Shown piece after piece: positions 1 to 64,000 of a DNA stretch of 64,000 bases. Both the position numbers and the translations under genes were made by a program. Source of the stretch: Chitinispirillaceae bacterium (lineage in GTDB: Bacteria; Fibrobacterota; Chitinivibrionia; Chitinivibrionales; Chitinispirillaceae); assembly GCA_016930275.1 (NCBI GenBank), contig JAFGHA010000080.1, forward strand, positions 1 through 64,000, read 5' to 3'. Under the pieces are notes generated by a model that was not told the origin of the DNA, made no database searches, and saw only the letters and a program-made list of their open reading frames with translations. Position 1 is the stretch's first letter. Every line of letters starts with the position of its first letter.

Positions 1-1
1 A

Positions 2-760
2 GCTTTTCAGCTAACTATTACGGGGTACTCTAATGTCAAGCAGAGCATGCCCATCCTTGTTACGCAAACATTTGACGATATCGGGCAGAAAATCGATGAG
101 AGTATCAGATTCGGTAATTTATCGATCGCAACTCTAAATACGGCAAAGACACATCCATTTTTTACTACTTTTATTGATTGGAGCTATTTCGCTTTTTTTG
201 TATATATAATTTTTGTTCTGGTTATTCTTATAATGGAATTTCCACCGAACAATGTCCGGATACAGTGCTTTTTAGGCGGTCTTATGATTCTTTGGGGCAT
301 AGGAGTATACACATACTACCTTTTCCCTATGATTGGCCCGGTTTATCATGTCCCGGAACATTATTTAACTATATCAAATATTCCCCAACACGCTTCAAAT
401 CTTCAACAAAAGCTTTTACTATTTCATACAACGCTGCTGAATAACCCAGTTTCCTACCTGCCGGTTCCATTTATGGGTATTGCCGCAATGCCGAGTTTTC
501 ACGTTGCAGAAACATTCTATTTTGCACTTGCCTTGATTTGGATCAAATCGTGGTTTGTTCGTTTATTCGGTGTTCTTATGTTTTTAATAACCTTTTTTGG
601 ATCATGTTATACAGGTTGGCACTATTTTATTGACGGCATTGCGGGAATTATCTGGGCTACGATTGTATACATCTTTACCGCCTTATGTATAAAATACAAA
701 TTTAGTTGTTCAACCAAGTCTCCAGTGATTCAGCTCCATCTACGGACTGATCAATTATGA
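2..760 (+). CDS. PAP2 / inositolphosphotransferase-like membrane protein (5' partial)
   Basis: The reading frame is open to the left window edge, so the true start may lie outside; an internal ATG sits at 47. Counting from that ATG, hydrophobic segments lie near residues 44-63, 74-96, 155-170 and 172-210. PSFH (149-152) and GWHYFID (190-196, His192 and Asp196) match the second and third phosphatase motifs of the PAP2 superfamily. A proline-containing segment near 93-103 recalls Aur1/Ipt1-type inositolphosphotransferases. Such enzymes move or remove phosphate-linked head groups of lipids at the membrane. The stop codon overlaps the next ATG (ATGA), so the two genes are probably co-transcribed. 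The DNA is AT-rich compared with most of the window. Substrate is unknown. Confidence 0.72.
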   Translation, partial: AFQLTITGYSNVKQSMPILVTQTFDDIGQKIDESIRFGNLSIATLNTAKTHPFFTTFIDWSYFAFFVYIIFVLVILIMEFPPNNVRIQCFLGGLMILWGIGVYTYYLFPMIGPVYHVPEHYLTISNIPQHASNLQQKLLLFHTTLLNNPVSYLPVPFMGIAAMPSFHVAETFYFALALIWIKSWFVRLFGVLMFLITFFGSCYTGWHYFIDGIAGIIWATIVYIFTALCIKYKFSCSTKSPVIQLHLRTDQL

Positions 761-2226
761 ACAAATCATTTATATCTTCCAACAATCGGTTACTTATCAT
801 TGTTTCTGTATCCATTACGATTATACTTCTTTCTTTGTTTTCCGCATGCGCAATCCTCCGACGATTGAATTTCGACGAGAGCCTTTTAGTCCGATCTGGA
901 TGGCTGTCCTTTAACAACATAGAATATGCTCCTGCTTTTTTCATGCCAGTCACACTACTCTCTGGCTTCTTCGCTACCCATATCCCTGATCCCGGGATTT
1001 TATTTATTAGCTTGCGTTTATTGACACTTTCATCAATTATTTTTTGCTATCAACTTTGCATAAAAAAAAGTTCATCGATACTTATTTCATTCGAAATCTC
1101 AACATTATTCCTTTTTACAAACTGTTCATTTATTGTTCACGGTTTTGAATTCCGGTATGATTGGGCTATCCTTCTCGGCTTGCTTCTCTCTCTCTACCTG
1201 CTTCAAAATGAAAACACTTTATCTGCCTTCATTTGTGGAGCCATCATAACTTTAACTGCATTTCATCACACCAAAGGGTTGTATTATGCTTTCTGGATTT
1301 ACTGTGTTGCACTTTATACGTATACTTATTATGATCGTGTATCATTAAAAAAAAGGATCTTATACTTACATACTGGAATTGCATTCAGTTTTGTAATATG
1401 GCTATTACTCTGCTTCCTTTTAAGTAAAATCGATGAATCAATCCAACTGTACCGAACGTTTATCTGGGTCGCAAAAGGTGTTCACCGAAATTTATTCAAC
1501 ATTTATTTTTATAAAGCCCTTAAAAGAGATTCGATGTGGTGGCTATCCGTCGTGTGTTTAATTGCAGCATTTCTCAAAAATTTCAAGACCATCATTGACG
1601 ACCGGTTTTTAGCAACAACAATGCTGTTCTTGGTGGCTACACTTATTTTCCCATTTTTGCATCCACGTCCCTGGCCATATATGTTAGCCTTAGCAGTACC
1701 GTTTGCTTCGCTACTGGTTACATATTTTTTTAGTAACATAAAACAGATAACGCCTAAATGGCATTTCGTTATACTTGGAATAATTATACTTGTCTGTCAT
1801 ACCACTATCGGTACTGACTGTACATATAAAACATATAAAACATCTCTTCAACACAATCGAGAGCGTCAAATAACAATGATGCGACGACTGAAGTCAATTT
1901 CCCATCCAGATCAAAAAATACTGGACCCTTCCGGATTGGCATATTTTCTAATTCCATGTACTTCTGAATGGTATACCGATCAGCTTTTTCGACCCAAATC
2001 TGAACAGAGAACCTGGATGAATGATCTGTTACCCTCACTAGATTCATGTACCTGGATTGTTTCAACCTACCGGCTCTCATACTTAGATAGTACGGTCAAT
2101 GAACGAATTAGAACATCCTTTATCCCTGTCGGTACTGCATTAATGATCAACCGGATCTTTTTTGAAAAAAACCCTAACAATTATATTATAGAAAGCAACT
2201 TTTCACGCCTGACAACATTTTGGTAA
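757..2226 (+). CDS. Polytopic GT-C-like membrane protein
   Basis: This 489-residue protein has about ten hydrophobic segments followed by a soluble tail from about residue 360. An Asp-Glu pair (40-41) just after the first membrane helix is placed like the acidic catalytic motif in the first periplasmic loop of GT-C glycosyltransferases (PMT/ArnT type), which use polyprenyl-phosphate sugars. No family is recognised with certainty. Its ATG overlaps the stop of the PAP2-like gene, suggesting a shared role in lipid or glycan modification. The coding sequence is strikingly AT-rich (many TTT, ATT, AAA codons), unlike most genes in the window, which hints at acquisition by transfer. Confidence 0.6.
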   Translation: MNKSFISSNNRLLIIVSVSITIILLSLFSACAILRRLNFDESLLVRSGWLSFNNIEYAPAFFMPVTLLSGFFATHIPDPGILFISLRLLTLSSIIFCYQLCIKKSSSILISFEISTLFLFTNCSFIVHGFEFRYDWAILLGLLLSLYLLQNENTLSAFICGAIITLTAFHHTKGLYYAFWIYCVALYTYTYYDRVSLKKRILYLHTGIAFSFVIWLLLCFLLSKIDESIQLYRTFIWVAKGVHRNLFNIYFYKALKRDSMWWLSVVCLIAAFLKNFKTIIDDRFLATTMLFLVATLIFPFLHPRPWPYMLALAVPFASLLVTYFFSNIKQITPKWHFVILGIIILVCHTTIGTDCTYKTYKTSLQHNRERQITMMRRLKSISHPDQKILDPSGLAYFLIPCTSEWYTDQLFRPKSEQRTWMNDLLPSLDSCTWIVSTYRLSYLDSTVNERIRTSFIPVGTALMINRIFFEKNPNNYIIESNFSRLTTFW

Positions 2227-2565
2227 CATTATACCTTCACCTAAATATTTCCATCAATATCGGGGTTTGATCAATACCAGCACAACAAACAGGCTTGTCT
2301 TGTGGTATAAATGCACTACTTTCGCGCTTTATGCCCGTCCAACATACATGCTTTCCGTGCAAATATTGGGCTTTTAAGATAATGTCCTTCTTATATGCAC
2401 ATCCTCTGAGTCAGGCCGGCGATTTGCCTGCGTCTCCTTCAGATTTTATATCACCATGAACACCCTTGCCGTCCGCTGACACTTCCCCCTGTCGGGTGTA
2501 TTCGGGACTTTGGGACCATCATCCCCCTACCCTAAAGCAGATGCGCCCTGCCGGGTATACAAAAA
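2227..2565. other. Intergenic gap without a supported gene
   Basis: About 340 bases between the GT-C-like gene and the pilin terminator. Short open stretches exist but none has a ribosome binding site or plausible protein composition. The part from about 2466 to 2560 is more GC-rich than the preceding gene and reads like decayed coding DNA. I could not identify its source. Confidence 0.5.
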
Positions 2566-2596
2566 AAATCGTTACCGATTTGAACGGTAACGATTT
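2566..2596 (-). terminator. Rho-independent terminator of the prepilin gene
   Basis: An 11-bp perfect inverted repeat (2566-2576 and 2586-2596) encloses a 9-nt loop. Read on the minus strand the stem runs directly into a T-run (complement of the A-run beginning at 2561). It lies 27 nt beyond the pilin stop codon. Confidence 0.85.
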
Positions 2597-2622
2597 GAAA
2601 GTAAAAACTGTAGTTATTTCTC

Positions 2623-3081
2623 TTATGAACCACTTACTGTCAGCGCGAAGTTCCCAAGATACTTGTCGCCGAAAGCTCCAACCGTATGAGTAATAGCGCT
2701 TTGTGCAGTAATTGAACTTATTGCACCATTATTTCCGGAGGTATTCGCGTTAGTAAATGAACCTACATTTTTATCTGCGGCTACCGAAGCCGTCATTGTA
2801 ACCGGCCCAGCAGCACTATATGACCCCGAATAGGTAAACCATTTGCTATTGTTCGGATTTTCAAAAACGATTTCACTCTCGCCAGCTGGACAAGTACCCA
2901 CTTCAGAAATACGTGCAATCACCCCATGATCCCAACTGCCGACCACCGTAGGTATTTCACTGATTTTCGCTTTGGTGGACGCATCGGTGAATTTCGGAAT
3001 GGCCAGAGCGGCGAGAACACCGATAATAACGATAACAACCATCAGTTCAACGAGGGTAAAACCCTTATTCGTACGTAGCAT
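2623..3081 (-). CDS. Type IV pilin-like / pseudopilin precursor
   Basis: This 152-residue protein has a class III signal: a short basic leader ending in Gly (MLRTNKG), then FTLVELMVVIVIIGVLAALA, with the conserved Glu at position 5 of the mature form. That is the mark of proteins processed by prepilin peptidase and assembled into type IV pili or type II secretion pseudopili. The start at 3081 is chosen because GGAGG lies 4 nt upstream; the ATG at 3093 is itself upstream of that ribosome site. The C-terminal region is rich in Ser, Thr, Ala and Asn and has only one Cys, so no disulfide loop. It stands alone with its own terminator and no pilus assembly genes nearby; major pilin versus minor pseudopilin cannot be decided. 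Confidence 0.88.
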   Translation of the reverse strand: MLRTNKGFTLVELMVVIVIIGVLAALAIPKFTDASTKAKISEIPTVVGSWDHGVIARISEVGTCPAGESEIVFENPNNSKWFTYSGSYSAAGPVTMTASVAADKNVGSFTNANTSGNNGAISSITAQSAITHTVGAFGDKYLGNFALTVSGS

Positions 3082-3332
3082 AAAGCCTCCCATTGGAATA
3101 GAATTACTTGTTTAACTTACTGATACAAATCAAGATAGAAGAAATATAATTTCTTCCCCCTTTCCTGAACACCCGTAACGATGTTCCGCCAGTGGAAAAG
3201 TTATACACAAAGTATATCGACCCAGTGCATGAATATCAAGTTTTTTTTCCATTCAATACCCCACCATGTTACTGAACTTCAAACAAGAGGCACTGAGTGA
3301 TATTGACAATTGAATCGATTATAGTTTTATGT

Positions 3333-3602
3333 TTATTCTCTCGGCCGTTTTGCCGTAACATAGAGATGCTCCACCGGCAGCGTACCGGTCCGGATAATCG
3401 TATGCGATGTTGTTGCCACGACCTCCCACCCCTGCGTACCGATCTTGTCGAGATAATTGTAGAGGGTCATGTCGGTCCAGTTTGAAACTTTTTCACCATT
3501 GACATAGTGTACTTTCCACGACACTTCCTTCGGCAGTACGTGTCCGAAAACTCCCTTGCCGTATTTTTCGGCGATAATGAACTGGTATTCCCATTTTAAC
3601 AT
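3333..3602 (-). CDS. DUF4177-like small protein
   Basis: An 89-residue soluble protein. The segment LDKIGTQGWEVVATTSH resembles the hallmark of the DUF4177 family (leucine-rich helix, then GWE-hydrophobic strand), whose function is unknown. The start at 3602 (MLKWEY) is preferred: GGAG lies about 10 nt upstream, and DUF4177 proteins commonly begin with a similar WEY strand. A longer form from 3644 is possible. It is flanked by the pilin promoter region and a GT-C-like gene on the same strand. No signal peptide or membrane segment is visible. Confidence 0.65.
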   Translation of the reverse strand: MLKWEYQFIIAEKYGKGVFGHVLPKEVSWKVHYVNGEKVSNWTDMTLYNYLDKIGTQGWEVVATTSHTIIRTGTLPVEHLYVTAKRPRE

Positions 3603-3755
3603 GTCGTTGGATCTCCGGAACATAATGCACACCGATTTTTCCAACCGGTTTTACCATTGTACAATCCATATCACCAGCGTGCAACCGTTTTGCCACAGAC
3701 GGTCATACACCAAGGCCCCGTTTCGATCTCGCTATGGATCTATTTGAACTGGCAG

Positions 3756-5351
3756 CTACTTATGGCCGATTCCGAATCCGGTGGAATGAATAACCAAATC
3801 TAACAACTCTGCCTGTTTTTCCTTCAATGAATCAGGCTCTTTTATATACAGGGAAAAGGTGGTAAAACAAAAAGCAATGCAACAACTGTAAACAATACTT
3901 TTTATCAATTGCTTACCTTCCAGCACTTTGAATAGATTCAGAAGAAACAACAGCGCGATTCCTGCCATAAAAGCGCTCCAAATGGCCACGGTAACTACCG
4001 GCGGAGTCTTCAATTGTGATGCGGTACTACAACCACTCCGTAGTAGCGGTAAACAAAAATTATAAAGGGGATTAATGAAGATATCGGGAAAATCGCTGAA
4101 TGTCAGCAATGCAATCCCGGCATGAAAAAAACCAACGAGAGCGAATCCCGCCATACAGCGCAAAAGCAGAGAAGACCTTTGGTTGGTTTGCAGAAAAATC
4201 GCCAGACTGCCGACAAGAACAGGAATTACCGGCACCAGATAACGGGTTGCAGCAGACCATCCCCCTTTCCAATCAACGGTGGTCATTGAAAAAACAACTA
4301 CCGCTCCGGTCGCAACAAGCGACAATAATCCGAACTGCCGAAATTTTTCATTTCTCAACATTTCTCGAAAACCGGCAATTGAAAACAATAGAACCGGCGA
4401 AAAGAATAGAAGGCCTCTTTGTGGAAATATGAGCATCCCGGGAATTGATGAAAGCAGGGGAACTTGAATGCCGAAAAACCCGCTCCTATAACAACCGCCA
4501 TAATAAGGATCGGCGTGCAAATGAAAACCGGTACGGAAAGGAGAGTCAAAACACATTTTATTATAGAGCAAAACACCGGCAAGCGGAATGACGCATCCGA
4601 GCAGGAACGGAATCAGGGTCTTCCAATCGTGGATAAGGCGTAGAACAGCGGTGAATCCAATACAACAGACTGCCAAAAGCAGAATATAGTCGAAGGACAG
4701 TGCCAGCAACAAAAAAAAACCGCTACTGAAAGCGATTAAAGCAGGCGGCACCTTTCTTAACGGTGGGTAGAGCGATGGAAACATTGAAATCATGCTCATG
4801 AAAAGCAATATACCTGCCGGGGCATGCGAAAATAATTTATTCGAGTAAATAAAAAAAACGGTTCCGAATGCACCGATTAGAATTGATGCGAATACTAAAT
4901 GAGGACGTAACCCGAAACCAGTCAGTATGCTATAACATACCAACCAGAAGAACACCGTTGGTACCGTTACACCAAATAGTCTAAATATTTCAACACGTGT
5001 ATAAATTGTCGCATTCGACGGTAAAAAAATCTTAATCAACCACGCCACCGGACTCAGCAGAATTGAATACCCCGGAGGTTTATCACTGAACAAATGCCCC
5101 TTGTATTCCGCCATGTCCTGAATATCACCGTATTTATTCACGACGTTATCGATGTGAAAACTGCCGTCCTCAGCAATTGCCATCGCAAGATAAACCCTAC
5201 TCAACATGTTCGGATTAATGAATCCGGGATACGTTATTTTAAGAAAAAAATTACCGAACAGTACGGCAAACAGCAGAATACCGTAGGTATATCCATTTTT
5301 TTTAATCCATTTCAGCCCACTTCGACCGGATAAATTTACTGTTTCAGCCAT
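3756..5351 (-). CDS. GT39-like / GT-C membrane glycosyltransferase
   Basis: This 531-residue polytopic protein has roughly eleven hydrophobic segments. The first periplasmic loop carries NPNMLSRVYLAMAIAEDG and then DKPPGYS, the layout of ArnT/PMT-type (GT39, GT-C fold) enzymes that take sugars from a polyprenyl-phosphate carrier. The ATG at 5351 lies inside the end of the upstream gene (16-nt overlap), arguing for translational coupling; a longer start at 5384 would extend the overlap. Base composition is intermediate between the AT-rich left edge and the rest of the window. Acceptor and donor are unknown. Confidence 0.7.
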   Translation of the reverse strand: MAETVNLSGRSGLKWIKKNGYTYGILLFAVLFGNFFLKITYPGFINPNMLSRVYLAMAIAEDGSFHIDNVVNKYGDIQDMAEYKGHLFSDKPPGYSILLSPVAWLIKIFLPSNATIYTRVEIFRLFGVTVPTVFFWLVCYSILTGFGLRPHLVFASILIGAFGTVFFIYSNKLFSHAPAGILLFMSMISMFPSLYPPLRKVPPALIAFSSGFFLLLALSFDYILLLAVCCIGFTAVLRLIHDWKTLIPFLLGCVIPLAGVLLYNKMCFDSPFRTGFHLHADPYYGGCYRSGFFGIQVPLLSSIPGMLIFPQRGLLFFSPVLLFSIAGFREMLRNEKFRQFGLLSLVATGAVVVFSMTTVDWKGGWSAATRYLVPVIPVLVGSLAIFLQTNQRSSLLLRCMAGFALVGFFHAGIALLTFSDFPDIFINPLYNFCLPLLRSGCSTASQLKTPPVVTVAIWSAFMAGIALLFLLNLFKVLEGKQLIKSIVYSCCIAFCFTTFSLYIKEPDSLKEKQAELLDLVIHSTGFGIGHK

Positions 5352-7237
5352 GGTTCCGCCATTTTCAATGCATACGTTTTGCACCGGCGACTATCCTGAA
5401 GAGCTCCATTTTCCTCATAGAGATCTCCCAGAAAATGAAGTGTTCTTCCATAATTGAGGTACACATCATATTCAACCCGACTTTCGGCTTCTTTTTCGGA
5501 ACGGGGAAAAGAGTTAATGGTACATTGTTTGAAGCTATGCAGGAGCTCTTTTTCAAGTGACGGCAAATCTATTTTACCTGTGTCATATTGGGCAATCTTT
5601 AAAAGAACCGCCTTGAAAGGCAGTATTTTTTTGAAATAAAGCCGGATTCCTTTATTGTTTTCGAATGACGGTGTAAGGAACAACGGCCATGAAGGATTCA
5701 ACGCATTGACGAGAGCGATATTCGTCTCATCCGGCTGGATTTTGAATTGTTCTGCATTCAGTTCAAGATCCGGATGTTTTTTCTGAAGCAACCTGCAATA
5801 CCATGTTTTCCGAAGCAATGGAGGTGAAATGACCGTTACATCGGTCCGTAGTTTTTGAACTTCCTGCATGTACAGAAAACCACCGAATTCCGAATCGGAA
5901 CTCAGCATAACAATTGAGCGATGAGGGATAACGGCGAAACAATTCTTCACATAATCCTGCAATAGTGTCCAGTGGCTGCTTCTGACCTGACCGATTCCGT
6001 TGCTGCAACCGATTGCCGCAAGTGCAAGCAACAGAATTGTCTTAAGCTGTCTGTTGAAAAAATGTTGAGCTGCGAAGTACATCGATGTGCTGATCGCAAT
6101 CGACGCGATGACAAATGGAGCGAGATAGAACCGTTCAACAATGAAGCGAGTGAAACCGACCGGCTTTACTTTCATCGCTACGGCAAAAAGAGGACCGGCA
6201 AAAATGAATGTGGATAGAAGAGAGATCTGAATCTGGAATACCCGTCTTGGCAACGACTTGAAAAATACTACCGATGCTAAAAACGCCAAGACAATCGGAA
6301 TGGAAAACTGTCTCACAAATACGCTGAAGAACATTCGGACATTTTCTGTGATTCCTGCGGACAATTTTCCTTTACTCAATGAAAATGTTCCGTATTCTTT
6401 TCGTAAAAAATGGTCGGCCAGATCATGCAATGAATTAATCGTACCCCAGGTCCAGCTGCCGGATCTTCCGATGAGTATCAGATACGGTACAAAACCGAGC
6501 AGGCTGAAGATACAGAATAATGCGGTATTCTGTAAAGTTTTTTTTGAAAGACCGTGTACTCTGAACAAATGCAGGAATGCAAAAAAAATGATCGGAGCGG
6601 ACAAAATGATAGTATGGTGATGTGCTATTCCCAGGGCAAAAGCGCAACCGAGGAGTATAAACCATGATGGTTTGAGTCGATCATCCACAATGATCCGGAT
6701 TGATCCCGCAACCACTGCTGAAAACACGAATGTCGCTCCGGTGAATACTTCCGGAATGGTTGAGTACGTCCAGAAGAGCGGTGTGAAGCCTACCAGAGAT
6801 GCGCATACGATACCGTGAATGATACTCCCGCTTATCACTACCGCAGTTAGAGATATCAAAAACAGTGTACAGGCCCCGGCCAGAGCAGAAACCAGTGAGC
6901 CCCTGTATACCGGGTTACCGAAAGGAATGAGTTTTTGTGCAGCCCGGCAAACAAGCGTATAAAGAGGATACCCCGGCGGATGGGCGATCCCTCCCGATAC
7001 TGCAACAGTCACGTACTCACCGCTGTCGAGCCCCTGGATCGTGCCGGCTGCCGTAAAAGTGTACAAGAGAAAAAATACGAACGCCACCCCCGTCAGGCAT
7101 AATAACTTGAATGATAATGAGTGCATAAAGAGGTGACTCACTTTTAATCGAACGATGCATTTAATCCGGTACTCGTGACTGTTGCTATCCCCTGAAAAAT
7201 TGATACAAACCTTTTCGAAGACAGATGAATCCCTCAT
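5336..7237 (-). CDS. DUF2723 family membrane protein (GT-C-like)
   Basis: A 633-residue protein with about ten membrane segments (from residue ~42 to ~400) and a soluble C-terminal domain of some 220 residues. GLDSGEYVTVAV (Asp71, Glu74) followed by GIAHPPGYPLYT is the characteristic signature of DUF2723, a GT-C-like group related to TMEM260-type O-mannosyltransferases; the acidic residues are the likely catalytic site. The C-terminal soluble part may bind the acceptor. The start is uncertain: ATG 7237 leaves a long polar N-terminus, and ATG 7126 (MHSLSF) begins right before the first helix, but neither has a good ribosome binding site. It is followed with overlap by the GT39-like gene. Confidence 0.75.
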   Translation of the reverse strand: MRDSSVFEKVCINFSGDSNSHEYRIKCIVRLKVSHLFMHSLSFKLLCLTGVAFVFFLLYTFTAAGTIQGLDSGEYVTVAVSGGIAHPPGYPLYTLVCRAAQKLIPFGNPVYRGSLVSALAGACTLFLISLTAVVISGSIIHGIVCASLVGFTPLFWTYSTIPEVFTGATFVFSAVVAGSIRIIVDDRLKPSWFILLGCAFALGIAHHHTIILSAPIIFFAFLHLFRVHGLSKKTLQNTALFCIFSLLGFVPYLILIGRSGSWTWGTINSLHDLADHFLRKEYGTFSLSKGKLSAGITENVRMFFSVFVRQFSIPIVLAFLASVVFFKSLPRRVFQIQISLLSTFIFAGPLFAVAMKVKPVGFTRFIVERFYLAPFVIASIAISTSMYFAAQHFFNRQLKTILLLALAAIGCSNGIGQVRSSHWTLLQDYVKNCFAVIPHRSIVMLSSDSEFGGFLYMQEVQKLRTDVTVISPPLLRKTWYCRLLQKKHPDLELNAEQFKIQPDETNIALVNALNPSWPLFLTPSFENNKGIRLYFKKILPFKAVLLKIAQYDTGKIDLPSLEKELLHSFKQCTINSFPRSEKEAESRVEYDVYLNYGRTLHFLGDLYEENGALQDSRRCKTYALKMAEPWLKQ

Positions 7238-7257
7238 TCAGTACGATTCTGAACCGA

Positions 7258-7956
7258 TTACTCTTGTTTCGGAACCTTCAGCCCGCCCGAGAATTCTTTT
7301 TGCAACGCCGATATTTTTTCGGAAAGGTACGTTCGCACCTCAGGATTATCGGAAGTTTCATATGCAAACATCAGGAAATTCAGACCTTCGACCGGTGTAC
7401 CTGCCTGCGAAAAAAAAGTGTTCGCCATCGACATGAGTCTCTCCCGGGGAGCACCAGGAGTAAGCGCAGCACGGGCAAAATATTCCGCAGCGATTTTCCG
7501 GTCATCGTAATATTTCAGGTAAATAACCCCGAGATTGAAACCGATATTCCATTTTTTCGCGCCGAGATACCACATCCCCCGTTCAAGCAATACCCGGGCG
7601 GCATCAGGATTGTCGCACACATCGGGAACGAGAATCCCTGCAAATTCATAGGCGGGATAAAACCACGGGCAGAGCCGGGTAATACCATCGAGCATATCGA
7701 TAAGCCATCGGTAATCCCGGTCGCTCATCTGATGTCCACCGAAATACAACACCGTCCGTATCCACAAATAATGGGCTACCGTCGTTTCAAAACCGAGAAG
7801 AAAAGGTTTTATCCGGTCGCTGCGGGGCAGATAGGTCATACTTTCACGTTTCCATTTTTCACCGGTGATGGAACGGAGATCGTGCTGCAGGGAAACCGTT
7901 CCCGCGGCAGCGGCGATCAGAAGTACGACAACAAGTAATACCCGCTGCCGTCTCAT
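7258..7956 (-). CDS. Membrane-anchored TPR-like protein
   Basis: A 232-residue protein with an N-terminal hydrophobic segment (about 5-22) that could be a signal anchor, then a helical region whose spacing (NPDAARVLLERGMWYLG, FNLGVIYLKYYDDRKIAAEYFARAA) looks like degenerate tetratricopeptide repeats. It has no enzyme motif. Its ATG overlaps the stop of the ABC permease gene by 4 nt, so it is the third gene of that operon and is likely an extracytoplasmic accessory of the transporter. The function is inferred from context only. Confidence 0.65.
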   Translation of the reverse strand: MRRQRVLLVVVLLIAAAAGTVSLQHDLRSITGEKWKRESMTYLPRSDRIKPFLLGFETTVAHYLWIRTVLYFGGHQMSDRDYRWLIDMLDGITRLCPWFYPAYEFAGILVPDVCDNPDAARVLLERGMWYLGAKKWNIGFNLGVIYLKYYDDRKIAAEYFARAALTPGAPRERLMSMANTFFSQAGTPVEGLNFLMFAYETSDNPEVRTYLSEKISALQKEFSGGLKVPKQE

Positions 7957-8717
7957 ACATCTTTCCGCGAAAAAATCAGTACCGACAGCAGCAGCAGCAG
8001 CACCGTATACAATATTCCGTAGAGGGTCGCTTCGGCGACAAAACGATCGGGTATGGCGAGCCCGTACACGACGCGGGTGCGGATATTGAAATGTTCCAGA
8101 TTGGGCAGGATATAATGGAGTGTTTTAAGCAGGAACTGCCATACCGGACTGTTCTGCTGCTCCGCACCGATGTCGAGAAGATCGTTGAGGTGCCCCGCAA
8201 TGTAAAACCCCACCGTGAATATCGCCGCGAGGGTAGGTGAGGTGAACGTCGAAAAGAAGATTGAGGCTGCCACAATGAGCGCCATTTCGATACCCAGCAA
8301 CAGAACCGCATACAACACCGTCGACTGAAGCGTTACCCCCAGAAACCTGATGGAAAGAAAAAACACCAGTGCGATCGCGAGAAAGTTTATCAGCAGTGTC
8401 ACGCATAAACCGGAAAATTTCCCTATTATAAAGGATGCACGGGAAACCGGCCTGCTGATAACGCCATAAACGGTTTTATTCGCCAGTTCCATTCCCAGAA
8501 GCCCCACACCGATGAAAATCGCCAGCAGCAGCCCGGTGAGCGACATGGTCGCCAGACCGAAATCAGCCATCACCTGCGCACGTGAGAAAATCGAGAGATC
8601 ACCGAAGGAAAGCGAGAGCAGGAGCGCGACCGCCGCGACAAGGAGGATATTGTAGAGTACCTTGTTGCGGATGGTTTCCCTGAACGTATTAACCGCTATG
8701 GTCAGCGTCGTTTTCAT
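7953..8717 (-). CDS. ABC-2 type transporter permease
   Basis: A 254-residue protein with six hydrophobic segments and the fold order of ABC-2 family permeases (as in NatB or CcmB-like proteins). Near the second helix, GMELANKTVYGVISRPVSR is the typical cytoplasmic coupling segment of this family. It overlaps the upstream ATPase gene by 29 nt and the downstream TPR-like gene by 4 nt, so the three are translated together. A role in export of a lipid, glycan or protein fits the family, but the substrate cannot be read from the sequence. Confidence 0.85.
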   Translation of the reverse strand: MKTTLTIAVNTFRETIRNKVLYNILLVAAVALLLSLSFGDLSIFSRAQVMADFGLATMSLTGLLLAIFIGVGLLGMELANKTVYGVISRPVSRASFIIGKFSGLCVTLLINFLAIALVFFLSIRFLGVTLQSTVLYAVLLLGIEMALIVAASIFFSTFTSPTLAAIFTVGFYIAGHLNDLLDIGAEQQNSPVWQFLLKTLHYILPNLEHFNIRTRVVYGLAIPDRFVAEATLYGILYTVLLLLLSVLIFSRKDV

Positions 8718-9651
8718 GTTCCGTATTCCGTTTACGTTGATAGAGCAGCTCTTCGAGGGTCATTGATTTTCCGACCACCGACCGTGGAACCATATCGTGC
8801 TGAAACAGGAGACGGAGAACCGTATCCGTTCCCGTTGTTTTCGGAACGAAGATACTGCATTCACGGTTGTCGTCACCCGTACCGGTGACGGTGCACCCGG
8901 CGGCCTCCAGTGCCTCCCGGCAGGGTTGTTCGAGCGCACCGGTCGTTATATCGGTCCCCGAAAATCCTTCTTCGAGCAGGGTACTGACGGTTCCCGCATA
9001 CGTGAGTGAACCGCGCTGCAGCACCACCACGTCATCGCAGAGAGATTCGACATCGTCAAGTACATGAGTGCTGAAAAAAATCGTACACCGTTCACCGCCC
9101 AACCGTCCCATCACCTCCCGGAAGAGACGCCGTCCCGGCGGATCCATACCGCTCATCGGTTCATCGAGAATCAGCGTATGCGGCCTGCCGAGCAGTGCCT
9201 GAGCCATGTTGAGCCGCTGCTGCATTCCTTTCGACATCTCCCGTATTTTCAAGGCATCCCTGTCGGCGAGTTCAACGATTTCGAGTACCCGTGTTATCTC
9301 TTTTTCGCCTTCGTCCCCCTGCAGACCGGTTAGATGCGCGGTGAACCGGAGCATTTCCCGTACGGTAAGATGGTGATAGAAATACGGCTGTTCGGAGAGA
9401 TAGGCGACACCCCGGCGTGCAGCCGGGAACGAGGCATCAACCCCTCCGACGCGAACGGTACCTGCCGAAGGCCGGACCAGACCAGTCATCATCTTTATGG
9501 TCGTCGTTTTCCCGGCTCCATTCGGCCCCACGAATCCGGTGACGGCACCTTTACGGACCGAAAAAGAAAGATCGACCACCGCCGGTACGCGCACCGCCCG
9601 GAATCCCTTGCGGTAGATCTTTGTAACTTTATCAACTTCAACAGCATGCAT
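8689..9651 (-). CDS. ABC transporter ATP-binding protein
   Basis: A 320-residue ATPase of the CcmA/NatA type. Walker A GPNGAGKTT (42-50), signature SKGMQQ (140-145), Walker B LILDEP (160-165) and the H-loop His196 (FFSTHVLDD) are intact, so it should hydrolyse ATP. The region after ~215 is an extra C-terminal domain common in ABC-2 exporters. The start at 9651 has AAAGGA about 10 nt upstream. It is the first gene of the ATPase-permease-TPR operon, with a promoter candidate about 30 nt upstream, and is divergent from the deacetylase gene. Confidence 0.92.
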   Translation of the reverse strand: MHAVEVDKVTKIYRKGFRAVRVPAVVDLSFSVRKGAVTGFVGPNGAGKTTTIKMMTGLVRPSAGTVRVGGVDASFPAARRGVAYLSEQPYFYHHLTVREMLRFTAHLTGLQGDEGEKEITRVLEIVELADRDALKIREMSKGMQQRLNMAQALLGRPHTLILDEPMSGMDPPGRRLFREVMGRLGGERCTIFFSTHVLDDVESLCDDVVVLQRGSLTYAGTVSTLLEEGFSGTDITTGALEQPCREALEAAGCTVTGTGDDNRECSIFVPKTTGTDTVLRLLFQHDMVPRSVVGKSMTLEELLYQRKRNTEHENDADHSG

Positions 9652-9677
9652 GAAATACGTGTCCTTTATCCGGTATT

Positions 9678-9706
9678 ATAATATACTAAGACGGAATGCG
9701 TTGCAA
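9678..9706 (-). promoter_or_regulatory. Candidate sigma-70 promoter of the ABC transporter operon
   Basis: On the minus strand a -35 TTGCAA (9701-9706) is separated by 17 nt from a -10 TATTAT (9678-9683). Transcription would start near 9671, about 20 nt before the ATPase ATG. The -10 region is nearly symmetrical (TATTATAATATA), so the divergent deacetylase gene might also use it, although no -35 is seen on that side. Confidence 0.45.
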
Positions 9707-9744
9707 GAGATTTCCCCTACAGAATAAAGGAACGCGGAAAGCAG

Positions 9745-11013
9745 ATGTCGGCAAAAAAACGCCGCAGGCATATCCCCGAAAAAAAGACTGATCGCCCAAA
9801 AGAACTGAAGTGTTCAAAATGCGGTAAAACGGTAGTGCACGAAGAGGCGCTCATCGTAAAAGGTACCGTTTACTGTAGTAACGTAAACTGTCTGCCGGAT
9901 CTGGAGATGATCAGGGTAAAAGCGGAAGAGACCTTACCGTCACAGGCTCCGGCGGACCGTTCGATCAGACGCCTGATCGTGCATTCCTCCCTGACGATCG
10001 CCCTTTGTGCGGTGGTGCTCACGATGTGGGTATTCCGCGAAGTCGCTGAATTACGTAAGGAGAACCGTATCCTCCGGACCAGCAGATCCGCCCTTATTGA
10101 ACAGATAAAAACCTACAACCGTGAGTCGCCAACCGACGTCACCCCACCGCTCCCCCCTGCCGACACCACCCCGGTTCCTGCCGCACACGCCGTTTCCCGT
10201 TTGACACGACCGTTACGGAAACCGACGGCTTCGGTACTCCCCTGCACGACGGTTCCCTATCACTTTGTAAATGGATCGGGAGACGAGAAGACGGTCGCGT
10301 TGACGTTTGACGGCGGATCACTCGCCAATGTGACCCCCGCCATTCTCGACACTCTGGCCGGCCATTCGGTCTCCGCGACCATGTTTCTCACTGGACACTT
10401 CATCCGGCGGTACCCCGATATCACCCGCCGCATCGTTGCCGAAGGACATGCGTGCGGCAACCACACGTTCAGCCATCCGCATCTCACCAGCTATGCCATG
10501 GATCGCACCAACCGTACCTTGCCTGAAATGACGGCATCACGGCTGCGGGAGGAATTCCGACGGGCGGAGGATCTTTTTTTCACGACCACCGGTCTTCCCT
10601 TCGCTCCAATCTGGCGAGCACCATACGGTGAGTACAACCGGGAGATCTGCCGCTGGGCCCGGGAGGCGGGATATCTGCATATCGGATGGCGACAGGGGCG
10701 CACCTGGCTACTGGGCCTCGACAGTAACGACTGGATTCCCGACAGCACCACACCCGGATTTCATACCCCTATGGCTTTTTTCGACAAGGTAGTCCACCTT
10801 GCCCGGTTGCAGCCGGACGGTATCAACGGCGGTATCATCCTCATGCACCTCGGCACGCAACGCAGAGACCCGGCCATGCAGGTGCATACCGTTCTGGGCA
10901 TGCTGATCGATACACTTCGTGCCGATGGCTACCGGTTCGTGCAGATTCCCGAAATGGTAAGCGCATCGGGGATCGACCTTAGCGCTATCAGACAGGAGCC
11001 ATCTCTTCCATAA
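9745..11013 (+). CDS. Membrane-anchored CE4 polysaccharide deacetylase with zinc ribbon
   Basis: This 422-residue protein has three parts. First, a basic cytoplasmic start with a four-Cys zinc ribbon (C23, C26, C44, C49). Second, a membrane helix (77-97), a short coiled coil and a Pro-rich linker. Third, a NodB/CE4 deacetylase domain (about 180-410) outside the membrane. CE4 motifs are TFDGG (187-191), HTFSHPH (240-246), RAPYG (291-295), DSNDW (326-330) and ILMHLG (365-370). In the first motif the usual metal-binding second Asp (TFDDG) is Gly, a variation found in some CE4 members, while the two metal His are kept. It probably removes acetyl groups from a surface or cell-wall polysaccharide; the substrate is unknown. 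Confidence 0.85.
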   Translation: MSAKKRRRHIPEKKTDRPKELKCSKCGKTVVHEEALIVKGTVYCSNVNCLPDLEMIRVKAEETLPSQAPADRSIRRLIVHSSLTIALCAVVLTMWVFREVAELRKENRILRTSRSALIEQIKTYNRESPTDVTPPLPPADTTPVPAAHAVSRLTRPLRKPTASVLPCTTVPYHFVNGSGDEKTVALTFDGGSLANVTPAILDTLAGHSVSATMFLTGHFIRRYPDITRRIVAEGHACGNHTFSHPHLTSYAMDRTNRTLPEMTASRLREEFRRAEDLFFTTTGLPFAPIWRAPYGEYNREICRWAREAGYLHIGWRQGRTWLLGLDSNDWIPDSTTPGFHTPMAFFDKVVHLARLQPDGINGGIILMHLGTQRRDPAMQVHTVLGMLIDTLRADGYRFVQIPEMVSASGIDLSAIRQEPSLP

Positions 11014-11280
11014 ACTATTTTCTGACCTTAGATCAGGACGCCCCCTAAGACGCGGTATAACAGAAAGGTGCAATGCACCGGATACCTTACGCTTAAGGAA
11101 CGGCAGTGACAATCCCCCGCAGTGGGACGTGTAAGGACTTAGAATACCGGAGTATTATTCAACAGAAGTCCCCCTTCGGGGGATTCAGGGGGCGTAAATG
11201 TCAATGCTGAAAAGTAACCATTAAAAATTATCGTATTCTTACTACAGATAACTATTCCTTCAAGAAAGCAGTGCTTCATC
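11014..11280. other. Intergenic gap with small hairpins
   Basis: No gene is supported in these 267 bases. Two short palindromes are visible: GGTGCAATGCACC (11067-11079) and a C5/G5 hairpin (11170-11174 with 11178-11182) followed by another G-run. Neither is followed by a T-run, so neither is a convincing terminator for the deacetylase gene. Confidence 0.5.
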
Positions 11281-11928
11281 GTGAACATTTCCCTCGAATA
11301 TTTTATTCTCAGAATACCTGTTGTTCTGTTCGCACTCACCATCCACGAATGCGCGCACGGGTGGGTCGCCTACCGGCTGGGTGACCGGACCGCCTTCGAT
11401 GCAGGAAGAATCACCATGAACCCGATTACCCATCTTGATCCGTTCGGCACACTGATGCTGCTTTTCGGTCCGTTCGGATGGGCGAAACCGGTACCGGTCG
11501 ATTCGCGATACTTTAAAAATCAAAGACAGGGGATTCTGCTCGTCAGTGCAGCGGGACCGGTATCAAATATCCTTCTGGCACTGTTGTTCGGCTATACATT
11601 CCGGTTTTCAGAAATTTTCTATCCGGGTATGCCGCCACACGGTTATCTTGCAAACTTTTTCAGGCTGGCAATTTATATCAACGCCGGTATCGCCTTTTTC
11701 AATCTGCTGCCGATTCCCCCGCTCGACGGATCAAAAATCGTTCTCAGTGTACTCCCCGACAGTGTGATTCCCGATTACCTCAGGATGACCAGGTACATCC
11801 CCCCGATATTTTTATCGTTATTGATTCTGGAGTGGGTAGTCCACCGCCCCGTACTTTCTTTAGTAATAAATCCTCTGTTTATGCCTTTTTACCAGTTTAT
11901 ACTTCATCTCATCAACTGGAGATTCTGA
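11281..11928 (+). CDS. M50 family (site-2 protease-like) metallopeptidase
   Basis: A 215-residue protein, largely hydrophobic, with HECAH (22-26) as the zinc-binding HExxH motif in the first membrane helix and NLLPIPPLDG (141-150) supplying the second motif with the third zinc ligand, Asp149. This is the compact M50B rhomboid-like layout without a PDZ domain (FtsH-linked or SREBP-type relatives), which cleaves within or next to membranes. The start is GTG at 11281; no strong ribosome site is visible. It lies 2 nt upstream of hldA on the same strand, probably in one transcript. The client protein is unknown. Confidence 0.88.
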   Translation: MNISLEYFILRIPVVLFALTIHECAHGWVAYRLGDRTAFDAGRITMNPITHLDPFGTLMLLFGPFGWAKPVPVDSRYFKNQRQGILLVSAAGPVSNILLALLFGYTFRFSEIFYPGMPPHGYLANFFRLAIYINAGIAFFNLLPIPPLDGSKIVLSVLPDSVIPDYLRMTRYIPPIFLSLLILEWVVHRPVLSLVINPLFMPFYQFILHLINWRF

Positions 11929-11930
11929 CC

Positions 11931-12929
11931 ATGGAGCTCAAAGCCCCTTCGCTGCGGCAACTCAAAAGCATCGTAAAGAAGTTCTCCTCATCGAACATGA
12001 TCGTTGTGGGCGATACCATGATCGATGAATATTTCTGGGGAGACGTGCAGCGGATTTCACCCGAAGCACCGGTCCCGGTGGTGGCGGTTGAATCGGTCAC
12101 CCGCAGGCTCGGCGGGGCGGCGAATGTCGTTCAGAATCTGGTGCGGCTCGGCGTAAATACATCACTTCTGTCGTTGTGCGGTAACGACGAAAACGGCAGA
12201 TTGCTTCTTGAAATGTTATCGGAGGCGAAGTGTGACACCTCCGGTGTCCATCAATCACCCAACCGGCCTACCTCGATCAAAACACGCATTATTGCGAGGC
12301 AACAGCAGGTGGTCAGGGCCGACCGTGAAAAAATAGGTGATCTCGATGATGATGAAAACGCAGCGCTCATCGCAGCGTTCAACCGGGAAATCGTTCAGGC
12401 GGACGGGGTGATCATTTCGGACTATGGAAAAGGGGTCATATCACCGGAATTTATTACCCCTATTATAGAAAAATGCAATGCCGACGGTAAATTCATCGCA
12501 ATCGATCCGAAAGACCGGCATATGCATCTCTACAAGGGGGCTTCCATCATCACCCCCAACCTCAAGGAAGCGCACGTGTTGCTCGGACGGCCGTACCACC
12601 ACTGCAGTGATCGCGAAGTGGAACAACTGGGCTGGCAGATCATCGACGATTATAATCTGCAGTACCTTCTCATTACACTGAGTGAACGGGGAATGGCCTT
12701 GTTCGAGAAAGAAAATCGCCGGTTCCGGCACCTGCCGACGGTTGCCCAGAAAGTATTTGACGTTACCGGTGCCGGCGATACGGTCATCAGTGTTTTTTCG
12801 GCTGCAATCACTGCCGGATCGAGCCCGTTCGAGGCTGCATATCTTGCCAACCACGCGGCAGGCATCACGGTGGCACAACTCGGTACCGCATCGGTAACGC
12901 CGGAAGAGCTTCTCGCTGCATGCGGGTGA
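11931..12929 (+). CDS. hldA: D-glycero-beta-D-manno-heptose-7-phosphate kinase (RfaE1/HldA)
   Basis: A 332-residue PfkB-fold kinase with close likeness to the N-terminal half of HldE: GDTMIDEYFWGDVQRISPEA near the start, GGAANVVQNL (61-70) at the sugar site, and DVTGAGD (277-283) with catalytic Asp283. It phosphorylates heptose-7-phosphate at C1 on the way to ADP-heptose for the lipopolysaccharide inner core. The nucleotidyltransferase half of bifunctional HldE is absent, so a separate HldC-type enzyme is expected elsewhere. The ATG at 11931 is chosen for its GGAG upstream and its fit to the family N-terminus; the frame is open further upstream into the protease gene. Confidence 0.9.
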   Translation: MELKAPSLRQLKSIVKKFSSSNMIVVGDTMIDEYFWGDVQRISPEAPVPVVAVESVTRRLGGAANVVQNLVRLGVNTSLLSLCGNDENGRLLLEMLSEAKCDTSGVHQSPNRPTSIKTRIIARQQQVVRADREKIGDLDDDENAALIAAFNREIVQADGVIISDYGKGVISPEFITPIIEKCNADGKFIAIDPKDRHMHLYKGASIITPNLKEAHVLLGRPYHHCSDREVEQLGWQIIDDYNLQYLLITLSERGMALFEKENRRFRHLPTVAQKVFDVTGAGDTVISVFSAAITAGSSPFEAAYLANHAAGITVAQLGTASVTPEELLAACG

Positions 12930-12977
12930 TCGGGAACAGATATCGAGTACTCCGACAAAATTTCGGTTACCATTAAA

Positions 12978-13017
12978 CTACAGAGTTCCACTGCTCTTTG
13001 GTAGTCGCTGTTTTTTT
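12978..13017 (+). terminator. Possible terminator after hldA
   Basis: CTACAGAG (12978-12985) can pair with CTCT (12994-12997) and GTAG (13001-13004) with a small bulge, and a run of seven T follows at 13011-13017. The stem is imperfect and the T-run is 6 nt away, so this is a weak candidate. Confidence 0.35.
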
Positions 13018-13075
13018 CATATCCCATTCTTCTTCTGGTAGCCTATATTTGTTATTTGTATTCCTTGCAGAATGA

Positions 13076-13096
13076 GGGCGGGTTTGAAACCCGCCC
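13076..13096. repeat. GGGCGGGTTT/AAACCCGCCC palindrome
   Basis: A perfect 10-bp inverted repeat around a single central G lies 28 nt before the resB start. Very similar GGGCGGGTTT palindromes occur as dispersed REP-like elements in other bacterial genomes (from memory). There is no T-run, so terminator function is unlikely. It could form a hairpin in the resB leader. Confidence 0.55.
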
Positions 13097-13124
13097 GTAC
13101 GGGAAAAATCTTCATAGAGTGATT

Positions 13125-14255
13125 ATGCGACTTCCCCCCCTGGTAAAAATTATTCTGAAATCACTCGGATCACTCAGGCTCACGGTCGTCAGCCTGATTT
13201 TTCTCTCTATCCTTGTGGTGTGGGGAACACTGTATCAGGTGGATCATGGCATCTATTCTGCACAGGAACGTTTTTTCAACGCGTGGATTATCCTGATCGG
13301 CGGGTTTGTTCCTTTTCCTGCGGTTCGCACACTCGTCGCTCTTCTTTCGGTCAACCTGCTTGCGGCGGCATTCAAGAAAAGACCGGTTACGCTTTCAACC
13401 GCAGGGATTTTCATCATGCACATCGGGGTGGCGCTGCTCGTGGGAGGGGCAGTCGTTGCCTCCACCTTCGTGCAGGAATCGGCGGTAACTCTTGCCGAAG
13501 GGCAACAGGCTACCCAAACCTACGATTTTTCCTTGTGGAAATTTGCTGTTGTAGTAAACGGCGTAAAAAACGGCAGGCCCTGTACAAAAACGTTCCGGTA
13601 CGATCTGGGTCATCTCCGCGATGGAAAGCAGTTACGGATTCCACCTGCCGGAGTACAACTCTCCATTGATAAAGTCTACACCAATTGCGGCGCGACCTTG
13701 AGCCCCTCCGGCAATGGCACGGTTACCGCTCTATCACCCGTTGCGACCTCCACCGAACGGGGCCGCAATGTTCCGGGGATCGTTTTTTCTCTGCGTAAAG
13801 GTGATTGCCCGACAGGTACACCACACTATGTTTATGCCGGCTCCGGACACCGGCTTCCGGTAATCTGCGGGAGCGATACCGTAACGGTCTGGCTGCACCC
13901 CGTCACGCTTGCCCTGCCGCTGAAAATGGAACTGCAGAAGTTCAGTGTTGAGTGGCATCCCGGTACCAGAAAGCCGAAACGGTTTGAAACCCGCCTGCGT
14001 CTGTTCGGTCCCAATATCGACCGCGAGGTGGTTGTCGAGATGAACCGTCCGTACCGATACCGGTCATTTACGTTCTATCAGATGGGCTACAACGAACAGA
14101 ACGGCAGGTATGTATCCACACTTGCCGTTGTGAAAAACCCGCTACGTTATCTTCCTTACATTGCAAGTATGGTTATCGTTGCCGGTTGTTTCCTGTATTT
14201 TCTGGTAAAGATGATCCGTCATCTTTCGCTGCTCCGGGAGACTACACGTGAATAA
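13125..14255 (+). CDS. resB: ResB-like cytochrome c biogenesis protein
   Basis: A 376-residue protein with three membrane segments near the N-terminus, a large extracytoplasmic domain (about 110-340) and a last helix near residues 345-365. Motifs such as LGSLRLTVVSLIFLSILVV and YQMGYNE near the end are typical of ResB/Ccs1, which with CcsA holds and attaches heme to apocytochrome c outside the cytoplasmic membrane (system II). ATG 13125 is chosen because it begins right before the first helix; a longer form would translate the upstream palindrome. Its stop overlaps the next gene by 8 nt. Confidence 0.85.
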   Translation: MRLPPLVKIILKSLGSLRLTVVSLIFLSILVVWGTLYQVDHGIYSAQERFFNAWIILIGGFVPFPAVRTLVALLSVNLLAAAFKKRPVTLSTAGIFIMHIGVALLVGGAVVASTFVQESAVTLAEGQQATQTYDFSLWKFAVVVNGVKNGRPCTKTFRYDLGHLRDGKQLRIPPAGVQLSIDKVYTNCGATLSPSGNGTVTALSPVATSTERGRNVPGIVFSLRKGDCPTGTPHYVYAGSGHRLPVICGSDTVTVWLHPVTLALPLKMELQKFSVEWHPGTRKPKRFETRLRLFGPNIDREVVVEMNRPYRYRSFTFYQMGYNEQNGRYVSTLAVVKNPLRYLPYIASMVIVAGCFLYFLVKMIRHLSLLRETTRE

Positions 14256-16173
14256 ACCATACCAAAAGAACGGTACGATCCGCAGCCACCCGGGGATTGT
14301 CTTCCGATCGGTGCTTCCGTTCTGGTTGGTGCTACTCATCATGGTACCTGCCGGTGGCGCTGCAGGATTTTCCGCTGCTTCGTTCGGATCGGTTACCGTC
14401 CTCGAAAACGGCAGAAAAAAACCGTTCGATACCTTTGCGCGCAACAAACTGCTGCAGTATTCCGGAAAGCGCCGCCTTGCGGAGAGTTCCGCGCTGCAGT
14501 GGCTCTGCCGTGTACTCTTTACCCCGGAAAAGGCGGATTTCGACAAGGTGTTTCTGATCAACAACCCCGAAGTCGCCCGTACGCTCGGAATTCCTCCGGA
14601 ACGTAAACGCCGTTATTCCTATGCCGCGCTTTCCGCCGCGGCCGAAGCTCTGCAACGGTATTACGACGCCGCGCGGAAAACGTCCGCCGACCGTCAATCG
14701 CCCTTTGATCGTGAGATCCTGCGCATCTACACAAATCTGATCGATTACCGGTCTCTTGCGTCAACATTCAGTTTTCTTCTGCCTGATCCCGTATTTCATA
14801 TCAGAGCCGCAGATACGACCCCGGACCTTCCCCGTGTCCTGATCGATCCGCACATGCCTCCGTCATTTCTCGACATGCTGCGTCTGCAGCCGTTTCTCGC
14901 CCGACGCATGACCGCGATCAGAAATACCGGCACCGACAGCCTCACGGCAATCGACCACTCGATTATCGAAATTACACGAACGATGTATGCCATCAGTTCC
15001 GCAGCAGAAAACACACCGCCGCATCTGATTCCCCTACGGGAAAACGGTGATGACGTGTGGTACAGTCCGTGGGGATGTATCGCCGCACACCGCAGCAAAG
15101 TCCTCAGCCAACCTGCACTGCAAGCCCTGATAACCATTTACCATGCGTATAAAGCAGGAAACCGGAAACGTTTCGACGATGCGGTTACCACCTTTTCCGC
15201 TGCAGTGAGGTCATCCCTGTCCGCCGGTGCCCTCCCCGATACGGCGCTCGAACTTTTTTACAACCGGCTTGGCGCGTTTTTCATCGCGAAAATCATTCTG
15301 GGAATCGCCGCGCTTTTCGCGCTTACGGCGCTCTTTTCACGGGGGAAAACAGCCGCACGCTGCAGTACCGCAGGTATCGCCGCCGGGTGGCTGTTCTGCA
15401 CCGCCGGTATCATTCTCAGAATGATCATCATGCGCCATCCGCCGGTCACCAATCTCTACGAGACGTTTATTTTCGTCGCCTGGGCCACCATCATTATAGG
15501 GCTGATACTTGAGTTTCTGCGCATTCGTTCCATCGGCCTGCTTACCGCCTCGCTTTCCGGATTCATTTTCCTGCACATCGCCGGACGGTTTGCCGCCGAC
15601 GGCGATACGCTGGGTATGCTAGCCGCGATCCTCGACTCGGGGTTCTGGCTCACCACGCATATCATCACCATCGCGCTTGGCTACGCCGGATGTCTCGGGG
15701 CCGGATTTATCGCACATGTCTATCTGCTCCACCGCGTACTGCGAGCCGGCGACAAAGATAGACTCGGCCGTATCGCCGGAGCGGTGTATGGCGTGTTCGC
15801 CTTCGGAATGCTCTTTACCGTCACCGGTACGGTAACCGGAGGCATGTGGGCGGATCAGGCGTGGGGACGCTTCTGGGGATGGGACCCGAAGGAAAACGGC
15901 GCACTGCTGATCATCTTATGGTGCATGATCGTTTTTCACGCAAGGCGGGGGAGGATGATCGCCGATACCGGCATGGCAATCGGTGCGATCATCGCCGCAA
16001 TGCTGGTAATGTGTACCTGGATCGGCGTCAACCTGCTCGGTACCGGTCTGCATTCGTATGGTTTCACCGCCTCGGGAGCGAAATTGCTTTTCGGATACAC
16101 GGGAGGTGAAATGATATTTCTGGGGATAATCGGAATCATCGAATTATCTCAACGTAAACGCGTACCGAAGTGA
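14248..16173 (+). CDS. ccsA: CcsA/ResC-type cytochrome c synthase subunit with N-terminal extension
   Basis: A 641-residue protein starting with GTG inside the end of resB. The C-terminal ~300 residues have about eight helices and the tryptophan-rich WWD heme-handling motif (W534, W539, W543, W545 then DPKEN), plus conserved His residues in flanking loops. This is the CcsA heme-delivery subunit of system II cytochrome c maturation. The N-terminal ~340 residues start with a signal-like helix followed by an extracytoplasmic region containing LENGRKKPFDTFARN, seen in CcsA proteins of several non-proteobacterial phyla. Together with resB it implies c-type cytochromes in this organism. Confidence 0.9.
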   Translation: MNKPYQKNGTIRSHPGIVFRSVLPFWLVLLIMVPAGGAAGFSAASFGSVTVLENGRKKPFDTFARNKLLQYSGKRRLAESSALQWLCRVLFTPEKADFDKVFLINNPEVARTLGIPPERKRRYSYAALSAAAEALQRYYDAARKTSADRQSPFDREILRIYTNLIDYRSLASTFSFLLPDPVFHIRAADTTPDLPRVLIDPHMPPSFLDMLRLQPFLARRMTAIRNTGTDSLTAIDHSIIEITRTMYAISSAAENTPPHLIPLRENGDDVWYSPWGCIAAHRSKVLSQPALQALITIYHAYKAGNRKRFDDAVTTFSAAVRSSLSAGALPDTALELFYNRLGAFFIAKIILGIAALFALTALFSRGKTAARCSTAGIAAGWLFCTAGIILRMIIMRHPPVTNLYETFIFVAWATIIIGLILEFLRIRSIGLLTASLSGFIFLHIAGRFAADGDTLGMLAAILDSGFWLTTHIITIALGYAGCLGAGFIAHVYLLHRVLRAGDKDRLGRIAGAVYGVFAFGMLFTVTGTVTGGMWADQAWGRFWGWDPKENGALLIILWCMIVFHARRGRMIADTGMAIGAIIAAMLVMCTWIGVNLLGTGLHSYGFTASGAKLLFGYTGGEMIFLGIIGIIELSQRKRVPK

Positions 16174-16193
16174 TAAAGGATTAGTACGAAACG

Positions 16194-18167
16194 CTACAGA
16201 AGATTTTCCTCCGGCTCCAGCACCCGCAGCAACCGGCGCGTCTGCCGTTCCCACCGGTGACGCCCCGCCGTCTTTATCGCTCCGGCAGAAAGTTCCGCAC
16301 ACGATTGTTGATCATTCATCACATCGAGAATACGTGACGCGTCTTTTCCGTGGTCGCATCCATCAAGTACGATTCCGTTGCGCCCGTGAACCACCACTTC
16401 GAGATTCGCGGGTTCCGGTGAAACAAAACAGACCGCTCCGTGCGCCATCGCCTCCAGCAGCGCAAGCGCGTGTCCGCCTTCATAACGGGAGGTGTGGATG
16501 AAAAACGGGCATCGACGGTACCAGCTTCCCATCTCGTTCATCGGTACCGAAGGAATGAACGTGATACTTCCATTATGGTCATCTTCCGGTACTTTTCCGG
16601 TACCCACACAGTACAGGTGTGCCCTGGCCTGCGCCGCGACAATCCGCTTGAAAACCGCAAACGTGTAGGGGTGATTTTTTCTCCAGGTAAACGTTCCGAC
16701 ACTGAGAAACACGAATGACGTATCGGAGTTTGAACGTCCGTTATCCGGAATGTCAACACCGTTCGGAACATACCGTACTTTCGTACGCTGCAGCGGATAC
16801 CTCCGGGTGATCCACCGCATGTCGGCGACCGTGCCGCACAGGCAGTAATCAGCCATCCGTAAGGTCGCCCGGAGAAGGGGAAACCGCACCAGATGTGCTT
16901 TCCAGCTGACCGGATTACCGATGATCGATGACGACAACCGGCGCTGCACCTCGTACACGTACTCCTCCCATCCGTGGTTCTGCAGAATGATTTTTGTCGA
17001 AAGCGGCAGTACCCGGCGCAGCAGCAGCGGGTAAAATGCGTCGGTTGACCGGGCGATAATACAGGCAGGCGGATTGAAGAGCCTCCTGAGCAGCCGTACC
17101 GCAAGCATGAGCGAAAAAAGCGGATAACCGCCTTTGCGGTATTCCCGGCAGATAACCACCGGACGATAACCGTGGGTTTCGATTCCCCGGGCAAGTTCAC
17201 CCATCAACCGGCGCACACCTCCCTGCGAATTGTCGGGAATCGCTGCGGCAAACCAGACTTCCCGTTTCCGTGCTCCGCCACGCGCCCGTGCGATGAAATA
17301 CGGCAGCAGTTGCCATGCGTGCAGCTGTGCAACACAACAGGAAACGAGAAGCACCGCCGCCTGCAGCGGATGGCGCACGAGCGAAGCCGCCTGGCGTCGC
17401 CGCAGTGTGATCCAGGTATATTTGAGCAGGACCGCCATATAGGTACCCTTGAAGGTTTTCGCATGCCGGAAGTGGCTGTACCCTTCGGGATCCTTGTTCC
17501 AGAAATAAAAATCGGCACGCAACACCTGTTTTATCCGTTGCGGTGCTAGGGTGACATAGGAGAATAACGGATTTTTTCTCGGCTGATGAAACGCGACAAG
17601 TCCGGCGGCGAACATGATACGGCCCCGCCGCTGCATACGGGCCGCCAGTTCCTGATCTTCATGAAACGGCCCTTCAAATTCGAAGTGCCCGTCAAAACCA
17701 CCGGCATCGAGCAGTACCGACCTTCGGTAACAGATATGACAGGTCAGACACGCCCCTCCGGCGGTTACCTCCACCTCCCGGTCCCAGAGACCGCCACCGA
17801 GGCCGGCAACCTTTCCCTCAATGCCGACGACATCCGGAGCAGCCTTCCCGAGCACCGCCACGAGAACCGATCCCCACCCGTTGTCAACCGTCACATCATC
17901 ATCAAGAAAAACGACCCACTCGCCCTGTGCGACACGTAAACCGGTGTTTCGCGCCACCGCCATACCGTGCCCCCGCTCCAGAAGGACATACCGGGCCTGA
18001 AAGTGCTCACAGCAGCGCTGATTACGGCGACGCTCCTCCGAGGTTGATCCGTCATCCACCACAATAACTTCATGTTCGCCGATCCCGTTCTTCTCACGAT
18101 GGAGTGCCGCAAGACATACTTTGAGGCTGCTTCCGCGATTACGGGTCGGAATGACGATTGAAATCAT
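16194..18167 (-). CDS. Bifunctional glycosyltransferase, GT2 fused to GT4
   Basis: A 657-residue protein with two transferase domains. Residues 1 to ~230 are a GT-A fold GT2 domain: SIVIPTRNRGSSL at the start, VVDDGS near 37-42, the metal-binding DDD near 93-95 and FHEDQE later. A linker with a hydrophobic stretch follows. Residues ~310-650 form a GT-B fold GT4 domain with LSVGTFTWRKNHPY and, near the end, HTSRYEGGHALALLEAMAHG, which holds the donor-binding Glu. It probably adds two sugars in sequence to a surface glycan. It ends 20 nt from the convergent ccsA gene. Sugars and acceptor are unknown. Confidence 0.88.
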   Translation of the reverse strand: MISIVIPTRNRGSSLKVCLAALHREKNGIGEHEVIVVDDGSTSEERRRNQRCCEHFQARYVLLERGHGMAVARNTGLRVAQGEWVVFLDDDVTVDNGWGSVLVAVLGKAAPDVVGIEGKVAGLGGGLWDREVEVTAGGACLTCHICYRRSVLLDAGGFDGHFEFEGPFHEDQELAARMQRRGRIMFAAGLVAFHQPRKNPLFSYVTLAPQRIKQVLRADFYFWNKDPEGYSHFRHAKTFKGTYMAVLLKYTWITLRRRQAASLVRHPLQAAVLLVSCCVAQLHAWQLLPYFIARARGGARKREVWFAAAIPDNSQGGVRRLMGELARGIETHGYRPVVICREYRKGGYPLFSLMLAVRLLRRLFNPPACIIARSTDAFYPLLLRRVLPLSTKIILQNHGWEEYVYEVQRRLSSSIIGNPVSWKAHLVRFPLLRATLRMADYCLCGTVADMRWITRRYPLQRTKVRYVPNGVDIPDNGRSNSDTSFVFLSVGTFTWRKNHPYTFAVFKRIVAAQARAHLYCVGTGKVPEDDHNGSITFIPSVPMNEMGSWYRRCPFFIHTSRYEGGHALALLEAMAHGAVCFVSPEPANLEVVVHGRNGIVLDGCDHGKDASRILDVMNDQQSCAELSAGAIKTAGRHRWERQTRRLLRVLEPEENLL

Positions 18168-18301
18168 GTTTGTTTGAACTCTCTGTTCCAGTCAGGTTAA
18201 CCGGGATGGAATCGTCCCTTATCCCGATGAGAAGAGTGAAAAAAGCAGTCTGAATCTATATGTTGGTTTCCGGAAAACCGGTGGTTGAATATTTATAATT
18301 T

Positions 18302-18336
18302 TTTTGTAACTGCTCAGTTATTCCGGATCAATGTTT
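18302..18336. repeat. Dispersed intergenic repeat, copy A
   Basis: This 35-nt stretch beginning TTTTGTAACT and ending GGATCAATGTTT matches 51465-51499 at 29 of 35 positions. Both copies lie in non-coding gaps in the same orientation. The gap 18168-18492 otherwise holds no supported gene. Confidence 0.6.
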
Positions 18337-18354
18337 TCTGTCCACTCATGGTGA

Positions 18355-18404
18355 GCTGAGTTTACCCTGAGCCCTCCGAGGGGCTGCACTTCGATGAACT
18401 CAGC
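18355..18404. repeat. Interrupted palindrome (GCTGAGTT/AACTCAGC)
   Basis: GCTGAGTT (18355-18362) pairs with AACTCAGC (18397-18404) around a CCCTGAGCCCTCCGAGGGGC core. The composition resembles the short dispersed palindromic elements with CCCTGAGC words found between genes in many bacteria. It directly follows dispersed repeat copy A. Confidence 0.45.
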
Positions 18405-18492
18405 GTGAGCTATATTGTGCATAGTTAATTGCCGGAACAATAGCATCTCTGCAGAACAGTACCCTGATTGCGACGGGGTTGTCAAGTGCGGT

Positions 18493-19317
18493 TTATACGG
18501 CAGGCGATTCTTCCCGGCCGAAGTGCCCTGAGAGCCCCTGCTCCGCCCATGCGGCGGCGGGATTGCGCAGCCGTTCAAACGCCGCATCGTCGTGGGGAAC
18601 GGGATCGGACCGGTGAAAAAGATGATACTGCAATGCCTCCCGGGTAATTGTTCTGATCGGCATTTCTGCCAGACGAACCCGTTCTGTCAGATTGATATCC
18701 TCGCCGCCCCGCCCGGTAATGGTTTCATCGTACCCGTTGATCGCCGCGAAATTCTCTTTGAACATCGAAAAATTAGCGCCGATGATCCAGTACCGCTTCT
18801 TGAATGTGTTCTCTATTGCAAATGAACCGGGGATATAGAACCCGTGTTTGCGCTGACGGCGCAGACAGCCGTTCCACCAGAATCCGGGCCGTTCGATCCT
18901 GCGGCTGCGAATATCGTCATTGGTCAGAGCGGCCGTTACCTCCGCGGTGAGCATTACCCTGCGGCCGGCGAGAACGGTCCCCTTACGCCGGTGCCGGTGG
19001 TGACGTTCGACAAACCGGTGATGCAGTACGCTGTCTCCGTCGATGAACAGCAGATACTCCCCCGAGGCACGGGCGACCGCCTCATTCGCGATGACCGTTT
19101 TTCTGAAGCCGCTGTCCTCGTGCCATACGTGACGTATCGGCATCGGCAGTACGGCACGGTAGTTCAGTATGACATCCGCAATCTGATTGTCCGAGCCGTC
19201 GTCCGCAACGACTATTTCAAAGTCCCGGAACGTCTGGTTGGCGCAACTGAGGAACACCTTTTCGAGAAAATCGGGTTTTTTGTATACGGCAATGATAAGA
19301 GAAACTGCTGCCGGCAT
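18493..19317 (-). CDS. GT2 glycosyltransferase with galactosyltransferase-like C-terminal motif
   Basis: A 274-residue GT-A fold transferase. VSLIIAVYKKPDFLEKVFLS opens the nucleotide-sugar domain, VVADDGSDNQ and LFIDGDSVLHH give the metal and donor motifs, and GRGGEDINLTERV is the GxGxEDxxL motif of the Glyco_transf_7C/chondroitin-polymerase-like group that binds the acceptor. The start at 19317 (MPAAVSL) gives the usual N-terminus; an upstream ATG at 19356 is possible. It is divergent from the WaaE-like gene. It probably builds lipopolysaccharide or another surface glycan. Confidence 0.85.
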   Translation of the reverse strand: MPAAVSLIIAVYKKPDFLEKVFLSCANQTFRDFEIVVADDGSDNQIADVILNYRAVLPMPIRHVWHEDSGFRKTVIANEAVARASGEYLLFIDGDSVLHHRFVERHHRHRRKGTVLAGRRVMLTAEVTAALTNDDIRSRRIERPGFWWNGCLRRQRKHGFYIPGSFAIENTFKKRYWIIGANFSMFKENFAAINGYDETITGRGGEDINLTERVRLAEMPIRTITREALQYHLFHRSDPVPHDDAAFERLRNPAAAWAEQGLSGHFGREESPAV

Positions 19318-19459
19318 GCATCCGCTTTCATAAAAATGAATCGAACCTTCAATCATATAAAATAAATTCCGCCTGAAAGTATTTTATTAACGGCAAAACT
19401 CTCTTTGTTCTGCGACGGACCGAAGAAAGAACAGTGTACCTGCACGGGAGCACCCTACG

Positions 19460-20242
19460 ATGGAAAAACTATCCGTTGTCATCATCACCAAAAATGAGGA
19501 ACGGAATATAGGACGTTGCCTCGCGTCGGTTGCATGGGCAGATGAGATAGTCATACTTGACACCGGATCAAACGACCGGACACTCGACCTATCCAGGGAA
19601 CATAACTGCCGCATTGAACACACGGAATGGCACGGATTCGGACCGGCAAAACAGAAAGCAGTTGCCTGCGCATCTCATTCATGGATTCTTTCGGTTGATG
19701 CTGACGAGGAGGTTTCCCCGGAACTCCGTAATGAAATTCAGCACATTCTCGGCGGTGATGGTACCATTCGGTTTGATGCCTACCGATTGAAACGTAGAAC
19801 CTGGTACGTGGACCGCTGGATACGTCATAGCGGCTGGAATAGCGATACGCCGGTTCGCTTGTTCGAGAAACATAAAGCAGGGTTTAATGAAAAGCTGATC
19901 CATGAATCGGTCGAAGTTCGCGGTACTATCGGCACTATCGGCGGGCTGCTGTACCACTACAGCTATCCGGACCTCGTTTCACACCTTGATAAAATGCGTT
20001 TTTTTACTGCGCTGGCCGCAGAACAACGTATCGGGAACCGGAAGCGAGGTTCAGTTACCGCGGCGTTGCTCCACGGCTGTTCCAAGTTTATCAAGATGTA
20101 CCTGCTGCAAGCAGGATTTCTTGACGGGAAAACCGGATTCGTTCTTGCGGTGAATTCAGCCTTTGGTATCTATTTCAAACACCTGTTGTATTGGGAACAA
20201 TCATTGCAGCGTGAGATATCCGCTGCCGATTCCACTGCATGA
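19460..20242 (+). CDS. WaaE/KdtX-type GT2 glycosyltransferase
   Basis: A 260-residue GT2 enzyme. LSVVIITKNEERNIGRCLAS, WADEIVILDTGSNDRT, WHGFGPAKQKAV and WILSVDADEEVSPEL match the WaaE/KdtX group, which adds a glucose (or similar sugar) to heptose I of the lipopolysaccharide inner core. This fits the nearby heptose kinase and GT9 genes. GGGAG lies about 10 nt upstream of the ATG. The exact sugar cannot be determined from sequence. Confidence 0.85.
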   Translation: MEKLSVVIITKNEERNIGRCLASVAWADEIVILDTGSNDRTLDLSREHNCRIEHTEWHGFGPAKQKAVACASHSWILSVDADEEVSPELRNEIQHILGGDGTIRFDAYRLKRRTWYVDRWIRHSGWNSDTPVRLFEKHKAGFNEKLIHESVEVRGTIGTIGGLLYHYSYPDLVSHLDKMRFFTALAAEQRIGNRKRGSVTAALLHGCSKFIKMYLLQAGFLDGKTGFVLAVNSAFGIYFKHLLYWEQSLQREISAADSTA

Positions 20243-20299
20243 TACTATTTTTACCTCGGCAGGATTAACAGTATCAACTTGCATGGAGTGACTTACTGA

Positions 20300-21262
20300 A
20301 TGCTTATCAGCGGATTCACCTTCGCCCGCAATACTCATAAATTATGCTACCCGTACGTGGAATCGATCAGATCGATCTTACCGATATGTGATGAATTCAT
20401 TATTGCCATCGGCCGTGGTGATAACGATGACTGTACACGGGAACGTGTTGCTGAAATTGGTGACCCGAAGATCAGAATTATTGATACCGAATGGACGGAT
20501 CTTGATCAACTGCGAAGAAGGATTTTCAGTCAGCAGACCAACCTCGCTCTTGATCATTGCAGCGGGAAATGGTGTTTTTACCTGCAATCAGATGAGGTAG
20601 TGCACGAACGGTATCTCGCCACCATTCAGGAAGCCTGCCGGTATTTTAATGATTCAAAAGAAGTCGACGGTTTTCTGTTCAAATACAAACATTTCTGGGG
20701 AGACTATCGCCACCACATCGTCAGTCACAAGTGGTATCCGCGTGAAATACGCATAATCCGGAACAACGGTACCATCGTCTCGGTCGGTGACGCGCAGTCG
20801 TTCCGGTATGCCGGCGGGGGTAAAGTAAACGCCGTGCAGCTCGACGCCGACATATTCCATTACGGCCACGTCCGGGATCCCCGGATCACCTGCGTACGTA
20901 AACTTGCCATGGAAACAATCTACTGGGGAGATAACATCAAAGTTGAGATTCCACCGGTATTCGATTATGGTTCCCTGGAGAAACTCTCCCGGTACAGCGG
21001 AACCCATCCCGCCGTCATGCACGATATGATCGCCGCCATGAACTGGAAACACCTGCTGCAGTATCACGGAAAATCAAACGTCCGTCTCCCGCACGAGCGG
21101 TTCAAATACCGGTTCCTTACCTTCATCGAACAGAAGGTTCTCAGGGGAAGCGGCTGTGAATTCTGGGGATACAAACCGTACCGGCTGCTCCGGCGGTTGT
21201 CACGGGAATTCGCCCGGCATTTGCAACATACGCACTCTAATTCCTCAGCGGACAGCGAGTGA
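20300..21262 (+). CDS. GT2-like glycosyltransferase
   Basis: A 320-residue protein with a GT-A type N-terminal part: residues about 1-110 include PYVESIRSILPICDEFIIAIGRG and CFYLQSDEVVHE, where SDE stands in the place of the usual DxD. The middle region (HKWYPREIRIIRNN) is shared with other GT2 proteins that act on cell-surface sugars. It follows the WaaE-like gene by 57 nt on the same strand and is probably in the same transcript. Substrates are unknown. Confidence 0.78.
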   Translation: MLISGFTFARNTHKLCYPYVESIRSILPICDEFIIAIGRGDNDDCTRERVAEIGDPKIRIIDTEWTDLDQLRRRIFSQQTNLALDHCSGKWCFYLQSDEVVHERYLATIQEACRYFNDSKEVDGFLFKYKHFWGDYRHHIVSHKWYPREIRIIRNNGTIVSVGDAQSFRYAGGGKVNAVQLDADIFHYGHVRDPRITCVRKLAMETIYWGDNIKVEIPPVFDYGSLEKLSRYSGTHPAVMHDMIAAMNWKHLLQYHGKSNVRLPHERFKYRFLTFIEQKVLRGSGCEFWGYKPYRLLRRLSREFARHLQHTHSNSSADSE

Positions 21263-21382
21263 ACGTCTGTTTCTTCTTCCGCATCCAACGTTTAATCAGA
21301 GCGCTGCAGAATATTTGCTTATGCGAAAAATGGCGACCCGCCCGACCCGCTGCATCATTGAAAGCCGTATAAGAGTTTTCCG

Positions 21383-22435
21383 TTACAGGTTCCGGGTCAT
21401 TACGGAACGATAGAGTGCGATATAACGCTCCGTCAGGACCTTCATGCCGTGATTTTCCACGACATATCTTTTCGCGATACTGCAGAGTGCCGCTGCCTGT
21501 TTACGGGTGGTAAGCAATGTAGTAATATTTTTCGCAAGCAGTTCAGCATCTCCTTTCGGAGAGAGCAACCCTCTTCCCTGCACCAGCTCCGCCAAACCAC
21601 CGGCATCACTTGAAGCAACCGGTATCCCGGCGGCAAATGCATCAAGAACACTGCTGCCAAGCCCTTCAGCCAATGAGGCCATGGCAAAGACATCAAACAT
21701 TTCGAACAGTTCCTCCACTTTTTCCTGAAATCCCGCACACAAGTAGTTACCCTGCAATTGTGCCTGTGCGATACGATCTCGCATTTCGTTCAATAACGCT
21801 CCGTCGCCAAAATGCACAAAACAAACCTGCGGCATCTGTCTGCAGACAATTCGAGCCGTATCGACCATACCAAACGGGTTTTTTTCTCGCGTCAATGCAG
21901 CCACAACACCAACGATCAGTTTGCCGTCCAGAGAATTATCCCTTTTGAAACGGACAATCCGTTCTTGATTTCCCGTAGAGGGGATAACCATACTGCTGAT
22001 GATTTCCGGTTGCGGCAACCCCGCACGTTCAATCGCCTGCCCCGCCGCTTTGCTGATGGCAAGCAAAGCCGACGCTCTCCGGAATTTTAATTTTGACAGA
22101 AACCCGTGAAGGGCAAACACGGTACGGCGCGTATACACCAGTGGGACTCTCGCCAGAAGCGTGGCAAGCGCCGCAACACCGAACGCCCGGGAACTCTGTG
22201 CATGCAGTACCGAATACCGCTTTCCCCGCAGCAGCAGATGCAGCAGCGCACCAAACTGATTTTTCACACCAATGACCTCATAGCCGCCCTCGGCAGCCTT
22301 GCAAAACAGCGGCCTTTCTTTCAGACAGAGCAATGTTACCCGTATTCCGGCTTTGCGCAGGCCCTGCATCGAAAGCAGCGTCTGGCGTTCACCACCGCGC
22401 CACCCTTTTTCGGTATTGATCTGAAGGATATGCAT
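21383..22435 (-). CDS. GT4 glycosyltransferase
   Basis: A 350-residue GT-B fold enzyme. It opens with INTEKGWRGGERQTLLSM, the acceptor-side glycine loop. The C-terminal half holds VAALTREKNPFGMVDTA and ASLAEGLGSSVLDAFAAGIP, in which the Glu residues bind the nucleotide sugar in GT4 enzymes. Its ATG overlaps the stop of the GT9 gene by one base (TGATG), so the two are coupled. Likely a lipopolysaccharide core or O-chain transferase. Confidence 0.87.
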   Translation of the reverse strand: MHILQINTEKGWRGGERQTLLSMQGLRKAGIRVTLLCLKERPLFCKAAEGGYEVIGVKNQFGALLHLLLRGKRYSVLHAQSSRAFGVAALATLLARVPLVYTRRTVFALHGFLSKLKFRRASALLAISKAAGQAIERAGLPQPEIISSMVIPSTGNQERIVRFKRDNSLDGKLIVGVVAALTREKNPFGMVDTARIVCRQMPQVCFVHFGDGALLNEMRDRIAQAQLQGNYLCAGFQEKVEELFEMFDVFAMASLAEGLGSSVLDAFAAGIPVASSDAGGLAELVQGRGLLSPKGDAELLAKNITTLLTTRKQAAALCSIAKRYVVENHGMKVLTERYIALYRSVMTRNL

Positions 22436-23385
22436 CAGGCAGGCTGTCGAACCACCGAGCCGGCAAGCTCAAGTACCTGCCCCGGTGAGATCTCAGATAG
22501 ACAAATCATGTCTTTTCGTGAGCAGGTCCCTTTGTTGCAGCCGACACAGGGAGCCTGCGCCGTTGCACTGCGTGCCGCTTCTCCGAGCGGTCGGTGCCGG
22601 ACTGCGGAAGTGGGGCCGAAAATACCGACCACCGGTACGCCGATGTATCCGGCGAGATGCATCAACCCGGTGTGATTCGCGATTACCACCGACCCGGCTG
22701 AAAGTATGGAAGCGGCAGTTTCAATGGTCGTTTTTCCGGCAAGATTATGTACCCGGTGCGGCAGATGTGATGCGATACTTTTCGCCTCTTCAACATCGCC
22801 CTGATCACCGAGAATAACAAAGTCGTAGCTCGGCAGCAGTTTCACCAGTTCACGGTATCCGGGCCACTGACGCGAGGTTCCGTTTCGGGAACCCGGACAC
22901 AGTACCACTTTTCCGGCATGCTCCTGAGACGGTGGTACCGGTACTCCCGGCCATGCATCCGGCGAGACGTCATCGACTTCGAGAATCGCGGCGTAATCGC
23001 TGGTGATATGCTGCCCGCTCCCCGCTCCGGAGACGGAAGCGGTTTCCGTCAGAAAAGGATTCAGCAGTCCGCCGCTCACCCCGCGGCGTACCGGAACTCC
23101 CGTCCGCATGCCGAACCAGCCGGTCGAAAGCGAATGATTCAATATGTAAAGCTTGTCAAACCGCTGCCGCTTGACGCCGGCAATTGAATCGAGCAGTTCA
23201 CTTCGTGTCGCCCGCCGGTAGGGAAAGTAAGGAAGCGTGGTAAGCAGCGTGCAGAGCGGTATGAGATGCTGGGGTACAATCAGGGTTATATGGTCGTCGG
23301 TTGCTGCCGTTTTCCGGGAAATCACCGACAACGCACAGACAAATTCCCCGATCCACTGCGGCATAAGTATCGCGATATTACTCAT
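22435..23385 (-). CDS. GT9 heptosyltransferase-like protein
   Basis: A 316-residue GT-B fold protein. VVLCPGSRNGTSRQWPG is the GT9 donor-site segment. VIANHTGLMHLAGYIGVPVVGIFGPT is the conserved acceptor/donor region of WaaC/WaaF (split here for length: ANHTGLMHLA, then GVPVVGIFGPT); the usual Asp of the xxDTGxMH motif is His. It should transfer heptose from ADP-heptose to the lipopolysaccharide core, in keeping with hldA in the window. The late Cys-containing stretch (CVGCNKGTCSRKDMICL) is also common in heptosyltransferase II. It leads a two-gene unit with the GT4 gene. Confidence 0.85.
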   Translation of the reverse strand: MSNIAILMPQWIGEFVCALSVISRKTAATDDHITLIVPQHLIPLCTLLTTLPYFPYRRATRSELLDSIAGVKRQRFDKLYILNHSLSTGWFGMRTGVPVRRGVSGGLLNPFLTETASVSGAGSGQHITSDYAAILEVDDVSPDAWPGVPVPPSQEHAGKVVLCPGSRNGTSRQWPGYRELVKLLPSYDFVILGDQGDVEEAKSIASHLPHRVHNLAGKTTIETAASILSAGSVVIANHTGLMHLAGYIGVPVVGIFGPTSAVRHRPLGEAARSATAQAPCVGCNKGTCSRKDMICLSEISPGQVLELAGSVVRQPA

Positions 23386-23468
23386 AATCTAAAAATACTC
23401 TTTCGCGAAGATACGAGAAACAAGATACAAGAAACAGGGAGACGGAGGGACTTTGTGACGACGAGAAC

Positions 23469-23504
23469 CGTCACCCCGTCACCCCGTCACCCCGTCACCC
23501 CGTC
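23469..23504. repeat. Tandem 8-bp repeat (CGTCACCC), 4.5 copies
   Basis: Four exact copies of CGTCACCC plus CGTC. The array overlaps the last codons and stop of the RNA methyltransferase gene. It is preceded by another low-complexity stretch (ACGAGAAACAAGATACAAGAAACA-like, about 23412-23436) that also shows short near-repeats. Confidence 0.85.
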
Positions 23505-24651
23505 TCTTCATAACCACCACGGTTTCGGTATGGTGCGTGTTGGGATAGAGGTCGACGAGAGCACTCGCGACAATGGAATAGCCGCACTTTTTTACCAGGT
23601 ACCCGACATCACGTGCCTGTGTGGCACAGTTACACGATACATAGACGAGTGTTTCCGCGGCGATCCTGCCGACCGCTTCCCGGGCGTTTCTGGTGAGTCC
23701 CGGACGCGGGGGATCGACCAGCAGTACCGAAGGTTTTGAGGGGATATGTCCTTCCACCGCTTCGGCAGGTACGGCGACTGCCGTGAAATGTTTAATACCG
23801 TTGTCTTTGAAATTTTCCCGTGCCCGTCGAACCATCTTCCGGTCGCTCTCGATCAGCATACCGCCGCTGAATTTTCCGGCGAGCATCACCGAAAAAAATC
23901 CGGTTCCTCCGTACAGGTCCACCAGCGTTTCACCACTGCAGCAGGCGGCAATCCACTCCGCCATCCGCACAAGCAGCGGCGCGTTACTCTGGAAAAAATC
24001 ATCACCGGTAACCGTGAACCGGCGTTCACCACAGTAGATCTCCGTTACTGCTGCCGTACATCCATCAAGTACCGGTTGTGAAGCAAGTATACGGTCGCCA
24101 TCGATCACTTTCAGGTTTGCGCAGTCATCAGGGAGCAATGCCGGTTCCCGTGCGCATCGCGCGAGCAGTCCGTTGATCCGTTCCGTGCAGAGCGGACAAT
24201 TTTCGATCTGCACGACATCATTCGATCCCCGTTTAAAAAAGCCCGTTTTCTTTTCCGTACTGATTTTCACCTGCACCCTGCGCCGGTAGCCGTACTCAGG
24301 ACCGGCGACTATTTCCGGTATCGCCAGGGAGGTCAATTTACCGATGCGTTCTAACGCCTCGATGAATATCGATCGCTTGAGTTGCGCCTGCAGTTGCGGT
24401 TCGATGAACAGCCAGTCGCACCCGCCGCAATTCCCGAAATACCTGCAGGGTGGATCACGCCGTCCGGCCGACGGTTTTAACCGTTCGAGAGGTTGGAAAA
24501 TACGCATGCCGTTTATTTTCCCGGTTTCCACGGCCCGAACCCTTTCACCGGGAAGTACGCCGTCGACAAGCACCACGCCCTCGCCGGTACGGGCGAGTCC
24601 GCGTCCGCCATGAACCACTTTTTCGATGGAAAGATCAACGGGATAATTCAT
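23479..24651 (-). CDS. TrmA/RlmD-family RNA (uracil-5-)-methyltransferase
   Basis: A 390-residue SAM-dependent RNA methyltransferase. Residues 1-55 form a TRAM RNA-binding domain. Cysteines in CRYFGNCGGCDW plus a later CPLC give the four ligands of a [4Fe-4S] cluster, as in RlmD. DLYGGTGFFSVMLA binds SAM, DPPRPGL is conserved, and YVSCNCATQARD holds the catalytic Cys (the usual SCNP/SCDP has Cys in place of Pro). It most likely makes 5-methyluridine in 23S rRNA, or in tRNA. The last codons fall in a tandem 8-bp repeat, so the C-terminal GDGVTG tail is probably not conserved. Confidence 0.9.
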   Translation of the reverse strand: MNYPVDLSIEKVVHGGRGLARTGEGVVLVDGVLPGERVRAVETGKINGMRIFQPLERLKPSAGRRDPPCRYFGNCGGCDWLFIEPQLQAQLKRSIFIEALERIGKLTSLAIPEIVAGPEYGYRRRVQVKISTEKKTGFFKRGSNDVVQIENCPLCTERINGLLARCAREPALLPDDCANLKVIDGDRILASQPVLDGCTAAVTEIYCGERRFTVTGDDFFQSNAPLLVRMAEWIAACCSGETLVDLYGGTGFFSVMLAGKFSGGMLIESDRKMVRRARENFKDNGIKHFTAVAVPAEAVEGHIPSKPSVLLVDPPRPGLTRNAREAVGRIAAETLVYVSCNCATQARDVGYLVKKCGYSIVASALVDLYPNTHHTETVVVMKRRGDGVTG

Positions 24652-24784
24652 GCGACGAATGTTACCCCCACCGGGGCGCCCGGTTCGATTCCGCTCTGCG
24701 GGAACTCCGGAGATTCGGCATCAACACGATTTCGGTAAATTGTCCGTAATTGATGAGTGCGTGATTGCAGTATGTCACAACAAA

Positions 24785-25849
24785 CTACTCTTCGTAAACT
24801 ACCCGGTACCCGGCCGGTTCCAGGGTGAACCTCGGTGCCTGTTTATTCCTATTGCACGGGTTCTGGGGTGGCAGAGACGTCACCTGCGGCTCATGCACCT
24901 GAACGGCAGTGAGTAACCACTGTTCACAGGTACCGCTCGCAGGAATATCAGGTTCAATACCTTTATGGTGGTAATCACCGGTTCGATCGGTGATTCCTTT
25001 CAATTGAAGAAAGGTGATCTGAAGAGTAAGACGATCGCGTCTCTGCAACCGGATCTGGCCGATACCCTTGCCGTAGGAGCGTGTTCCCACCAGGGTCGCC
25101 CCGGTGGGACCGTCCTTGAGTGCGGCGATGACGATCTCTGATGCACTGGCACTGTTGGCATCCATCAGTATGACTATCTTCTTATCCCGCAATTCAACCC
25201 GGGCGATCTCGACCGTACGCCACGGATGCCAGTCAATCGTCGTATCGGTATGCGTATCTTCATGATACTCGCGTTCGCGTGCCTGAATATACGGTGTATT
25301 GACCGGCAGGAATGCGTCGATAATGGAAGTCGCTTCATCTATTTCCCCGCCGCCGTTCGACCGCAGATCAATGATGAGATTGGGAAAACGGTTGTACACC
25401 TTCGGCAGCAGCGCCATGAACTGATTGAACGTCACGCCGTATTCGAATGATTTGATTTTAATGCATGCCGTCGAATCGGTAAGGGAATCGAAGGTAACGA
25501 TTTCATTACCTGCTACCGCAAGTGGTGCTATCGATTCCGCGGAAGACGTTGTGGTGACGGCGGGAGGTACATCATAAAGATAACGGGTATAATGATGATT
25601 GATATCGCTGCCGTAGAGCGTATCCGCGATGGCCAGCATGATATCCTCAGGCGTTTCAAAAGCGAATGGATCGGCGGGAACACGGTCCTGATAGATACTG
25701 TAGACCTTGAGGTGCTGCCGGACGCTTTCGAATTCAGCATAATCGGGAGCGTTTTCATCAACCGGTCCGGCACAACCAAATATGAAGAAGATGCTAGCGA
25801 CGGTTCCACAGATGATTGATGCGACTGTTGTCGGCGCCGCTGCGTTCAC
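24785..25849 (-). CDS. S41 family (C-terminal processing-type) peptidase, lipoprotein
   Basis: A 354-residue protein with a lipoprotein signal (IFFIFGC, Cys near residue 26). The catalytic core has LIIDLRSNGGGEIDEA, ANSASASEIV with the nucleophile Ser, and GTRSYGKGIGQ with the general-base Lys, as in CtpA/tail-specific proteases. No PDZ domain is evident, so it is shorter than typical CtpA (about 400-450). It starts with GTG overlapping the rpe stop (GTGA) and has a purine-rich ribosome site, so it is coupled to rpe. It probably trims envelope proteins in the periplasm; a link to rpe is not obvious. Confidence 0.87.
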   Translation of the reverse strand: MNAAAPTTVASIICGTVASIFFIFGCAGPVDENAPDYAEFESVRQHLKVYSIYQDRVPADPFAFETPEDIMLAIADTLYGSDINHHYTRYLYDVPPAVTTTSSAESIAPLAVAGNEIVTFDSLTDSTACIKIKSFEYGVTFNQFMALLPKVYNRFPNLIIDLRSNGGGEIDEATSIIDAFLPVNTPYIQAREREYHEDTHTDTTIDWHPWRTVEIARVELRDKKIVILMDANSASASEIVIAALKDGPTGATLVGTRSYGKGIGQIRLQRRDRLTLQITFLQLKGITDRTGDYHHKGIEPDIPASGTCEQWLLTAVQVHEPQVTSLPPQNPCNRNKQAPRFTLEPAGYRVVYEE

Positions 25850-26508
25850 GACCTCTCCCCATCCCTCAATTCCCGTATTCTCACGGCGTAATCGTCGCCG
25901 CCGAAAACGTAACTTCCCGCAACCAGAATATCCACTCCGCTGCCGACACTCTCCGCAGCGGTCGTTTTATTGATTCCACCGTCAATTTCAATCGAGAAAT
26001 CGAGCTGCCGCCGTTCCCTGAGAAGCACCAGCTCCCGGACCTTTTCGAGCGTTTCCGACATGAACGCCTGGCCGCCGAACCCGGCGAAAACCGACATGAT
26101 CAGGACCAGATCAACCTTGTCGAGATGCTGCTCGAAAAGCGACACCGGTTTGTCGGGATTCACGCAGACTCCCGCCTGCGCCCCGCCAGCGTGAATTCCG
26201 TCAAGCGTTCCCGGAAGATCGGCGCACGCATCGGCATGAACGGTTATGTTATCGGCGCCGGCATCACGGAAAGCACCAATGTACTTGTGCGGTTCCACAA
26301 TCATCAGATGCACATCGAGCGGAATTGCGACACATTTTTTCACCGCTTCCACCACCATCGGCCCGAAGCTCATGTTGGGAACGAACACACCGTCCATTAT
26401 ATCGCAATGTATCCGGTCGGCACCGCCGGCTTCGGCGGCTTTCACTTCCCGTTCCAGTATCCTGAAGTCCGCCGCAAGTATCGACGGTGCTATTTCCAGT
26501 TTTCGCAT
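25846..26508 (-). CDS. rpe: Ribulose-phosphate 3-epimerase
   Basis: A 220-residue TIM-barrel enzyme of normal length. IAPSILAADF, HCDIMDGVFVPNMSFGP, DVHLMI and EIDGGIN carry the substrate and metal residues (His, Asp, His, Asp) of the Rpe family. It interconverts ribulose-5-phosphate and xylulose-5-phosphate in the pentose phosphate pathway. The phosphate-loop segment reads SVFAGFGGQ, where most family members have SVNPGFGGQ; this is unusual but the Gly-rich part is intact. It heads a two-gene unit with the S41 protease, and lies downstream of the terminator that closes the fatty-acid operon. Confidence 0.95.
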   Translation of the reverse strand: MRKLEIAPSILAADFRILEREVKAAEAGGADRIHCDIMDGVFVPNMSFGPMVVEAVKKCVAIPLDVHLMIVEPHKYIGAFRDAGADNITVHADACADLPGTLDGIHAGGAQAGVCVNPDKPVSLFEQHLDKVDLVLIMSVFAGFGGQAFMSETLEKVRELVLLRERRQLDFSIEIDGGINKTTAAESVGSGVDILVAGSYVFGGDDYAVRIRELRDGERS

Positions 26509-26564
26509 TACCTTCCCTGATCCTTTTCACCATTCAGAAACGTTCACCTGCCGGAAAAAACAAA

Positions 26565-26591
26565 GCCCCGCACCGTAATTACGGACGGGGC
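26565..26591 (-). terminator. Terminator after the fatty-acid operon
   Basis: GCCCCG (26565-26570) pairs with CGGGGC (26586-26591), enclosing the perfect palindrome CCGTAATTACGG. On the minus strand the stem is followed by a T-rich stretch (TTTGTTTTTT). It lies 52 nt past the acyl-CoA dehydrogenase stop and separates this operon from rpe. Confidence 0.75.
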
Positions 26592-26643
26592 ATCGCCGAA
26601 TTGTTTTTCCGATCCACCATCGGACAAAGCCCGATCATTCTCT

Positions 26644-27798
26644 TTACGCGGCGGCTGCACCCTTGATCAGCTGTAATGCGATTTCGTTACGCTGAATCTG
26701 ATTGGTACCTTCATAAATCTGGGTAATCTTCGCATCGCGCATCCGTTTTTCCATCGGATATTCACGCATATACCCGTAGCCGCCCATTACCTGCAGTGCG
26801 TCCACGGTCACCCGCATGGCGACATCACTGCATTTGAGCTTCGACATGGCCGACTCCTTGGCGAATTTCTTTTCGCCGGCATCAACGGTCCGGGCGGTCG
26901 CATAGAGCAGCGCTCTAGCGGCTTCAACCTCGGTAGCCATATCGGCGAGCATGTGCTGCACCGCCTGAAAGGCGCTGATCGGCTCACCGAACTGCACTCG
27001 TTGACGCGAATAGGTGATAGCATCGTCGAGTGCTCCGGCGGCAATGCCGAGTGCCTGGGCACCCACTCCCGGACGGGAAAAATTGAGCGTGTTGATGGCG
27101 ATCACCGATCCCAACCCCTCTCTGCCGAGCAGGTTGGCCTTCGGAATCCGGCAGTCCTGGAATACGAGTTCCGTCGTGCTCGAAGCGCGGATACCCATTT
27201 TATCCTCATGCTTGCCGAACGAGAAACCGGGAGTACCTTTTTCCACGATAAAAGCACTGATCCCGCGCGCACCCTTTGCCGGATTTGTTTTAGCAAAAAC
27301 AATATACACCTGGGCGTTCTCACCGTTGGTGATCCACTGTTTGGTACCGTTGAGTACATATGAATCGCCGTCGACCACCGCAGTCGTCTTCATACCGAGA
27401 GCGTCGGAACCGGCGTTCGCTTCGGTGAGACCGAATGCCGCCAGGATTTTTCCGGCGGCGATTTCGGGCAGATATTTCTGTTTCTGTTCCTCGCTGGCGA
27501 ACAGCAGAATGGGAAAAGTTCCGAGTGCGGTAGCGGCCATTGCGAGTGAAATACCACCGCACACTTTTGAAAGTTCTTCAACCGCCAGACAGAGTTCGAA
27601 CACCCCGCCTCCGAAGCCGCCGTAGGTATCGGGAATATACAGACCGCACAAATCCGCCGCAGCCATCGCCTCAACCACATCCCATGGGAAAACCCCCTCA
27701 TGGTCGTACTGCTCGCGTACCGGAAGAATCTTTTTCTGTGCGATTTCCCGCGCAGTTTCAATGATCATATTCTGTTCTTCAGTCAGAAACCAGTTCAT
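26644..27798 (-). CDS. Acyl-CoA dehydrogenase
   Basis: A 384-residue FAD-dependent dehydrogenase of standard length. FGLTEANAGSDA and WITNGENAQVYIVFA are the FAD-binding signatures, and the catalytic base is the Glu in QIYEGTNQIQR, as in short-chain (butyryl-CoA type) enzymes. It oxidises acyl-CoA to enoyl-CoA, passing electrons to an electron-transfer flavoprotein, or in some anaerobes works in the reducing direction. The start overlaps the end of rnc by 20 nt, so it is the last gene of the fatty-acid operon. A role there (for example degradation or enoyl reduction) is only inference. Confidence 0.92.
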   Translation of the reverse strand: MNWFLTEEQNMIIETAREIAQKKILPVREQYDHEGVFPWDVVEAMAAADLCGLYIPDTYGGFGGGVFELCLAVEELSKVCGGISLAMAATALGTFPILLFASEEQKQKYLPEIAAGKILAAFGLTEANAGSDALGMKTTAVVDGDSYVLNGTKQWITNGENAQVYIVFAKTNPAKGARGISAFIVEKGTPGFSFGKHEDKMGIRASSTTELVFQDCRIPKANLLGREGLGSVIAINTLNFSRPGVGAQALGIAAGALDDAITYSRQRVQFGEPISAFQAVQHMLADMATEVEAARALLYATARTVDAGEKKFAKESAMSKLKCSDVAMRVTVDALQVMGGYGYMREYPMEKRMRDAKITQIYEGTNQIQRNEIALQLIKGAAAA

Positions 27799-28618
27799 TG
27801 CGTATTACTCCTTTATGACTAGATGAAATTGTGTCCTTGTCGTACTTCTCAAGTGCCTGCTGTGCCGCATGCTGCTGAGCGATCTTCTTGTTCGACCCGG
27901 TTCCCCTGCCGAGCGCCACCCCCCCGATGTCAATCTGGACGGTGAACGTCTTCGCATGATCGGGTCCCACCGCCTCGACCGTGGTATAATGCGGAATACC
28001 GAAACCGTCGCGTTGGGAAAGTTCCAGTATTTTACTTTTGTAATTCATGTGCCGCTCATCCCGGAGAAACTCGGGTATCCTGCCGAAAAGAAACCTGCCG
28101 AGCAGTTTTTTGACGTCCTGCAGCCCTGCGTCGAGGTACACGGCTCCCAACACCGCTTCGAAAGCATTCGACATCGTGGAAAGCCTGTTCCTTCCACCGG
28201 ATTTCTCTTCGGAAGGTCCGAAAATAAGGTAATCGCCCAGATGCATACTCTGTGCAATCTCTCCGAGAATTTTCCTGCTGACCACCAGTGACTTGATTTT
28301 TGAAAGCTGTCCCTCACTTTTTCCCGGATGACGCAGATACAGATACTCCGTCACCAGACAGTTCAGTACCGCATCGCCGAGAAATTCAAGACGCTCATTT
28401 GAATACAATCCCATGGTATCCTCGGCGGCGACCGCCGATTTATGAGTCAGGGACTGTTTCAGGAGGTCGAGTGAACGGAACCGGTAACCGATGACATTCT
28501 GAAGCTCTTCGAAGGGTTCTGCAGGTCGTACCCTTTTTCCCGCCAGACGGCGCAGAAATCGGAGAACGTCAACCGGCAACCTGAGGGGCTTCGTATTTTC
28601 CGAGAATGAGACAGGCAT
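27779..28618 (-). CDS. rnc: Ribonuclease III
   Basis: A 279-residue protein with the RNase III signature NERLEFLGDAVL (catalytic Glu and Asp), a second acidic site in NAFEAVLGAVYLD, and a C-terminal double-stranded RNA binding domain (about 205-270, ending GSNKKIAQQHAAQQAL). It cuts double-stranded RNA in rRNA and mRNA maturation. It has ~30 more N-terminal residues than the E. coli enzyme. ATG 28618 is preferred (GGTGGG lies upstream), with GTG 28627 as an alternative; either way the start lies within the end of fabF. The fabF-rnc order is common in many phyla. Confidence 0.94.
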   Translation of the reverse strand: MPVSFSENTKPLRLPVDVLRFLRRLAGKRVRPAEPFEELQNVIGYRFRSLDLLKQSLTHKSAVAAEDTMGLYSNERLEFLGDAVLNCLVTEYLYLRHPGKSEGQLSKIKSLVVSRKILGEIAQSMHLGDYLIFGPSEEKSGGRNRLSTMSNAFEAVLGAVYLDAGLQDVKKLLGRFLFGRIPEFLRDERHMNYKSKILELSQRDGFGIPHYTTVEAVGPDHAKTFTVQIDIGGVALGRGTGSNKKIAQQHAAQQALEKYDKDTISSSHKGVIRNELVSD

Positions 28619-29825
28619 TGTGCCCACCGAATCCGAATGAGTTACTCATCGCATATCGAACGGTTTTCTTTATGGATGTATTCGGCGTGTACTCCAGATC
28701 GCACTCGGGATCGGGGTCTTCATAATTAATGGTCGGCGGCACCCATCCGTCGGTTATTGCAAGCGCCGATGCGATACATTCAATCGCTCCGGATGCTCCC
28801 AGCAGATGTCCGGTCATCGACTTGGTGGAACTGATGGCAACCTCTGCCACTGCTTCACCGAACACATGACGAATCGCACAGGATTCAAATTTATCGTTAA
28901 GTGGTGTTGATGTTCCATGCGCATTGATGTAGTCGATATCGGAAGGTTGCAGCCCCGCGCTCGACAATGCCATCTTCATGGCAATCTGGGCACCGGCACC
29001 CTCGGGAGCGGGAGCACTCAGATGATGGGCGTCACCGGAAGCACCATAACCAACGATCTCTCCATAGATCGTTGCTCCTCGTGCAATCGCATGGTCAAGC
29101 TCCTCGAGAACCAGAATACCCGCACCCTCACCCATAACAAAACCGTCACGTTTTACATCGAAAGGAGAACTGGCCTTTTCAGGGGTGTCGTTACGGGTCG
29201 AAAGCGCTTTCATTGAACAGAATCCCGCGAATGCCATCGGGGTAATAACCGCTTCGGTACCACCGGCTACAATCGCATCGGCCATTCCGCATTTGATCAT
29301 CATGAACGCATCACCGATTGAATGAGCACCGGACGCGCAGGCACTGACCAGCGCATAGTTAGGCCCCTTGAATCCGTATTCCATCGAAACCCTGCCTGCC
29401 GGCATATCGGGAATCATCATCGGAATGAGAAACGGTGAAACCCGTGACGGTCCCCGCTCGATAAGTTTGGTATGCTCGGTTTCAAGTGTCGACAATCCAC
29501 CGATCCCTGAACCTATAATTGTTCCTATTCTTTCCGCGTCGGCCTGTGGTGTATCAAAGCCGGCCCGTTTCACCGCTTCGTGAGCTGCAACCATTCCGAG
29601 CAGAATAGCCCGATCGGTCCGTCGAGCCTCCTTGGCTTCAACAAACTGGGTGAAATCGATATCGTGTACCTCTCCGGCAATCTTGCTGGGGAAGTCGGTC
29701 GTATCGAAAGAGGTAATAAGGCCGATTCCTGACTTCCCGGCACAAAGCGCCTTCCAGAAAGTATCGACACTGTTCCCAACCGGTGAAACAACTCCTAAAC
29801 CGGTAATGACAACTCTTCGTGACAT
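28569..29825 (-). CDS. fabF: 3-oxoacyl-ACP synthase II (KAS II)
   Basis: A 418-residue thiolase-fold enzyme. It has the catalytic triad Cys (SACASGAHS), His (INAHGTSTPLND) and His (TGHLLGASG), plus the C-terminal NSFGFGGHNA loop. It condenses malonyl-ACP with acyl-ACP during elongation of fatty acids. The length and order match FabF. An AAGGA ribosome site lies about 9 nt before the ATG. A hairpin lies between acpP and fabF. Downstream it overlaps rnc. Confidence 0.96.
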   Translation of the reverse strand: MSRRVVITGLGVVSPVGNSVDTFWKALCAGKSGIGLITSFDTTDFPSKIAGEVHDIDFTQFVEAKEARRTDRAILLGMVAAHEAVKRAGFDTPQADAERIGTIIGSGIGGLSTLETEHTKLIERGPSRVSPFLIPMMIPDMPAGRVSMEYGFKGPNYALVSACASGAHSIGDAFMMIKCGMADAIVAGGTEAVITPMAFAGFCSMKALSTRNDTPEKASSPFDVKRDGFVMGEGAGILVLEELDHAIARGATIYGEIVGYGASGDAHHLSAPAPEGAGAQIAMKMALSSAGLQPSDIDYINAHGTSTPLNDKFESCAIRHVFGEAVAEVAISSTKSMTGHLLGASGAIECIASALAITDGWVPPTINYEDPDPECDLEYTPNTSIKKTVRYAMSNSFGFGGHNACLILGKYEAPQVAG

Positions 29826-29896
29826 GAATACTTAGTCCTTGTGACTGATGAAGGTGGATGGAAACAATTCATCCAAAAAACAATCAAAGCCACTTA

Positions 29897-29921
29897 CCTC
29901 CCTGTCTGTACAACAGGGGGG
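29897..29921 (-). promoter_or_regulatory. Hairpin between acpP and fabF
   Basis: CCTCCCTGT (29897-29905) can pair with ACAGGGGGG (29913-29921), with one G-T mismatch, around a 7-nt loop. No T-run follows on the minus strand. It may stabilise the acpP message or reduce read-through to fabF; this is inference. Confidence 0.4.
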
Positions 29922-29944
29922 CAGTTGAAACCATTAACCTTTAA

Positions 29945-30178
29945 TCAGACTTTATTCTGAAGGTAGTCGATAGCGTCTTTCACTGTTTTGAGTTTTTCCG
30001 CGTCTTCATCGGGAATTTCGACGTCGAAAGCATCTTCGAAGGCCATGATCAGCTCAACCTGATCGAGAGAATCGGCACCGAGATCGTCAACAAACGATGC
30101 CTGGGGATTCACTTTATCCTCATTGACACCGAGCTTCTCTGCGATAATCTGTTTTACTTTTCCTTCCATTTCACTCAC
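29945..30178 (-). CDS. acpP: Acyl carrier protein
   Basis: A 77-residue acidic four-helix protein with [10 protein letters not shown], in which the Ser carries the 4'-phosphopantetheine arm. It shuttles growing acyl chains between Fab enzymes. The start is GTG (30176-30178): AAGGAG lies 6 nt upstream, which decides it over the ATG three codons later. It sits between fabG and fabF, the usual order. Confidence 0.97.
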
Positions 30179-30240
30179 AATGAACTCCTTTCAAAAAGTC
30201 TGACCATGTTAAAGGTATAGTAAAAATGGTAATAGCCTGC

Positions 30241-30984
30241 CTACATAACAAGTCCGCCGTCGACCGTCAGCACCTGACCGGTGATATAATCGGCGAGCGG
30301 AGAAGCCAGAAAAAGAACCGCATTCGCCACATCGGCGGCGCTGCCCAGTTTCTGCATGGGAATATTGGAAGAGAGTTTCTCCTTATCGGTATCGGAAAGT
30401 TTATCGGTCATGGCGGTCTTGATGAAACCGGGTGCGACAGCATTGACACAGATTGACCGTCCTGCAAGCTCACGCGCAACCGTTTTGGTGAGCCCGATCA
30501 GCCCCGCCTTCGAGGCGGAATAATTTGCCTGCCCGAAATTTCCCATCAGCCCGACAACCGAAGCGATATTGATGATTTTCCCGCTGCGAGCTTTCATCAT
30601 ACTGCGGGCGACTTCCTTGCAGCAGAGGAATGCACTTTTCAGATTCACCTGCAACACCAGATCCCAGTCCTCTTCCTTCATGCGAACAAGAAGTCCATCA
30701 CGGGTGATACCGGCATTATTGACCAGAATATCCAGGGTGCCGAAAGCACCGAGAACCTCTTTGAACATTCCCTCCACCTCGACCGCATCAGCCACGTTCG
30801 CTTTTACCGCGAGCGCTTTCACACCGAGCTGCTCAAGCTCCTGCGCGGTCGTTTGTGCGGTAGCGATATCGATATCACTCACGGCAACGCTGCAACCGGC
30901 CTGTGCAAGCCGCAGTGCGATTTCACGGCCGATACCACGACCGCCACCGGTTACCAGAGCCGCTTTTGAGGTAAGATCAATCAC
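30241..30984 (-). CDS. fabG: 3-oxoacyl-ACP reductase
   Basis: A 247-residue short-chain dehydrogenase. TGGGRGIGREIA binds NADP, NNAG stabilises the core, and Ser-Tyr-Lys are present in IASVVGLMGNFGQANYSASKAG. It reduces 3-oxoacyl-ACP in fatty-acid synthesis. The start is GTG at 30984, supported by AAGGAG 5 nt upstream. It lies between fabD and acpP, 62 nt before acpP. Confidence 0.96.
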   Translation of the reverse strand: MIDLTSKAALVTGGGRGIGREIALRLAQAGCSVAVSDIDIATAQTTAQELEQLGVKALAVKANVADAVEVEGMFKEVLGAFGTLDILVNNAGITRDGLLVRMKEEDWDLVLQVNLKSAFLCCKEVARSMMKARSGKIINIASVVGLMGNFGQANYSASKAGLIGLTKTVARELAGRSICVNAVAPGFIKTAMTDKLSDTDKEKLSSNIPMQKLGSAADVANAVLFLASPLADYITGQVLTVDGGLVM

Positions 30985-31003
30985 GAAAACTCCTTCTCGA
31001 ATT

Positions 31004-31921
31004 TTAATTTAGCAGAGAATATATGTTCATTGCACTGTCACAGGGAACAACATTCAATGTATGGATACATTTTTTCGCCAGTCCCTTGATCACCATTCCC
31101 GGCCCGGTTTCAAGACAGGTACCATGTTCCAGTCCGACAAGCGTGTTCATGGAATCGACCCATTTCACCGGTGAGATAAGCTGTCTGAGCAGCAGTTCCT
31201 TAATACGTGCGGGGTCGGTTTCGGCCGATGCCGAAACATTCGAAATGACCGGACAACGTGGTTCGGAAAAGGAGACTCCCTCGAGAAACTCCGCGAAAGC
31301 ATCAGCGGCACCCTGCATGAGCGGCGAATGGAACGCCCCGCTGACCGGCAGGACAATCGCCCGTTTTGCGCCGGCGGCCTTGCATTTCTCACACGCTTCC
31401 TTCACGGCCGCCACTTCACCGCTGATTACCGTCTGTTCGGGGGTGTTCTCGTTTGCCGCTACCACCACGCCGGAATGCACTTCGGCAAGAGCGGCGGCAA
31501 GCCCTTCGCCGGTCAGACCGATTACGGCGGCCATTGTTCCCGCGGAATTTTTTCCCGCTTCGGCCATAAGCGCGCCACGCTTCGCCACGGCGCTGAGCCC
31601 GTCTTCGAACGAAAGTATTCCCGCACCGTAGAGTGCACCGTATTCACCGAGTGAATGCCCGGCGGTAACTACCGGAACGATCCCGTTTTCGGCGAGGACA
31701 TCAACGATTGCCGCTTCCACCGCAAAAAGTGCCGGCTGCGTATTTTCCGTTGCAGTAAGCTGTTCCATCGGGCCGCCAAACATGATTGATACAAGATCCC
31801 GCCCGACAATTTCGTTTACCTGATCGATACGACGACGGGCAGGCTCGAATATTTCATACAGCGCTTTACCCATACCGACGCTTTGTGAACCCTGTCCTGG
31901 AAACAGGAATGAATACCCCAT
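31004..31921 (-). CDS. fabD: Malonyl-CoA:ACP transacylase
   Basis: A 305-residue transacylase of standard length. FPGQGSQSVGMG opens the protein, the nucleophile Ser lies in GHSLGEYGALY, and the catalytic His lies in VSGAFHSPLM. It loads malonyl groups onto ACP. AAAGGGG lies 6 nt upstream of the ATG. It is the fifth gene in the yceD-rpmF-plsX-fabH-fabD-fabG-acpP-fabF order. Confidence 0.96.
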   Translation of the reverse strand: MGYSFLFPGQGSQSVGMGKALYEIFEPARRRIDQVNEIVGRDLVSIMFGGPMEQLTATENTQPALFAVEAAIVDVLAENGIVPVVTAGHSLGEYGALYGAGILSFEDGLSAVAKRGALMAEAGKNSAGTMAAVIGLTGEGLAAALAEVHSGVVVAANENTPEQTVISGEVAAVKEACEKCKAAGAKRAIVLPVSGAFHSPLMQGAADAFAEFLEGVSFSEPRCPVISNVSASAETDPARIKELLLRQLISPVKWVDSMNTLVGLEHGTCLETGPGMVIKGLAKKCIHTLNVVPCDSAMNIYSLLN

Positions 31922-31960
31922 TGAAAACCCCTTTGATCTACTGTTTATCCTAAACGGGTA

Positions 31961-32926
31961 TCAGAACCGGACCAGTACGCTTCCGACCGTGAGACCGCCG
32001 CCGAGAGCGGTGAACAACACGTTCTTTCCCGGAGAAATGAGACCCTTCAACCAGATTTCATCGAGTGCCAGTGGTATGGATGCGGATGAGGTGTTACCGT
32101 ATCGTTCAAGATTGCATACCACCTTGCTCAGCGGGATCGAGAGATGATCCGCCACCGCACCGATAATGCGACTGTTCGCCTGATGCGGTATAAAATAATC
32201 GATCTCATCAAGTGCGCAGCCGGCTGCATCAAGTGCATTCTTCGAGGCTTCAACCATCATCCGGACGGCATGTTTGAATACCTCGTTGCCCCGCATCTGC
32301 ATCGTTCGTTTCTCTCCCCAGGCCGGAAGAGTGAGAATATCACCGAGAGTACCGTCACTATGCAGATAAGAAGTTCCGATACCCGTATCACTCTTGCTGC
32401 CGGCTTCGATCACAACCGCACCGGCTCCGTCACCGAAAAGAATTGATGTTGACCGGTCAGTCCAGTCGAGTGTTTTTGAAATGACCTCCGCACCGACCAC
32501 CAGAACCTTCGACGCCTGCCCCGAAAGGATGAGACTGCGGGCAAGTGTAAGTGCGTAAACAAAGCCGGCGCAGGCCGCACTCACATCAAATGCGAATGCC
32601 CGTGTACAACCGAGCTGTGCCTGCATCCGACAGGCGGTCGATGGGAAAAATGAATCCGGAGTAAATGTGGCACAGAGAACGGCATCGATTTGATCGGGGG
32701 AACAGGGGGCACGTTCCAGCGCAATACGGGAGGCCTCGACTCCGAGAACCGATGCGGGAACCGTTGTGTCTCTGCCGACGATGTGACGGCTTTTTATTCC
32801 GGTTCGTGAAACAATCCACTCATTTGAAGTATCCAGAAACGCTTCGAAATCATGGTTGGTCATCACCGTTTCGGGAACATAAGCGCCGACCGATACGATA
32901 TGCGCGCTTGTTATTGCATCACCCAC
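31961..32926 (-). CDS. fabH: 3-oxoacyl-ACP synthase III (KAS III)
   Basis: A 321-residue enzyme. The catalytic Cys is in DVSAACAGFVYAL, His in IPHQANSRI and Asn in GNTSSASIP; SRTGIKSRHI near the start is the CoA-binding segment. It starts fatty-acid synthesis by condensing acetyl-CoA with malonyl-ACP. GTG 32926 is chosen because it gives the family's normal N-terminus and follows the plsX stop by 19 nt; a longer frame inside plsX (to 33079) has no family support. Confidence 0.94.
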   Translation of the reverse strand: MGDAITSAHIVSVGAYVPETVMTNHDFEAFLDTSNEWIVSRTGIKSRHIVGRDTTVPASVLGVEASRIALERAPCSPDQIDAVLCATFTPDSFFPSTACRMQAQLGCTRAFAFDVSAACAGFVYALTLARSLILSGQASKVLVVGAEVISKTLDWTDRSTSILFGDGAGAVVIEAGSKSDTGIGTSYLHSDGTLGDILTLPAWGEKRTMQMRGNEVFKHAVRMMVEASKNALDAAGCALDEIDYFIPHQANSRIIGAVADHLSIPLSKVVCNLERYGNTSSASIPLALDEIWLKGLISPGKNVLFTALGGGLTVGSVLVRF

Positions 32927-32945
32927 GTTGCCAGTTGCCTTTCGG

Positions 32946-33908
32946 TCACGTCGATTCCCGGACAGCACGACTGTTGACAGCGGTAACCGCTGCGGCAATC
33001 GCGGTGCTGATCGCACGGGAAGAAGAACTTCCATGAGCTTTGAGCACAATACCATCGATACCGAGAAACGGTACGGCACCGTAATTATCCGGGTCCAGAA
33101 TTCTCATTTTCATTTTATATTCATCGTTTCGTACCGCTTCGTCACCGAGTACCGATCCGGCAAGCCGATGGAAACTCTCACACGCCTTAAGCAGTACATT
33201 ACCTGAAAAGCCATCACAAACCACAACATCGGCATCTCCGGCCAGCACATCGTTACCTTCGATGAAACCGCGGTATCCGGTGCAGGTTCCCTGTAATTCC
33301 ACCCCCGCCTCGGAGATTTCCCGGGTCCCTTTTACCGCCTCTTTGCCGATGTTGAGCAATGTCACCACCGGTGACGGCATTCCTCTGAATCTGCTGATAT
33401 ACCGCTCACCGAGTTTGGCAAAGGACACCAGATGTTCGGCACGACAATTGAGATTCGCCCCGACATCAAGCAGCAGCACCGGTTTCTTTTTCACAGTCGG
33501 GAGGAATGCTGCCAGTACCGGCCTGAGCGCTCCTTCGGATCGGCCTAAAATAAATAATGCCGCCCCCATAAGAATAGCGGTATCCCCGGCACTGATCGAT
33601 GCGTTAACCACCCCCTCCTTCTGGAGTGTGATACACCGCACGATCGCCGCACCCGTCTGTTTTTTCCAGACACTGGCACGCCGTTCACCGGGATCGATAA
33701 TATCATTGCATTCGACGATCTCCACATCACCGAGCCGGTCCCCGGCATCGATTTCCGTCATTACGGTTTCGATACGTTTCCGGTTCCCGCACATATATAC
33801 TTTGAATTGCTGTCCGATTGCGGCCCGGGCTTCAATAATACCCGACAGGACCACCCGCGGACCGTAATCACCGCTTTCGACATCGACGGCAAGCCGGACG
33901 CTGTTCAT
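32946..33908 (-). CDS. plsX: Phosphate acyltransferase PlsX
   Basis: A 320-residue protein with the PlsX order: LAVDVESGDYGP at the N-terminus (canonical members have DAMGGD), then ALRPVLAAFLPT, LLDVGANLNCRAEHLVSFA, VVCDGFSGNVLLKACE and AHGSSSSRAI at the C-terminus. It makes acyl-phosphate from acyl-ACP for phospholipid synthesis. The glycine-rich first motif is altered (SGD instead of GGD). The gene lies between rpmF and fabH, its standard place. Confidence 0.93.
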   Translation of the reverse strand: MNSVRLAVDVESGDYGPRVVLSGIIEARAAIGQQFKVYMCGNRKRIETVMTEIDAGDRLGDVEIVECNDIIDPGERRASVWKKQTGAAIVRCITLQKEGVVNASISAGDTAILMGAALFILGRSEGALRPVLAAFLPTVKKKPVLLLDVGANLNCRAEHLVSFAKLGERYISRFRGMPSPVVTLLNIGKEAVKGTREISEAGVELQGTCTGYRGFIEGNDVLAGDADVVVCDGFSGNVLLKACESFHRLAGSVLGDEAVRNDEYKMKMRILDPDNYGAVPFLGIDGIVLKAHGSSSSRAISTAIAAAVTAVNSRAVREST

Positions 33909-33979
33909 ACGCTGTAAATGAATACCTTCAGCGGGAAATTCGGTGAATACTCATGGCCGATGATGTTGTACCCCTGTAG

Positions 33980-34159
33980 TTACTCTTCGGGAGTCGTTAC
34001 TTCCATACCCGCATAATACCCGCAATTTCCGCATACCCGATGCGGACGAGTCGGCTGTTTGCAATGAGCACAAAGTACCGGTTTGGACGGTTTGAGCCCA
34101 AGATGACTGCGCCGGCGGTCCCGTCGGGCACTTGAGTGATGTTTTTTCGGCATTGCCAT
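33980..34159 (-). CDS. rpmF: 50S ribosomal protein L32
   Basis: A 59-residue basic protein. It starts MAMPKKHHSSARRDRRRSH, typical for L32, and has a four-Cys zinc ribbon (C30, C33, C43, C46). It belongs to the large ribosomal subunit. GGAGG lies 8 nt upstream of the ATG. It sits between yceD and plsX as in most bacteria. Confidence 0.96.
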   Translation of the reverse strand: MAMPKKHHSSARRDRRRSHLGLKPSKPVLCAHCKQPTRPHRVCGNCGYYAGMEVTTPEE

Positions 34160-34183
34160 GGTATCTACCTCCTTATATAAAAA

Positions 34184-34678
34184 TCATTTGTTCTTTTTCA
34201 ACTTGAGCAGTGCCTCCCACCGGGGATCATATTCCTGCTCTACAGTCTGTTTTTCAAATCCATCCGCCGGAATGACGCCTTTACAGGTTTCGCTGCACAG
34301 CGGTTTGAGCGGCAGCGAGGTCATTACCTCATCGTAAATAACCGAACTGAGATCCACCGACTGATGCCCTGTATTAAAATAGAAATCGGCTGACTCATCG
34401 TCACCAGCCCGTCCGGATCTGCCCTCTTCCTCCTGAAGAACGAGAGTAAGGGTCTCCCCGACCGGGTAGGCGAATTTTTCGAGACAGCGTGCACACACTT
34501 GCTCGAAAGCACCGTCGAATCTGAGCTGTACATAGAGCATCGATCCGTTACGATCAATGGTCGCTTCACAATCGATTGTACCGCCGAACGGCGGCAGTTC
34601 ATTTTTAACTGATGCCAGATCGGCAGCCTGCCGGATAACCGAGTGCCCTTCCCGAATACTTCCTGTATCCAGTATCAT
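34184..34678 (-). CDS. yceD: YceD (DUF177) family protein
   Basis: A 164-residue protein. The middle segment LYVQLRFDGAFEQVCARCLEKFAYPV and the later LPLKPLCSETCKG carry the paired Cys of DUF177, which is encoded next to rpmF in a very wide range of bacteria and has been linked to 23S rRNA accumulation. AAGGA lies about 10 nt upstream of the ATG. It is the first gene of the fatty-acid operon. Confidence 0.92.
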   Translation of the reverse strand: MILDTGSIREGHSVIRQAADLASVKNELPPFGGTIDCEATIDRNGSMLYVQLRFDGAFEQVCARCLEKFAYPVGETLTLVLQEEEGRSGRAGDDESADFYFNTGHQSVDLSSVIYDEVMTSLPLKPLCSETCKGVIPADGFEKQTVEQEYDPRWEALLKLKKNK

Positions 34679-35021
34679 CTCATCAGTCCTTGGATACTGC
34701 TGAACAGGTAACCGGTAATTACGAGTACGCCATTCCGGTATGACTGCAGAATAGAAACCACTGTTACTTCCCGGCGATAAAATTCAGTACATGCTGTTCA
34801 GAGAAAGCACTCAACGATTTCGTCCAGATGCCGGTACCCGGTAATTGCATCACTCCCGAAGGCAACCTTCCGGGCAATGATACGATTCCCGCAGTTAGAA
34901 AATAACTCGAAAAACTTTAAAAATAATATGTCCGTTCATCGAACACAATGGATGACGCTCACACATTCAGCTGAAACATGAATTGAGCGATATTTTCTCA
35001 GACGCAGGTCCGGAAAAATAC
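34679..35021. other. Intergenic gap upstream of the fatty-acid operon
   Basis: 343 bases with no supported gene. An imperfect hairpin (CCCGAAGG paired with CCTTCCGGG, about 34853-34873) is visible. The promoter of the operon should lie here, but no convincing -35/-10 pair was found by eye. Confidence 0.5.
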
Positions 35022-35681
35022 TCAGGAACCTGAGGCGGCGATAAGTGCGCTGGCTTTCTGAAAGGTGTCGTAAGCGATACGCGCTTTTTTGCGCAGTACA
35101 CGTTCACGCAAGTCCTCCTGTTCGGAATCTTCCGAATAATAGAAGGAACGGTAGTAGTAGGCTGCTTCGGCGAGTGATTGAAGTGCGGTTTTCAGGAGCG
35201 CGACCGGTTCGTTGAAGAACGGATCGGTGAGGGACAGTTTCTCAAAATCATTTTTCAAGTCGTCGGTTTTCTTTTTTACCGCGGAAGCTTTTCCCATGAG
35301 GGACTCGAGATCGGCACCGCGATCCTGCAGATCGATATTGATCATCGCGGAGGCAAGTCCGGTACCGGTCGTGATAATGGTGTTGAGCCGTGCCGCCTGC
35401 CCCATTCGTTCCTTATTGGCGCGCAATGCCTCTTCTTGTGACTGAACTCGTGCTTCGGCGAGTTTTCTTTCCGATTCAAGGCGCCGGATTTCCTCTTTCT
35501 TCCGGGTATCGAGATCGGTGTTGACATACTGGACGATACCCCACACCGTACCGGCAAGCATGATGGTCGCCATCAGGTAGGAAAGACTTAACCGGGTGGG
35601 ACCATGAGCATTGATGGCAATCATGTAGGCAAGGATGGTCATACCGCAGGCCAACGCTAACAGCAGGACTTCAACGCTCAT
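35022..35681 (-). CDS. Membrane-anchored coiled-coil protein, function unknown
   Basis: A 219-residue protein with two N-terminal hydrophobic segments (about 4-24 and 33-52), then a strongly charged helical stretch (about 58-95, rich in Lys, Glu, Arg) likely to form a coiled coil, and a helical C-terminal half. No enzymatic motif is seen. The start overlaps the stop of the CNNM-type gene by 4 nt, so it is probably translated with it. The family was not recognised. Confidence 0.6.
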   Translation of the reverse strand: MSVEVLLLALACGMTILAYMIAINAHGPTRLSLSYLMATIMLAGTVWGIVQYVNTDLDTRKKEEIRRLESERKLAEARVQSQEEALRANKERMGQAARLNTIITTGTGLASAMINIDLQDRGADLESLMGKASAVKKKTDDLKNDFEKLSLTDPFFNEPVALLKTALQSLAEAAYYYRSFYYSEDSEQEDLRERVLRKKARIAYDTFQKASALIAASGS

Positions 35682-36937
35682 AGTGATTCCTTCTTCTGTA
35701 TCAATACCGACTCGATTTTCCTCGGATTCGCCTTTATAATATAGAAATTAAAACCATCTATTGCAAATTTATCTCCTGTCGCCGGTATGTAACCGAGATG
35801 GTTCGTCAATAACCCGTTAAGTGTCCGCGGCTTGACGGTACCGGAACGTGCCGGGGGAGGGAACCACCCTTCAAGTCCTTCAAGAGCGGTATCTCCAGTG
35901 ACCACCTTTGACTGCAGCCTAACTTCGGAATACGGTTCCCCCGCCGACTGCTGCAGCAGGGGAGAAAGAACCCGAATGAGTGAATGCGACAGTTTGATTA
36001 CCCCTTCGAAGGAACCGTATTCATCGGTGACACCGGCCAGCGTCTTTTTCTTGTCGAGAAGCACTCCGATGATTTCGGCGATCTCCACCGTTCCGTTCAC
36101 CCACAGCAGCGGCGCCACCAGCTGTTCGAGCACCTCATCAGGATTACTCCGTAACAGCGTCGCCACCGGAATGATTCCGGTGACCTGCGCGGTATTCTCA
36201 CGGCGATATACCACCACGAACGATTCCTTGAGTGTCGTGAAAATCGAACGTGCCGCGGCAACCGTCACATCTCCGGCAAGCATCGTAAGCGATGAACGGT
36301 GCAGCATGAAATTACGGACCGGCTCGGTACCCCGTTCAAGCAGCCCGACGATCATATCCTGTTCCTCGACGCTGATTGCCCCCCGGTTTCGGGAAGCGAT
36401 GACACCGCTTTTAAGTTCATCAATCGTGACAAACGGACTCGGTCGCCGCAGCCGCAGCGACAGTCGCGTGAGAAAGAAAACATTGACCGAGCGGATAAGA
36501 TGCAGTACCGGTAAAAAGCACCAGATTATCCCCGAAAGAACCGGTGCGCATATAAGGGCGATGCGCTCATTATGTTTGAGGGCAATATTCTTGGGCAGCA
36601 TTTCACCGAAGATAACGATAAGCGCCGTTGCCGCCCCCATGGTGAACGCCACGGAATAACCTTCGATAAGCCGCCGCATGAGAGAATCGATCATTCCGGT
36701 GAGGGTGATATTGACGAACAGATTTCCGAGAAGAATCATCAGGAGGGTCCGCTGACCGTTGCCGAGCAACTCGTACACCCAGCGATGAGAGCGCCGATCA
36801 TGCTGCCTGAAGTAAACAATACGTTCACGCGGAATGGAAAAAAGTGCGGTTTCGGACGCACTGAAAAATGCTGAACATCCGAGAAAAATCACGATACCGC
36901 ACCACAGCATGAGTAACGGTGAAATCATGACCACCAT
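35678..36937 (-). CDS. CNNM/CorC (HlyC-type) transporter-associated protein
   Basis: A 419-residue protein. Residues ~5-180 form a DUF21/CNNM membrane domain with FFSASETALFSIPRERI and FGEMLPKNIAL. A weakly conserved CBS pair follows (about 200-330), with VTDEYGSFEGVIKL, and then a CorC/HlyC C-terminal domain (about 345-415) ending in a GDKFAIDGFNFYII strand. Members are linked to magnesium or cobalt efflux and to membrane integrity. It lies between ssb and the coiled-coil gene. The ion is not predictable from sequence. Confidence 0.85.
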   Translation of the reverse strand: MVVMISPLLMLWCGIVIFLGCSAFFSASETALFSIPRERIVYFRQHDRRSHRWVYELLGNGQRTLLMILLGNLFVNITLTGMIDSLMRRLIEGYSVAFTMGAATALIVIFGEMLPKNIALKHNERIALICAPVLSGIIWCFLPVLHLIRSVNVFFLTRLSLRLRRPSPFVTIDELKSGVIASRNRGAISVEEQDMIVGLLERGTEPVRNFMLHRSSLTMLAGDVTVAAARSIFTTLKESFVVVYRRENTAQVTGIIPVATLLRSNPDEVLEQLVAPLLWVNGTVEIAEIIGVLLDKKKTLAGVTDEYGSFEGVIKLSHSLIRVLSPLLQQSAGEPYSEVRLQSKVVTGDTALEGLEGWFPPPARSGTVKPRTLNGLLTNHLGYIPATGDKFAIDGFNFYIIKANPRKIESVLIQKKESL

Positions 36938-37025
36938 TGTCTGTTGAGCGTGGAAATACCGGCATCCCCTGCGGCGGCACCACGGAGCAGATTACCACCG
37001 CCCCGGGTGCCAGAAAATCATGCTC

Positions 37026-37472
37026 TTAAAACGGTAGATCGTCTTCCGGCACGTTCATCGGTTCAGGAGAACTTCCCCGCATATCATAGTCGGGGCTACT
37101 CTGATCCATACCGTCAGCATTCGGACCGCCTGACGACGGGCCATTCGAACCGAGAAACTGCACCGTGGAAGCAACGATTTCCGTTTTATACCGTTTATTC
37201 CCGTCCTTGTCATCCCAGGAGCGGGTGGTGATCCGCCCTTCCACATAGGCACTGCGACCTTTTCTGAGATACTGGTTCACCAGCTCACCAAGCTTTCCCC
37301 ATGCAACCACCGTATGCCATTCCGTACGGTCCTGACGCTGACCGTTGCGATCGGTCCACCGTTCGGTCGTGGCAAGTGAAAAGGTCGCAACCGGCTGTTG
37401 CGAGGGAGTATAACGCAATTCCGGATCTTTTCCGAGATTACCGATCAGAATGACTTTATTGACACCAACCAT
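37026..37472 (-). CDS. ssb: Single-stranded DNA-binding protein
   Basis: A 148-residue protein with an OB-fold DNA-binding domain (1-105: [43 protein letters not shown]), a Gly/Ser-rich linker, and the acidic tail EDDLPF that recruits partner proteins. It protects single-stranded DNA in replication and repair. ATG 37472 is chosen for GGAGG 5 nt upstream. It stands upstream of the CNNM-type gene. Confidence 0.95.
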
Positions 37473-37624
37473 ATAATCCTCCATGGCAAAGTTGTTCGCG
37501 CGCCTGCATCCGCCACTCTCGACCGAAAGCCCCGAGCAAAGCGCTATCTACGCTCTGATGTAATGGTCCTATAAAAATGATAGTGGGCTGTCGTAAAAGC
37601 AACCCTGTAGGGGGCGTTGTTTTA

Positions 37625-38197
37625 TCAGGGGGCCAACTGACTGAGCAGGATGCCGGTAGTCACGCCTACCACGGCAATGACCAGAATCAGTAACGGCAGA
37701 AGCGGCCGCTTTTTTTCCGCTTCGAGTGCCCGGGAAGGATTGAGCGGCATCCACAGCTGAATTCTGAGCACTTTTTCCGCAATAATTCTTGAATCGTAGT
37801 GCCAGCCTTCCTTGATTAGCATACTGACCTGAGAACTTTTTCCGTTAAGTGCGAACATCGTCTCATTGTTGACCACCTTAAGATCGGAAATAACTGCGGA
37901 GCCTCGAATCTTCGCCTGTGGTGCATTCACATGCACTCCGAAAAATTCAATCACCAGCCTTCCCGTTTCTTTATTATAATGGAGCCAATATTCATCCGGG
38001 CAACGATCGAAAACCAGATCTACCTTGAGTCTGAGTGTACGATTCTCGATGACCGGTACATCAATGGGCACAATAGTTCGCAAGGTGATCATATCCTGAG
38101 CCACGACGGGCGGCACCACTCCTGTAATCGTGAGCAATACCGTTATTGCAGAAAGAAATATCCCGATCCGGGTAATACTCAGCACCTTAACAATCAT
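37625..38197 (-). CDS. Secreted or membrane-anchored protein, AMIN-like
   Basis: A 190-residue protein with an N-terminal signal sequence (about 1-34, ending in VVAQD), a beta-rich middle (LRLKVDLVFDRCPDEYWLHY, LVIEFFGVHV) and a C-terminal membrane helix (about 166-186). The beta pattern is like AMIN domains of envelope proteins, but the match is only by general shape. It would be anchored with the middle part outside the cytoplasm. Function is unknown. No strong ribosome site is visible before the ATG. Confidence 0.55.
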   Translation of the reverse strand: MIVKVLSITRIGIFLSAITVLLTITGVVPPVVAQDMITLRTIVPIDVPVIENRTLRLKVDLVFDRCPDEYWLHYNKETGRLVIEFFGVHVNAPQAKIRGSAVISDLKVVNNETMFALNGKSSQVSMLIKEGWHYDSRIIAEKVLRIQLWMPLNPSRALEAEKKRPLLPLLILVIAVVGVTTGILLSQLAP

Positions 38198-38574
38198 GAT
38201 GTATCATCACCTGTATGTATTCGCCCGCCGAGAAACAGGCACTGTCGATGAGAAATACAAATACTGCACTGCACAAATAATATCCATATCCGGCGGATGC
38301 CCCCGGAACACCCTCAAAGCATACAGTAACTGCACATCCAACCGCGGAGTTTCCGTTATCCATACACCTGTTCGTAAAAATAATTCGACACCGCACCGGA
38401 AACAGCTCTTTATCATCAGCCACAAAGCGGCAAACACCATCTTGCCTCTTTTCCCCCCTTTCCAGCGCAGTTTTCATTATTTTTCAACCATCAGGACATC
38501 CATACCCGCCGGTCAAATCCAGCCGGAAAACCCGCTGAAAAAATCCGGCATTCCTTTATCAGGAAACGTTAATC
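38198..38574. other. Intergenic gap between divergent genes
   Basis: 377 bases with no supported gene. Just before the next gene, TTCCT (38551-38555) can pair with AGGAA (38561-38565), the ribosome binding site of the inositol-monophosphatase gene. This small hairpin could mask translation start, but the stem is only 5 bp. Confidence 0.4.
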
Positions 38575-39336
38575 ATGTATAGAGCCGAACTTACCAGAGC
38601 GCTTGAGCTTTCAAAACAGGCCGGAGTACTTCAGCTCAAGGCCCGAAGCAGCGGAATATCCTTCGAAACAAAAAGCGATGCCTCTCCGGTGACAACCGTC
38701 GACAGAGAGTGCGAACAGCTGCTTCGCCACGACCTTCTCGCCGCATTTCCCGGCGACGGGTTCCTCGGCGAGGAAAGCGGCATGATCGAAGGCACCTCGG
38801 GCAGACGGTGGATAATCGATCCGATTGACGGAACCCGGCCCTTTATCCGCGGAATTCCGACCTACAGCACCCTGATCGCCCTTGAACACGATAGCGTCCC
38901 GGTAGCGGGAGTCATCCACCTGCCGGAGCTCGGCATCACCTGCTGGGCAACGAAAGGAGGCGGTGCTTTTGTCAATGGATCGCCCATTCATGTATCAGCG
39001 ACCACCCGATGTGAATCGGCAATGGGAAGCGCGCTGGGATTTGTCGAACATGAAGATGCTGCACTACGGGAAAAGCTGCTCGCGTTCATGCGGCGGTGGG
39101 ATTACGCCTACGGTTTCATGGATGCCTTTTCATATGTCTGTGTTGCGAGCGGTAAACTCGACTGCTGTATAAATCTGCTCGACAAACCGTGGGACTGTGC
39201 CGCCGCCGCATGCATTATCACCGAGGCCGGTGGAACCTGTTCGGACATTACCGGTACCGCCACCGTTTATGGCGGTACCTTCGTCGGTTCCAACGGCATT
39301 CTGCACGAGGATATCATCCGCCATTTCAACGGCTGA
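38575..39336 (+). CDS. Inositol monophosphatase family phosphatase (HisN-like)
   Basis: A 253-residue enzyme. The metal motifs are GFLGEESG (Glu), WIIDPIDGTRPF (Asp, Asp) and WDCAAAACIITEAGG (Asp), as in IMPase/HisN/CysQ. The DPIDGTRPFIRG form is frequent in the HisN-type histidinol phosphatases, while the family also includes inositol and fructose bisphosphatases. It hydrolyses a small phosphate ester in the cytoplasm. AGGAAACG upstream serves as ribosome site. The substrate is not certain; no histidine genes are nearby. Confidence 0.88.
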   Translation: MYRAELTRALELSKQAGVLQLKARSSGISFETKSDASPVTTVDRECEQLLRHDLLAAFPGDGFLGEESGMIEGTSGRRWIIDPIDGTRPFIRGIPTYSTLIALEHDSVPVAGVIHLPELGITCWATKGGGAFVNGSPIHVSATTRCESAMGSALGFVEHEDAALREKLLAFMRRWDYAYGFMDAFSYVCVASGKLDCCINLLDKPWDCAAAACIITEAGGTCSDITGTATVYGGTFVGSNGILHEDIIRHFNG

Positions 39337-39633
39337 TGCCGTAACCTGTCCGGCATTAAATATTTTATAGTGAAACAGTAGGAATTGTATCCCTATAAAC
39401 CGGTTTCGCGTTGTTCAATTGAATGCAACCCTTCATACCCGGGTGATTTATTCCGGCATCGGCTATCCCGGAGTATCCTGTCGTATCGGTCGCCGATACG
39501 TTTCCGTATGGATAACAGCGGGATTCATCTGAACCGGATACAGTACAGCCGTGGGATCCAGTTATAATAATGCACATACCTGACCGTACTACTTGTTGTC
39601 CGGTCAACCTGAAAGATCTTACAAGGAGGATTT
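39337..39633. other. Intergenic gap with a short perfect hairpin
   Basis: 297 bases. CGTATCGG (39482-39489) and CCGATACG (39493-39500) form a perfect 8-bp stem with a 3-nt loop, without a T-run. No open frame in the gap has a ribosome binding site or recognisable composition. Confidence 0.45.
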
Positions 39634-40647
39634 TTGTCCCAGACTACACCCCGCCGATCCGAACAGGCCGGCATTCTTCATTTTGTCCGCGAAATGGGTT
39701 CCGCCCTGATAATGGCATTCATCGCAATCGTATATGTCATTCAGGCATTTAAAATTCCGACGCCTTCTATGGAAAAAAGCCTCCTGGTCGGTGATTTCCT
39801 GCTCGGGTTGAAGTTTGTCTATGGAGCTCCACTTCTGCCGTTTGCCCTTGATATGGGTATCTCCAAGCGGTTTCCCGCCATAACCGATCCCAAACCGGGT
39901 GATGTTGTCATCTTTAAATATCCCGGTTCGGAGAAAAAAGATTACATCAAGCGGTGCGTCGCGGGCCCCGGATCCATCGTGGAGATTGACGGCGATAAGG
40001 TGACCGTTGACGGCAATGAACTCGTCAGACCGCCCGACGGTCAGTACCTCCGTCACGGACAGCTCGGTCCGATCACGCACTTCGCTCCATTGCATATTCC
40101 GAAAAAAGGAGACGTGCTCCGCCCCTCGGAACTGCCCATCCGTGAATTTTTATTCTGCAAAAACCTCATCCACCAGGAACATCCGCGCGCGAAGGTACGG
40201 GCGCTCTACCAGCTGTATCTCGACGGCACCTTCGCCAATAACGAAACATTCACCATTACCGATCCGATGAGCGGCAGACAATTCGATGTGGCCTTCAACA
40301 ATATATCGTTCGAGACCGACGACTGGATCGAACTTGACCGCCGCATAAGCGAAGTAAAACGTCACTTCGAAGGCCGGGAGGTCGAAATACGGAGGCTCAT
40401 CTATCTCAACGACGAAGCCGTACAGGAATACACCGTCCGTTTCGACAATTATTTCATGATGGGGGACAACCGGGACAACAGCGCCGATTCCCGATTCTGG
40501 GGATACCTCAACCGCAACTTCGTGAAAGCGAAAGCCTTCATTCTCTATTTCTCACTCGACAAGAACGTACCCTACTGGCAACTGCCGCTGAAAATCCGCT
40601 GGAACCGCATCGGGAAACTTATCCGATCGTGGGACGGAGGAAATTGA
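39634..40647 (+). CDS. lepB: Signal peptidase I
   Basis: A 337-residue membrane protease. A helix (about 21-39) precedes IPTPSMEKSL with nucleophile Ser45; the general-base Lys106 is in DYIKRCVAGPG; MGDNRDNSADSRFWGYL gives the last conserved box. It cleaves signal peptides of exported proteins. The start is TTG at 39634, chosen because AGGAGG lies just upstream and no in-frame ATG precedes the membrane helix. A long insert of about 160 residues between the Lys box and the last box, with a GQLGPITHFAP-like stretch, makes it larger than minimal SPase I. Confidence 0.94.
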   Translation: MSQTTPRRSEQAGILHFVREMGSALIMAFIAIVYVIQAFKIPTPSMEKSLLVGDFLLGLKFVYGAPLLPFALDMGISKRFPAITDPKPGDVVIFKYPGSEKKDYIKRCVAGPGSIVEIDGDKVTVDGNELVRPPDGQYLRHGQLGPITHFAPLHIPKKGDVLRPSELPIREFLFCKNLIHQEHPRAKVRALYQLYLDGTFANNETFTITDPMSGRQFDVAFNNISFETDDWIELDRRISEVKRHFEGREVEIRRLIYLNDEAVQEYTVRFDNYFMMGDNRDNSADSRFWGYLNRNFVKAKAFILYFSLDKNVPYWQLPLKIRWNRIGKLIRSWDGGN

Positions 40648-40649
40648 CG

Positions 40650-40693
40650 TTTTATTTGTAGGGACGCACGGCCGTGCATCTCTGCAAATAAAA
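40650..40693. repeat. 44-bp near-perfect palindrome between lepB and pfkA
   Basis: Arms 40650-40671 and 40672-40693 pair over 22 positions with three mismatches (all G-T compatible in RNA) around a GGCC centre. It sits 3 nt after lepB and 49 nt before the end of the convergent pfkA gene. It could act as a bidirectional terminator (an A/T-rich outer stem) or be a copy of a dispersed palindromic repeat with the GGGACGCACGGCCGTGC word. Confidence 0.7.
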
Positions 40694-40741
40694 CCAGCCG
40701 CGGGTCTCTACAAAAAAAAATCGCGTCGCGACGGACACCCG

Positions 40742-42058
40742 TCAATTTTTCAACAACGCCGGCTGTCCGGTCGCCTGAATAACATCCCGCCAGAGCGGAC
40801 TTTCAGGATCGATCCGGTTACGTTTTGATACCGCCAGATCCATCGGGACATGAACGAACGTGTTATTGATCAGGCTCATGAGTGTTTTCGTTTTTCCCGC
40901 CATCGCCGCGTGGGCAGCGTTGGTACCGAGCCGGTTACAATAGATGGAATCGTTGGGATTCGCGGGGGTGGAACGGATGATATAGCTTGGATCGATATAT
41001 TTGAGATTGATGGCGACATTCTCATTCTTAAAGAATTCCCGGATCCGTTCTTTCAGATAAGTACCGATATCACCCAGCTTTTTATTCCCCGATGCGTCGT
41101 TCATCTCCAGTGCTTGGAGAAGTTCCTGCCCCGCCCCTTCGGCAACGACGATTACCGCATGGTTGCGCCGCTTGAGCCGTTCCGCGAGATGGCGCAGCAA
41201 TCCCCGCTCCCCGTCGAGATCGAACGGGACCTCGGGAATCAGCACATAGTTGACATCATTGTTGGCAAGGGCGGTATGTGCCGCGATGAATCCCGATTCC
41301 CGTCCCATTACTTTCACGATACCGATACCGTTGATGGCGTCATGCGCTTCGACATGCGCCCCCGCAACCGCCTCCACCGCTTTTCCGACCGCGGTTTCGA
41401 ATCCGAATGATTTCTGAATGAAGCTCAGATCATTGTCGATGGTTTTCGGAATACCGACCACCGAGATCTTCTGTTTCCGTTTGAGAATTTCTTCGGCGAT
41501 ATCGTTTGCCCCTCGCTGCGTGCCATCGCCGCCGATCGTAAAAAAAAGCGACAGGTTCATCCGTTCGATACTGTCGACCAGTTCACCGGTCTGATTTCCT
41601 CCTCCCCGGGCGCTTCCCAGAATGGTTCCTCCCATGCGGTGTATTTCGCCCACTACCTTCGGATTGAGTTCAACGGTATCATATCCGTTCACGGGGAGAA
41701 GCCCCTGATACCCGAACCGGATACCGGTAATCGAGCGTACACCATACTGGTACCATAATGTCATGACGATCGCGCGGATGACATCATTGAGCCCCGGGCA
41801 CAACCCCCCGCAGGTAACGATTCCGGCCCGCACTTTTGACGGATCGAAATAGATGAACTCGCGCGGACCGGCTTTCTCGATGAGTGATTTACGATTGTAA
41901 GTCACCTGTTTTCCGGGAACCGCACTCACATCATAAATAATGAATTCATCATCACAAACGTAATTCGCCATAAGATCATCATTTCTTTTGGAAAGTGCGA
42001 TCGGCGAGTGTACGGTGGTTTTTCCGAGTGTCGGTACGGTAAAGTCGTATGATGACAT
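40742..42058 (-). CDS. pfkA: 6-phosphofructokinase (probably ATP-dependent)
   Basis: A 438-residue PFK of the long, plant/trypanosome-like group. CGGLCPGLNDVIR near residue 82 is the phosphate-binding start, GGDGTQRGA and PKTIDNDL are the nucleotide and catalytic segments, and MGRESGFIA binds fructose-6-phosphate. The Gly in GGDGT points to ATP use (PPi enzymes have Asp there), although PKTIDND Lys is shared with PPi enzymes; the Gly/Lys pair is known from trypanosome-type ATP-PFKs. GGAG lies about 7 nt upstream of the ATG. It acts in glycolysis. Confidence 0.9.
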   Translation of the reverse strand: MSSYDFTVPTLGKTTVHSPIALSKRNDDLMANYVCDDEFIIYDVSAVPGKQVTYNRKSLIEKAGPREFIYFDPSKVRAGIVTCGGLCPGLNDVIRAIVMTLWYQYGVRSITGIRFGYQGLLPVNGYDTVELNPKVVGEIHRMGGTILGSARGGGNQTGELVDSIERMNLSLFFTIGGDGTQRGANDIAEEILKRKQKISVVGIPKTIDNDLSFIQKSFGFETAVGKAVEAVAGAHVEAHDAINGIGIVKVMGRESGFIAAHTALANNDVNYVLIPEVPFDLDGERGLLRHLAERLKRRNHAVIVVAEGAGQELLQALEMNDASGNKKLGDIGTYLKERIREFFKNENVAINLKYIDPSYIIRSTPANPNDSIYCNRLGTNAAHAAMAGKTKTLMSLINNTFVHVPMDLAVSKRNRIDPESPLWRDVIQATGQPALLKN

Positions 42059-42143
42059 AGTCTGCTCCTTTTCGGGTTCTACGGGAATATACTAGGCGTC
42101 GATGTACGGGTTACAGGCAGGTGCAAAGATTTTTTACCCCTAC

Positions 42144-42172
42144 TTGTACGCCCCCGGCATTCGTTGTATTTT
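42144..42172 (+). promoter_or_regulatory. Candidate sigma-70 promoter placed for a leaderless mRNA
   Basis: TTGTAC (42144-42149), 17-nt spacer, TATTTT (42167-42172). The expected transcription start, seven bases beyond the -10, is the A of the ATG at 42179. There is no room for a ribosome binding site with normal spacing. Confidence 0.5.
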
Positions 42173-42178
42173 GGGTGG

Positions 42179-43888
42179 ATGAATACCTTTCAGAGAATAA
42201 CACCGCAAATACTGCTCGTTGTCTTCCTTTTTGTGGTTTCCTGCGCCCATCGCCAGTCACCATCCGGTGGCCCGGACGATAAAACGGGACCATCGTCGGT
42301 TATTCAGAATCCACCGTCGGGATCGGTCAATGTATCCCGGGATGTGAGAATCAGCATCACCTTTTCCGAATGGTTACTTCCCGCATCGGAGAAAGGAGTA
42401 ACGCTCTTCCCGTCGACCCCCCTCAAAGCGAAAGTGAAAGGCAGACGGCTTGAAATCCGGCCGCTGCAGCGACTCAACGACTCCACCACCTATCACCTGG
42501 TAATCACCTCGGGCCTGAAAGACCTGCGCAACAACCAGATGAGCAAACCGCTCAGCATCGTCTTCTCCACCGGTCCGACGCTTGACAGCGGATCGCTGAG
42601 CGGCTGTGTCGCCGATCCCCAGCGCAGGTTGCTGCAGCCGGCAGTCGCGCTCTTCCGCCGTCCGTCGCCACCCGGCGACAGCGGTTTCTGCGGCCCGCCC
42701 TCCTTCCTCGCACTGACCGACAGCAGCGGGAGGTTCACCTTTGAAAACATCCGTACCGGTTTCTACGCGCTGCTCGCCTGGCTCGATAAAAACAGTGATT
42801 CCCGCCTCCAGACGGGAGAGGAACTCTATCTGCCGGTCGATTCGATTATTTCCGTGGGTACTACTCCGGTCAACACGCTGCTCTATCCGGCCCGGTTCGA
42901 CACCTCACGGCAGTCAATCGCATCGGTAACCGCAATCGACAACCGGACAATCGTCGGCCAGTGGAAAAAACCATGGGATTCTCTCGTCTGTCCGCAGCTG
43001 CCGCAGTTTATACTTCAACCTGCGGATACCGGTTCACCGGCAACTGCACTGCATTCACTCATCACCAACGGTACTCCCCGCATTGTCCTGCTTCCCGATT
43101 CAGCGCTCGATTCGACAAACTATCTGCTCATTTACTCTTTCAAGTCAATATTCGATACAGCAATGTTCAAAGATACGCTCCGTCTTGCCGGTACCCCGCA
43201 ACCCGATACCGCGGCGCCATTCCTGACCGGCTCATCACCAAAGACCGGCGCCGACCTCCACCCCGAAATCCGGCTTTTCTGGTCGGAACCGGTGAGTGCC
43301 TCATTTCCGCTTGTCATGGCGGATACCCTCGGCGACACGATCGCTCTTTCCGGTGATTCAACGGCGGCGGATACCACACTGCTCACCCCCGGACGTGCGC
43401 TCCTTCCCGGCCACACCTACCGCACCATCTTTCTCTCCGGACAGGGAAAAGATCTCAGCGGCAATCCGCTGCGCAGCCGGGATTCGACCGACACGGCAAG
43501 CGTCATCACGATTTCCGCGGTCATTCCCGACAGCATCGCCGTTTCACTACAGGGCGGCGCCCCCTGTCTCGAAACCACCCCGATGCGCAAGTGGCAATTC
43601 ACCCCTCTTGCCGGGCACCGGTCATTTACCGTTCCCGGCACGGCAGCCACGTTCCGTTTTGATTCCCTGCCCGCTGCAAAAGGCAGAATCTCGACCTTCA
43701 TCGATCTCAACGGGAACGACCGTCGCGATGACGGCCGCCTTCTCCCGTTCGTGGCACCGGAACCGTTCGTCATGTTCGAGGATACCGTCGAGGCGCGCGC
43801 CCGGTGGGATGTGGAGGGAGTGGAACTGGGACCGTGCGATCCGTGTTACCGCAGACCGGTGGAAGATTCGACAGCAATGGAAGAGTGA
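42179..43888 (+). CDS. Lipoprotein with Big_5 (SbsA-type) Ig-like domains
   Basis: A 569-residue protein with a lipoprotein signal (FLFVVSC, Cys near 22) followed by SPSGGPDDKTGP, a form typical of FCB-group surface lipoproteins. Big_5 Ig-like folds are visible around residues 38-130 (NPPSGSVNVSRDVRISITFSE) and again about 340-440 (SPKTGADLHPEIRLFWSEPV). Between and after them are carboxypeptidase-like and beta-rich segments (GRFTFENIRTGFYALLAWLD). It should sit on the outer membrane or in the periplasm. The ATG at 42179 is chosen for the lipoprotein signal; a TTG at 42164 is in frame, but without a ribosome site. Function is unknown. Confidence 0.8.
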   Translation: MNTFQRITPQILLVVFLFVVSCAHRQSPSGGPDDKTGPSSVIQNPPSGSVNVSRDVRISITFSEWLLPASEKGVTLFPSTPLKAKVKGRRLEIRPLQRLNDSTTYHLVITSGLKDLRNNQMSKPLSIVFSTGPTLDSGSLSGCVADPQRRLLQPAVALFRRPSPPGDSGFCGPPSFLALTDSSGRFTFENIRTGFYALLAWLDKNSDSRLQTGEELYLPVDSIISVGTTPVNTLLYPARFDTSRQSIASVTAIDNRTIVGQWKKPWDSLVCPQLPQFILQPADTGSPATALHSLITNGTPRIVLLPDSALDSTNYLLIYSFKSIFDTAMFKDTLRLAGTPQPDTAAPFLTGSSPKTGADLHPEIRLFWSEPVSASFPLVMADTLGDTIALSGDSTAADTTLLTPGRALLPGHTYRTIFLSGQGKDLSGNPLRSRDSTDTASVITISAVIPDSIAVSLQGGAPCLETTPMRKWQFTPLAGHRSFTVPGTAATFRFDSLPAAKGRISTFIDLNGNDRRDDGRLLPFVAPEPFVMFEDTVEARARWDVEGVELGPCDPCYRRPVEDSTAMEE

Positions 43889-43908
43889 GGCACTGAAGGT
43901 GCCCACTC
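43883..43908 (+). terminator. Hairpin at the end of the Big_5 lipoprotein gene
   Basis: GAGTG (43883-43887) and GGCAC (43889-43893) pair with GTGCC (43899-43903) and CACTC (43904-43908), with one bulged A, overlapping the stop codon. Only a short pyrimidine-rich tail follows, so termination may be partial. Confidence 0.45.
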
Positions 43909-43929
43909 CTATTTCTGGGGACTTTGAGA

Positions 43930-44526
43930 ATGAACAACTCAAGAAGTTTCACGGACAGGAAATCAGTCGTCATTGCACTGCTGTTTTGCTTTTTTTTAAC
44001 ATGTTCCGATTATAATTCACTTGAACTCAAGTTCGGCCTGGTGGTCCATTTCGTCTCGAAGATTGCCGAACTTAACTCGGAGAATATTGAGGGGAGTTTA
44101 TGCGGGAGGCTTTACAATGCTCCATGGTGTGTAAATCTTGATTCAGCGTCTTTCCATTCTTGTCCATTAGATAACATAGATTGTGATGAACGGATTTATT
44201 ACGAAGAAGTTACAGACTACACCACAACAACATCAATGGCAGGGCTTTACGATTGGGATAACAATGAGTCAGTAGACATTAAAATCATACTTAAAAACTC
44301 GGATGATAAAAGAGAGACTATTGTTCCCGGATTACGTCCAAGTGGAATGGGCAATGTATTTGACTTTTTACTTTTATTCGCCAATCAATATTGTGATACT
44401 ATTTCGGAAATCGACAGATTCTTCCAGGTTTGTCGAATACCCGGTAGCAAAGAACATCTCGTATACGAGTCACATCCTTTACAATATTGGCCTGGTGACT
44501 CTCTTTATATTATTTGGCTTGAATAA
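43930..44526 (+). CDS. Cys-containing putative lipoprotein, function unknown
   Basis: A 198-residue protein with an N-terminal helix and lipobox-like FFLTC (Cys near 25), then a soluble domain with several Cys (SLCGRLYNAPWC, HSCPLDNIDC, QYCDT, QVCRI) that could form disulfides. The ATG at 43930 is preferred; a TTG two codons upstream is in frame. The coding DNA is clearly more AT-rich than the flanking Big_5 and folate genes, which hints at acquisition. No family is recognised. Confidence 0.6.
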   Translation: MNNSRSFTDRKSVVIALLFCFFLTCSDYNSLELKFGLVVHFVSKIAELNSENIEGSLCGRLYNAPWCVNLDSASFHSCPLDNIDCDERIYYEEVTDYTTTTSMAGLYDWDNNESVDIKIILKNSDDKRETIVPGLRPSGMGNVFDFLLLFANQYCDTISEIDRFFQVCRIPGSKEHLVYESHPLQYWPGDSLYIIWLE

Positions 44527-44592
44527 TTATGAAGAAAGAACTACTCACGTGCAACCTCCATTTTAATGCAGAAACCATTACATTTTCTTCCT

Positions 44593-44973
44593 CTACTCAT
44601 CCAGCGCCACCAGCTCCTCCACCGCCTCCCGCAGAAAATCCCGCTCATAATAATCATCATCCACCACCGCGCCGTTCCAGACGACGATATCCAAATCGAT
44701 GGTGCGCGGACCGAATTTATTTGAAGTCTTCACCCTGCCGAGCTGCCGTTCAATTTCCTTGAGTGCAGCGGTGAAGGCATCGGCATCGAGTGCGGTTTCC
44801 ACCAGCGCCGCTCCGTTGACGAAATCGGGCTGATCGGTAAAGCCGACCGGTCTGGTGACACGAAGTGAGGATACTTTTTTCAACCGGTGGTCCCGTCCCA
44901 GCCCGGCAATTGCCGCTTCGATATGACGGTCGGGATCGATGTTCGATCCGATACCGACGACAACGCTGTTCAT
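44593..44973 (-). CDS. folK: 6-hydroxymethyl-7,8-dihydropterin pyrophosphokinase (short form)
   Basis: A 126-residue enzyme. VGIGSNIDPDRHIEAAI, TDQPDFVNGAALVET and FGPRTIDLDIVVW are the HPPK signatures for pterin and ATP-Mg binding. It makes the pyrophosphorylated pterin for folate. The C-terminus lacks the usual IPHPR region, so it is some 30 residues shorter than E. coli FolK. The ATG overlaps the folB stop by 4 nt, so both are translated together. Confidence 0.88.
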   Translation of the reverse strand: MNSVVVGIGSNIDPDRHIEAAIAGLGRDHRLKKVSSLRVTRPVGFTDQPDFVNGAALVETALDADAFTAALKEIERQLGRVKTSNKFGPRTIDLDIVVWNGAVVDDDYYERDFLREAVEELVALDE

Positions 44974-45344
44974 CCGGAGCGCTCCGCGGAGAGGGTCACC
45001 GATACCGAATCGGCGAAACGGAGTGCTTTGGGTTTGTCAACAGTTACCGTCGCGTTGACCACCCGGTCATTATCCATCACCAGACCCAGCACATGCGCGG
45101 TAAGCGATTCGAGCAGATTGAAGGACGATTCCTTTATAGAAGCTATTATCTTTTTCTTCATTGCCCGGTAATCAAGGGTGGCATCGAGCGTATCACCGGC
45201 AACCGCTTCCGTCGCATCAAATTGCATTGCAATGTTGATTACCACTTCCTGCGTCCGGTGACGTTCCCAGTCGTTGCAGCCGATGATGACATCGAGACGC
45301 AGATTTGTAATCCGGACAGTCGCCGGAAAAATACGATATTCCAT
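44970..45344 (-). CDS. folB: Dihydroneopterin aldolase
   Basis: A 124-residue T-fold protein. LRLDVIIGCNDWERHRTQEVVINIAM is the conserved start (with the active-site Glu), LDYRAMKKKI gives the tyrosine, and FNLLESLTAHV holds the substrate Glu. It forms 6-hydroxymethyl-dihydropterin in folate synthesis and may also have epimerase activity. It is coupled to folK by a 4-nt overlap, and the pair makes consecutive steps of the pathway. Confidence 0.9.
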   Translation of the reverse strand: MEYRIFPATVRITNLRLDVIIGCNDWERHRTQEVVINIAMQFDATEAVAGDTLDATLDYRAMKKKIIASIKESSFNLLESLTAHVLGLVMDNDRVVNATVTVDKPKALRFADSVSVTLSAERSG

Positions 45345-45496
45345 GTTGTCTATCCTTGCTTATGACGGATTCCCCGGAAGTATCCAGCCGCCGTAAACAA
45401 GCAAAAGCAGCTCCGAACTTCACCTCCCGGCTTCACACATCCACCTGGTCACCTAACCAAAAATTATTTCCCTGAACCCCGGGGCGCAACTGCCGG

Positions 45497-45607
45497 TTAT
45501 TAACTGCCTCATTACAGCAGGCAAACCGTCACTCCGGCGGAGGCCGGGATCCAGAACAGATAAGTGCGTTTTGCCATTTCTCTGCCGGATCCCGGCCTTC
45601 GCCGGGA
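45497..45607. repeat. Dispersed intergenic repeat with inverted arms
   Basis: TTATTAAC-plus-CTCAT at 45497 and CGTCACTCCGG at 45527-45537 also occur, in the same order and spacing, at 51304 and 51334-51344. Here TCCGGCGGAGGCCGGGATCC (45533-45552) pairs with 45587-45606 with two mismatches. The rest of the 653-base gap (45345-45997) has no supported gene. Confidence 0.55.
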
Positions 45608-45869
45608 AGACGATTACTCAATTTGTTACTACAGTAGCTATACTAGTTATTTTGAAACTGCTAATTATTATCCGACCCCTCCGGCAACCTGCTCCCCCCT
45701 TTCGCCTGTGGATCTTCCCGGTAATCCTTCCCACTGCCGAATGTATATCAATACACCATCGTCTCGGGCGATAGTACATCAACCATGTTACTTTTTTCCC
45801 GACTGGATCGTACTACTGGTAAATGTAACCATTAACCTACCGGTTCGGCAGTTTTTCAACGCCGGTTAC

Positions 45870-45885
45870 TGGCATACGCTTTGCA
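45870..45885 (+). promoter_or_regulatory. Candidate sigma-54 (-24/-12) promoter before desulfoferrodoxin
   Basis: TGGCAT (45870-45875), five bases, TTGCA (45881-45885) matches the sigma-54 consensus TGGCAC-N5-TTGCA with one change and keeps the invariant GG and GC ten bases apart. Transcription would start near 45897, about 100 nt before the gene. No upstream activator site was recognised. Confidence 0.5.
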
Positions 45886-45997
45886 CTGATATATTTTGTT
45901 GGCAACTACCGGTGATGCGGATGACCAGCCTCAGCCAACACGAAAAGAAATACCAACGCCGGAATATTTTATCAATTTTTGCAGAAAGGAAGTACCG

Positions 45998-46384
45998 ATG
46001 CTGAAAAAGAAGAGCGTTTACAAGTGTGACGTCTGCGGTAACCTTGTCGAGGGTCTGTGGGATGGAAAACCAGCCGTTGTCTGCTGCGGCCAGCCGATGC
46101 GTGAACTGGTTCCCAACACCACCGATGCGGCGAAGGAAAAGCATGTCCCCGTTATCGTTCGCGACGGCAACAAGGTAACCGTGAAAGTCGGTGAAGTTGC
46201 CCATCCGATGACCCCTGAACACTACATTCTTTTTATTGAACTTATCGCAGGTGATAAAGTGCTTCGTCACGATTTTAAAGTCGGCGATACGGTTGCCGAG
46301 GCGGTTTTTTATGTTGAAGATGCCAATGCCCCGCTTCAGGCACGGGAGCTCTGCAATCTTCATGGATTCTGGGGTACCGTGTAA
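45998..46384 (+). CDS. dfx: Desulfoferrodoxin (superoxide reductase)
   Basis: A 128-residue two-iron superoxide reductase. Domain 1 (1-36) is a desulforedoxin fold with Cys10, Cys13, Cys29, Cys30 for an Fe(Cys)4 centre. Domain 2 has the catalytic iron site: Glu47-Lys48-His49 (EKHVPVI), His69 and His75 (HPMTPEHY), Cys119 and His122 (CNLHG). It reduces superoxide to peroxide without forming oxygen, typical for anaerobes. ATG 45998 is chosen for AAAGGA 8 nt upstream. A terminator follows directly. Confidence 0.96.
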   Translation: MLKKKSVYKCDVCGNLVEGLWDGKPAVVCCGQPMRELVPNTTDAAKEKHVPVIVRDGNKVTVKVGEVAHPMTPEHYILFIELIAGDKVLRHDFKVGDTVAEAVFYVEDANAPLQARELCNLHGFWGTV

Positions 46385-46409
46385 CCGTTTCCCTATCTGA
46401 CCATTATAC

Positions 46410-46449
46410 GCCGGTTTTTCTCTCTTCCCGAAGAAAACCGGCTTTTTTT
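46410..46449 (+). terminator. Rho-independent terminator of dfx
   Basis: GCCGGTTTT (46410-46418) pairs perfectly with AAAACCGGC (46434-46442), followed by seven T (46443-46449). It is 25 nt beyond the dfx stop codon. Confidence 0.92.
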
Positions 46450-46536
46450 ATTTCCATTACATTCCATTTGGCATGCTATTTGATTTATAAAAAAATAAAA
46501 AAGCATCGGCGAGCGCCGGATGGACGGGAGGACCGG

Positions 46537-46824
46537 ATGAATGTGATGGAAAAATTAAAAAACACCTTCACGGGAGCATTGACGGGAAGTTGTCTGGTAC
46601 TGTTCAATCCGACAACACCTGTCGGAACTACCGGACCCACCTACACACTTGAGGAATTGTCGTATCAGGATACAGAAAAGGAAATCGTTCACCCGGCGTA
46701 CGGATGGTCATTTCAATGGGTAAACAACCGGGGTTACATTCTGCAGCCGAACCGGCAGAGCAGCCCGGCATTGCAACCGGTACCGATACGAAGGGCGGTA
46801 TACCGTTGGATAGTCGATGAATGA
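46537..46824 (+). CDS. Small hypothetical protein
   Basis: A 95-residue protein. The ATG at 46537 has GGGAGG 5 nt upstream, which supports it as a real gene despite its small size. Residues 12-25 are mildly hydrophobic (ALTGSCLVLFNPTT), not a clear signal peptide; the rest is polar, with HPAYGWSFQWVNNRGYI in the middle. No family is recognised. It lies after the dfx terminator, convergent to the broken barrel gene. Confidence 0.5.
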   Translation: MNVMEKLKNTFTGALTGSCLVLFNPTTPVGTTGPTYTLEELSYQDTEKEIVHPAYGWSFQWVNNRGYILQPNRQSSPALQPVPIRRAVYRWIVDE

Positions 46825-46914
46825 CCGGTATGCGGTATCAGTCGCTCACGGCGGACCGGTGCTCGGGATAGGCTTCTGTCGGTATGACGGGAGTTTTTTT
46901 AGCGCGGACTGCGG

Positions 46915-47661
46915 TCAGAATACTTTCGACAGCCCTCCCCCCAGCACCTGCTCACCCAGTGGCGACCCGTTGACAAATATCATAATTTCACCTGGCAGAA
47001 TCACGGTCATACCCATTCCCGCCTGAAAGAAATACCGGTCACTGCCGCGTACCCTGTTACTGTCGGTAACGCGGATCACCGGTCCGCCGAATACCTTAGG
47101 TGAAAGATAAACCTGCAGCCGGTTCCAGAACGTATATCCGCTGGTAACACTCAAGCGCACATCCGAGGCAAAAAATGAATTCCGGCCGGCATGCGTCTCC
47201 TCGGCCGCAGTCCAGGAAAACGATCCCGATACTCCGGCAACAATAAAGGGAATCGGAAAGTATTCAGTCATCAGAATCCGCGAATACCTGAACGAAACGA
47301 CCGGTCCGTATTTCAGGAACAGCGATATGTCATGATCGGAAAATGTTCCCCCGAGAACCGTACCGGCCCCGATGCCGAAACTCCGGCGACTGATGAAATG
47401 CCAGGCGAGTTCCGCACTCACTGTTTTCTGGGTGAGCACCGGCAAGGCGCCATCGGTAAACTTGAGATACGACCGGAACCAGTTACCCATAACCGACGTC
47501 TGAACAGCAGGTTTGATATTCCCGAGCGAATCCCTGGTGAAATTGGTACGGCAACCGATCGTACCGACCGGTACTCCGCATCCTCACCCGAATACCGGCG
47601 AAGGAGAAAAAAAACAGCAGATGAAGACCGCTATGATAACAAATGATAAAACCTTAATCAT
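46915..47661 (-). pseudogene. Outer-membrane barrel-like gene interrupted by in-frame TGA at codon 26
   Basis: ATG 47661 has AAGGAG 6 nt upstream and starts a signal peptide (MIKVLSFVIIAVFICC, then FFSPSPVFG). Codon 26 is TGA (47584-47586). The same frame then stays open for 222 codons to 46915, and the protein after the TGA shows alternating amphipathic strands (SAELAWHFISRR, VSFRYSRILMTEYF, VRLSVTSGYTFW) with a C-terminal barrel-like end (LGGGLSKVF). The only later ATG (47490) has no ribosome site and would lose the signal. A single base change from TGC, TGT or TGG explains it. At codon 26 Cys would fit a lipobox (VFG-C). Nonsense mutation or sequencing error is most likely; recoding cannot be excluded. 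Confidence 0.7.
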
Positions 47662-47741
47662 GGAACGCTCCTTGTGGCGGTTTGTCACAATAGACCGCAG
47701 GTGTTCACCCGGAAAACCGGGCTCTCCCTCGGAGCAGGGAA

Positions 47742-48719
47742 TCACACCGGTCCCCGTATATGCCCTTCGATCTTTTCCCGATAGAACTCCTGCAATGAGG
47801 TGTGCAGCGACGGCGAAAACGGCTCAAGCTCCGACACCGCCGTATTGCTTTCCACCTGCGCCACTTTCGAGGCACCGGGAATCACCACGCTCACTTCGGG
47901 GAAATCGAGTATCCACCTGAGGGCGAACGCCGCCATGGATATGCCGGCCGGAACCTGCGGGCGCAACGATTCGACACACTCGAGTCCGTACCTGAACTCA
48001 AGTCCCGAAAACGTCTCTCCCGCACTGAACGCTTCGCCGTTACGGTTGTAATTGCGGTGATCCGCAGATGGAAATTCGGTGGCGACATTGAACTTTCCCG
48101 AAAGTAATCCACTCGCCAGCGGCACACGGATGATCAGCGCGGTACCGTTATTTTCAGCATCCTTAAAAAACGCCTCCGCGGGTTGTTGCCTGAAAATATT
48201 GAAAATCACCTGCAGTGAGGCAAGATCATCCTGTTGCAGACAGATTCGCGCCTCTTCGGCCGTTTCGACACTCGCACCGAAAGCACGTATTTTTCCTTCC
48301 TGTCGCAGTTCCCGCAGCCAGTGGAATACCTCACCGCGTTCCATTAACGGGAGGGGAATACAATGCAGTTGCATGAGATCAATCGTATTACGCCGGAGTC
48401 GCCGCAGAGAATTCTCGGTGCAGCGCCTGAAGAGTTCGCGGGAGTATCCGTCGGGATATCCCTCAAGTCTGCCCAGTTTGGTTGCCACATACACTGTTTC
48501 ACTGCATCCGGAAAGAAAGCCGCCGATGATTGATTCACTTCGTCCGCTGCCGTACACGTCGGCGGTATCGAAAAAATTGACACCGCGGTCGACCGCCGCC
48601 GATAAAATGGAATACGCCGTGGTCTCGTCGATAGTTCCCCAGTCACCGCCGAACTGCCAGGTCCCGAGTCCCACCTCCGATACATTCCAGGGGAGCTTGC
48701 CGAATTGCCGATATTTCAT
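47742..48719 (-). CDS. Aldo/keto reductase
   Basis: A 325-residue TIM-barrel oxidoreductase. The family tetrad is visible: Asp and Tyr in FFDTADVYGSGRSE, Lys in YVATKLG and His in LMQLHCIP. GLGTWQFGGDWG opens the barrel, and the end VSVVIPGASKVAQVESN forms the NADP site. It reduces aldehydes or ketones with NADPH. It starts 10 nt after znuB on the same strand and could be transcribed with the zinc uptake genes. The substrate is unknown. Confidence 0.92.
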   Translation of the reverse strand: MKYRQFGKLPWNVSEVGLGTWQFGGDWGTIDETTAYSILSAAVDRGVNFFDTADVYGSGRSESIIGGFLSGCSETVYVATKLGRLEGYPDGYSRELFRRCTENSLRRLRRNTIDLMQLHCIPLPLMERGEVFHWLRELRQEGKIRAFGASVETAEEARICLQQDDLASLQVIFNIFRQQPAEAFFKDAENNGTALIIRVPLASGLLSGKFNVATEFPSADHRNYNRNGEAFSAGETFSGLEFRYGLECVESLRPQVPAGISMAAFALRWILDFPEVSVVIPGASKVAQVESNTAVSELEPFSPSLHTSLQEFYREKIEGHIRGPV

Positions 48720-48729
48720 CGCTGGTTAC

Positions 48730-49581
48730 TCACTTTCTATCCGATGTAACGTCGTCGGGTACAGTCCCGGCCGATGCCAGAGAACTGCTCATACGGAACA
48801 GATAGGTGATTCCGTAAACAATGCACGCGACCATGATAATAACGGCACCCGCCGTCAGATTGAAAACATACGACAGCATGATTCCCGAAAGCGTAATGCC
48901 CGTACCCGCAATCACTGCGAATACCATCATGGTCCGTAGCCGTTTTGTAAAGAGTTCAGCGAGCGAAGCGGGAATCGTGAACAGAGCGATCACGAGGATG
49001 AGTCCGACCGCGGCAATCAGCATCACCACGGTACAGGCGATACAACCCAGCAGCAGATACCGCATGACGACTACCGGCAGTCCGTTTATGGCGGCGAACT
49101 CCTCATCGTACGAAACGGCAAGCAATTCCTTGTACAGAAAAACCACCATTCCGACCACCGCCAGATCGAGCAGTGCCATCATCAGTAAACCGTTTCCCGA
49201 TACCGCCATGATGCTGCCGAACAGATAGCTCATGAGATCGGCGTGGTAACCGGGAGTCAGATCGATCAGGATGATGCCGAGCGCCATCCCGGCCGCCCAC
49301 ATTGCCCCGACCAGCGCATCCGAGCGCTCACGGTTGCGCCCCGCGGCGTACCCCATCACCAGGGAACTGGCGATAGAAAACGGCAGCGTTCCCGCAGCCG
49401 GCGGCAATCCCAGAAACACCGCCAATCCCAGCCCGCCGTAAGCCGCATGGGCCACGCCCCCGGCAATAAACGACATCCGGTTGACCACCACCAGCGCCCC
49501 CACGATTCCGCAGGAAATGCTCACCAACACTCCCGCCGCCAGAGCATTGCGCAGAAACACGAACTGTACCGGATCAATCAT
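48730..49581 (-). CDS. znuB: Zinc/manganese ABC transporter permease (ZnuB-type)
   Basis: A 283-residue ABC-3 family permease with eight hydrophobic segments. VNRMSFIAGGVAHAAYGG is the conserved coupling helix motif, and ALFTIPASLAELFTKR is the usual later signature. It forms the membrane channel for divalent metal uptake with ZnuA and ZnuC. The start at 49581 (MIDPVQ) is chosen for GGAG 9-10 nt upstream; it overlaps znuC by 8 nt. Confidence 0.93.
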   Translation of the reverse strand: MIDPVQFVFLRNALAAGVLVSISCGIVGALVVVNRMSFIAGGVAHAAYGGLGLAVFLGLPPAAGTLPFSIASSLVMGYAAGRNRERSDALVGAMWAAGMALGIILIDLTPGYHADLMSYLFGSIMAVSGNGLLMMALLDLAVVGMVVFLYKELLAVSYDEEFAAINGLPVVVMRYLLLGCIACTVVMLIAAVGLILVIALFTIPASLAELFTKRLRTMMVFAVIAGTGITLSGIMLSYVFNLTAGAVIIMVACIVYGITYLFRMSSSLASAGTVPDDVTSDRK

Positions 49582-50353
49582 GACGGCAGTCTCCTTCGTG
49601 TGCATGAAATACCCGGTGCGGCACTCCGTGCGCAATGAGATCGACCTCACACCCGAATGTTTTGTTGACCGATTCCTGATCGATCTTGCCGTCGGGATGA
49701 AAAAAGAGTGTTTTATTGACACAGGCAACCGATTTTACATACCGCGAGAGGATCCCGACATTGTGGGTGACCAGCACGACCGTCACGCCGGTACCGTTGA
49801 GCAGCCGCAGATGTTCGTAGAGTTCGTCGGAGCCTGCGGCATCGATACTCGCGGTCGGCTCGTCGAGAAACAGCATTTCCGGATCGGCGACCATCGCCCG
49901 TGCCAGCAGCGCCTTCTGCCGCTGCCCTCCGGAGAGCTGACCGATGGGGCGGTTTTTTACTGACGACAACCCGAGCCGCTCCAGCATGATATCCGCTTTG
50001 AGATAATCGGCGCGCAGGAACCGCTTTCCCAGCCCCCGCTTCCCGGCAAGTCCCATCAGTGTGACATCCCGCACCGCCACCGGGAACGACTTGTTGAGCC
50101 CCGTCTCCTGCGGCACGTACCCCACCCGGTGCCGTGTCGCGTGAGGTGTGCCACCGAGCAGTGTAACCGAACCGGAATGTGGTTTTATAAGCCCGAGCAT
50201 GAGCCGCAGCAGCGTCGTTTTTCCACCGCCGTTCGGCCCGATCACTCCCACGAAATCACCATGCCCTACGGTCAATGTTACCGACTCAACCGCAGGCTCC
50301 CTGCCATAGGAAAAGGAGACATCCTTCATGAGGATTGCCGGCTCAGCCGTCAT
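49574..50353 (-). CDS. znuC: Zinc/manganese ABC transporter ATP-binding protein (ZnuC-type)
   Basis: A 259-residue ATPase. Walker A GPNGGGKTTLLR, signature LSGGQRQKALLARA, Walker B LFLDEPTAS and H-loop VTHNVG are intact. FSYGREPAVE and VPQETGLNKSFPV are typical of the metal-uptake group. The C-terminal end is His-rich (HGVPHRVFHAHEGDCRHD), which may sense or store metal. ATG 50353 overlaps the znuA stop by 4 nt; a GTG three codons upstream is an alternative. It powers uptake through ZnuB. Confidence 0.93.
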   Translation of the reverse strand: MTAEPAILMKDVSFSYGREPAVESVTLTVGHGDFVGVIGPNGGGKTTLLRLMLGLIKPHSGSVTLLGGTPHATRHRVGYVPQETGLNKSFPVAVRDVTLMGLAGKRGLGKRFLRADYLKADIMLERLGLSSVKNRPIGQLSGGQRQKALLARAMVADPEMLFLDEPTASIDAAGSDELYEHLRLLNGTGVTVVLVTHNVGILSRYVKSVACVNKTLFFHPDGKIDQESVNKTFGCEVDLIAHGVPHRVFHAHEGDCRHD

Positions 50354-51270
50354 TGTCCGCACAACAGTCCCGTTACATGTTCCAGGTTTTCCGCCCAGTT
50401 TTCAGCCAGCGGATCCGCGACCAACGTTATTCCTCCGATTTCCCGGGCAATCACTGCGGCGGTTTTCACCGAAAACTGGGGCTGCACCAATACCGTTCGT
50501 ATTCCTTCATGTTTCGCCAACACCGCGATTTCCCCCAACCGGCGCAGTCCCGGCTCCTTCCCCTCCACCTCGATGGCAATCTGATGCAGACCGAACGCAT
50601 GTGCGAAATATCCCCAGGACGGGTGGAAAACCAGAAAATTATCCGGTGCACCGCAACGTTCAAGCCGATCGGCAACCCGTTGTTTGAGCGTGTCAATCTC
50701 CATCAGAAAATGCTCGTACCGTTTATGATATTCCACGGCATGCGCGGTGTCTGCATCAGCAAGCGCCCGGACGATTTTCGCCGCCTGCAGTTTGACCAGA
50801 TCGGGTGAGAGCCATATATGCGGATCCGCGCCCTCATGATGGTGGCCGGAAGACGACTCTTTCTCCCCGGCGTGCACAGGCTCTTCATCATCCTCCATGC
50901 GCAGTTTCACAATACCGCTGTCGGTGGGGATAACTTTCAATCCCGGAACACTGCTGCGCAGTTTCGGCAACCACGCCTGCTCCATTTCAACACCGACCGA
51001 GAAATAGAGATCCGCCTTTGCCAGAGCAGCCATCTGTCGCGGCTTCGGTTCAAAGGTATGTGGTGATGTCCCGGCCGGAATAAGCGTCTGCACGGTGCAG
51101 TACTCACCACCGATTTTCTCAACGAAATACTTTTGAGGAGGAACTGAAACGAATACGGAGATAGGGAAAGACTGTTTCTCGACCGGTCTCGTGCACCAGC
51201 ACAATACCGGCAGGATACCTGCCGCTATACCGGATCGGAGTACTTTACTGTATATTCCTGAAATGTTCAT
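50350..51270 (-). CDS. znuA: Zinc ABC transporter substrate-binding lipoprotein (ZnuA-type)
   Basis: A 306-residue cluster A-I solute-binding protein. It has a lipoprotein signal (PVLCWC). Metal ligands are the His in SPHTFEP, the His in DPHIWLSP, the His in FHPSWGYF and the late acidic residue in ADPLAENW. A flexible His-rich loop (ESSSGHHHEGADPH) marks zinc rather than manganese carriers. It captures Zn and hands it to ZnuB. The three znu genes overlap in the order A-C-B. No clear Zur box was seen upstream. Confidence 0.93.
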   Translation of the reverse strand: MNISGIYSKVLRSGIAAGILPVLCWCTRPVEKQSFPISVFVSVPPQKYFVEKIGGEYCTVQTLIPAGTSPHTFEPKPRQMAALAKADLYFSVGVEMEQAWLPKLRSSVPGLKVIPTDSGIVKLRMEDDEEPVHAGEKESSSGHHHEGADPHIWLSPDLVKLQAAKIVRALADADTAHAVEYHKRYEHFLMEIDTLKQRVADRLERCGAPDNFLVFHPSWGYFAHAFGLHQIAIEVEGKEPGLRRLGEIAVLAKHEGIRTVLVQPQFSVKTAAVIAREIGGITLVADPLAENWAENLEHVTGLLCGQ

Positions 51271-51303
51271 CTGCTAAAAATAGTTTCTCCCGGCATTTTC
51301 CGC

Positions 51304-51427
51304 TTATTAACCGTCTCATAGTATAATGAACTACGTCACTCCGGTTCCCGCTGAGCGAAACGGAGTCCGGAGGTGGAACCGCACCAGCAGCTCACCTTTG
51401 TTGAATCCCGGCTTCAGTCGGGATGAC
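51304..51427. repeat. Dispersed intergenic repeat, second copy
   Basis: It shares TTATTAAC-plus-CTCAT (51304) and CGTCACTCCGG (51334-51344) with the copy at 45497. The element appears to end in GGGATGACG (51419-51427), an inverted match to the CGTCACTCC start. The 346-base gap 51271-51616 holds no supported gene and consists largely of repeats. Confidence 0.5.
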
Positions 51428-51464
51428 GAAAGGCACCTTTTTCGTCTGCAAACTGATCTAAAAC

Positions 51465-51499
51465 TTTTGTAACTATTCAGATACTTTGGATCAATGTTT
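51465..51499. repeat. Dispersed intergenic repeat, copy B
   Basis: 29 of 35 bases match 18302-18336 in the same orientation. Just downstream, GATCCCG (51517-51523) pairs with CGGGATC (51534-51540). Confidence 0.6.
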
Positions 51500-51616
51500 A
51501 CGAGACCGCGCGTGTTGATCCCGTCCCGCTTGGCGGGATCTGGATGAGCGGAAACGATTTATAGCAACCCCGCAGGCATTTTTGATCGGTTCGTGCCAAA
51601 GTACGGATTTGAAGGA

Positions 51617-52453
51617 TCAACGTACCGACGGCTTGCGCTTACGCCATTGCCGCTTCCGATTCGTCCGACACATTTCCCCTCTTCTGACCCAGTTATATTT
51701 CGCCAGGCCGACCACACTTCTCACGAACGGTATTTCGTACAGGATTCTTCTTCCGACCGGTGAATGACACCGCATGAACAGGTCGAACCGTGCCAGGAAT
51801 GATGCATATACCGAGGGTGCGGCAGGCAGATAATACTTTGTATGAAGCAGGAGATTGCATTTGTGAATAACCAGCCATATAAACGCCGGTATTTCCGTTT
51901 TTCCGGCCCGATCCCAGAATACCTCCCAGCAGAAATCCTCCTGCTGAACATACAACGGGATCTCCCGGTAAAACTGCAATTCGAAACCATCGATCACATG
52001 CAGCAGTTTATGACAGATATGTATCAACAGTGCATCAACGGGATCGGGAAACCGGCAGCTTTCACTCACGACGTTTCCATGAGTGAACAGCTGTCGATTG
52101 GGAAGCAGAAACCGATTGGGGGTGTTGACAAGCCGATGCAGTTCCACATATATCGAATGACGATTCCAGTCGAATGCGACAGGACGCTCAAAATCCCAGT
52201 ACTGCGGGCAGCGACGCACATCCGGCAGGGATTCAAACCAGTCACAGATTTCACTGTACCGGTCTTCAGGCAGCAGCAGATCGATATCGCGCATACAACG
52301 GCTCGCAATCGTCGTTGCCAGTCCGGACCTGATAAGATAAGCGCCCTTGATCGGCATGAAACAGTACCCGCGGGAAGCAAAAAGGCGCTCGATTTCCGCA
52401 AGCGCCTCCCCGTAAACGATCTGCAGTGCCACCCATTTCGGATCATGCGACAC
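51617..52453 (-). CDS. Nucleotidyltransferase-fold protein (NTP_transf_5-like)
   Basis: A 278-residue protein. PIKGAYLIRSGLATTIASR followed by MRDIDLLLPEDRY matches the pattern of the uncharacterised nucleotidyltransferase family PF14907 (LKGxxL...R..DIDLLV), where the two Asp would bind metal; HSIYVELHRLVN gives a third acidic site. These proteins are often found in polysaccharide or glycan loci. The C-terminal ~80 residues are Arg-rich. It starts 18 nt after glgC on the same strand. The reaction is unknown. Confidence 0.7.
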   Translation of the reverse strand: MSHDPKWVALQIVYGEALAEIERLFASRGYCFMPIKGAYLIRSGLATTIASRCMRDIDLLLPEDRYSEICDWFESLPDVRRCPQYWDFERPVAFDWNRHSIYVELHRLVNTPNRFLLPNRQLFTHGNVVSESCRFPDPVDALLIHICHKLLHVIDGFELQFYREIPLYVQQEDFCWEVFWDRAGKTEIPAFIWLVIHKCNLLLHTKYYLPAAPSVYASFLARFDLFMRCHSPVGRRILYEIPFVRSVVGLAKYNWVRRGEMCRTNRKRQWRKRKPSVR

Positions 52454-52471
52454 AGGATACCACCATACCGT

Positions 52472-53740
52472 TCAAAATTCATAGCCATCGGGAATCTGCG
52501 TGGATTTCGGTACCACGATGATACCGTCGCGAACAACGATTCCATCGCGTTCGCCTTCAATCACCTTCTCCTTGTTGACAAGACGTACATTGTCGCCGAT
52601 TCTCACATCCTTGTCCAGTATCGCGTTTTCGATCACACAGTTTCTGCCGATGCCGAGATGCATCATACCGTCGCGTTCATCTTCATAAAAATCCGCACCC
52701 ATGAAAATTACGCGTGAAAGCCTGCTGCCGCTGCGGATCACCGATCGCACGCCGAGAACCGAACTGACAACCGAAGCGTTTTCAATCATTGATCCTTCAC
52801 AGATGATTGATGAGTCTATGGTTGAGCCGGTGAATTTCGCCGCAGGGAGAAACCGCGCGCGGGTGAAAATCGGCTGCTGCTGATCATAGAAATTGAACGG
52901 CGGATTCGACTTTGTCATATCAATATGCGCATTGAAGAATGATCCGATGGTCCCGATATCCTCCCAGTATCCGTTGAACGGATAGGCGAACAAACGGTAT
53001 TTGTCGATGGCGGCGGGAATTATCTGTTTGCCGAAATCATCGTACTGAAACTCATCGAGCAGGTTGAACAGTACTTTTTTGTTGAAGATATACACTCCCA
53101 TCGATCCGACATGGGTTCGCGAAGGATCACTCGACTTGAAAGGTTCCTTGAGACGCAATCCCCGGGGGATGGCGAATTCATCGATCACCGAGTCGACTTT
53201 CGGTTTCTCCACAAAGTCCACCACCTGGGAATCGGCATCCATTTTAAGCACACCGAGTTCATGTACCCGTGAACGCTCAACCGGTACTACCCCCAGTGTC
53301 ACGTCAGCCTCATGTGCAAAGTGAAAATTCAGAAATTTCTTGAAATCCATCCGGTAAAGATGATCTCCGGAAAGCAGGAGAATGGCATCACCGGCCCGTC
53401 TGAAATTCGCCATATTTTTCCGTACCGCATCGGCCGTTCCCTGATACCAGCCTTTGTTATCTACCGTTTGTGCTGCAGCCAGGACCGAAACGAACCCGCC
53501 GGAAAACGAATCCATACGATAGGTCTGGAAAATGTGACGATGCAGGGATTCGGAGGCGAACTGCGTCAGTACCCAGATTGAACGGATGTTATGGTGAAGA
53601 CAATTACTGATGGGAATATCGATCAGACGGAATTTACCGCCGATCGGAACAGCGGGTTTCGAACGGGTTTCGGTGAGTGGATGGAGACGACGTCCCTGTC
53701 CTCCTGCAAGTATGATCGCTGTCACCAACGGATTCTGCAT
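52472..53740 (-). CDS. glgC: Glucose-1-phosphate adenylyltransferase
   Basis: A 422-residue ADP-glucose pyrophosphorylase. ILAGGQGRRLHPLT is the nucleotide-binding loop, KPAVPIGGKFRLIDIPISN the catalytic start, GTADAVRKN and LLLSGDHLYRMD the active-site strands, and VDFVEKPK contacts glucose-1-phosphate. A left-handed beta-helix occupies the last ~110 residues. It makes ADP-glucose for glycogen. GGAG lies 6 nt before the ATG. It is divergent from the HDOD gene. Confidence 0.95.
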   Translation of the reverse strand: MQNPLVTAIILAGGQGRRLHPLTETRSKPAVPIGGKFRLIDIPISNCLHHNIRSIWVLTQFASESLHRHIFQTYRMDSFSGGFVSVLAAAQTVDNKGWYQGTADAVRKNMANFRRAGDAILLLSGDHLYRMDFKKFLNFHFAHEADVTLGVVPVERSRVHELGVLKMDADSQVVDFVEKPKVDSVIDEFAIPRGLRLKEPFKSSDPSRTHVGSMGVYIFNKKVLFNLLDEFQYDDFGKQIIPAAIDKYRLFAYPFNGYWEDIGTIGSFFNAHIDMTKSNPPFNFYDQQQPIFTRARFLPAAKFTGSTIDSSIICEGSMIENASVVSSVLGVRSVIRSGSRLSRVIFMGADFYEDERDGMMHLGIGRNCVIENAILDKDVRIGDNVRLVNKEKVIEGERDGIVVRDGIIVVPKSTQIPDGYEF

Positions 53741-53840
53741 AGGAACTCCTGTGTATTGAGTGAAGATAATGCCCTTCGGATTTTAGTCAGTTTAAAAATA
53801 CCGTCTCCGAGTGGTAGAAATCCACCCTAATTTCACTTCC

Positions 53841-53869
53841 TTGACCCCCATTTTTCCGAGTGATATAAT
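53841..53869 (+). promoter_or_regulatory. Near-consensus sigma-70 promoter upstream of the HDOD gene
   Basis: TTGACC (53841-53846), 17-nt spacer, TATAAT (53864-53869). Only the last base of the -35 differs from consensus. Transcription should start near 53876, almost 300 nt before the HDOD start codon. Confidence 0.7.
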
Positions 53870-53875
53870 CATTCG

Positions 53876-54169
53876 ACACAAAATAAACCGTTAATAAAAA
53901 CGAGCGTGTTAGGCTGCCTCAGCCAGATTATTCCAGAGGATGCTCAGAAAATCCATATCCGGGAATCACCGAACCAGGGTAGTGCAACCCATTGATGACC
54001 GGTTTTTGGCGGAAATCATGTCCTTTTCATAGCAGCAGGGCGAAGGCGGGTATCATGGAATTGAACAGTGCAGTTCGCCGAAGAGAATTCCTACCGACTA
54101 CAACGATCATTATCAGTAACCGCTGCATAGTATACGCAGCATCTGCAGGATTCTGAAAGAGATGCTGTC
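53876..54169 (+). other. Long untranslated leader or small RNA region
   Basis: About 295 nt between the strong promoter and the HDOD gene carry no convincing open frame. Small hairpins are visible: GGCTG/CAGCC with loop CCT (about 53912-53924) and GGGT/ACCC (about 53979-53992). I could not match it to 6S RNA, RNase P, SRP RNA, tmRNA or a known riboswitch (including cyclic di-GMP types) by eye. Confidence 0.35.
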
Positions 54170-55921
54170 ATGATCAATCTTGTTCTCCTCTCGCAAAATG
54201 TCAAAGAACAGCAGATTCTCAATCTTGCATTGACACAGCAGGGGCTTAAAGTGCTTCTGTCGGAACCATCCTATCAGAATTTCGTTTTCATCATGCAGTA
54301 CATGCCCGATATCGTACTTGTTGAACTTCCGCATCTCTGTATCGAGCAGCTCAATTTCACCAGCCGGATCCGTGCCTACAAACGTACCCGTCTGCTCCCG
54401 ATCATCGGCTACGGAAACAAAATCGATCCGTCTCTTCGTCGCGGCATGCTCAACAGCGGGATCACCATCTACCTGGAACGCCCGCTGAAATACAGTGAAC
54501 TGCTGGCGCTCATCCAGCGATTGCTCAAACCGTTCAATAAAACCATCGAAACAAAGCCCCCCGTCTCCGAAAAGGAGAAGGATCTTGCGCTGATTCTCAG
54601 CCCGGATGCATTACCGATGCAGAAAGTCGAAGCCATGAGTAAACACATCTACAGACTCCTGGCGTTTCCCTTTACCATAGCGAAAGTACTGCAGATCACC
54701 AACAACGAAAAAACCGGTGCATCACACCTTGCTCAGGCGATTTCATCGGACCCTTCCATTTCGGCTCATATGCTCAAAATCGCCAATTCCGTGTTTTTCG
54801 CAAGCAGCAATCGTCGTATCAGTTCAATCAAGGAAGCAGTCATCCGCATCGGATTCGAAGAGACGAAAAAAATCACCATGGGAATGAGCGTTATCAATCT
54901 TTTCTCATCGTCAAATAAAAACCTGGGATTCGACCGGACTGATTTCTGGTACCACTCGCTGACCGTCGCCCTCATTGCTGAACGACTTGCAAAGATGATG
55001 GGGGACATCAGTACCGAAGAAGCCTTTCTCGCTGGACTCCTGCACGATCTCGGAATTCTGCTGCTCGACGAGTATTTCCCGACCGTATTCAATGAGGTAC
55101 TTGAACAGGCGACAAAAAGCGCGGGCAGATTTTATGACGTTGAAAAAACACGACTTAACGTGACTCACCTCGACCTGATCGGCGAACTTTTTCCCCGCTG
55201 GAAAATACCTCAGCAGATCACCGATGCCATTGTCGGACACTATATCGCCGCAGGCTTCGATCACCCCCCGGAACCCGTCAACGAAAAACTCAGTGTCTGT
55301 GTGACGCTCGGAAATCTTTTCGCGAAACTCATCCACAGCGGTCGTGAATGTGACGAGTATGTGACTCCAGTGGATAATATACTGATGACAACGGTAAAGC
55401 TTCCCCACGGTCTGCCGCGTACGTTTATCAACAACATCATGATGCAGGTGATGAGCACCCGTGCTTTCTTCGGTTTGGAGGAACGGGAATACGGGGGTGA
55501 TTGCCCTGATAACATCGACCCAAAAAGCATTCGTATCGGCGTGGTGAATCCGGAGGCGGCCGTTATTGTTCCGCCGTCAATCAATCTGGAAAATCATGGT
55601 ATGCAATGTGAAATTATCACCTCCGGTTCCGTCGGTCGCATCCCCGATGAAAAATACCATGCCATCGTCTGGTGGTCGCAGAAACCGGTGAATCCGGAGA
55701 CAATCGCTCCGCTGACCCGTCTGCGACCGGCTGCGCTCGGCACGAATGCGACTCCCGGTACCCTCCCGATACTCCTTTTCTGTCCCGATAGTGCCAGACC
55801 GGAACGGTTTCCGGGATGTTCCGTTTTCAACAATGCATTTGACCTGCGGGTTCTTGAATCGGGACTTGCAGCAATACTTTCCGCTTCGACGATACCGGAA
55901 TCACTGCAGGGAGCGGCATGA
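54170..55921 (+). CDS. HDOD domain protein with degenerate receiver
   Basis: A 583-residue protein. Residues 1-125 have the fold order of a response-regulator receiver, but the phosphorylation Asp is missing (DIVLVELPH) and the late Lys is replaced (LERPLK). Residues ~150-365 are an HDOD domain (LAQAISSDPSISAHMLKIAN, LLHDLGILLLDEYF). The last ~150 residues are beta-rich and unassigned. HDOD proteins have no known catalysis and act in signalling complexes. The stop overlaps the HD-GYP gene (ATGA). Confidence 0.83.
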   Translation: MINLVLLSQNVKEQQILNLALTQQGLKVLLSEPSYQNFVFIMQYMPDIVLVELPHLCIEQLNFTSRIRAYKRTRLLPIIGYGNKIDPSLRRGMLNSGITIYLERPLKYSELLALIQRLLKPFNKTIETKPPVSEKEKDLALILSPDALPMQKVEAMSKHIYRLLAFPFTIAKVLQITNNEKTGASHLAQAISSDPSISAHMLKIANSVFFASSNRRISSIKEAVIRIGFEETKKITMGMSVINLFSSSNKNLGFDRTDFWYHSLTVALIAERLAKMMGDISTEEAFLAGLLHDLGILLLDEYFPTVFNEVLEQATKSAGRFYDVEKTRLNVTHLDLIGELFPRWKIPQQITDAIVGHYIAAGFDHPPEPVNEKLSVCVTLGNLFAKLIHSGRECDEYVTPVDNILMTTVKLPHGLPRTFINNIMMQVMSTRAFFGLEEREYGGDCPDNIDPKSIRIGVVNPEAAVIVPPSINLENHGMQCEIITSGSVGRIPDEKYHAIVWWSQKPVNPETIAPLTRLRPAALGTNATPGTLPILLFCPDSARPERFPGCSVFNNAFDLRVLESGLAAILSASTIPESLQGAA

Positions 55922-57255
55922 TGCCGGTTATTTATCTTGATGATCTGAAGGAAGGCCACGTTACCGAAGCTGATTACTATTCATCAAGAGGACAACTGCT
56001 CATCGCCCGGGGAGAAACCATTACCCCGCAGCATCTGACACTGCTGCGCAAACGTAATATTTTCGAAATACACCTCCACAGTTCAGAAATCCCGGACGAT
56101 AAAAAACCGGGAGATTCACCTCCCCGCTCCGAATCGGAAGCCCTGCCGCCGTCGGCAACTCAGAAGTGGCAGATCGACCCGGGGAGAAAAGGATTCGAGC
56201 AGCTTCTGACCAACCGTACTGCCGCCAGTCTCGATCGTGCGCTCAACCTCGAACGGACCAGCGATAATCCGATCGGTAAATCATTTCAGTCGCTGATGCG
56301 CCAGGAGCACCTTTTTCACCGTCCCTTGACGTACAAGCAGAGCATCACGCATCTCTACAATGATGCCCTCCAGCAGATCAGAATCATCCTCAATCGGCTT
56401 GCCGGTGGAATCTCGATCGATGCGGGGCTGCTCCGTTCACTGGTGGAACGGTTCATCGCGCCCTTTCTCAACGACCGGAACCTGCTCCTCACCATTGCCT
56501 CACAGAAAGTCGATCAGGACGACCCCCTTTACAACCATACACTTAACGTCAGTTTACTGGCGATGAATATCGCGGCGGCAACCGACTACAGTGAAGAACA
56601 GGTGATTCAGATCGGCATGGGAGCGCTCCTGCACGATCTCGGCATGCTGCTCGTACCGCCCGCAATCAGGTTCAAGAAGGGGCGACTCGACGATGAGGAG
56701 TGGTACGAAATCCGCAAGCACCCGCTCTTTGGTCTGCACATTATCGACCGGACCCTGCGGCTGCCCGATGCGGCGAAATATATCACCTACCAGATTCACG
56801 AACGGGAAAACGGTAAAGGATACCCGAAACAGCGTAGCGGACACCTGATCCATAATTTCGCGAAGATAACCATGATCGCCGATATCTTCGAGGCGGTTTC
56901 AGCACCACGGCCGTACCGCCGGGCGTTCGCTCCCTACAAGGGCATGGAAATGCTTATCAAAATGGGAAAACAGCAGTTGATCAGCGAGCACTTCGTCATG
57001 GCGATGCTTAAATCCGTCTCACTCTTCCCGGTCGGCAGTATCGTTGAGCTGAACGACGGACGGATCGGGCAGGTAATCGCCGCCAATAGATTTCATCTCG
57101 CCCGTCCTCTGGTGAGTATCGTATCCGAAAAGAAACAGCCGCTTCTCGACAGTTCGGAAACCTATCCGGTCGATCTTTCCAACGACACGTCACTCCAGAT
57201 TATCCGGTCGCTGCCCTTCGGTTCAATTGACTGTGACATCCTTTACGGTCTCTGA
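55918..57255 (+). CDS. HD-GYP domain protein (cyclic di-GMP phosphodiesterase-like)
   Basis: A 445-residue protein. A small N-terminal domain (1-60) resembles the PilZ-adjacent/DUF3391-like leader of many HD-GYP proteins (GHVTEADYYSSRGQLLIARGE). Residues ~185-370 are the HD-GYP domain: YNHTLNVSLLAMNIA, LLHDLGMLL (HD near 240), then HERENGKGYP (near 294). The canonical motif HHExxDGxGYP reads IHERENGKGYP here, so one metal-binding His and the Asp are replaced. It may still cleave cyclic di-GMP or be a binding-only protein. It ends 10 nt before the convergent recO. Confidence 0.87.
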   Translation: MMPVIYLDDLKEGHVTEADYYSSRGQLLIARGETITPQHLTLLRKRNIFEIHLHSSEIPDDKKPGDSPPRSESEALPPSATQKWQIDPGRKGFEQLLTNRTAASLDRALNLERTSDNPIGKSFQSLMRQEHLFHRPLTYKQSITHLYNDALQQIRIILNRLAGGISIDAGLLRSLVERFIAPFLNDRNLLLTIASQKVDQDDPLYNHTLNVSLLAMNIAAATDYSEEQVIQIGMGALLHDLGMLLVPPAIRFKKGRLDDEEWYEIRKHPLFGLHIIDRTLRLPDAAKYITYQIHERENGKGYPKQRSGHLIHNFAKITMIADIFEAVSAPRPYRRAFAPYKGMEMLIKMGKQQLISEHFVMAMLKSVSLFPVGSIVELNDGRIGQVIAANRFHLARPLVSIVSEKKQPLLDSSETYPVDLSNDTSLQIIRSLPFGSIDCDILYGL

Positions 57256-57265
57256 AACCGGCGTT

Positions 57266-58030
57266 TTACATTCCTGCAAGGTGCTCCACAAAAGCATACG
57301 ATTCAAGGTTTTTCCTTATTTCCAGATGATACCGGGAATAATCGTAGGCGAGTCGTAGTGCTGCGACGGCTTCTTTCCCGGAGAGCACCGGTGCATCGCC
57401 GGAACCGGAGGATGAAAACCAGATCGCCGCTCCCGCCGACACCAACCGGTCGGCCGACGCACCGAAACCCGAGGAACACCGTTCGCACCGCACCATTCCC
57501 TGTTCGATATTAAGCCACACCGGCCCGCTTCCGTCCGTTCGGTAACCGCAGGATGAACACTGCGAGAAATCAAGACCGAATCCCAGATGTCCACTGAAAG
57601 CGAACAGTATTTTTGACAGATACGTCAGATGGCCGCGTAGACCCTGCCCGACGTTGCTGAGCCCCGTCAGAAATTCAACGATAAAATCATACACGTCAGG
57701 ATGCGAATCGCCCGCGGGGACGGCCGAAAGAACGATATCAAACAACAGGTCGCGTATCGCGGTTTTTTCGAGGTCGCCCCGAAGCAGTGGAAAATAGTCG
57801 TGGATGCTGCAGTCGGTGATCTGATGCAGATCTCCATGCTGCTTGAGGTAGACGATATGCTCGATGATATACCCGCGCTCCACCGGTACCCGGCGGCGGT
57901 CTCCCCGCCGAATGCCTTTGGCGATTCCGCTGAAACGCCCGTGTTCACGGGAAAAGAGTACGGCGAGAATACTTGACTCCCGATATGGTGTCACCGACAA
58001 CACCACCGAGTGCGTTTTACCGATTGCCAT
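57266..58030 (-). CDS. recO: DNA repair protein RecO
   Basis: A 254-residue protein. An N-terminal OB-fold (about 1-80, VVLSVTPYRESSILAVLFSREHG) precedes a helical domain, and a zinc ribbon is formed by CSSCGY and CERCSSG (about 161-188). RecO loads RecA on SSB-coated DNA in gap repair. It is 9 nt after the DUF502 gene and is the last gene of the dprA-ftsB-DUF502-recO run. Confidence 0.9.
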   Translation of the reverse strand: MAIGKTHSVVLSVTPYRESSILAVLFSREHGRFSGIAKGIRRGDRRRVPVERGYIIEHIVYLKQHGDLHQITDCSIHDYFPLLRGDLEKTAIRDLLFDIVLSAVPAGDSHPDVYDFIVEFLTGLSNVGQGLRGHLTYLSKILFAFSGHLGFGLDFSQCSSCGYRTDGSGPVWLNIEQGMVRCERCSSGFGASADRLVSAGAAIWFSSSGSGDAPVLSGKEAVAALRLAYDYSRYHLEIRKNLESYAFVEHLAGM

Positions 58031-58039
58031 CCCGGATTG

Positions 58040-58753
58040 TCAATCCCTCGGATCGTGGATGTCGGCTTCATTTTTTTTGCCGGTAAAGAGATCGGTCCAC
58101 TTCCACCCCCGTTTCATGGTGGAGGCACCTTCCTTGAGCGCCATCGCATGATCCGCACCGAGCAATCCGGCGGAGACAACCAGCTTTATTGCACTTTCAA
58201 CCGGAATATTGAGTTCCACCACTTCGCTTTCACCGACATACAGAAGATACCCCGAGGTCGGATTCGGGGTGGTCGGCAGAAAAACGGCCAGAAGTCTCTG
58301 ACCCACTTTGAGGGAGAATTTCGTGTTCGCTTCACTCGTAATGAAACCGATACTGTAACAATTTTCTTTGGGAAATTCGATCAGCACGGCACGTTCAAAT
58401 ACCTGCTTTTTATTGGTCGACACCATATCGATGATCTGCTGAATGGTAAGGTAGATCTTGTTGAGAAAAGGAATACCGGCAATAATGTTATTCCCGACCG
58501 CGATCAATTTTCTGCCGAAGTAATTTTTCGCGGTAAGCCCCGCAAAATAGGCGATGACAATGCTGATCAGAACACCGAGACCCGGTGGCATCTGAATACC
58601 GAGGATAGCAGGAAGCACCGAATCGATCCACTGGAACAGTTGCACGATAATCAATACCGTGACGACTAGTGGGATAACCAGCAGTACCCCGGTGATGATA
58701 TTCGACCGCATCTGTTTGAATAATTTTGAAATTAGCCGGATTGCCATGATCAT
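58040..58753 (-). CDS. DUF502 family membrane protein
   Basis: A 237-residue protein with two N-terminal helices (about 19-42 and 60-78) followed by a soluble domain with GIPFLNKIYLTIQQIIDMVS and FLPTTPNPTSGYLLYV, the hallmarks of DUF502. The function of this widespread family is not settled; a plant homologue is linked to membrane trafficking or leaf development. It overlaps ftsB by 4 nt and precedes recO by 9 nt. Confidence 0.88.
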   Translation of the reverse strand: MIMAIRLISKLFKQMRSNIITGVLLVIPLVVTVLIIVQLFQWIDSVLPAILGIQMPPGLGVLISIVIAYFAGLTAKNYFGRKLIAVGNNIIAGIPFLNKIYLTIQQIIDMVSTNKKQVFERAVLIEFPKENCYSIGFITSEANTKFSLKVGQRLLAVFLPTTPNPTSGYLLYVGESEVVELNIPVESAIKLVVSAGLLGADHAMALKEGASTMKRGWKWTDLFTGKKNEADIHDPRD

Positions 58754-59034
58754 TTCCCCTCAATGAATTTATACATTTTCTCGTTTTCACGTGCCATCCC
58801 GTACTTCTCCCGTGCAATACGTTCGATGTAGGCGGTATCACCGGTGAGACGTTGGATCTCCGTTTTCAATGAATCGATCCTACGACGGGAAACGGCCAGC
58901 GAATCATTGAGCCGTCCCATCTGGCGCCAGGTCCGATAGAGAGTCACTACCCCCTGATCACCCGCCAGAAGTGCTCCTCCCGCTGCAAGCACCGCTACCG
59001 CTCCTATTCCGATTACCAGACGTCGACGCCGCAT
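58750..59034 (-). CDS. ftsB: FtsB/DivIC-like septum formation initiator
   Basis: A 94-residue bitopic protein: a basic start (MRRRRLV), one membrane helix (about 6-24), then a coiled coil with RRIDSLKTEIQRLTGD and the family end AREKYGMARENEKMYKF. It bridges early and late division proteins with FtsL and FtsQ. ATG 59034 is chosen for GAGGG 4-5 nt upstream and its position right after dprA (8 nt); a longer form from 59082 would start inside dprA. Confidence 0.85.
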   Translation of the reverse strand: MRRRRLVIGIGAVAVLAAGGALLAGDQGVVTLYRTWRQMGRLNDSLAVSRRRIDSLKTEIQRLTGDTAYIERIAREKYGMARENEKMYKFIEGK

Positions 59035-59041
59035 TCGACCC

Positions 59042-60136
59042 TCACACCCGCACGTAGTGCTGTCCGCTGCATTGCTGGACAAAACCTTTCAGTTCCAGAT
59101 TCAACATCAGCATGAAAAGATCGGTCACCGCGAGCCCGAGCCGCTCCGCTATCGCATCAATACGCATCGGCTCATCGGAAAGACCATCAAGTACCCTCCG
59201 TTCATCATCGGTAAAAACACTTTCGGGTAACTCCCTCGGCAAGGGTTCTCCGGCCGTGAGCCGGTGGGCGGTAACCGCAGCCAACCCTCCGGCCAGTTCT
59301 CTGCCACTGCGCACCGGCGTCGCTCCGTCGCGGATCAGGTTGAACGTACCTCTGCTGAGCGGAGAGGTGATCGGTCCAGGTACCGCACAGACCTCCCTTC
59401 CCTGTTGCAAAGCATAACCCGCGGTGATCAGTGATCCGCTTTTCTCTCCGGCCTCCACCACGAGCACTGCAGCACTTAACCCGCTGATTATACGATTTCT
59501 GCGGGGAAAATTAAACGATTCCGGCGGTGTCCCCAGAGGAAATTCCGAAACGATGCACCCCTTTTCGAGAATACGGTCGCCAAGTGCCCTGTTCATTCGC
59601 GGATAGACCTCTTCAACACCGCATCCGAGAACCGCGATCGTGACACCGTCCGCCGCAACGCAGGTCTCATGCGCGACGGTATCGATACCGCGGGCAAGAC
59701 CGCTGACGATAACGAACGAACTCTCGACAAGTTCCTTCACGATATTCGCCGTCGCATGTTTACCGTAAACCGTCGGTGACCGGGAACCGACAACCGCCAC
59801 CGCATGACGCTTGAATACCGCCGGATCACCGCGCACATACAGCAGGGGTGGAGGAGCGAATATTTCTTTGAGATACTGCGGATACCGGTCATCATGCAGA
59901 GTAAGTAGAGTGATAGGTGACTGATGTATCGTATCGAGCTGTCGCTGTACCGAATCCTTGAATGCCGGGTCCCGCAGTTGATCGGCTGCTTCGGAAGTGA
60001 TCAGTCCCTCGTGGCGAAGTTGTGCAGGTGACTCTTCGAGTACCGCTTCGGGAGAACCGTACCGTTCAAGCAGCCGGGCGAATCCGGAAGGTCCAAGGCG
60101 GTAGAGAGAGTTCAGCAGTAACCAGGCAAACGGCAT
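59042..60136 (-). CDS. dprA: DNA processing protein DprA
   Basis: A 364-residue protein with a helical N-terminal domain (about 1-65) and a Rossmann-like core: YVRGDPAVF, VAVVGSRSPTVYGK, VIVSGLARGIDTVAHE, VSEFPLGTPPESFNFPRRNRII, then EAGEKSGSLITAGYALQQGREV. A winged-helix end (about 300-364) follows. DprA binds incoming single-stranded DNA and loads RecA during natural transformation. It lies just upstream of ftsB. No other competence genes are in the window. Confidence 0.93.
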   Translation of the reverse strand: MPFAWLLLNSLYRLGPSGFARLLERYGSPEAVLEESPAQLRHEGLITSEAADQLRDPAFKDSVQRQLDTIHQSPITLLTLHDDRYPQYLKEIFAPPPLLYVRGDPAVFKRHAVAVVGSRSPTVYGKHATANIVKELVESSFVIVSGLARGIDTVAHETCVAADGVTIAVLGCGVEEVYPRMNRALGDRILEKGCIVSEFPLGTPPESFNFPRRNRIISGLSAAVLVVEAGEKSGSLITAGYALQQGREVCAVPGPITSPLSRGTFNLIRDGATPVRSGRELAGGLAAVTAHRLTAGEPLPRELPESVFTDDERRVLDGLSDEPMRIDAIAERLGLAVTDLFMLMLNLELKGFVQQCSGQHYVRV

Positions 60137-60307
60137 AGTACATTCACAGTTGAAGAGACCGTATCAAACAGATGTCACAGCTAAAAATAATACCTGCCAG
60201 TTACTTATTTGTATAGATCGGTACGGTGAATAAATAAATTAAACACCCTTTTTAAAAAGGCCGGATGCGGTAACGGAAATGAGGTGTCAGAAGAGACAGG
60301 AACGGTA

Positions 60308-60883
60308 TCAGAAACCGCTTGTAAATTCAAGCGTACTCATGATCTCCTCGAAGACCGGAAGAAAATTCTCGAAAAGCTGCGGTTTGGTCCAGAATGACAG
60401 GCGAATGTCGTACGTATCGACCACAAAAAAAAACTCCACGAAACGGTACTCCGACTTATCATACACCCATTTGACCATGGCGTGATCACCGGCGATAAAA
60501 TCGACCGGTTCACTATCATTACCGACCTCGCTTTTATTGAGGTCTCTGATGTATTCGGCATATTCTTCCGGGGGTTCATTGAGATTAAGTGCCACCGCCT
60601 TGATTCCGTAAAGTTCCTCCACGGTGCTCCCCATGAACAGCAGTTCCCCGCCCGCCACCTGCATGGTCTTCGCAAAGGTTTTGTAATAACGGTTCATTTC
60701 GTTGGGATCGGTGACGATATTCCATTTCCCCCGGAGAGTAAGGAGAAAACCGATGCCCTCGTTCTTGTACACGTTATCTTCAGGAAAGAAATGGTCCGGG
60801 TAAAACTGCCGCATCGGTGCCGCACAGAAGAGCAGTACACTCAGTAACGCTGCTCCCCAGGGTTTCAGAAACGGTTTTGCCAC
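60308..60883 (-). CDS. Secreted protein, function unknown
   Basis: A 191-residue protein with an N-terminal signal (about 1-22, LLSVLLFCAAP). The mature part has a PsbP/DUF1795-like mix of strands and helices (GIGFLLTLRGKWNIV, FVEFFFVVDTYDIRLSFWTK, then a C-terminal helix FENFLPVFEEIMSTLEF); such proteins are small, often lipid-anchored, and not well understood. It begins 35 nt after the murA stop on the same strand, so it is probably in the same transcript. Confidence 0.6.
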   Translation of the reverse strand: MAKPFLKPWGAALLSVLLFCAAPMRQFYPDHFFPEDNVYKNEGIGFLLTLRGKWNIVTDPNEMNRYYKTFAKTMQVAGGELLFMGSTVEELYGIKAVALNLNEPPEEYAEYIRDLNKSEVGNDSEPVDFIAGDHAMVKWVYDKSEYRFVEFFFVVDTYDIRLSFWTKPQLFENFLPVFEEIMSTLEFTSGF

Positions 60884-60918
60884 GATAAATCTCCCTGCCG
60901 CTGTACCTGTCGATATTT

Positions 60919-62250
60919 TTATTCAGGACTGCTTTTTCTACGGTCTCCGGTCCGTTCGATGGAGGCACCGAGTGCTTGCAGCCGTTCGTCAATACGTTCG
61001 TACCCCCGGTCAATCTGGCTGATGTTGTCGATCGTGCTTGTTCCTTCTGCGGCAAGTGCCGCTATCAGGAGGGCCATCCCGGCCCGGATGTCGGGAGAGC
61101 TGATAGCCGCGCCATAAAGGGGGGCGGGCCCGACGATCACCGCCCGGTGCGGATCGCACAGAACGACCTGCGCCCCCATTGAAAGCAGCTTGTCCACAAA
61201 AAACAATCGCGACTCGAACATTTTCTCGTGCACCAGGCACGTCCCGGACGACTGTGTCGCCACCACGAGCAGAATTGACATCAGATCAGTGGGAAAGCCC
61301 GGCCACGGACTGTCTTCAATACGGGGAATTGCCCCGCCGATATCCCGAGCAATGCACAACCGCTGATTTTCCGGCACAAAAATCATCCGTTTATCGGCAT
61401 CCGCATCCACATCAATACCGAGCCGACGAAGCTGCAGCAGAATCATTCGCATATCCCGTATATCGACCTCCTTTATCGTCAGCGCACTGCGGGTCGCTGC
61501 CGCCAGACCGATAAAAGAACCGGCTTCGATATAATCGGGTCCAATCGTGTATTCCACCGGAGCAGTACTTGTCCCGATCCCGTGAATCGCAAGAACATTG
61601 GATCCTATCCCTTCGAACCGGACCCCGGCTTTCTCCAGAAAACGGCAGAGCCCCTGTACATGCGGCTCTGAAGCCGCATTACTGATGGTCGTCGTTCCCT
61701 GTGCTCCTGCGGCGGCAATTACTGCATTTTCCGTGGCAGTAACCGAAGCCTCATCAAGATAAATATCCGCGCCGAAAAGTCCTCTCGGGGCATCAAGAAC
61801 GAAGGTGGTTTCCTTATCGGCATTGCGCTCCACTTTCAGCGTCGCGCCAAGTGCGGTGAGTACGAGAAAATGGGTATCAAGCCGTCGACGGCCGATCGCA
61901 TCGCCTCCAGGTTGCAGAATCACCGCACATCCGGTTCTCACCAGCAGGGAAGATGCAAAAAGAACCGAGGCTCGAATTGTGCTCGAAAGTTCTACAGGAA
62001 GAATTGAAGAGGTAAGTGCTGCCGCATCGAGAACGACGGTATGTGCGTCAATCCATCTGCTCTTCGCCCCCAGCTCGCCCGCGATCGCCACCATGGCCCG
62101 CACATCACCAATGTCGGGCATATTCCTGAGTGTTACACTGCCGGTACTGAGCAGTGCCGCCGCCACTATCGGCAGAGCCTCATTTTTATTCCCCGCAACC
62201 GTAACGGTTCCCGAGAGCCTCCGACCTCCGTTAACGATAAATCTGTTCAT
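60919..62250 (-). CDS. murA: UDP-N-acetylglucosamine 1-carboxyvinyltransferase with Asp at the fosfomycin site
   Basis: A 443-residue EPSP-synthase-fold enzyme that adds enolpyruvate to UDP-GlcNAc, the first committed step of peptidoglycan synthesis. GNKNEALPIVAAALL holds the catalytic Lys-Asn, and the flexible active loop reads PGGDAIGRR with Asp117 where most MurA proteins have Cys. This Cys-to-Asp form is known from Mycobacterium and Chlamydia and is active but not alkylated by fosfomycin. ATG 62250 (MNRFIV) is chosen for GGGGAAGG upstream and family fit. Confidence 0.93.
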   Translation of the reverse strand: MNRFIVNGGRRLSGTVTVAGNKNEALPIVAAALLSTGSVTLRNMPDIGDVRAMVAIAGELGAKSRWIDAHTVVLDAAALTSSILPVELSSTIRASVLFASSLLVRTGCAVILQPGGDAIGRRRLDTHFLVLTALGATLKVERNADKETTFVLDAPRGLFGADIYLDEASVTATENAVIAAAGAQGTTTISNAASEPHVQGLCRFLEKAGVRFEGIGSNVLAIHGIGTSTAPVEYTIGPDYIEAGSFIGLAAATRSALTIKEVDIRDMRMILLQLRRLGIDVDADADKRMIFVPENQRLCIARDIGGAIPRIEDSPWPGFPTDLMSILLVVATQSSGTCLVHEKMFESRLFFVDKLLSMGAQVVLCDPHRAVIVGPAPLYGAAISSPDIRAGMALLIAALAAEGTSTIDNISQIDRGYERIDERLQALGASIERTGDRRKSSPE

Positions 62251-62714
62251 TCCCTTCCCCACCCGTGTGTCTGCAACCACAGGACCCTTTTTCATGCGTC
62301 ATCCGTGCGACCGCTCGTCCGTTGGCATCACCGTTCAATCACGGCGTCACTTGGATACTGCGCCGTAGTCATACTCACCGGACTGCTGTCCGGCCCTGCT
62401 GAACAAGCTACAAAATACCATTGAAGCGTATAAATTTCAAAAAAACCGGTTGAACGAAGGATACTGTTCTCATTTCTCAAAAGAAGTGGTATATTAATCA
62501 GAGAGATTCTCCAGATGCTCTGCCTGTTGAGTGTCAATTTCTTGACGAACACCGTTCTTCTGGGAATTCTTCTTTGAGTAGCTAGTGCACGCCACTCCCT
62601 GCGAGAGGACTTACGAACTATTCAAGGGAACAACCAATTTTCCATTAAGAAGGATCAAGAAATGAACCACGGGTGGAGCATTTATTTTACAGCCCCGCTC
62701 CGGAGCCGGCGGTA
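62251..62714. other. Intergenic gap upstream of murA
   Basis: About 465 bases between murA and the kinase terminator with no supported gene. Open stretches exist on both strands but lack ribosome sites and family features. The promoter of murA should lie here, but no clear -35/-10 was found by eye. Confidence 0.5.
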
Positions 62715-62735
62715 AAAGCGTTTCAAACGCAAGCC
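62715..62735 (-). terminator. Possible terminator after the kinase gene
   Basis: The 13-nt palindrome GCGTTTCAAACGC (62718-62730) is followed on the minus strand by TTTT. A wider pairing of GCGG/CCGC around it is possible. It lies immediately after the kinase stop codon. The stem is short. Confidence 0.45.
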
Positions 62736-62740
62736 GCAGT

Positions 62741-64000
62741 CTATTCTCCAAGCGTAAGACTGAGCCGGTTGATTTCACTTTCGGCGAACGATGCCTTCGC
62801 ACTCTGTGCAGTTCCCTCGAAATGCTCATGCACCCCCCACCATGCATTGATTGCCGCCTGTGCAGCGTCCCGAGAAGGAGCGGCATCGTGCACCACCGAC
62901 AGATATTTTGCTTTGTAAAGAAGTGCGAGTCCTTTACGCTGCTTTACGGAAATCCGCTTCGACGGAGCCATTGTTGCTTTCTCCGCCATTATCGACGCTT
63001 TTTTCCATTCTCCCGATTCGTAGAGGCACCGTGCATAAAGCGCATAGTACAAGCCATCGTTGCTCCGGAATGAGGAAAAACTCTTGAGCGCCTGCGACAA
63101 TTTACCCGTCTCAACCATCCGTTCGAGAGCAGCAAGTTGATCGGGCTGCCGTACGGGAGTTTTCCGTGGTGCTGCAGCGGCAGCGGGACGAGCCTTTACC
63201 GGTGCGGGTTTGGGTAACGATACGGGAGGGACTGAGACAACCGGAGGTTCCGGTTTCTTTTCAGGAGGAGGTGGTGGTGCAACCTTTTCAATCACCGTTG
63301 GCGCCTCATCCGGAGGATCGACGGCAGCCGACTCCTGCGTTTTCACGATCGGTTGGGTAACCGACAGCGAGGTGAGATATTTTTTCTCCTGCCGTACCCG
63401 AAGCAGCACCACAACAAGAATGATGAGCAGTACCAGCGCAGGCAGCCCGGCGACAATACCGGGAAGCGCCGTTTTCACCGGGATGAACACTTTACCATTC
63501 GGAACGAATCGTCCCTCGATATACTTCTGCAGAACCGTTTCCGGCTCATCGTTGGTAAGCCAGCCGAATTGTGCGGTAACGATCTTCTGCAGTTCGGTTA
63601 CCTCCTGATACCGGTCTTCGGGCTGCAGTTCCATACACTTCGCGACCAATCGGTATATCCGTTTCGGCAGGTTGCCACAAAACTGATTGAGCGGTACATA
63701 ATCATTCGCCTTGCGCTTCTCGATGACTTCGAGCAGCTGCTTGGAAGGAAACGCCCTGGTTCCCGAGAGCATTTCATAAAGAACCACTCCGGCCGAATAG
63801 ATATCGGTACGTGCATCAACCTGACGTGATCTGATCTGTTCGGGAGCCATGTACTGCAAGGATCCGGTTACCTTGTTGGCATCGGTATGGAGTGAAACAT
63901 TCGTCGGATTGGCAATCCCGAAATCCATCAGTTTAACCACACCGTTACGGGTGATCATGATGTTGGCGGGTTTGATGTCACAATGAATGACCCCCTTACG
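62741..64000 (-). CDS. Serine/threonine protein kinase with C-terminal extension (5' partial)
   Basis: The frame is open to the right window edge; the N-lobe lies outside. Visible parts are the catalytic loop VIHCDIKPANIM, DFG (MDFGIA), APE (MAPEQI) and DIYSAGVVLYEML of Hanks-type kinases. In the catalytic loop the usual HRD reads HCD, so it is a non-RD kinase. After the kinase domain comes a membrane helix (about 170-190 of the visible internal-ATG form), a Pro/Lys/Ala-rich linker and a helical, TPR-like end. It is probably membrane-bound, with the C-terminal domain outside. The substrate is unknown. Confidence 0.88.
   Translation of the reverse strand, partial: RKGVIHCDIKPANIMITRNGVVKLMDFGIANPTNVSLHTDANKVTGSLQYMAPEQIRSRQVDARTDIYSAGVVLYEMLSGTRAFPSKQLLEVIEKRKANDYVPLNQFCGNLPKRIYRLVAKCMELQPEDRYQEVTELQKIVTAQFGWLTNDEPETVLQKYIEGRFVPNGKVFIPVKTALPGIVAGLPALVLLIILVVVLLRVRQEKKYLTSLSVTQPIVKTQESAAVDPPDEAPTVIEKVAPPPPPEKKPEPPVVSVPPVSLPKPAPVKARPAAAAAPRKTPVRQPDQLAALERMVETGKLSQALKSFSSFRSNDGLYYALYARCLYESGEWKKASIMAEKATMAPSKRISVKQRKGLALLYKAKYLSVVHDAAPSRDAAQAAINAWWGVHEHFEGTAQSAKASFAESEINRLSLTLGE

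Follow-up and report, generated by a model that had tools for sequence, protein, structure and literature searches.

A probable secreted-protein gene split by a single in-frame TGA behind its signal peptide in a draft bacterial genome

Introduction

A frame on the minus strand of the window opens with a ribosome-binding site, an ATG and a signal-peptide-like stretch and is then interrupted by one TGA. Do the two sides of this TGA belong to one gene, and if so, is the TGA an ordinary break, a selenocysteine codon or a site of readthrough? The window is the whole stretch of DNA that was analyzed, 64,000 nucleotides in length. The assembly is a draft of 316 contigs with a completeness of 87% and a contamination of 7%. 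The host of the split gene is very likely an uncultured Chitinispirillaceae-type bacterium (Fibrobacterota); by the aldo/keto reductase next to the split gene, its nearest named relative is a Chitinispirillaceae MAG. The genome sample that was read covers about 28% of the whole genome, and scans were carried out over 1.38 Mb or 1.63 Mb.

Reading Frame and Coding Potential

The frame runs from 47661 to 46915 on the minus strand. It was read directly as an ATG and 24 further codons, a TGA, 222 codons and a terminal TGA at 46915-46917 (Table 1). The sequence-only reading had described AAGGAG, the ATG at 47661, a signal peptide and 222 codons joined in one frame with the TGA at 47584-47586 as the sole break, and the sequence is as described. 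It had also stated that an automatic start at 47490 would miss the signal and the ribosome-binding site. The mechanical ORF caller did begin at the ATG at 47490, giving a 191-aa ORF. This position is the first ATG, GTG or TTG downstream of the internal TGA and has no ribosome-binding site. Codons 27-57, the first 31 codons past the TGA, are free of start codons.

Table 1. Features of the split gene and of its upstream neighbors, with positions in the window
Feature	Position	Strand	Basis
Ribosome-binding site AAGGAG, 6 bases ahead of ATG 47661	47668..47673	-	read directly
Codons 1-25, signal-peptide-like N-terminus MIKVLSFVIIAVFICCFFSPSPVFG	47587..47661	-	sequence and hydrophobicity scan
In-frame TGA, codon 26	47584..47586	-	read directly
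Hairpin directly 3' of the TGA, SECIS-like or incidental	47545..47583	-	folding
Orphan coding body (codons 27-248 with the stop), a possible outer-membrane barrel	46915..47583	-	coding score, homolog searches, alternation
Aldo/keto reductase, upstream neighbor, conserved in the genus	47742..48719	-	family match and genus comparison
ABC-3 permease, ABC ATPase and ZnuA-like binding protein (metal uptake), upstream on the same strand	48730..51270	-	family match

Coding potential was scored by hexamer usage, with long ORFs of the source genome as the training set. Codons 27-248 scored +91 bits in the gene frame and the other two forward frames were negative. Codons 27-57, which lie ahead of the first internal ATG, scored +6.5 in frame compared to -12 and -13 in the other frames. 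The signal-peptide stretch scored -4 bits; 6.5% of 107 comparable hydrophobic N-termini from the same genome were as low.

The scan of 1.63 Mb of the source genome took in 104,255 in-frame stops. Of these, 73 combined an SD-like motif with an ATG located 15-45 codons upstream and a core hydrophobicity of more than 2.0. With a core above 3.0 and a K or R near the start the split gene was the only case left, the 3.0 threshold having been set after the case was seen. No other stop among the 104,255 follows a ribosome-binding site, an ATG and a short N-terminus of such hydrophobicity, so chance joining of the signal peptide and the body is very unlikely. The coding frame without a start of its own and the stretch resembling a signal peptide very probably form one gene.

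Alternatively, the locus might yield two independent products, with the first ORF giving a small hydrophobic peptide of 25 residues and translation of the body starting internally, for example at 47490; the shared frame would then be a coincidence. A 25-codon ORF with a ribosome-binding site and an ATG-started 191-aa ORF do both exist at the locus. However, this arrangement is improbable given the coding-like character of codons 27-57 in frame, the missing ribosome-binding site ahead of 47490 and the uniqueness of the joint arrangement among the scanned stops.

The T8 run near 47607 was considered as an indel site, and an indel there was rejected as the sole cause of the break, as the frame past the TGA is the same as that of the signal peptide. 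Runs like T8 are common, at 163 per Mb.

Use of TGA as a Stop Codon

TGA was the stop of 27 of the 46 long ORFs in the window and of 363 of the 762 long ORFs in 1.38 Mb, making it the commonest stop in both the window and the genome sample. Genome-wide reassignment of TGA, already excluded in the sequence-only reading, is ruled out by this usage. The same usage counts against programmed or leaky readthrough by a near-cognate tRNA such as tRNA-Trp. Such readthrough is consistent with a frame that is open and coding on both sides of the TGA, but no signal known to promote it was identified, and it is considered very improbable.

Homology Searches and Nature of the Product

No homologs of the joined protein were found in the genus, the family, 168 genomes of the phylum, GTDB contigs, viral contigs or plasmids, the contig searches being based on short peptide patterns which reach close relatives only. 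Pfam, NCBIfam (selenoprotein families included) and PDB gave no match to the split-gene product. Flanking regions of 80 aldo/keto reductase loci were also searched and contained no homolog of the split gene. Weak matches (L028-L034, E 0.001 to 0.3) were rejected, being short and in most cases interrupted by stops or antisense to other genes. Within the searched collections the split gene is known so far only from its source genome. The check proposed in the sequence-only reading, to see which residue of the homologs aligns to codon 26, depends on homologs and, with 0 found, gave no aligned residue.

The product had been described as barrel-like. Strand alternation in the body is weak (p about 0.04-0.05 on shuffling), and the C-terminal residue is Phe; together these lend weak support to an outer-membrane barrel. 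Pfam, NCBIfam and PDB gave no match, and structure predictions made without homologs were uninformative (pLDDT 31-35).

It had also been suggested that a cysteine at codon 26 would complete a lipobox. Cysteine at this codon would give S-P-V-F-G-C, in which V-F-G is a loose lipobox fit. Neither Phe at -2 nor Pro at -4 agrees well with the usual lipobox patterns, so the lipobox-cysteine reading of codon 26 is a poor fit. V-x-G ahead of codon 26 suits ordinary signal peptidase I, whatever residue 26 is.

Selenocysteine Machinery and the Downstream Hairpin

Selenocysteine had been overlooked in the sequence-only reading. Its single gene, missed signal peptide and absence of reassignment are supported; its barrel and its lipobox are not established. 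The source genome contains the machinery required for a bacterial selenoprotein: selA and selB above curated cut-offs, a tRNA-Sec with a UCA anticodon, and selD. SelB is 64-67% identical to SelB of both same-genus genomes and is thus native and not contamination. Since the genome has selA, selB, selD and tRNA-Sec, selenocysteine is a genuine candidate for the reading of this TGA. The sel locus is located on contig C266 (L051) between 9604 and 13233 and comprises selB, selA and a tRNA-Sec cut by the contig end. The truncated tRNA-Sec was missed by ARAGORN.

SelD with an in-frame TGA (the Sec form) was present in the same-genus genome G002 and in G024 and G030 of another family. The SelD of the source genome is the Cys form, a different type, and the SelD of the relatives was used as SECIS reference for this reason. 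Formate dehydrogenase and HesB-type selenoproteins, sought as references from the genome itself, were not found in the genome sample.

The hairpin after the TGA has an 8-bp upper stem (ACCGGUCG/CGAUCGGU), a GUA loop of 3 nt and a GGU apex, and lies 19 nt from the UGA. The bSECIS model specifies a loop of 3-9 nt, a stem of 4-16 bp, a G in the first two loop bases, a spacing of 16-37 nt and an MFE of -7.5 or below (PMC13188914). The hairpin fits this model, as do 24-29% of random TGAs. The proportion of random TGAs passing the model was about 3% with a GGU apex, a criterion chosen after the case was seen, and 0.8% with a whole-fold energy as low. Dinucleotide shuffles gave a z of -3.1 for the 58-nt fold and of -1.7 to -2.0 for longer folds. 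A synonymous-codon test on the hairpin gave a p of 0.05-0.10; windows of random coding sequence were as extreme in 8.5% of cases. The same test on three SelD controls gave z values of -1.8, -1.8 and -0.9, no better than the split-gene hairpin.

Interpretation of the TGA

If the TGA encodes selenocysteine, SelB would deliver Sec-tRNA at the UGA, aided by the downstream hairpin. This main rival is an unlikely explanation, although it agrees with a genome that has native SelB and the remaining Sec genes and with a model-conforming hairpin whose GGU apex is also seen in the SelD of G002. The product, which is likewise doubtful, would be secreted and would carry Sec-Gly-Cys at its mature N-terminus or immediately beside it. 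No homolog with Sec or Cys at codon 26 was found in the searched collections, the selenoprotein families of NCBIfam gave no match, the synonymous-codon test did not separate the hairpin from background, no second such case was found in 1.38 Mb of the genome sample, and the GGU criterion was applied post hoc. The prior for a selenoprotein is low, given an orphan product that lacks a redox domain and has neither a conserved Cys nor a conserved Sec; the hairpin raises this prior.

Among selenoproteins, the closest comparison is the SelD of G002, which likewise has an in-frame TGA, a hairpin directly downstream, a GGU apex and Sec machinery, with a spacing of 33 nt compared to 19 nt in the split gene. 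The MtrB/PioB-like outer-membrane barrel selenoprotein GSU2204 (NF041027), listed in PMC13188914, resembles the split gene by its setting. Unlike known bSECIS selenoproteins, the split gene has no Sec or Cys homolog and no NCBIfam match, and its Sec would be at the signal cleavage site. If selenocysteine were true, the gene would represent a new lineage-restricted family of secreted selenoproteins in Fibrobacterota, unusual in having Sec at the signal cleavage site. It would also be a sign that homology-based searches overlook orphan selenoproteins without Cys homologs.

The favored explanation is that the TGA at codon 26 is probably an ordinary nonsense mutation or a consensus error. The locus would then hold one gene of approximately 248 residues for a secreted, probably outer-envelope protein, its frame apparently broken by one nonsense codon just past the signal peptide. 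The break would be a point change, which may be a recent mutation, a strain variant or an error in the draft metagenome consensus. If the mutation is real, translation would yield just the signal peptide of 25 residues, with neither synthesis nor export of the body.

At least four other genes in the source genome are broken by a single in-frame stop (L095:1014, L143:14172, L128:7773, L098:7914). Two are broken by TGA, encoding a YhcG/DUF1016 nuclease and a CBM96 protein, and two by TAG, encoding a GH43 protein and a PHB-type esterase. TAG cannot be selenocysteine, yet it splits two genes, which establishes a background of ordinary breaks by mutation or consensus error in this genome. No second convincing gene with a signal peptide followed by TGA was found in 1.38 Mb of the genome, and no homolog or redox domain from the same collections supports a functional residue at codon 26. 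Against an ordinary break, the rest of the frame is undamaged, unlike that of an old pseudogene, the genome makes selenocysteine, and the hairpin is SECIS-like beyond approximately 97% of random TGAs, or approximately 99% when its fold energy is included. Nonsense-interrupted genes in draft MAGs likewise show a single in-frame stop in an otherwise intact frame, but in the split gene a SECIS-like hairpin follows the stop, which comes right behind the signal peptide. The weights given to the four explanations are judgements. If the break is ordinary the case is a useful caution that the signal peptides of such genes escape gene callers and that draft genomes contain several single-stop breaks.

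Genomic Neighborhood

The split gene is the last of a same-strand run with the metal-uptake ABC transporter and the aldo/keto reductase, with which it may form an operon. In both same-genus genomes the aldo/keto reductase is followed by a convergent ABC exporter and not by the split gene. A desulfoferrodoxin (superoxide reductase) gene is located at 45896-46384 on the plus strand of the window, convergent with the split gene. At the start of the window, positions 1-7237 have a low GC content and many A/T runs; besides PAP2 and TMEM260-like proteins, this region encodes two large proteins with no Pfam match.
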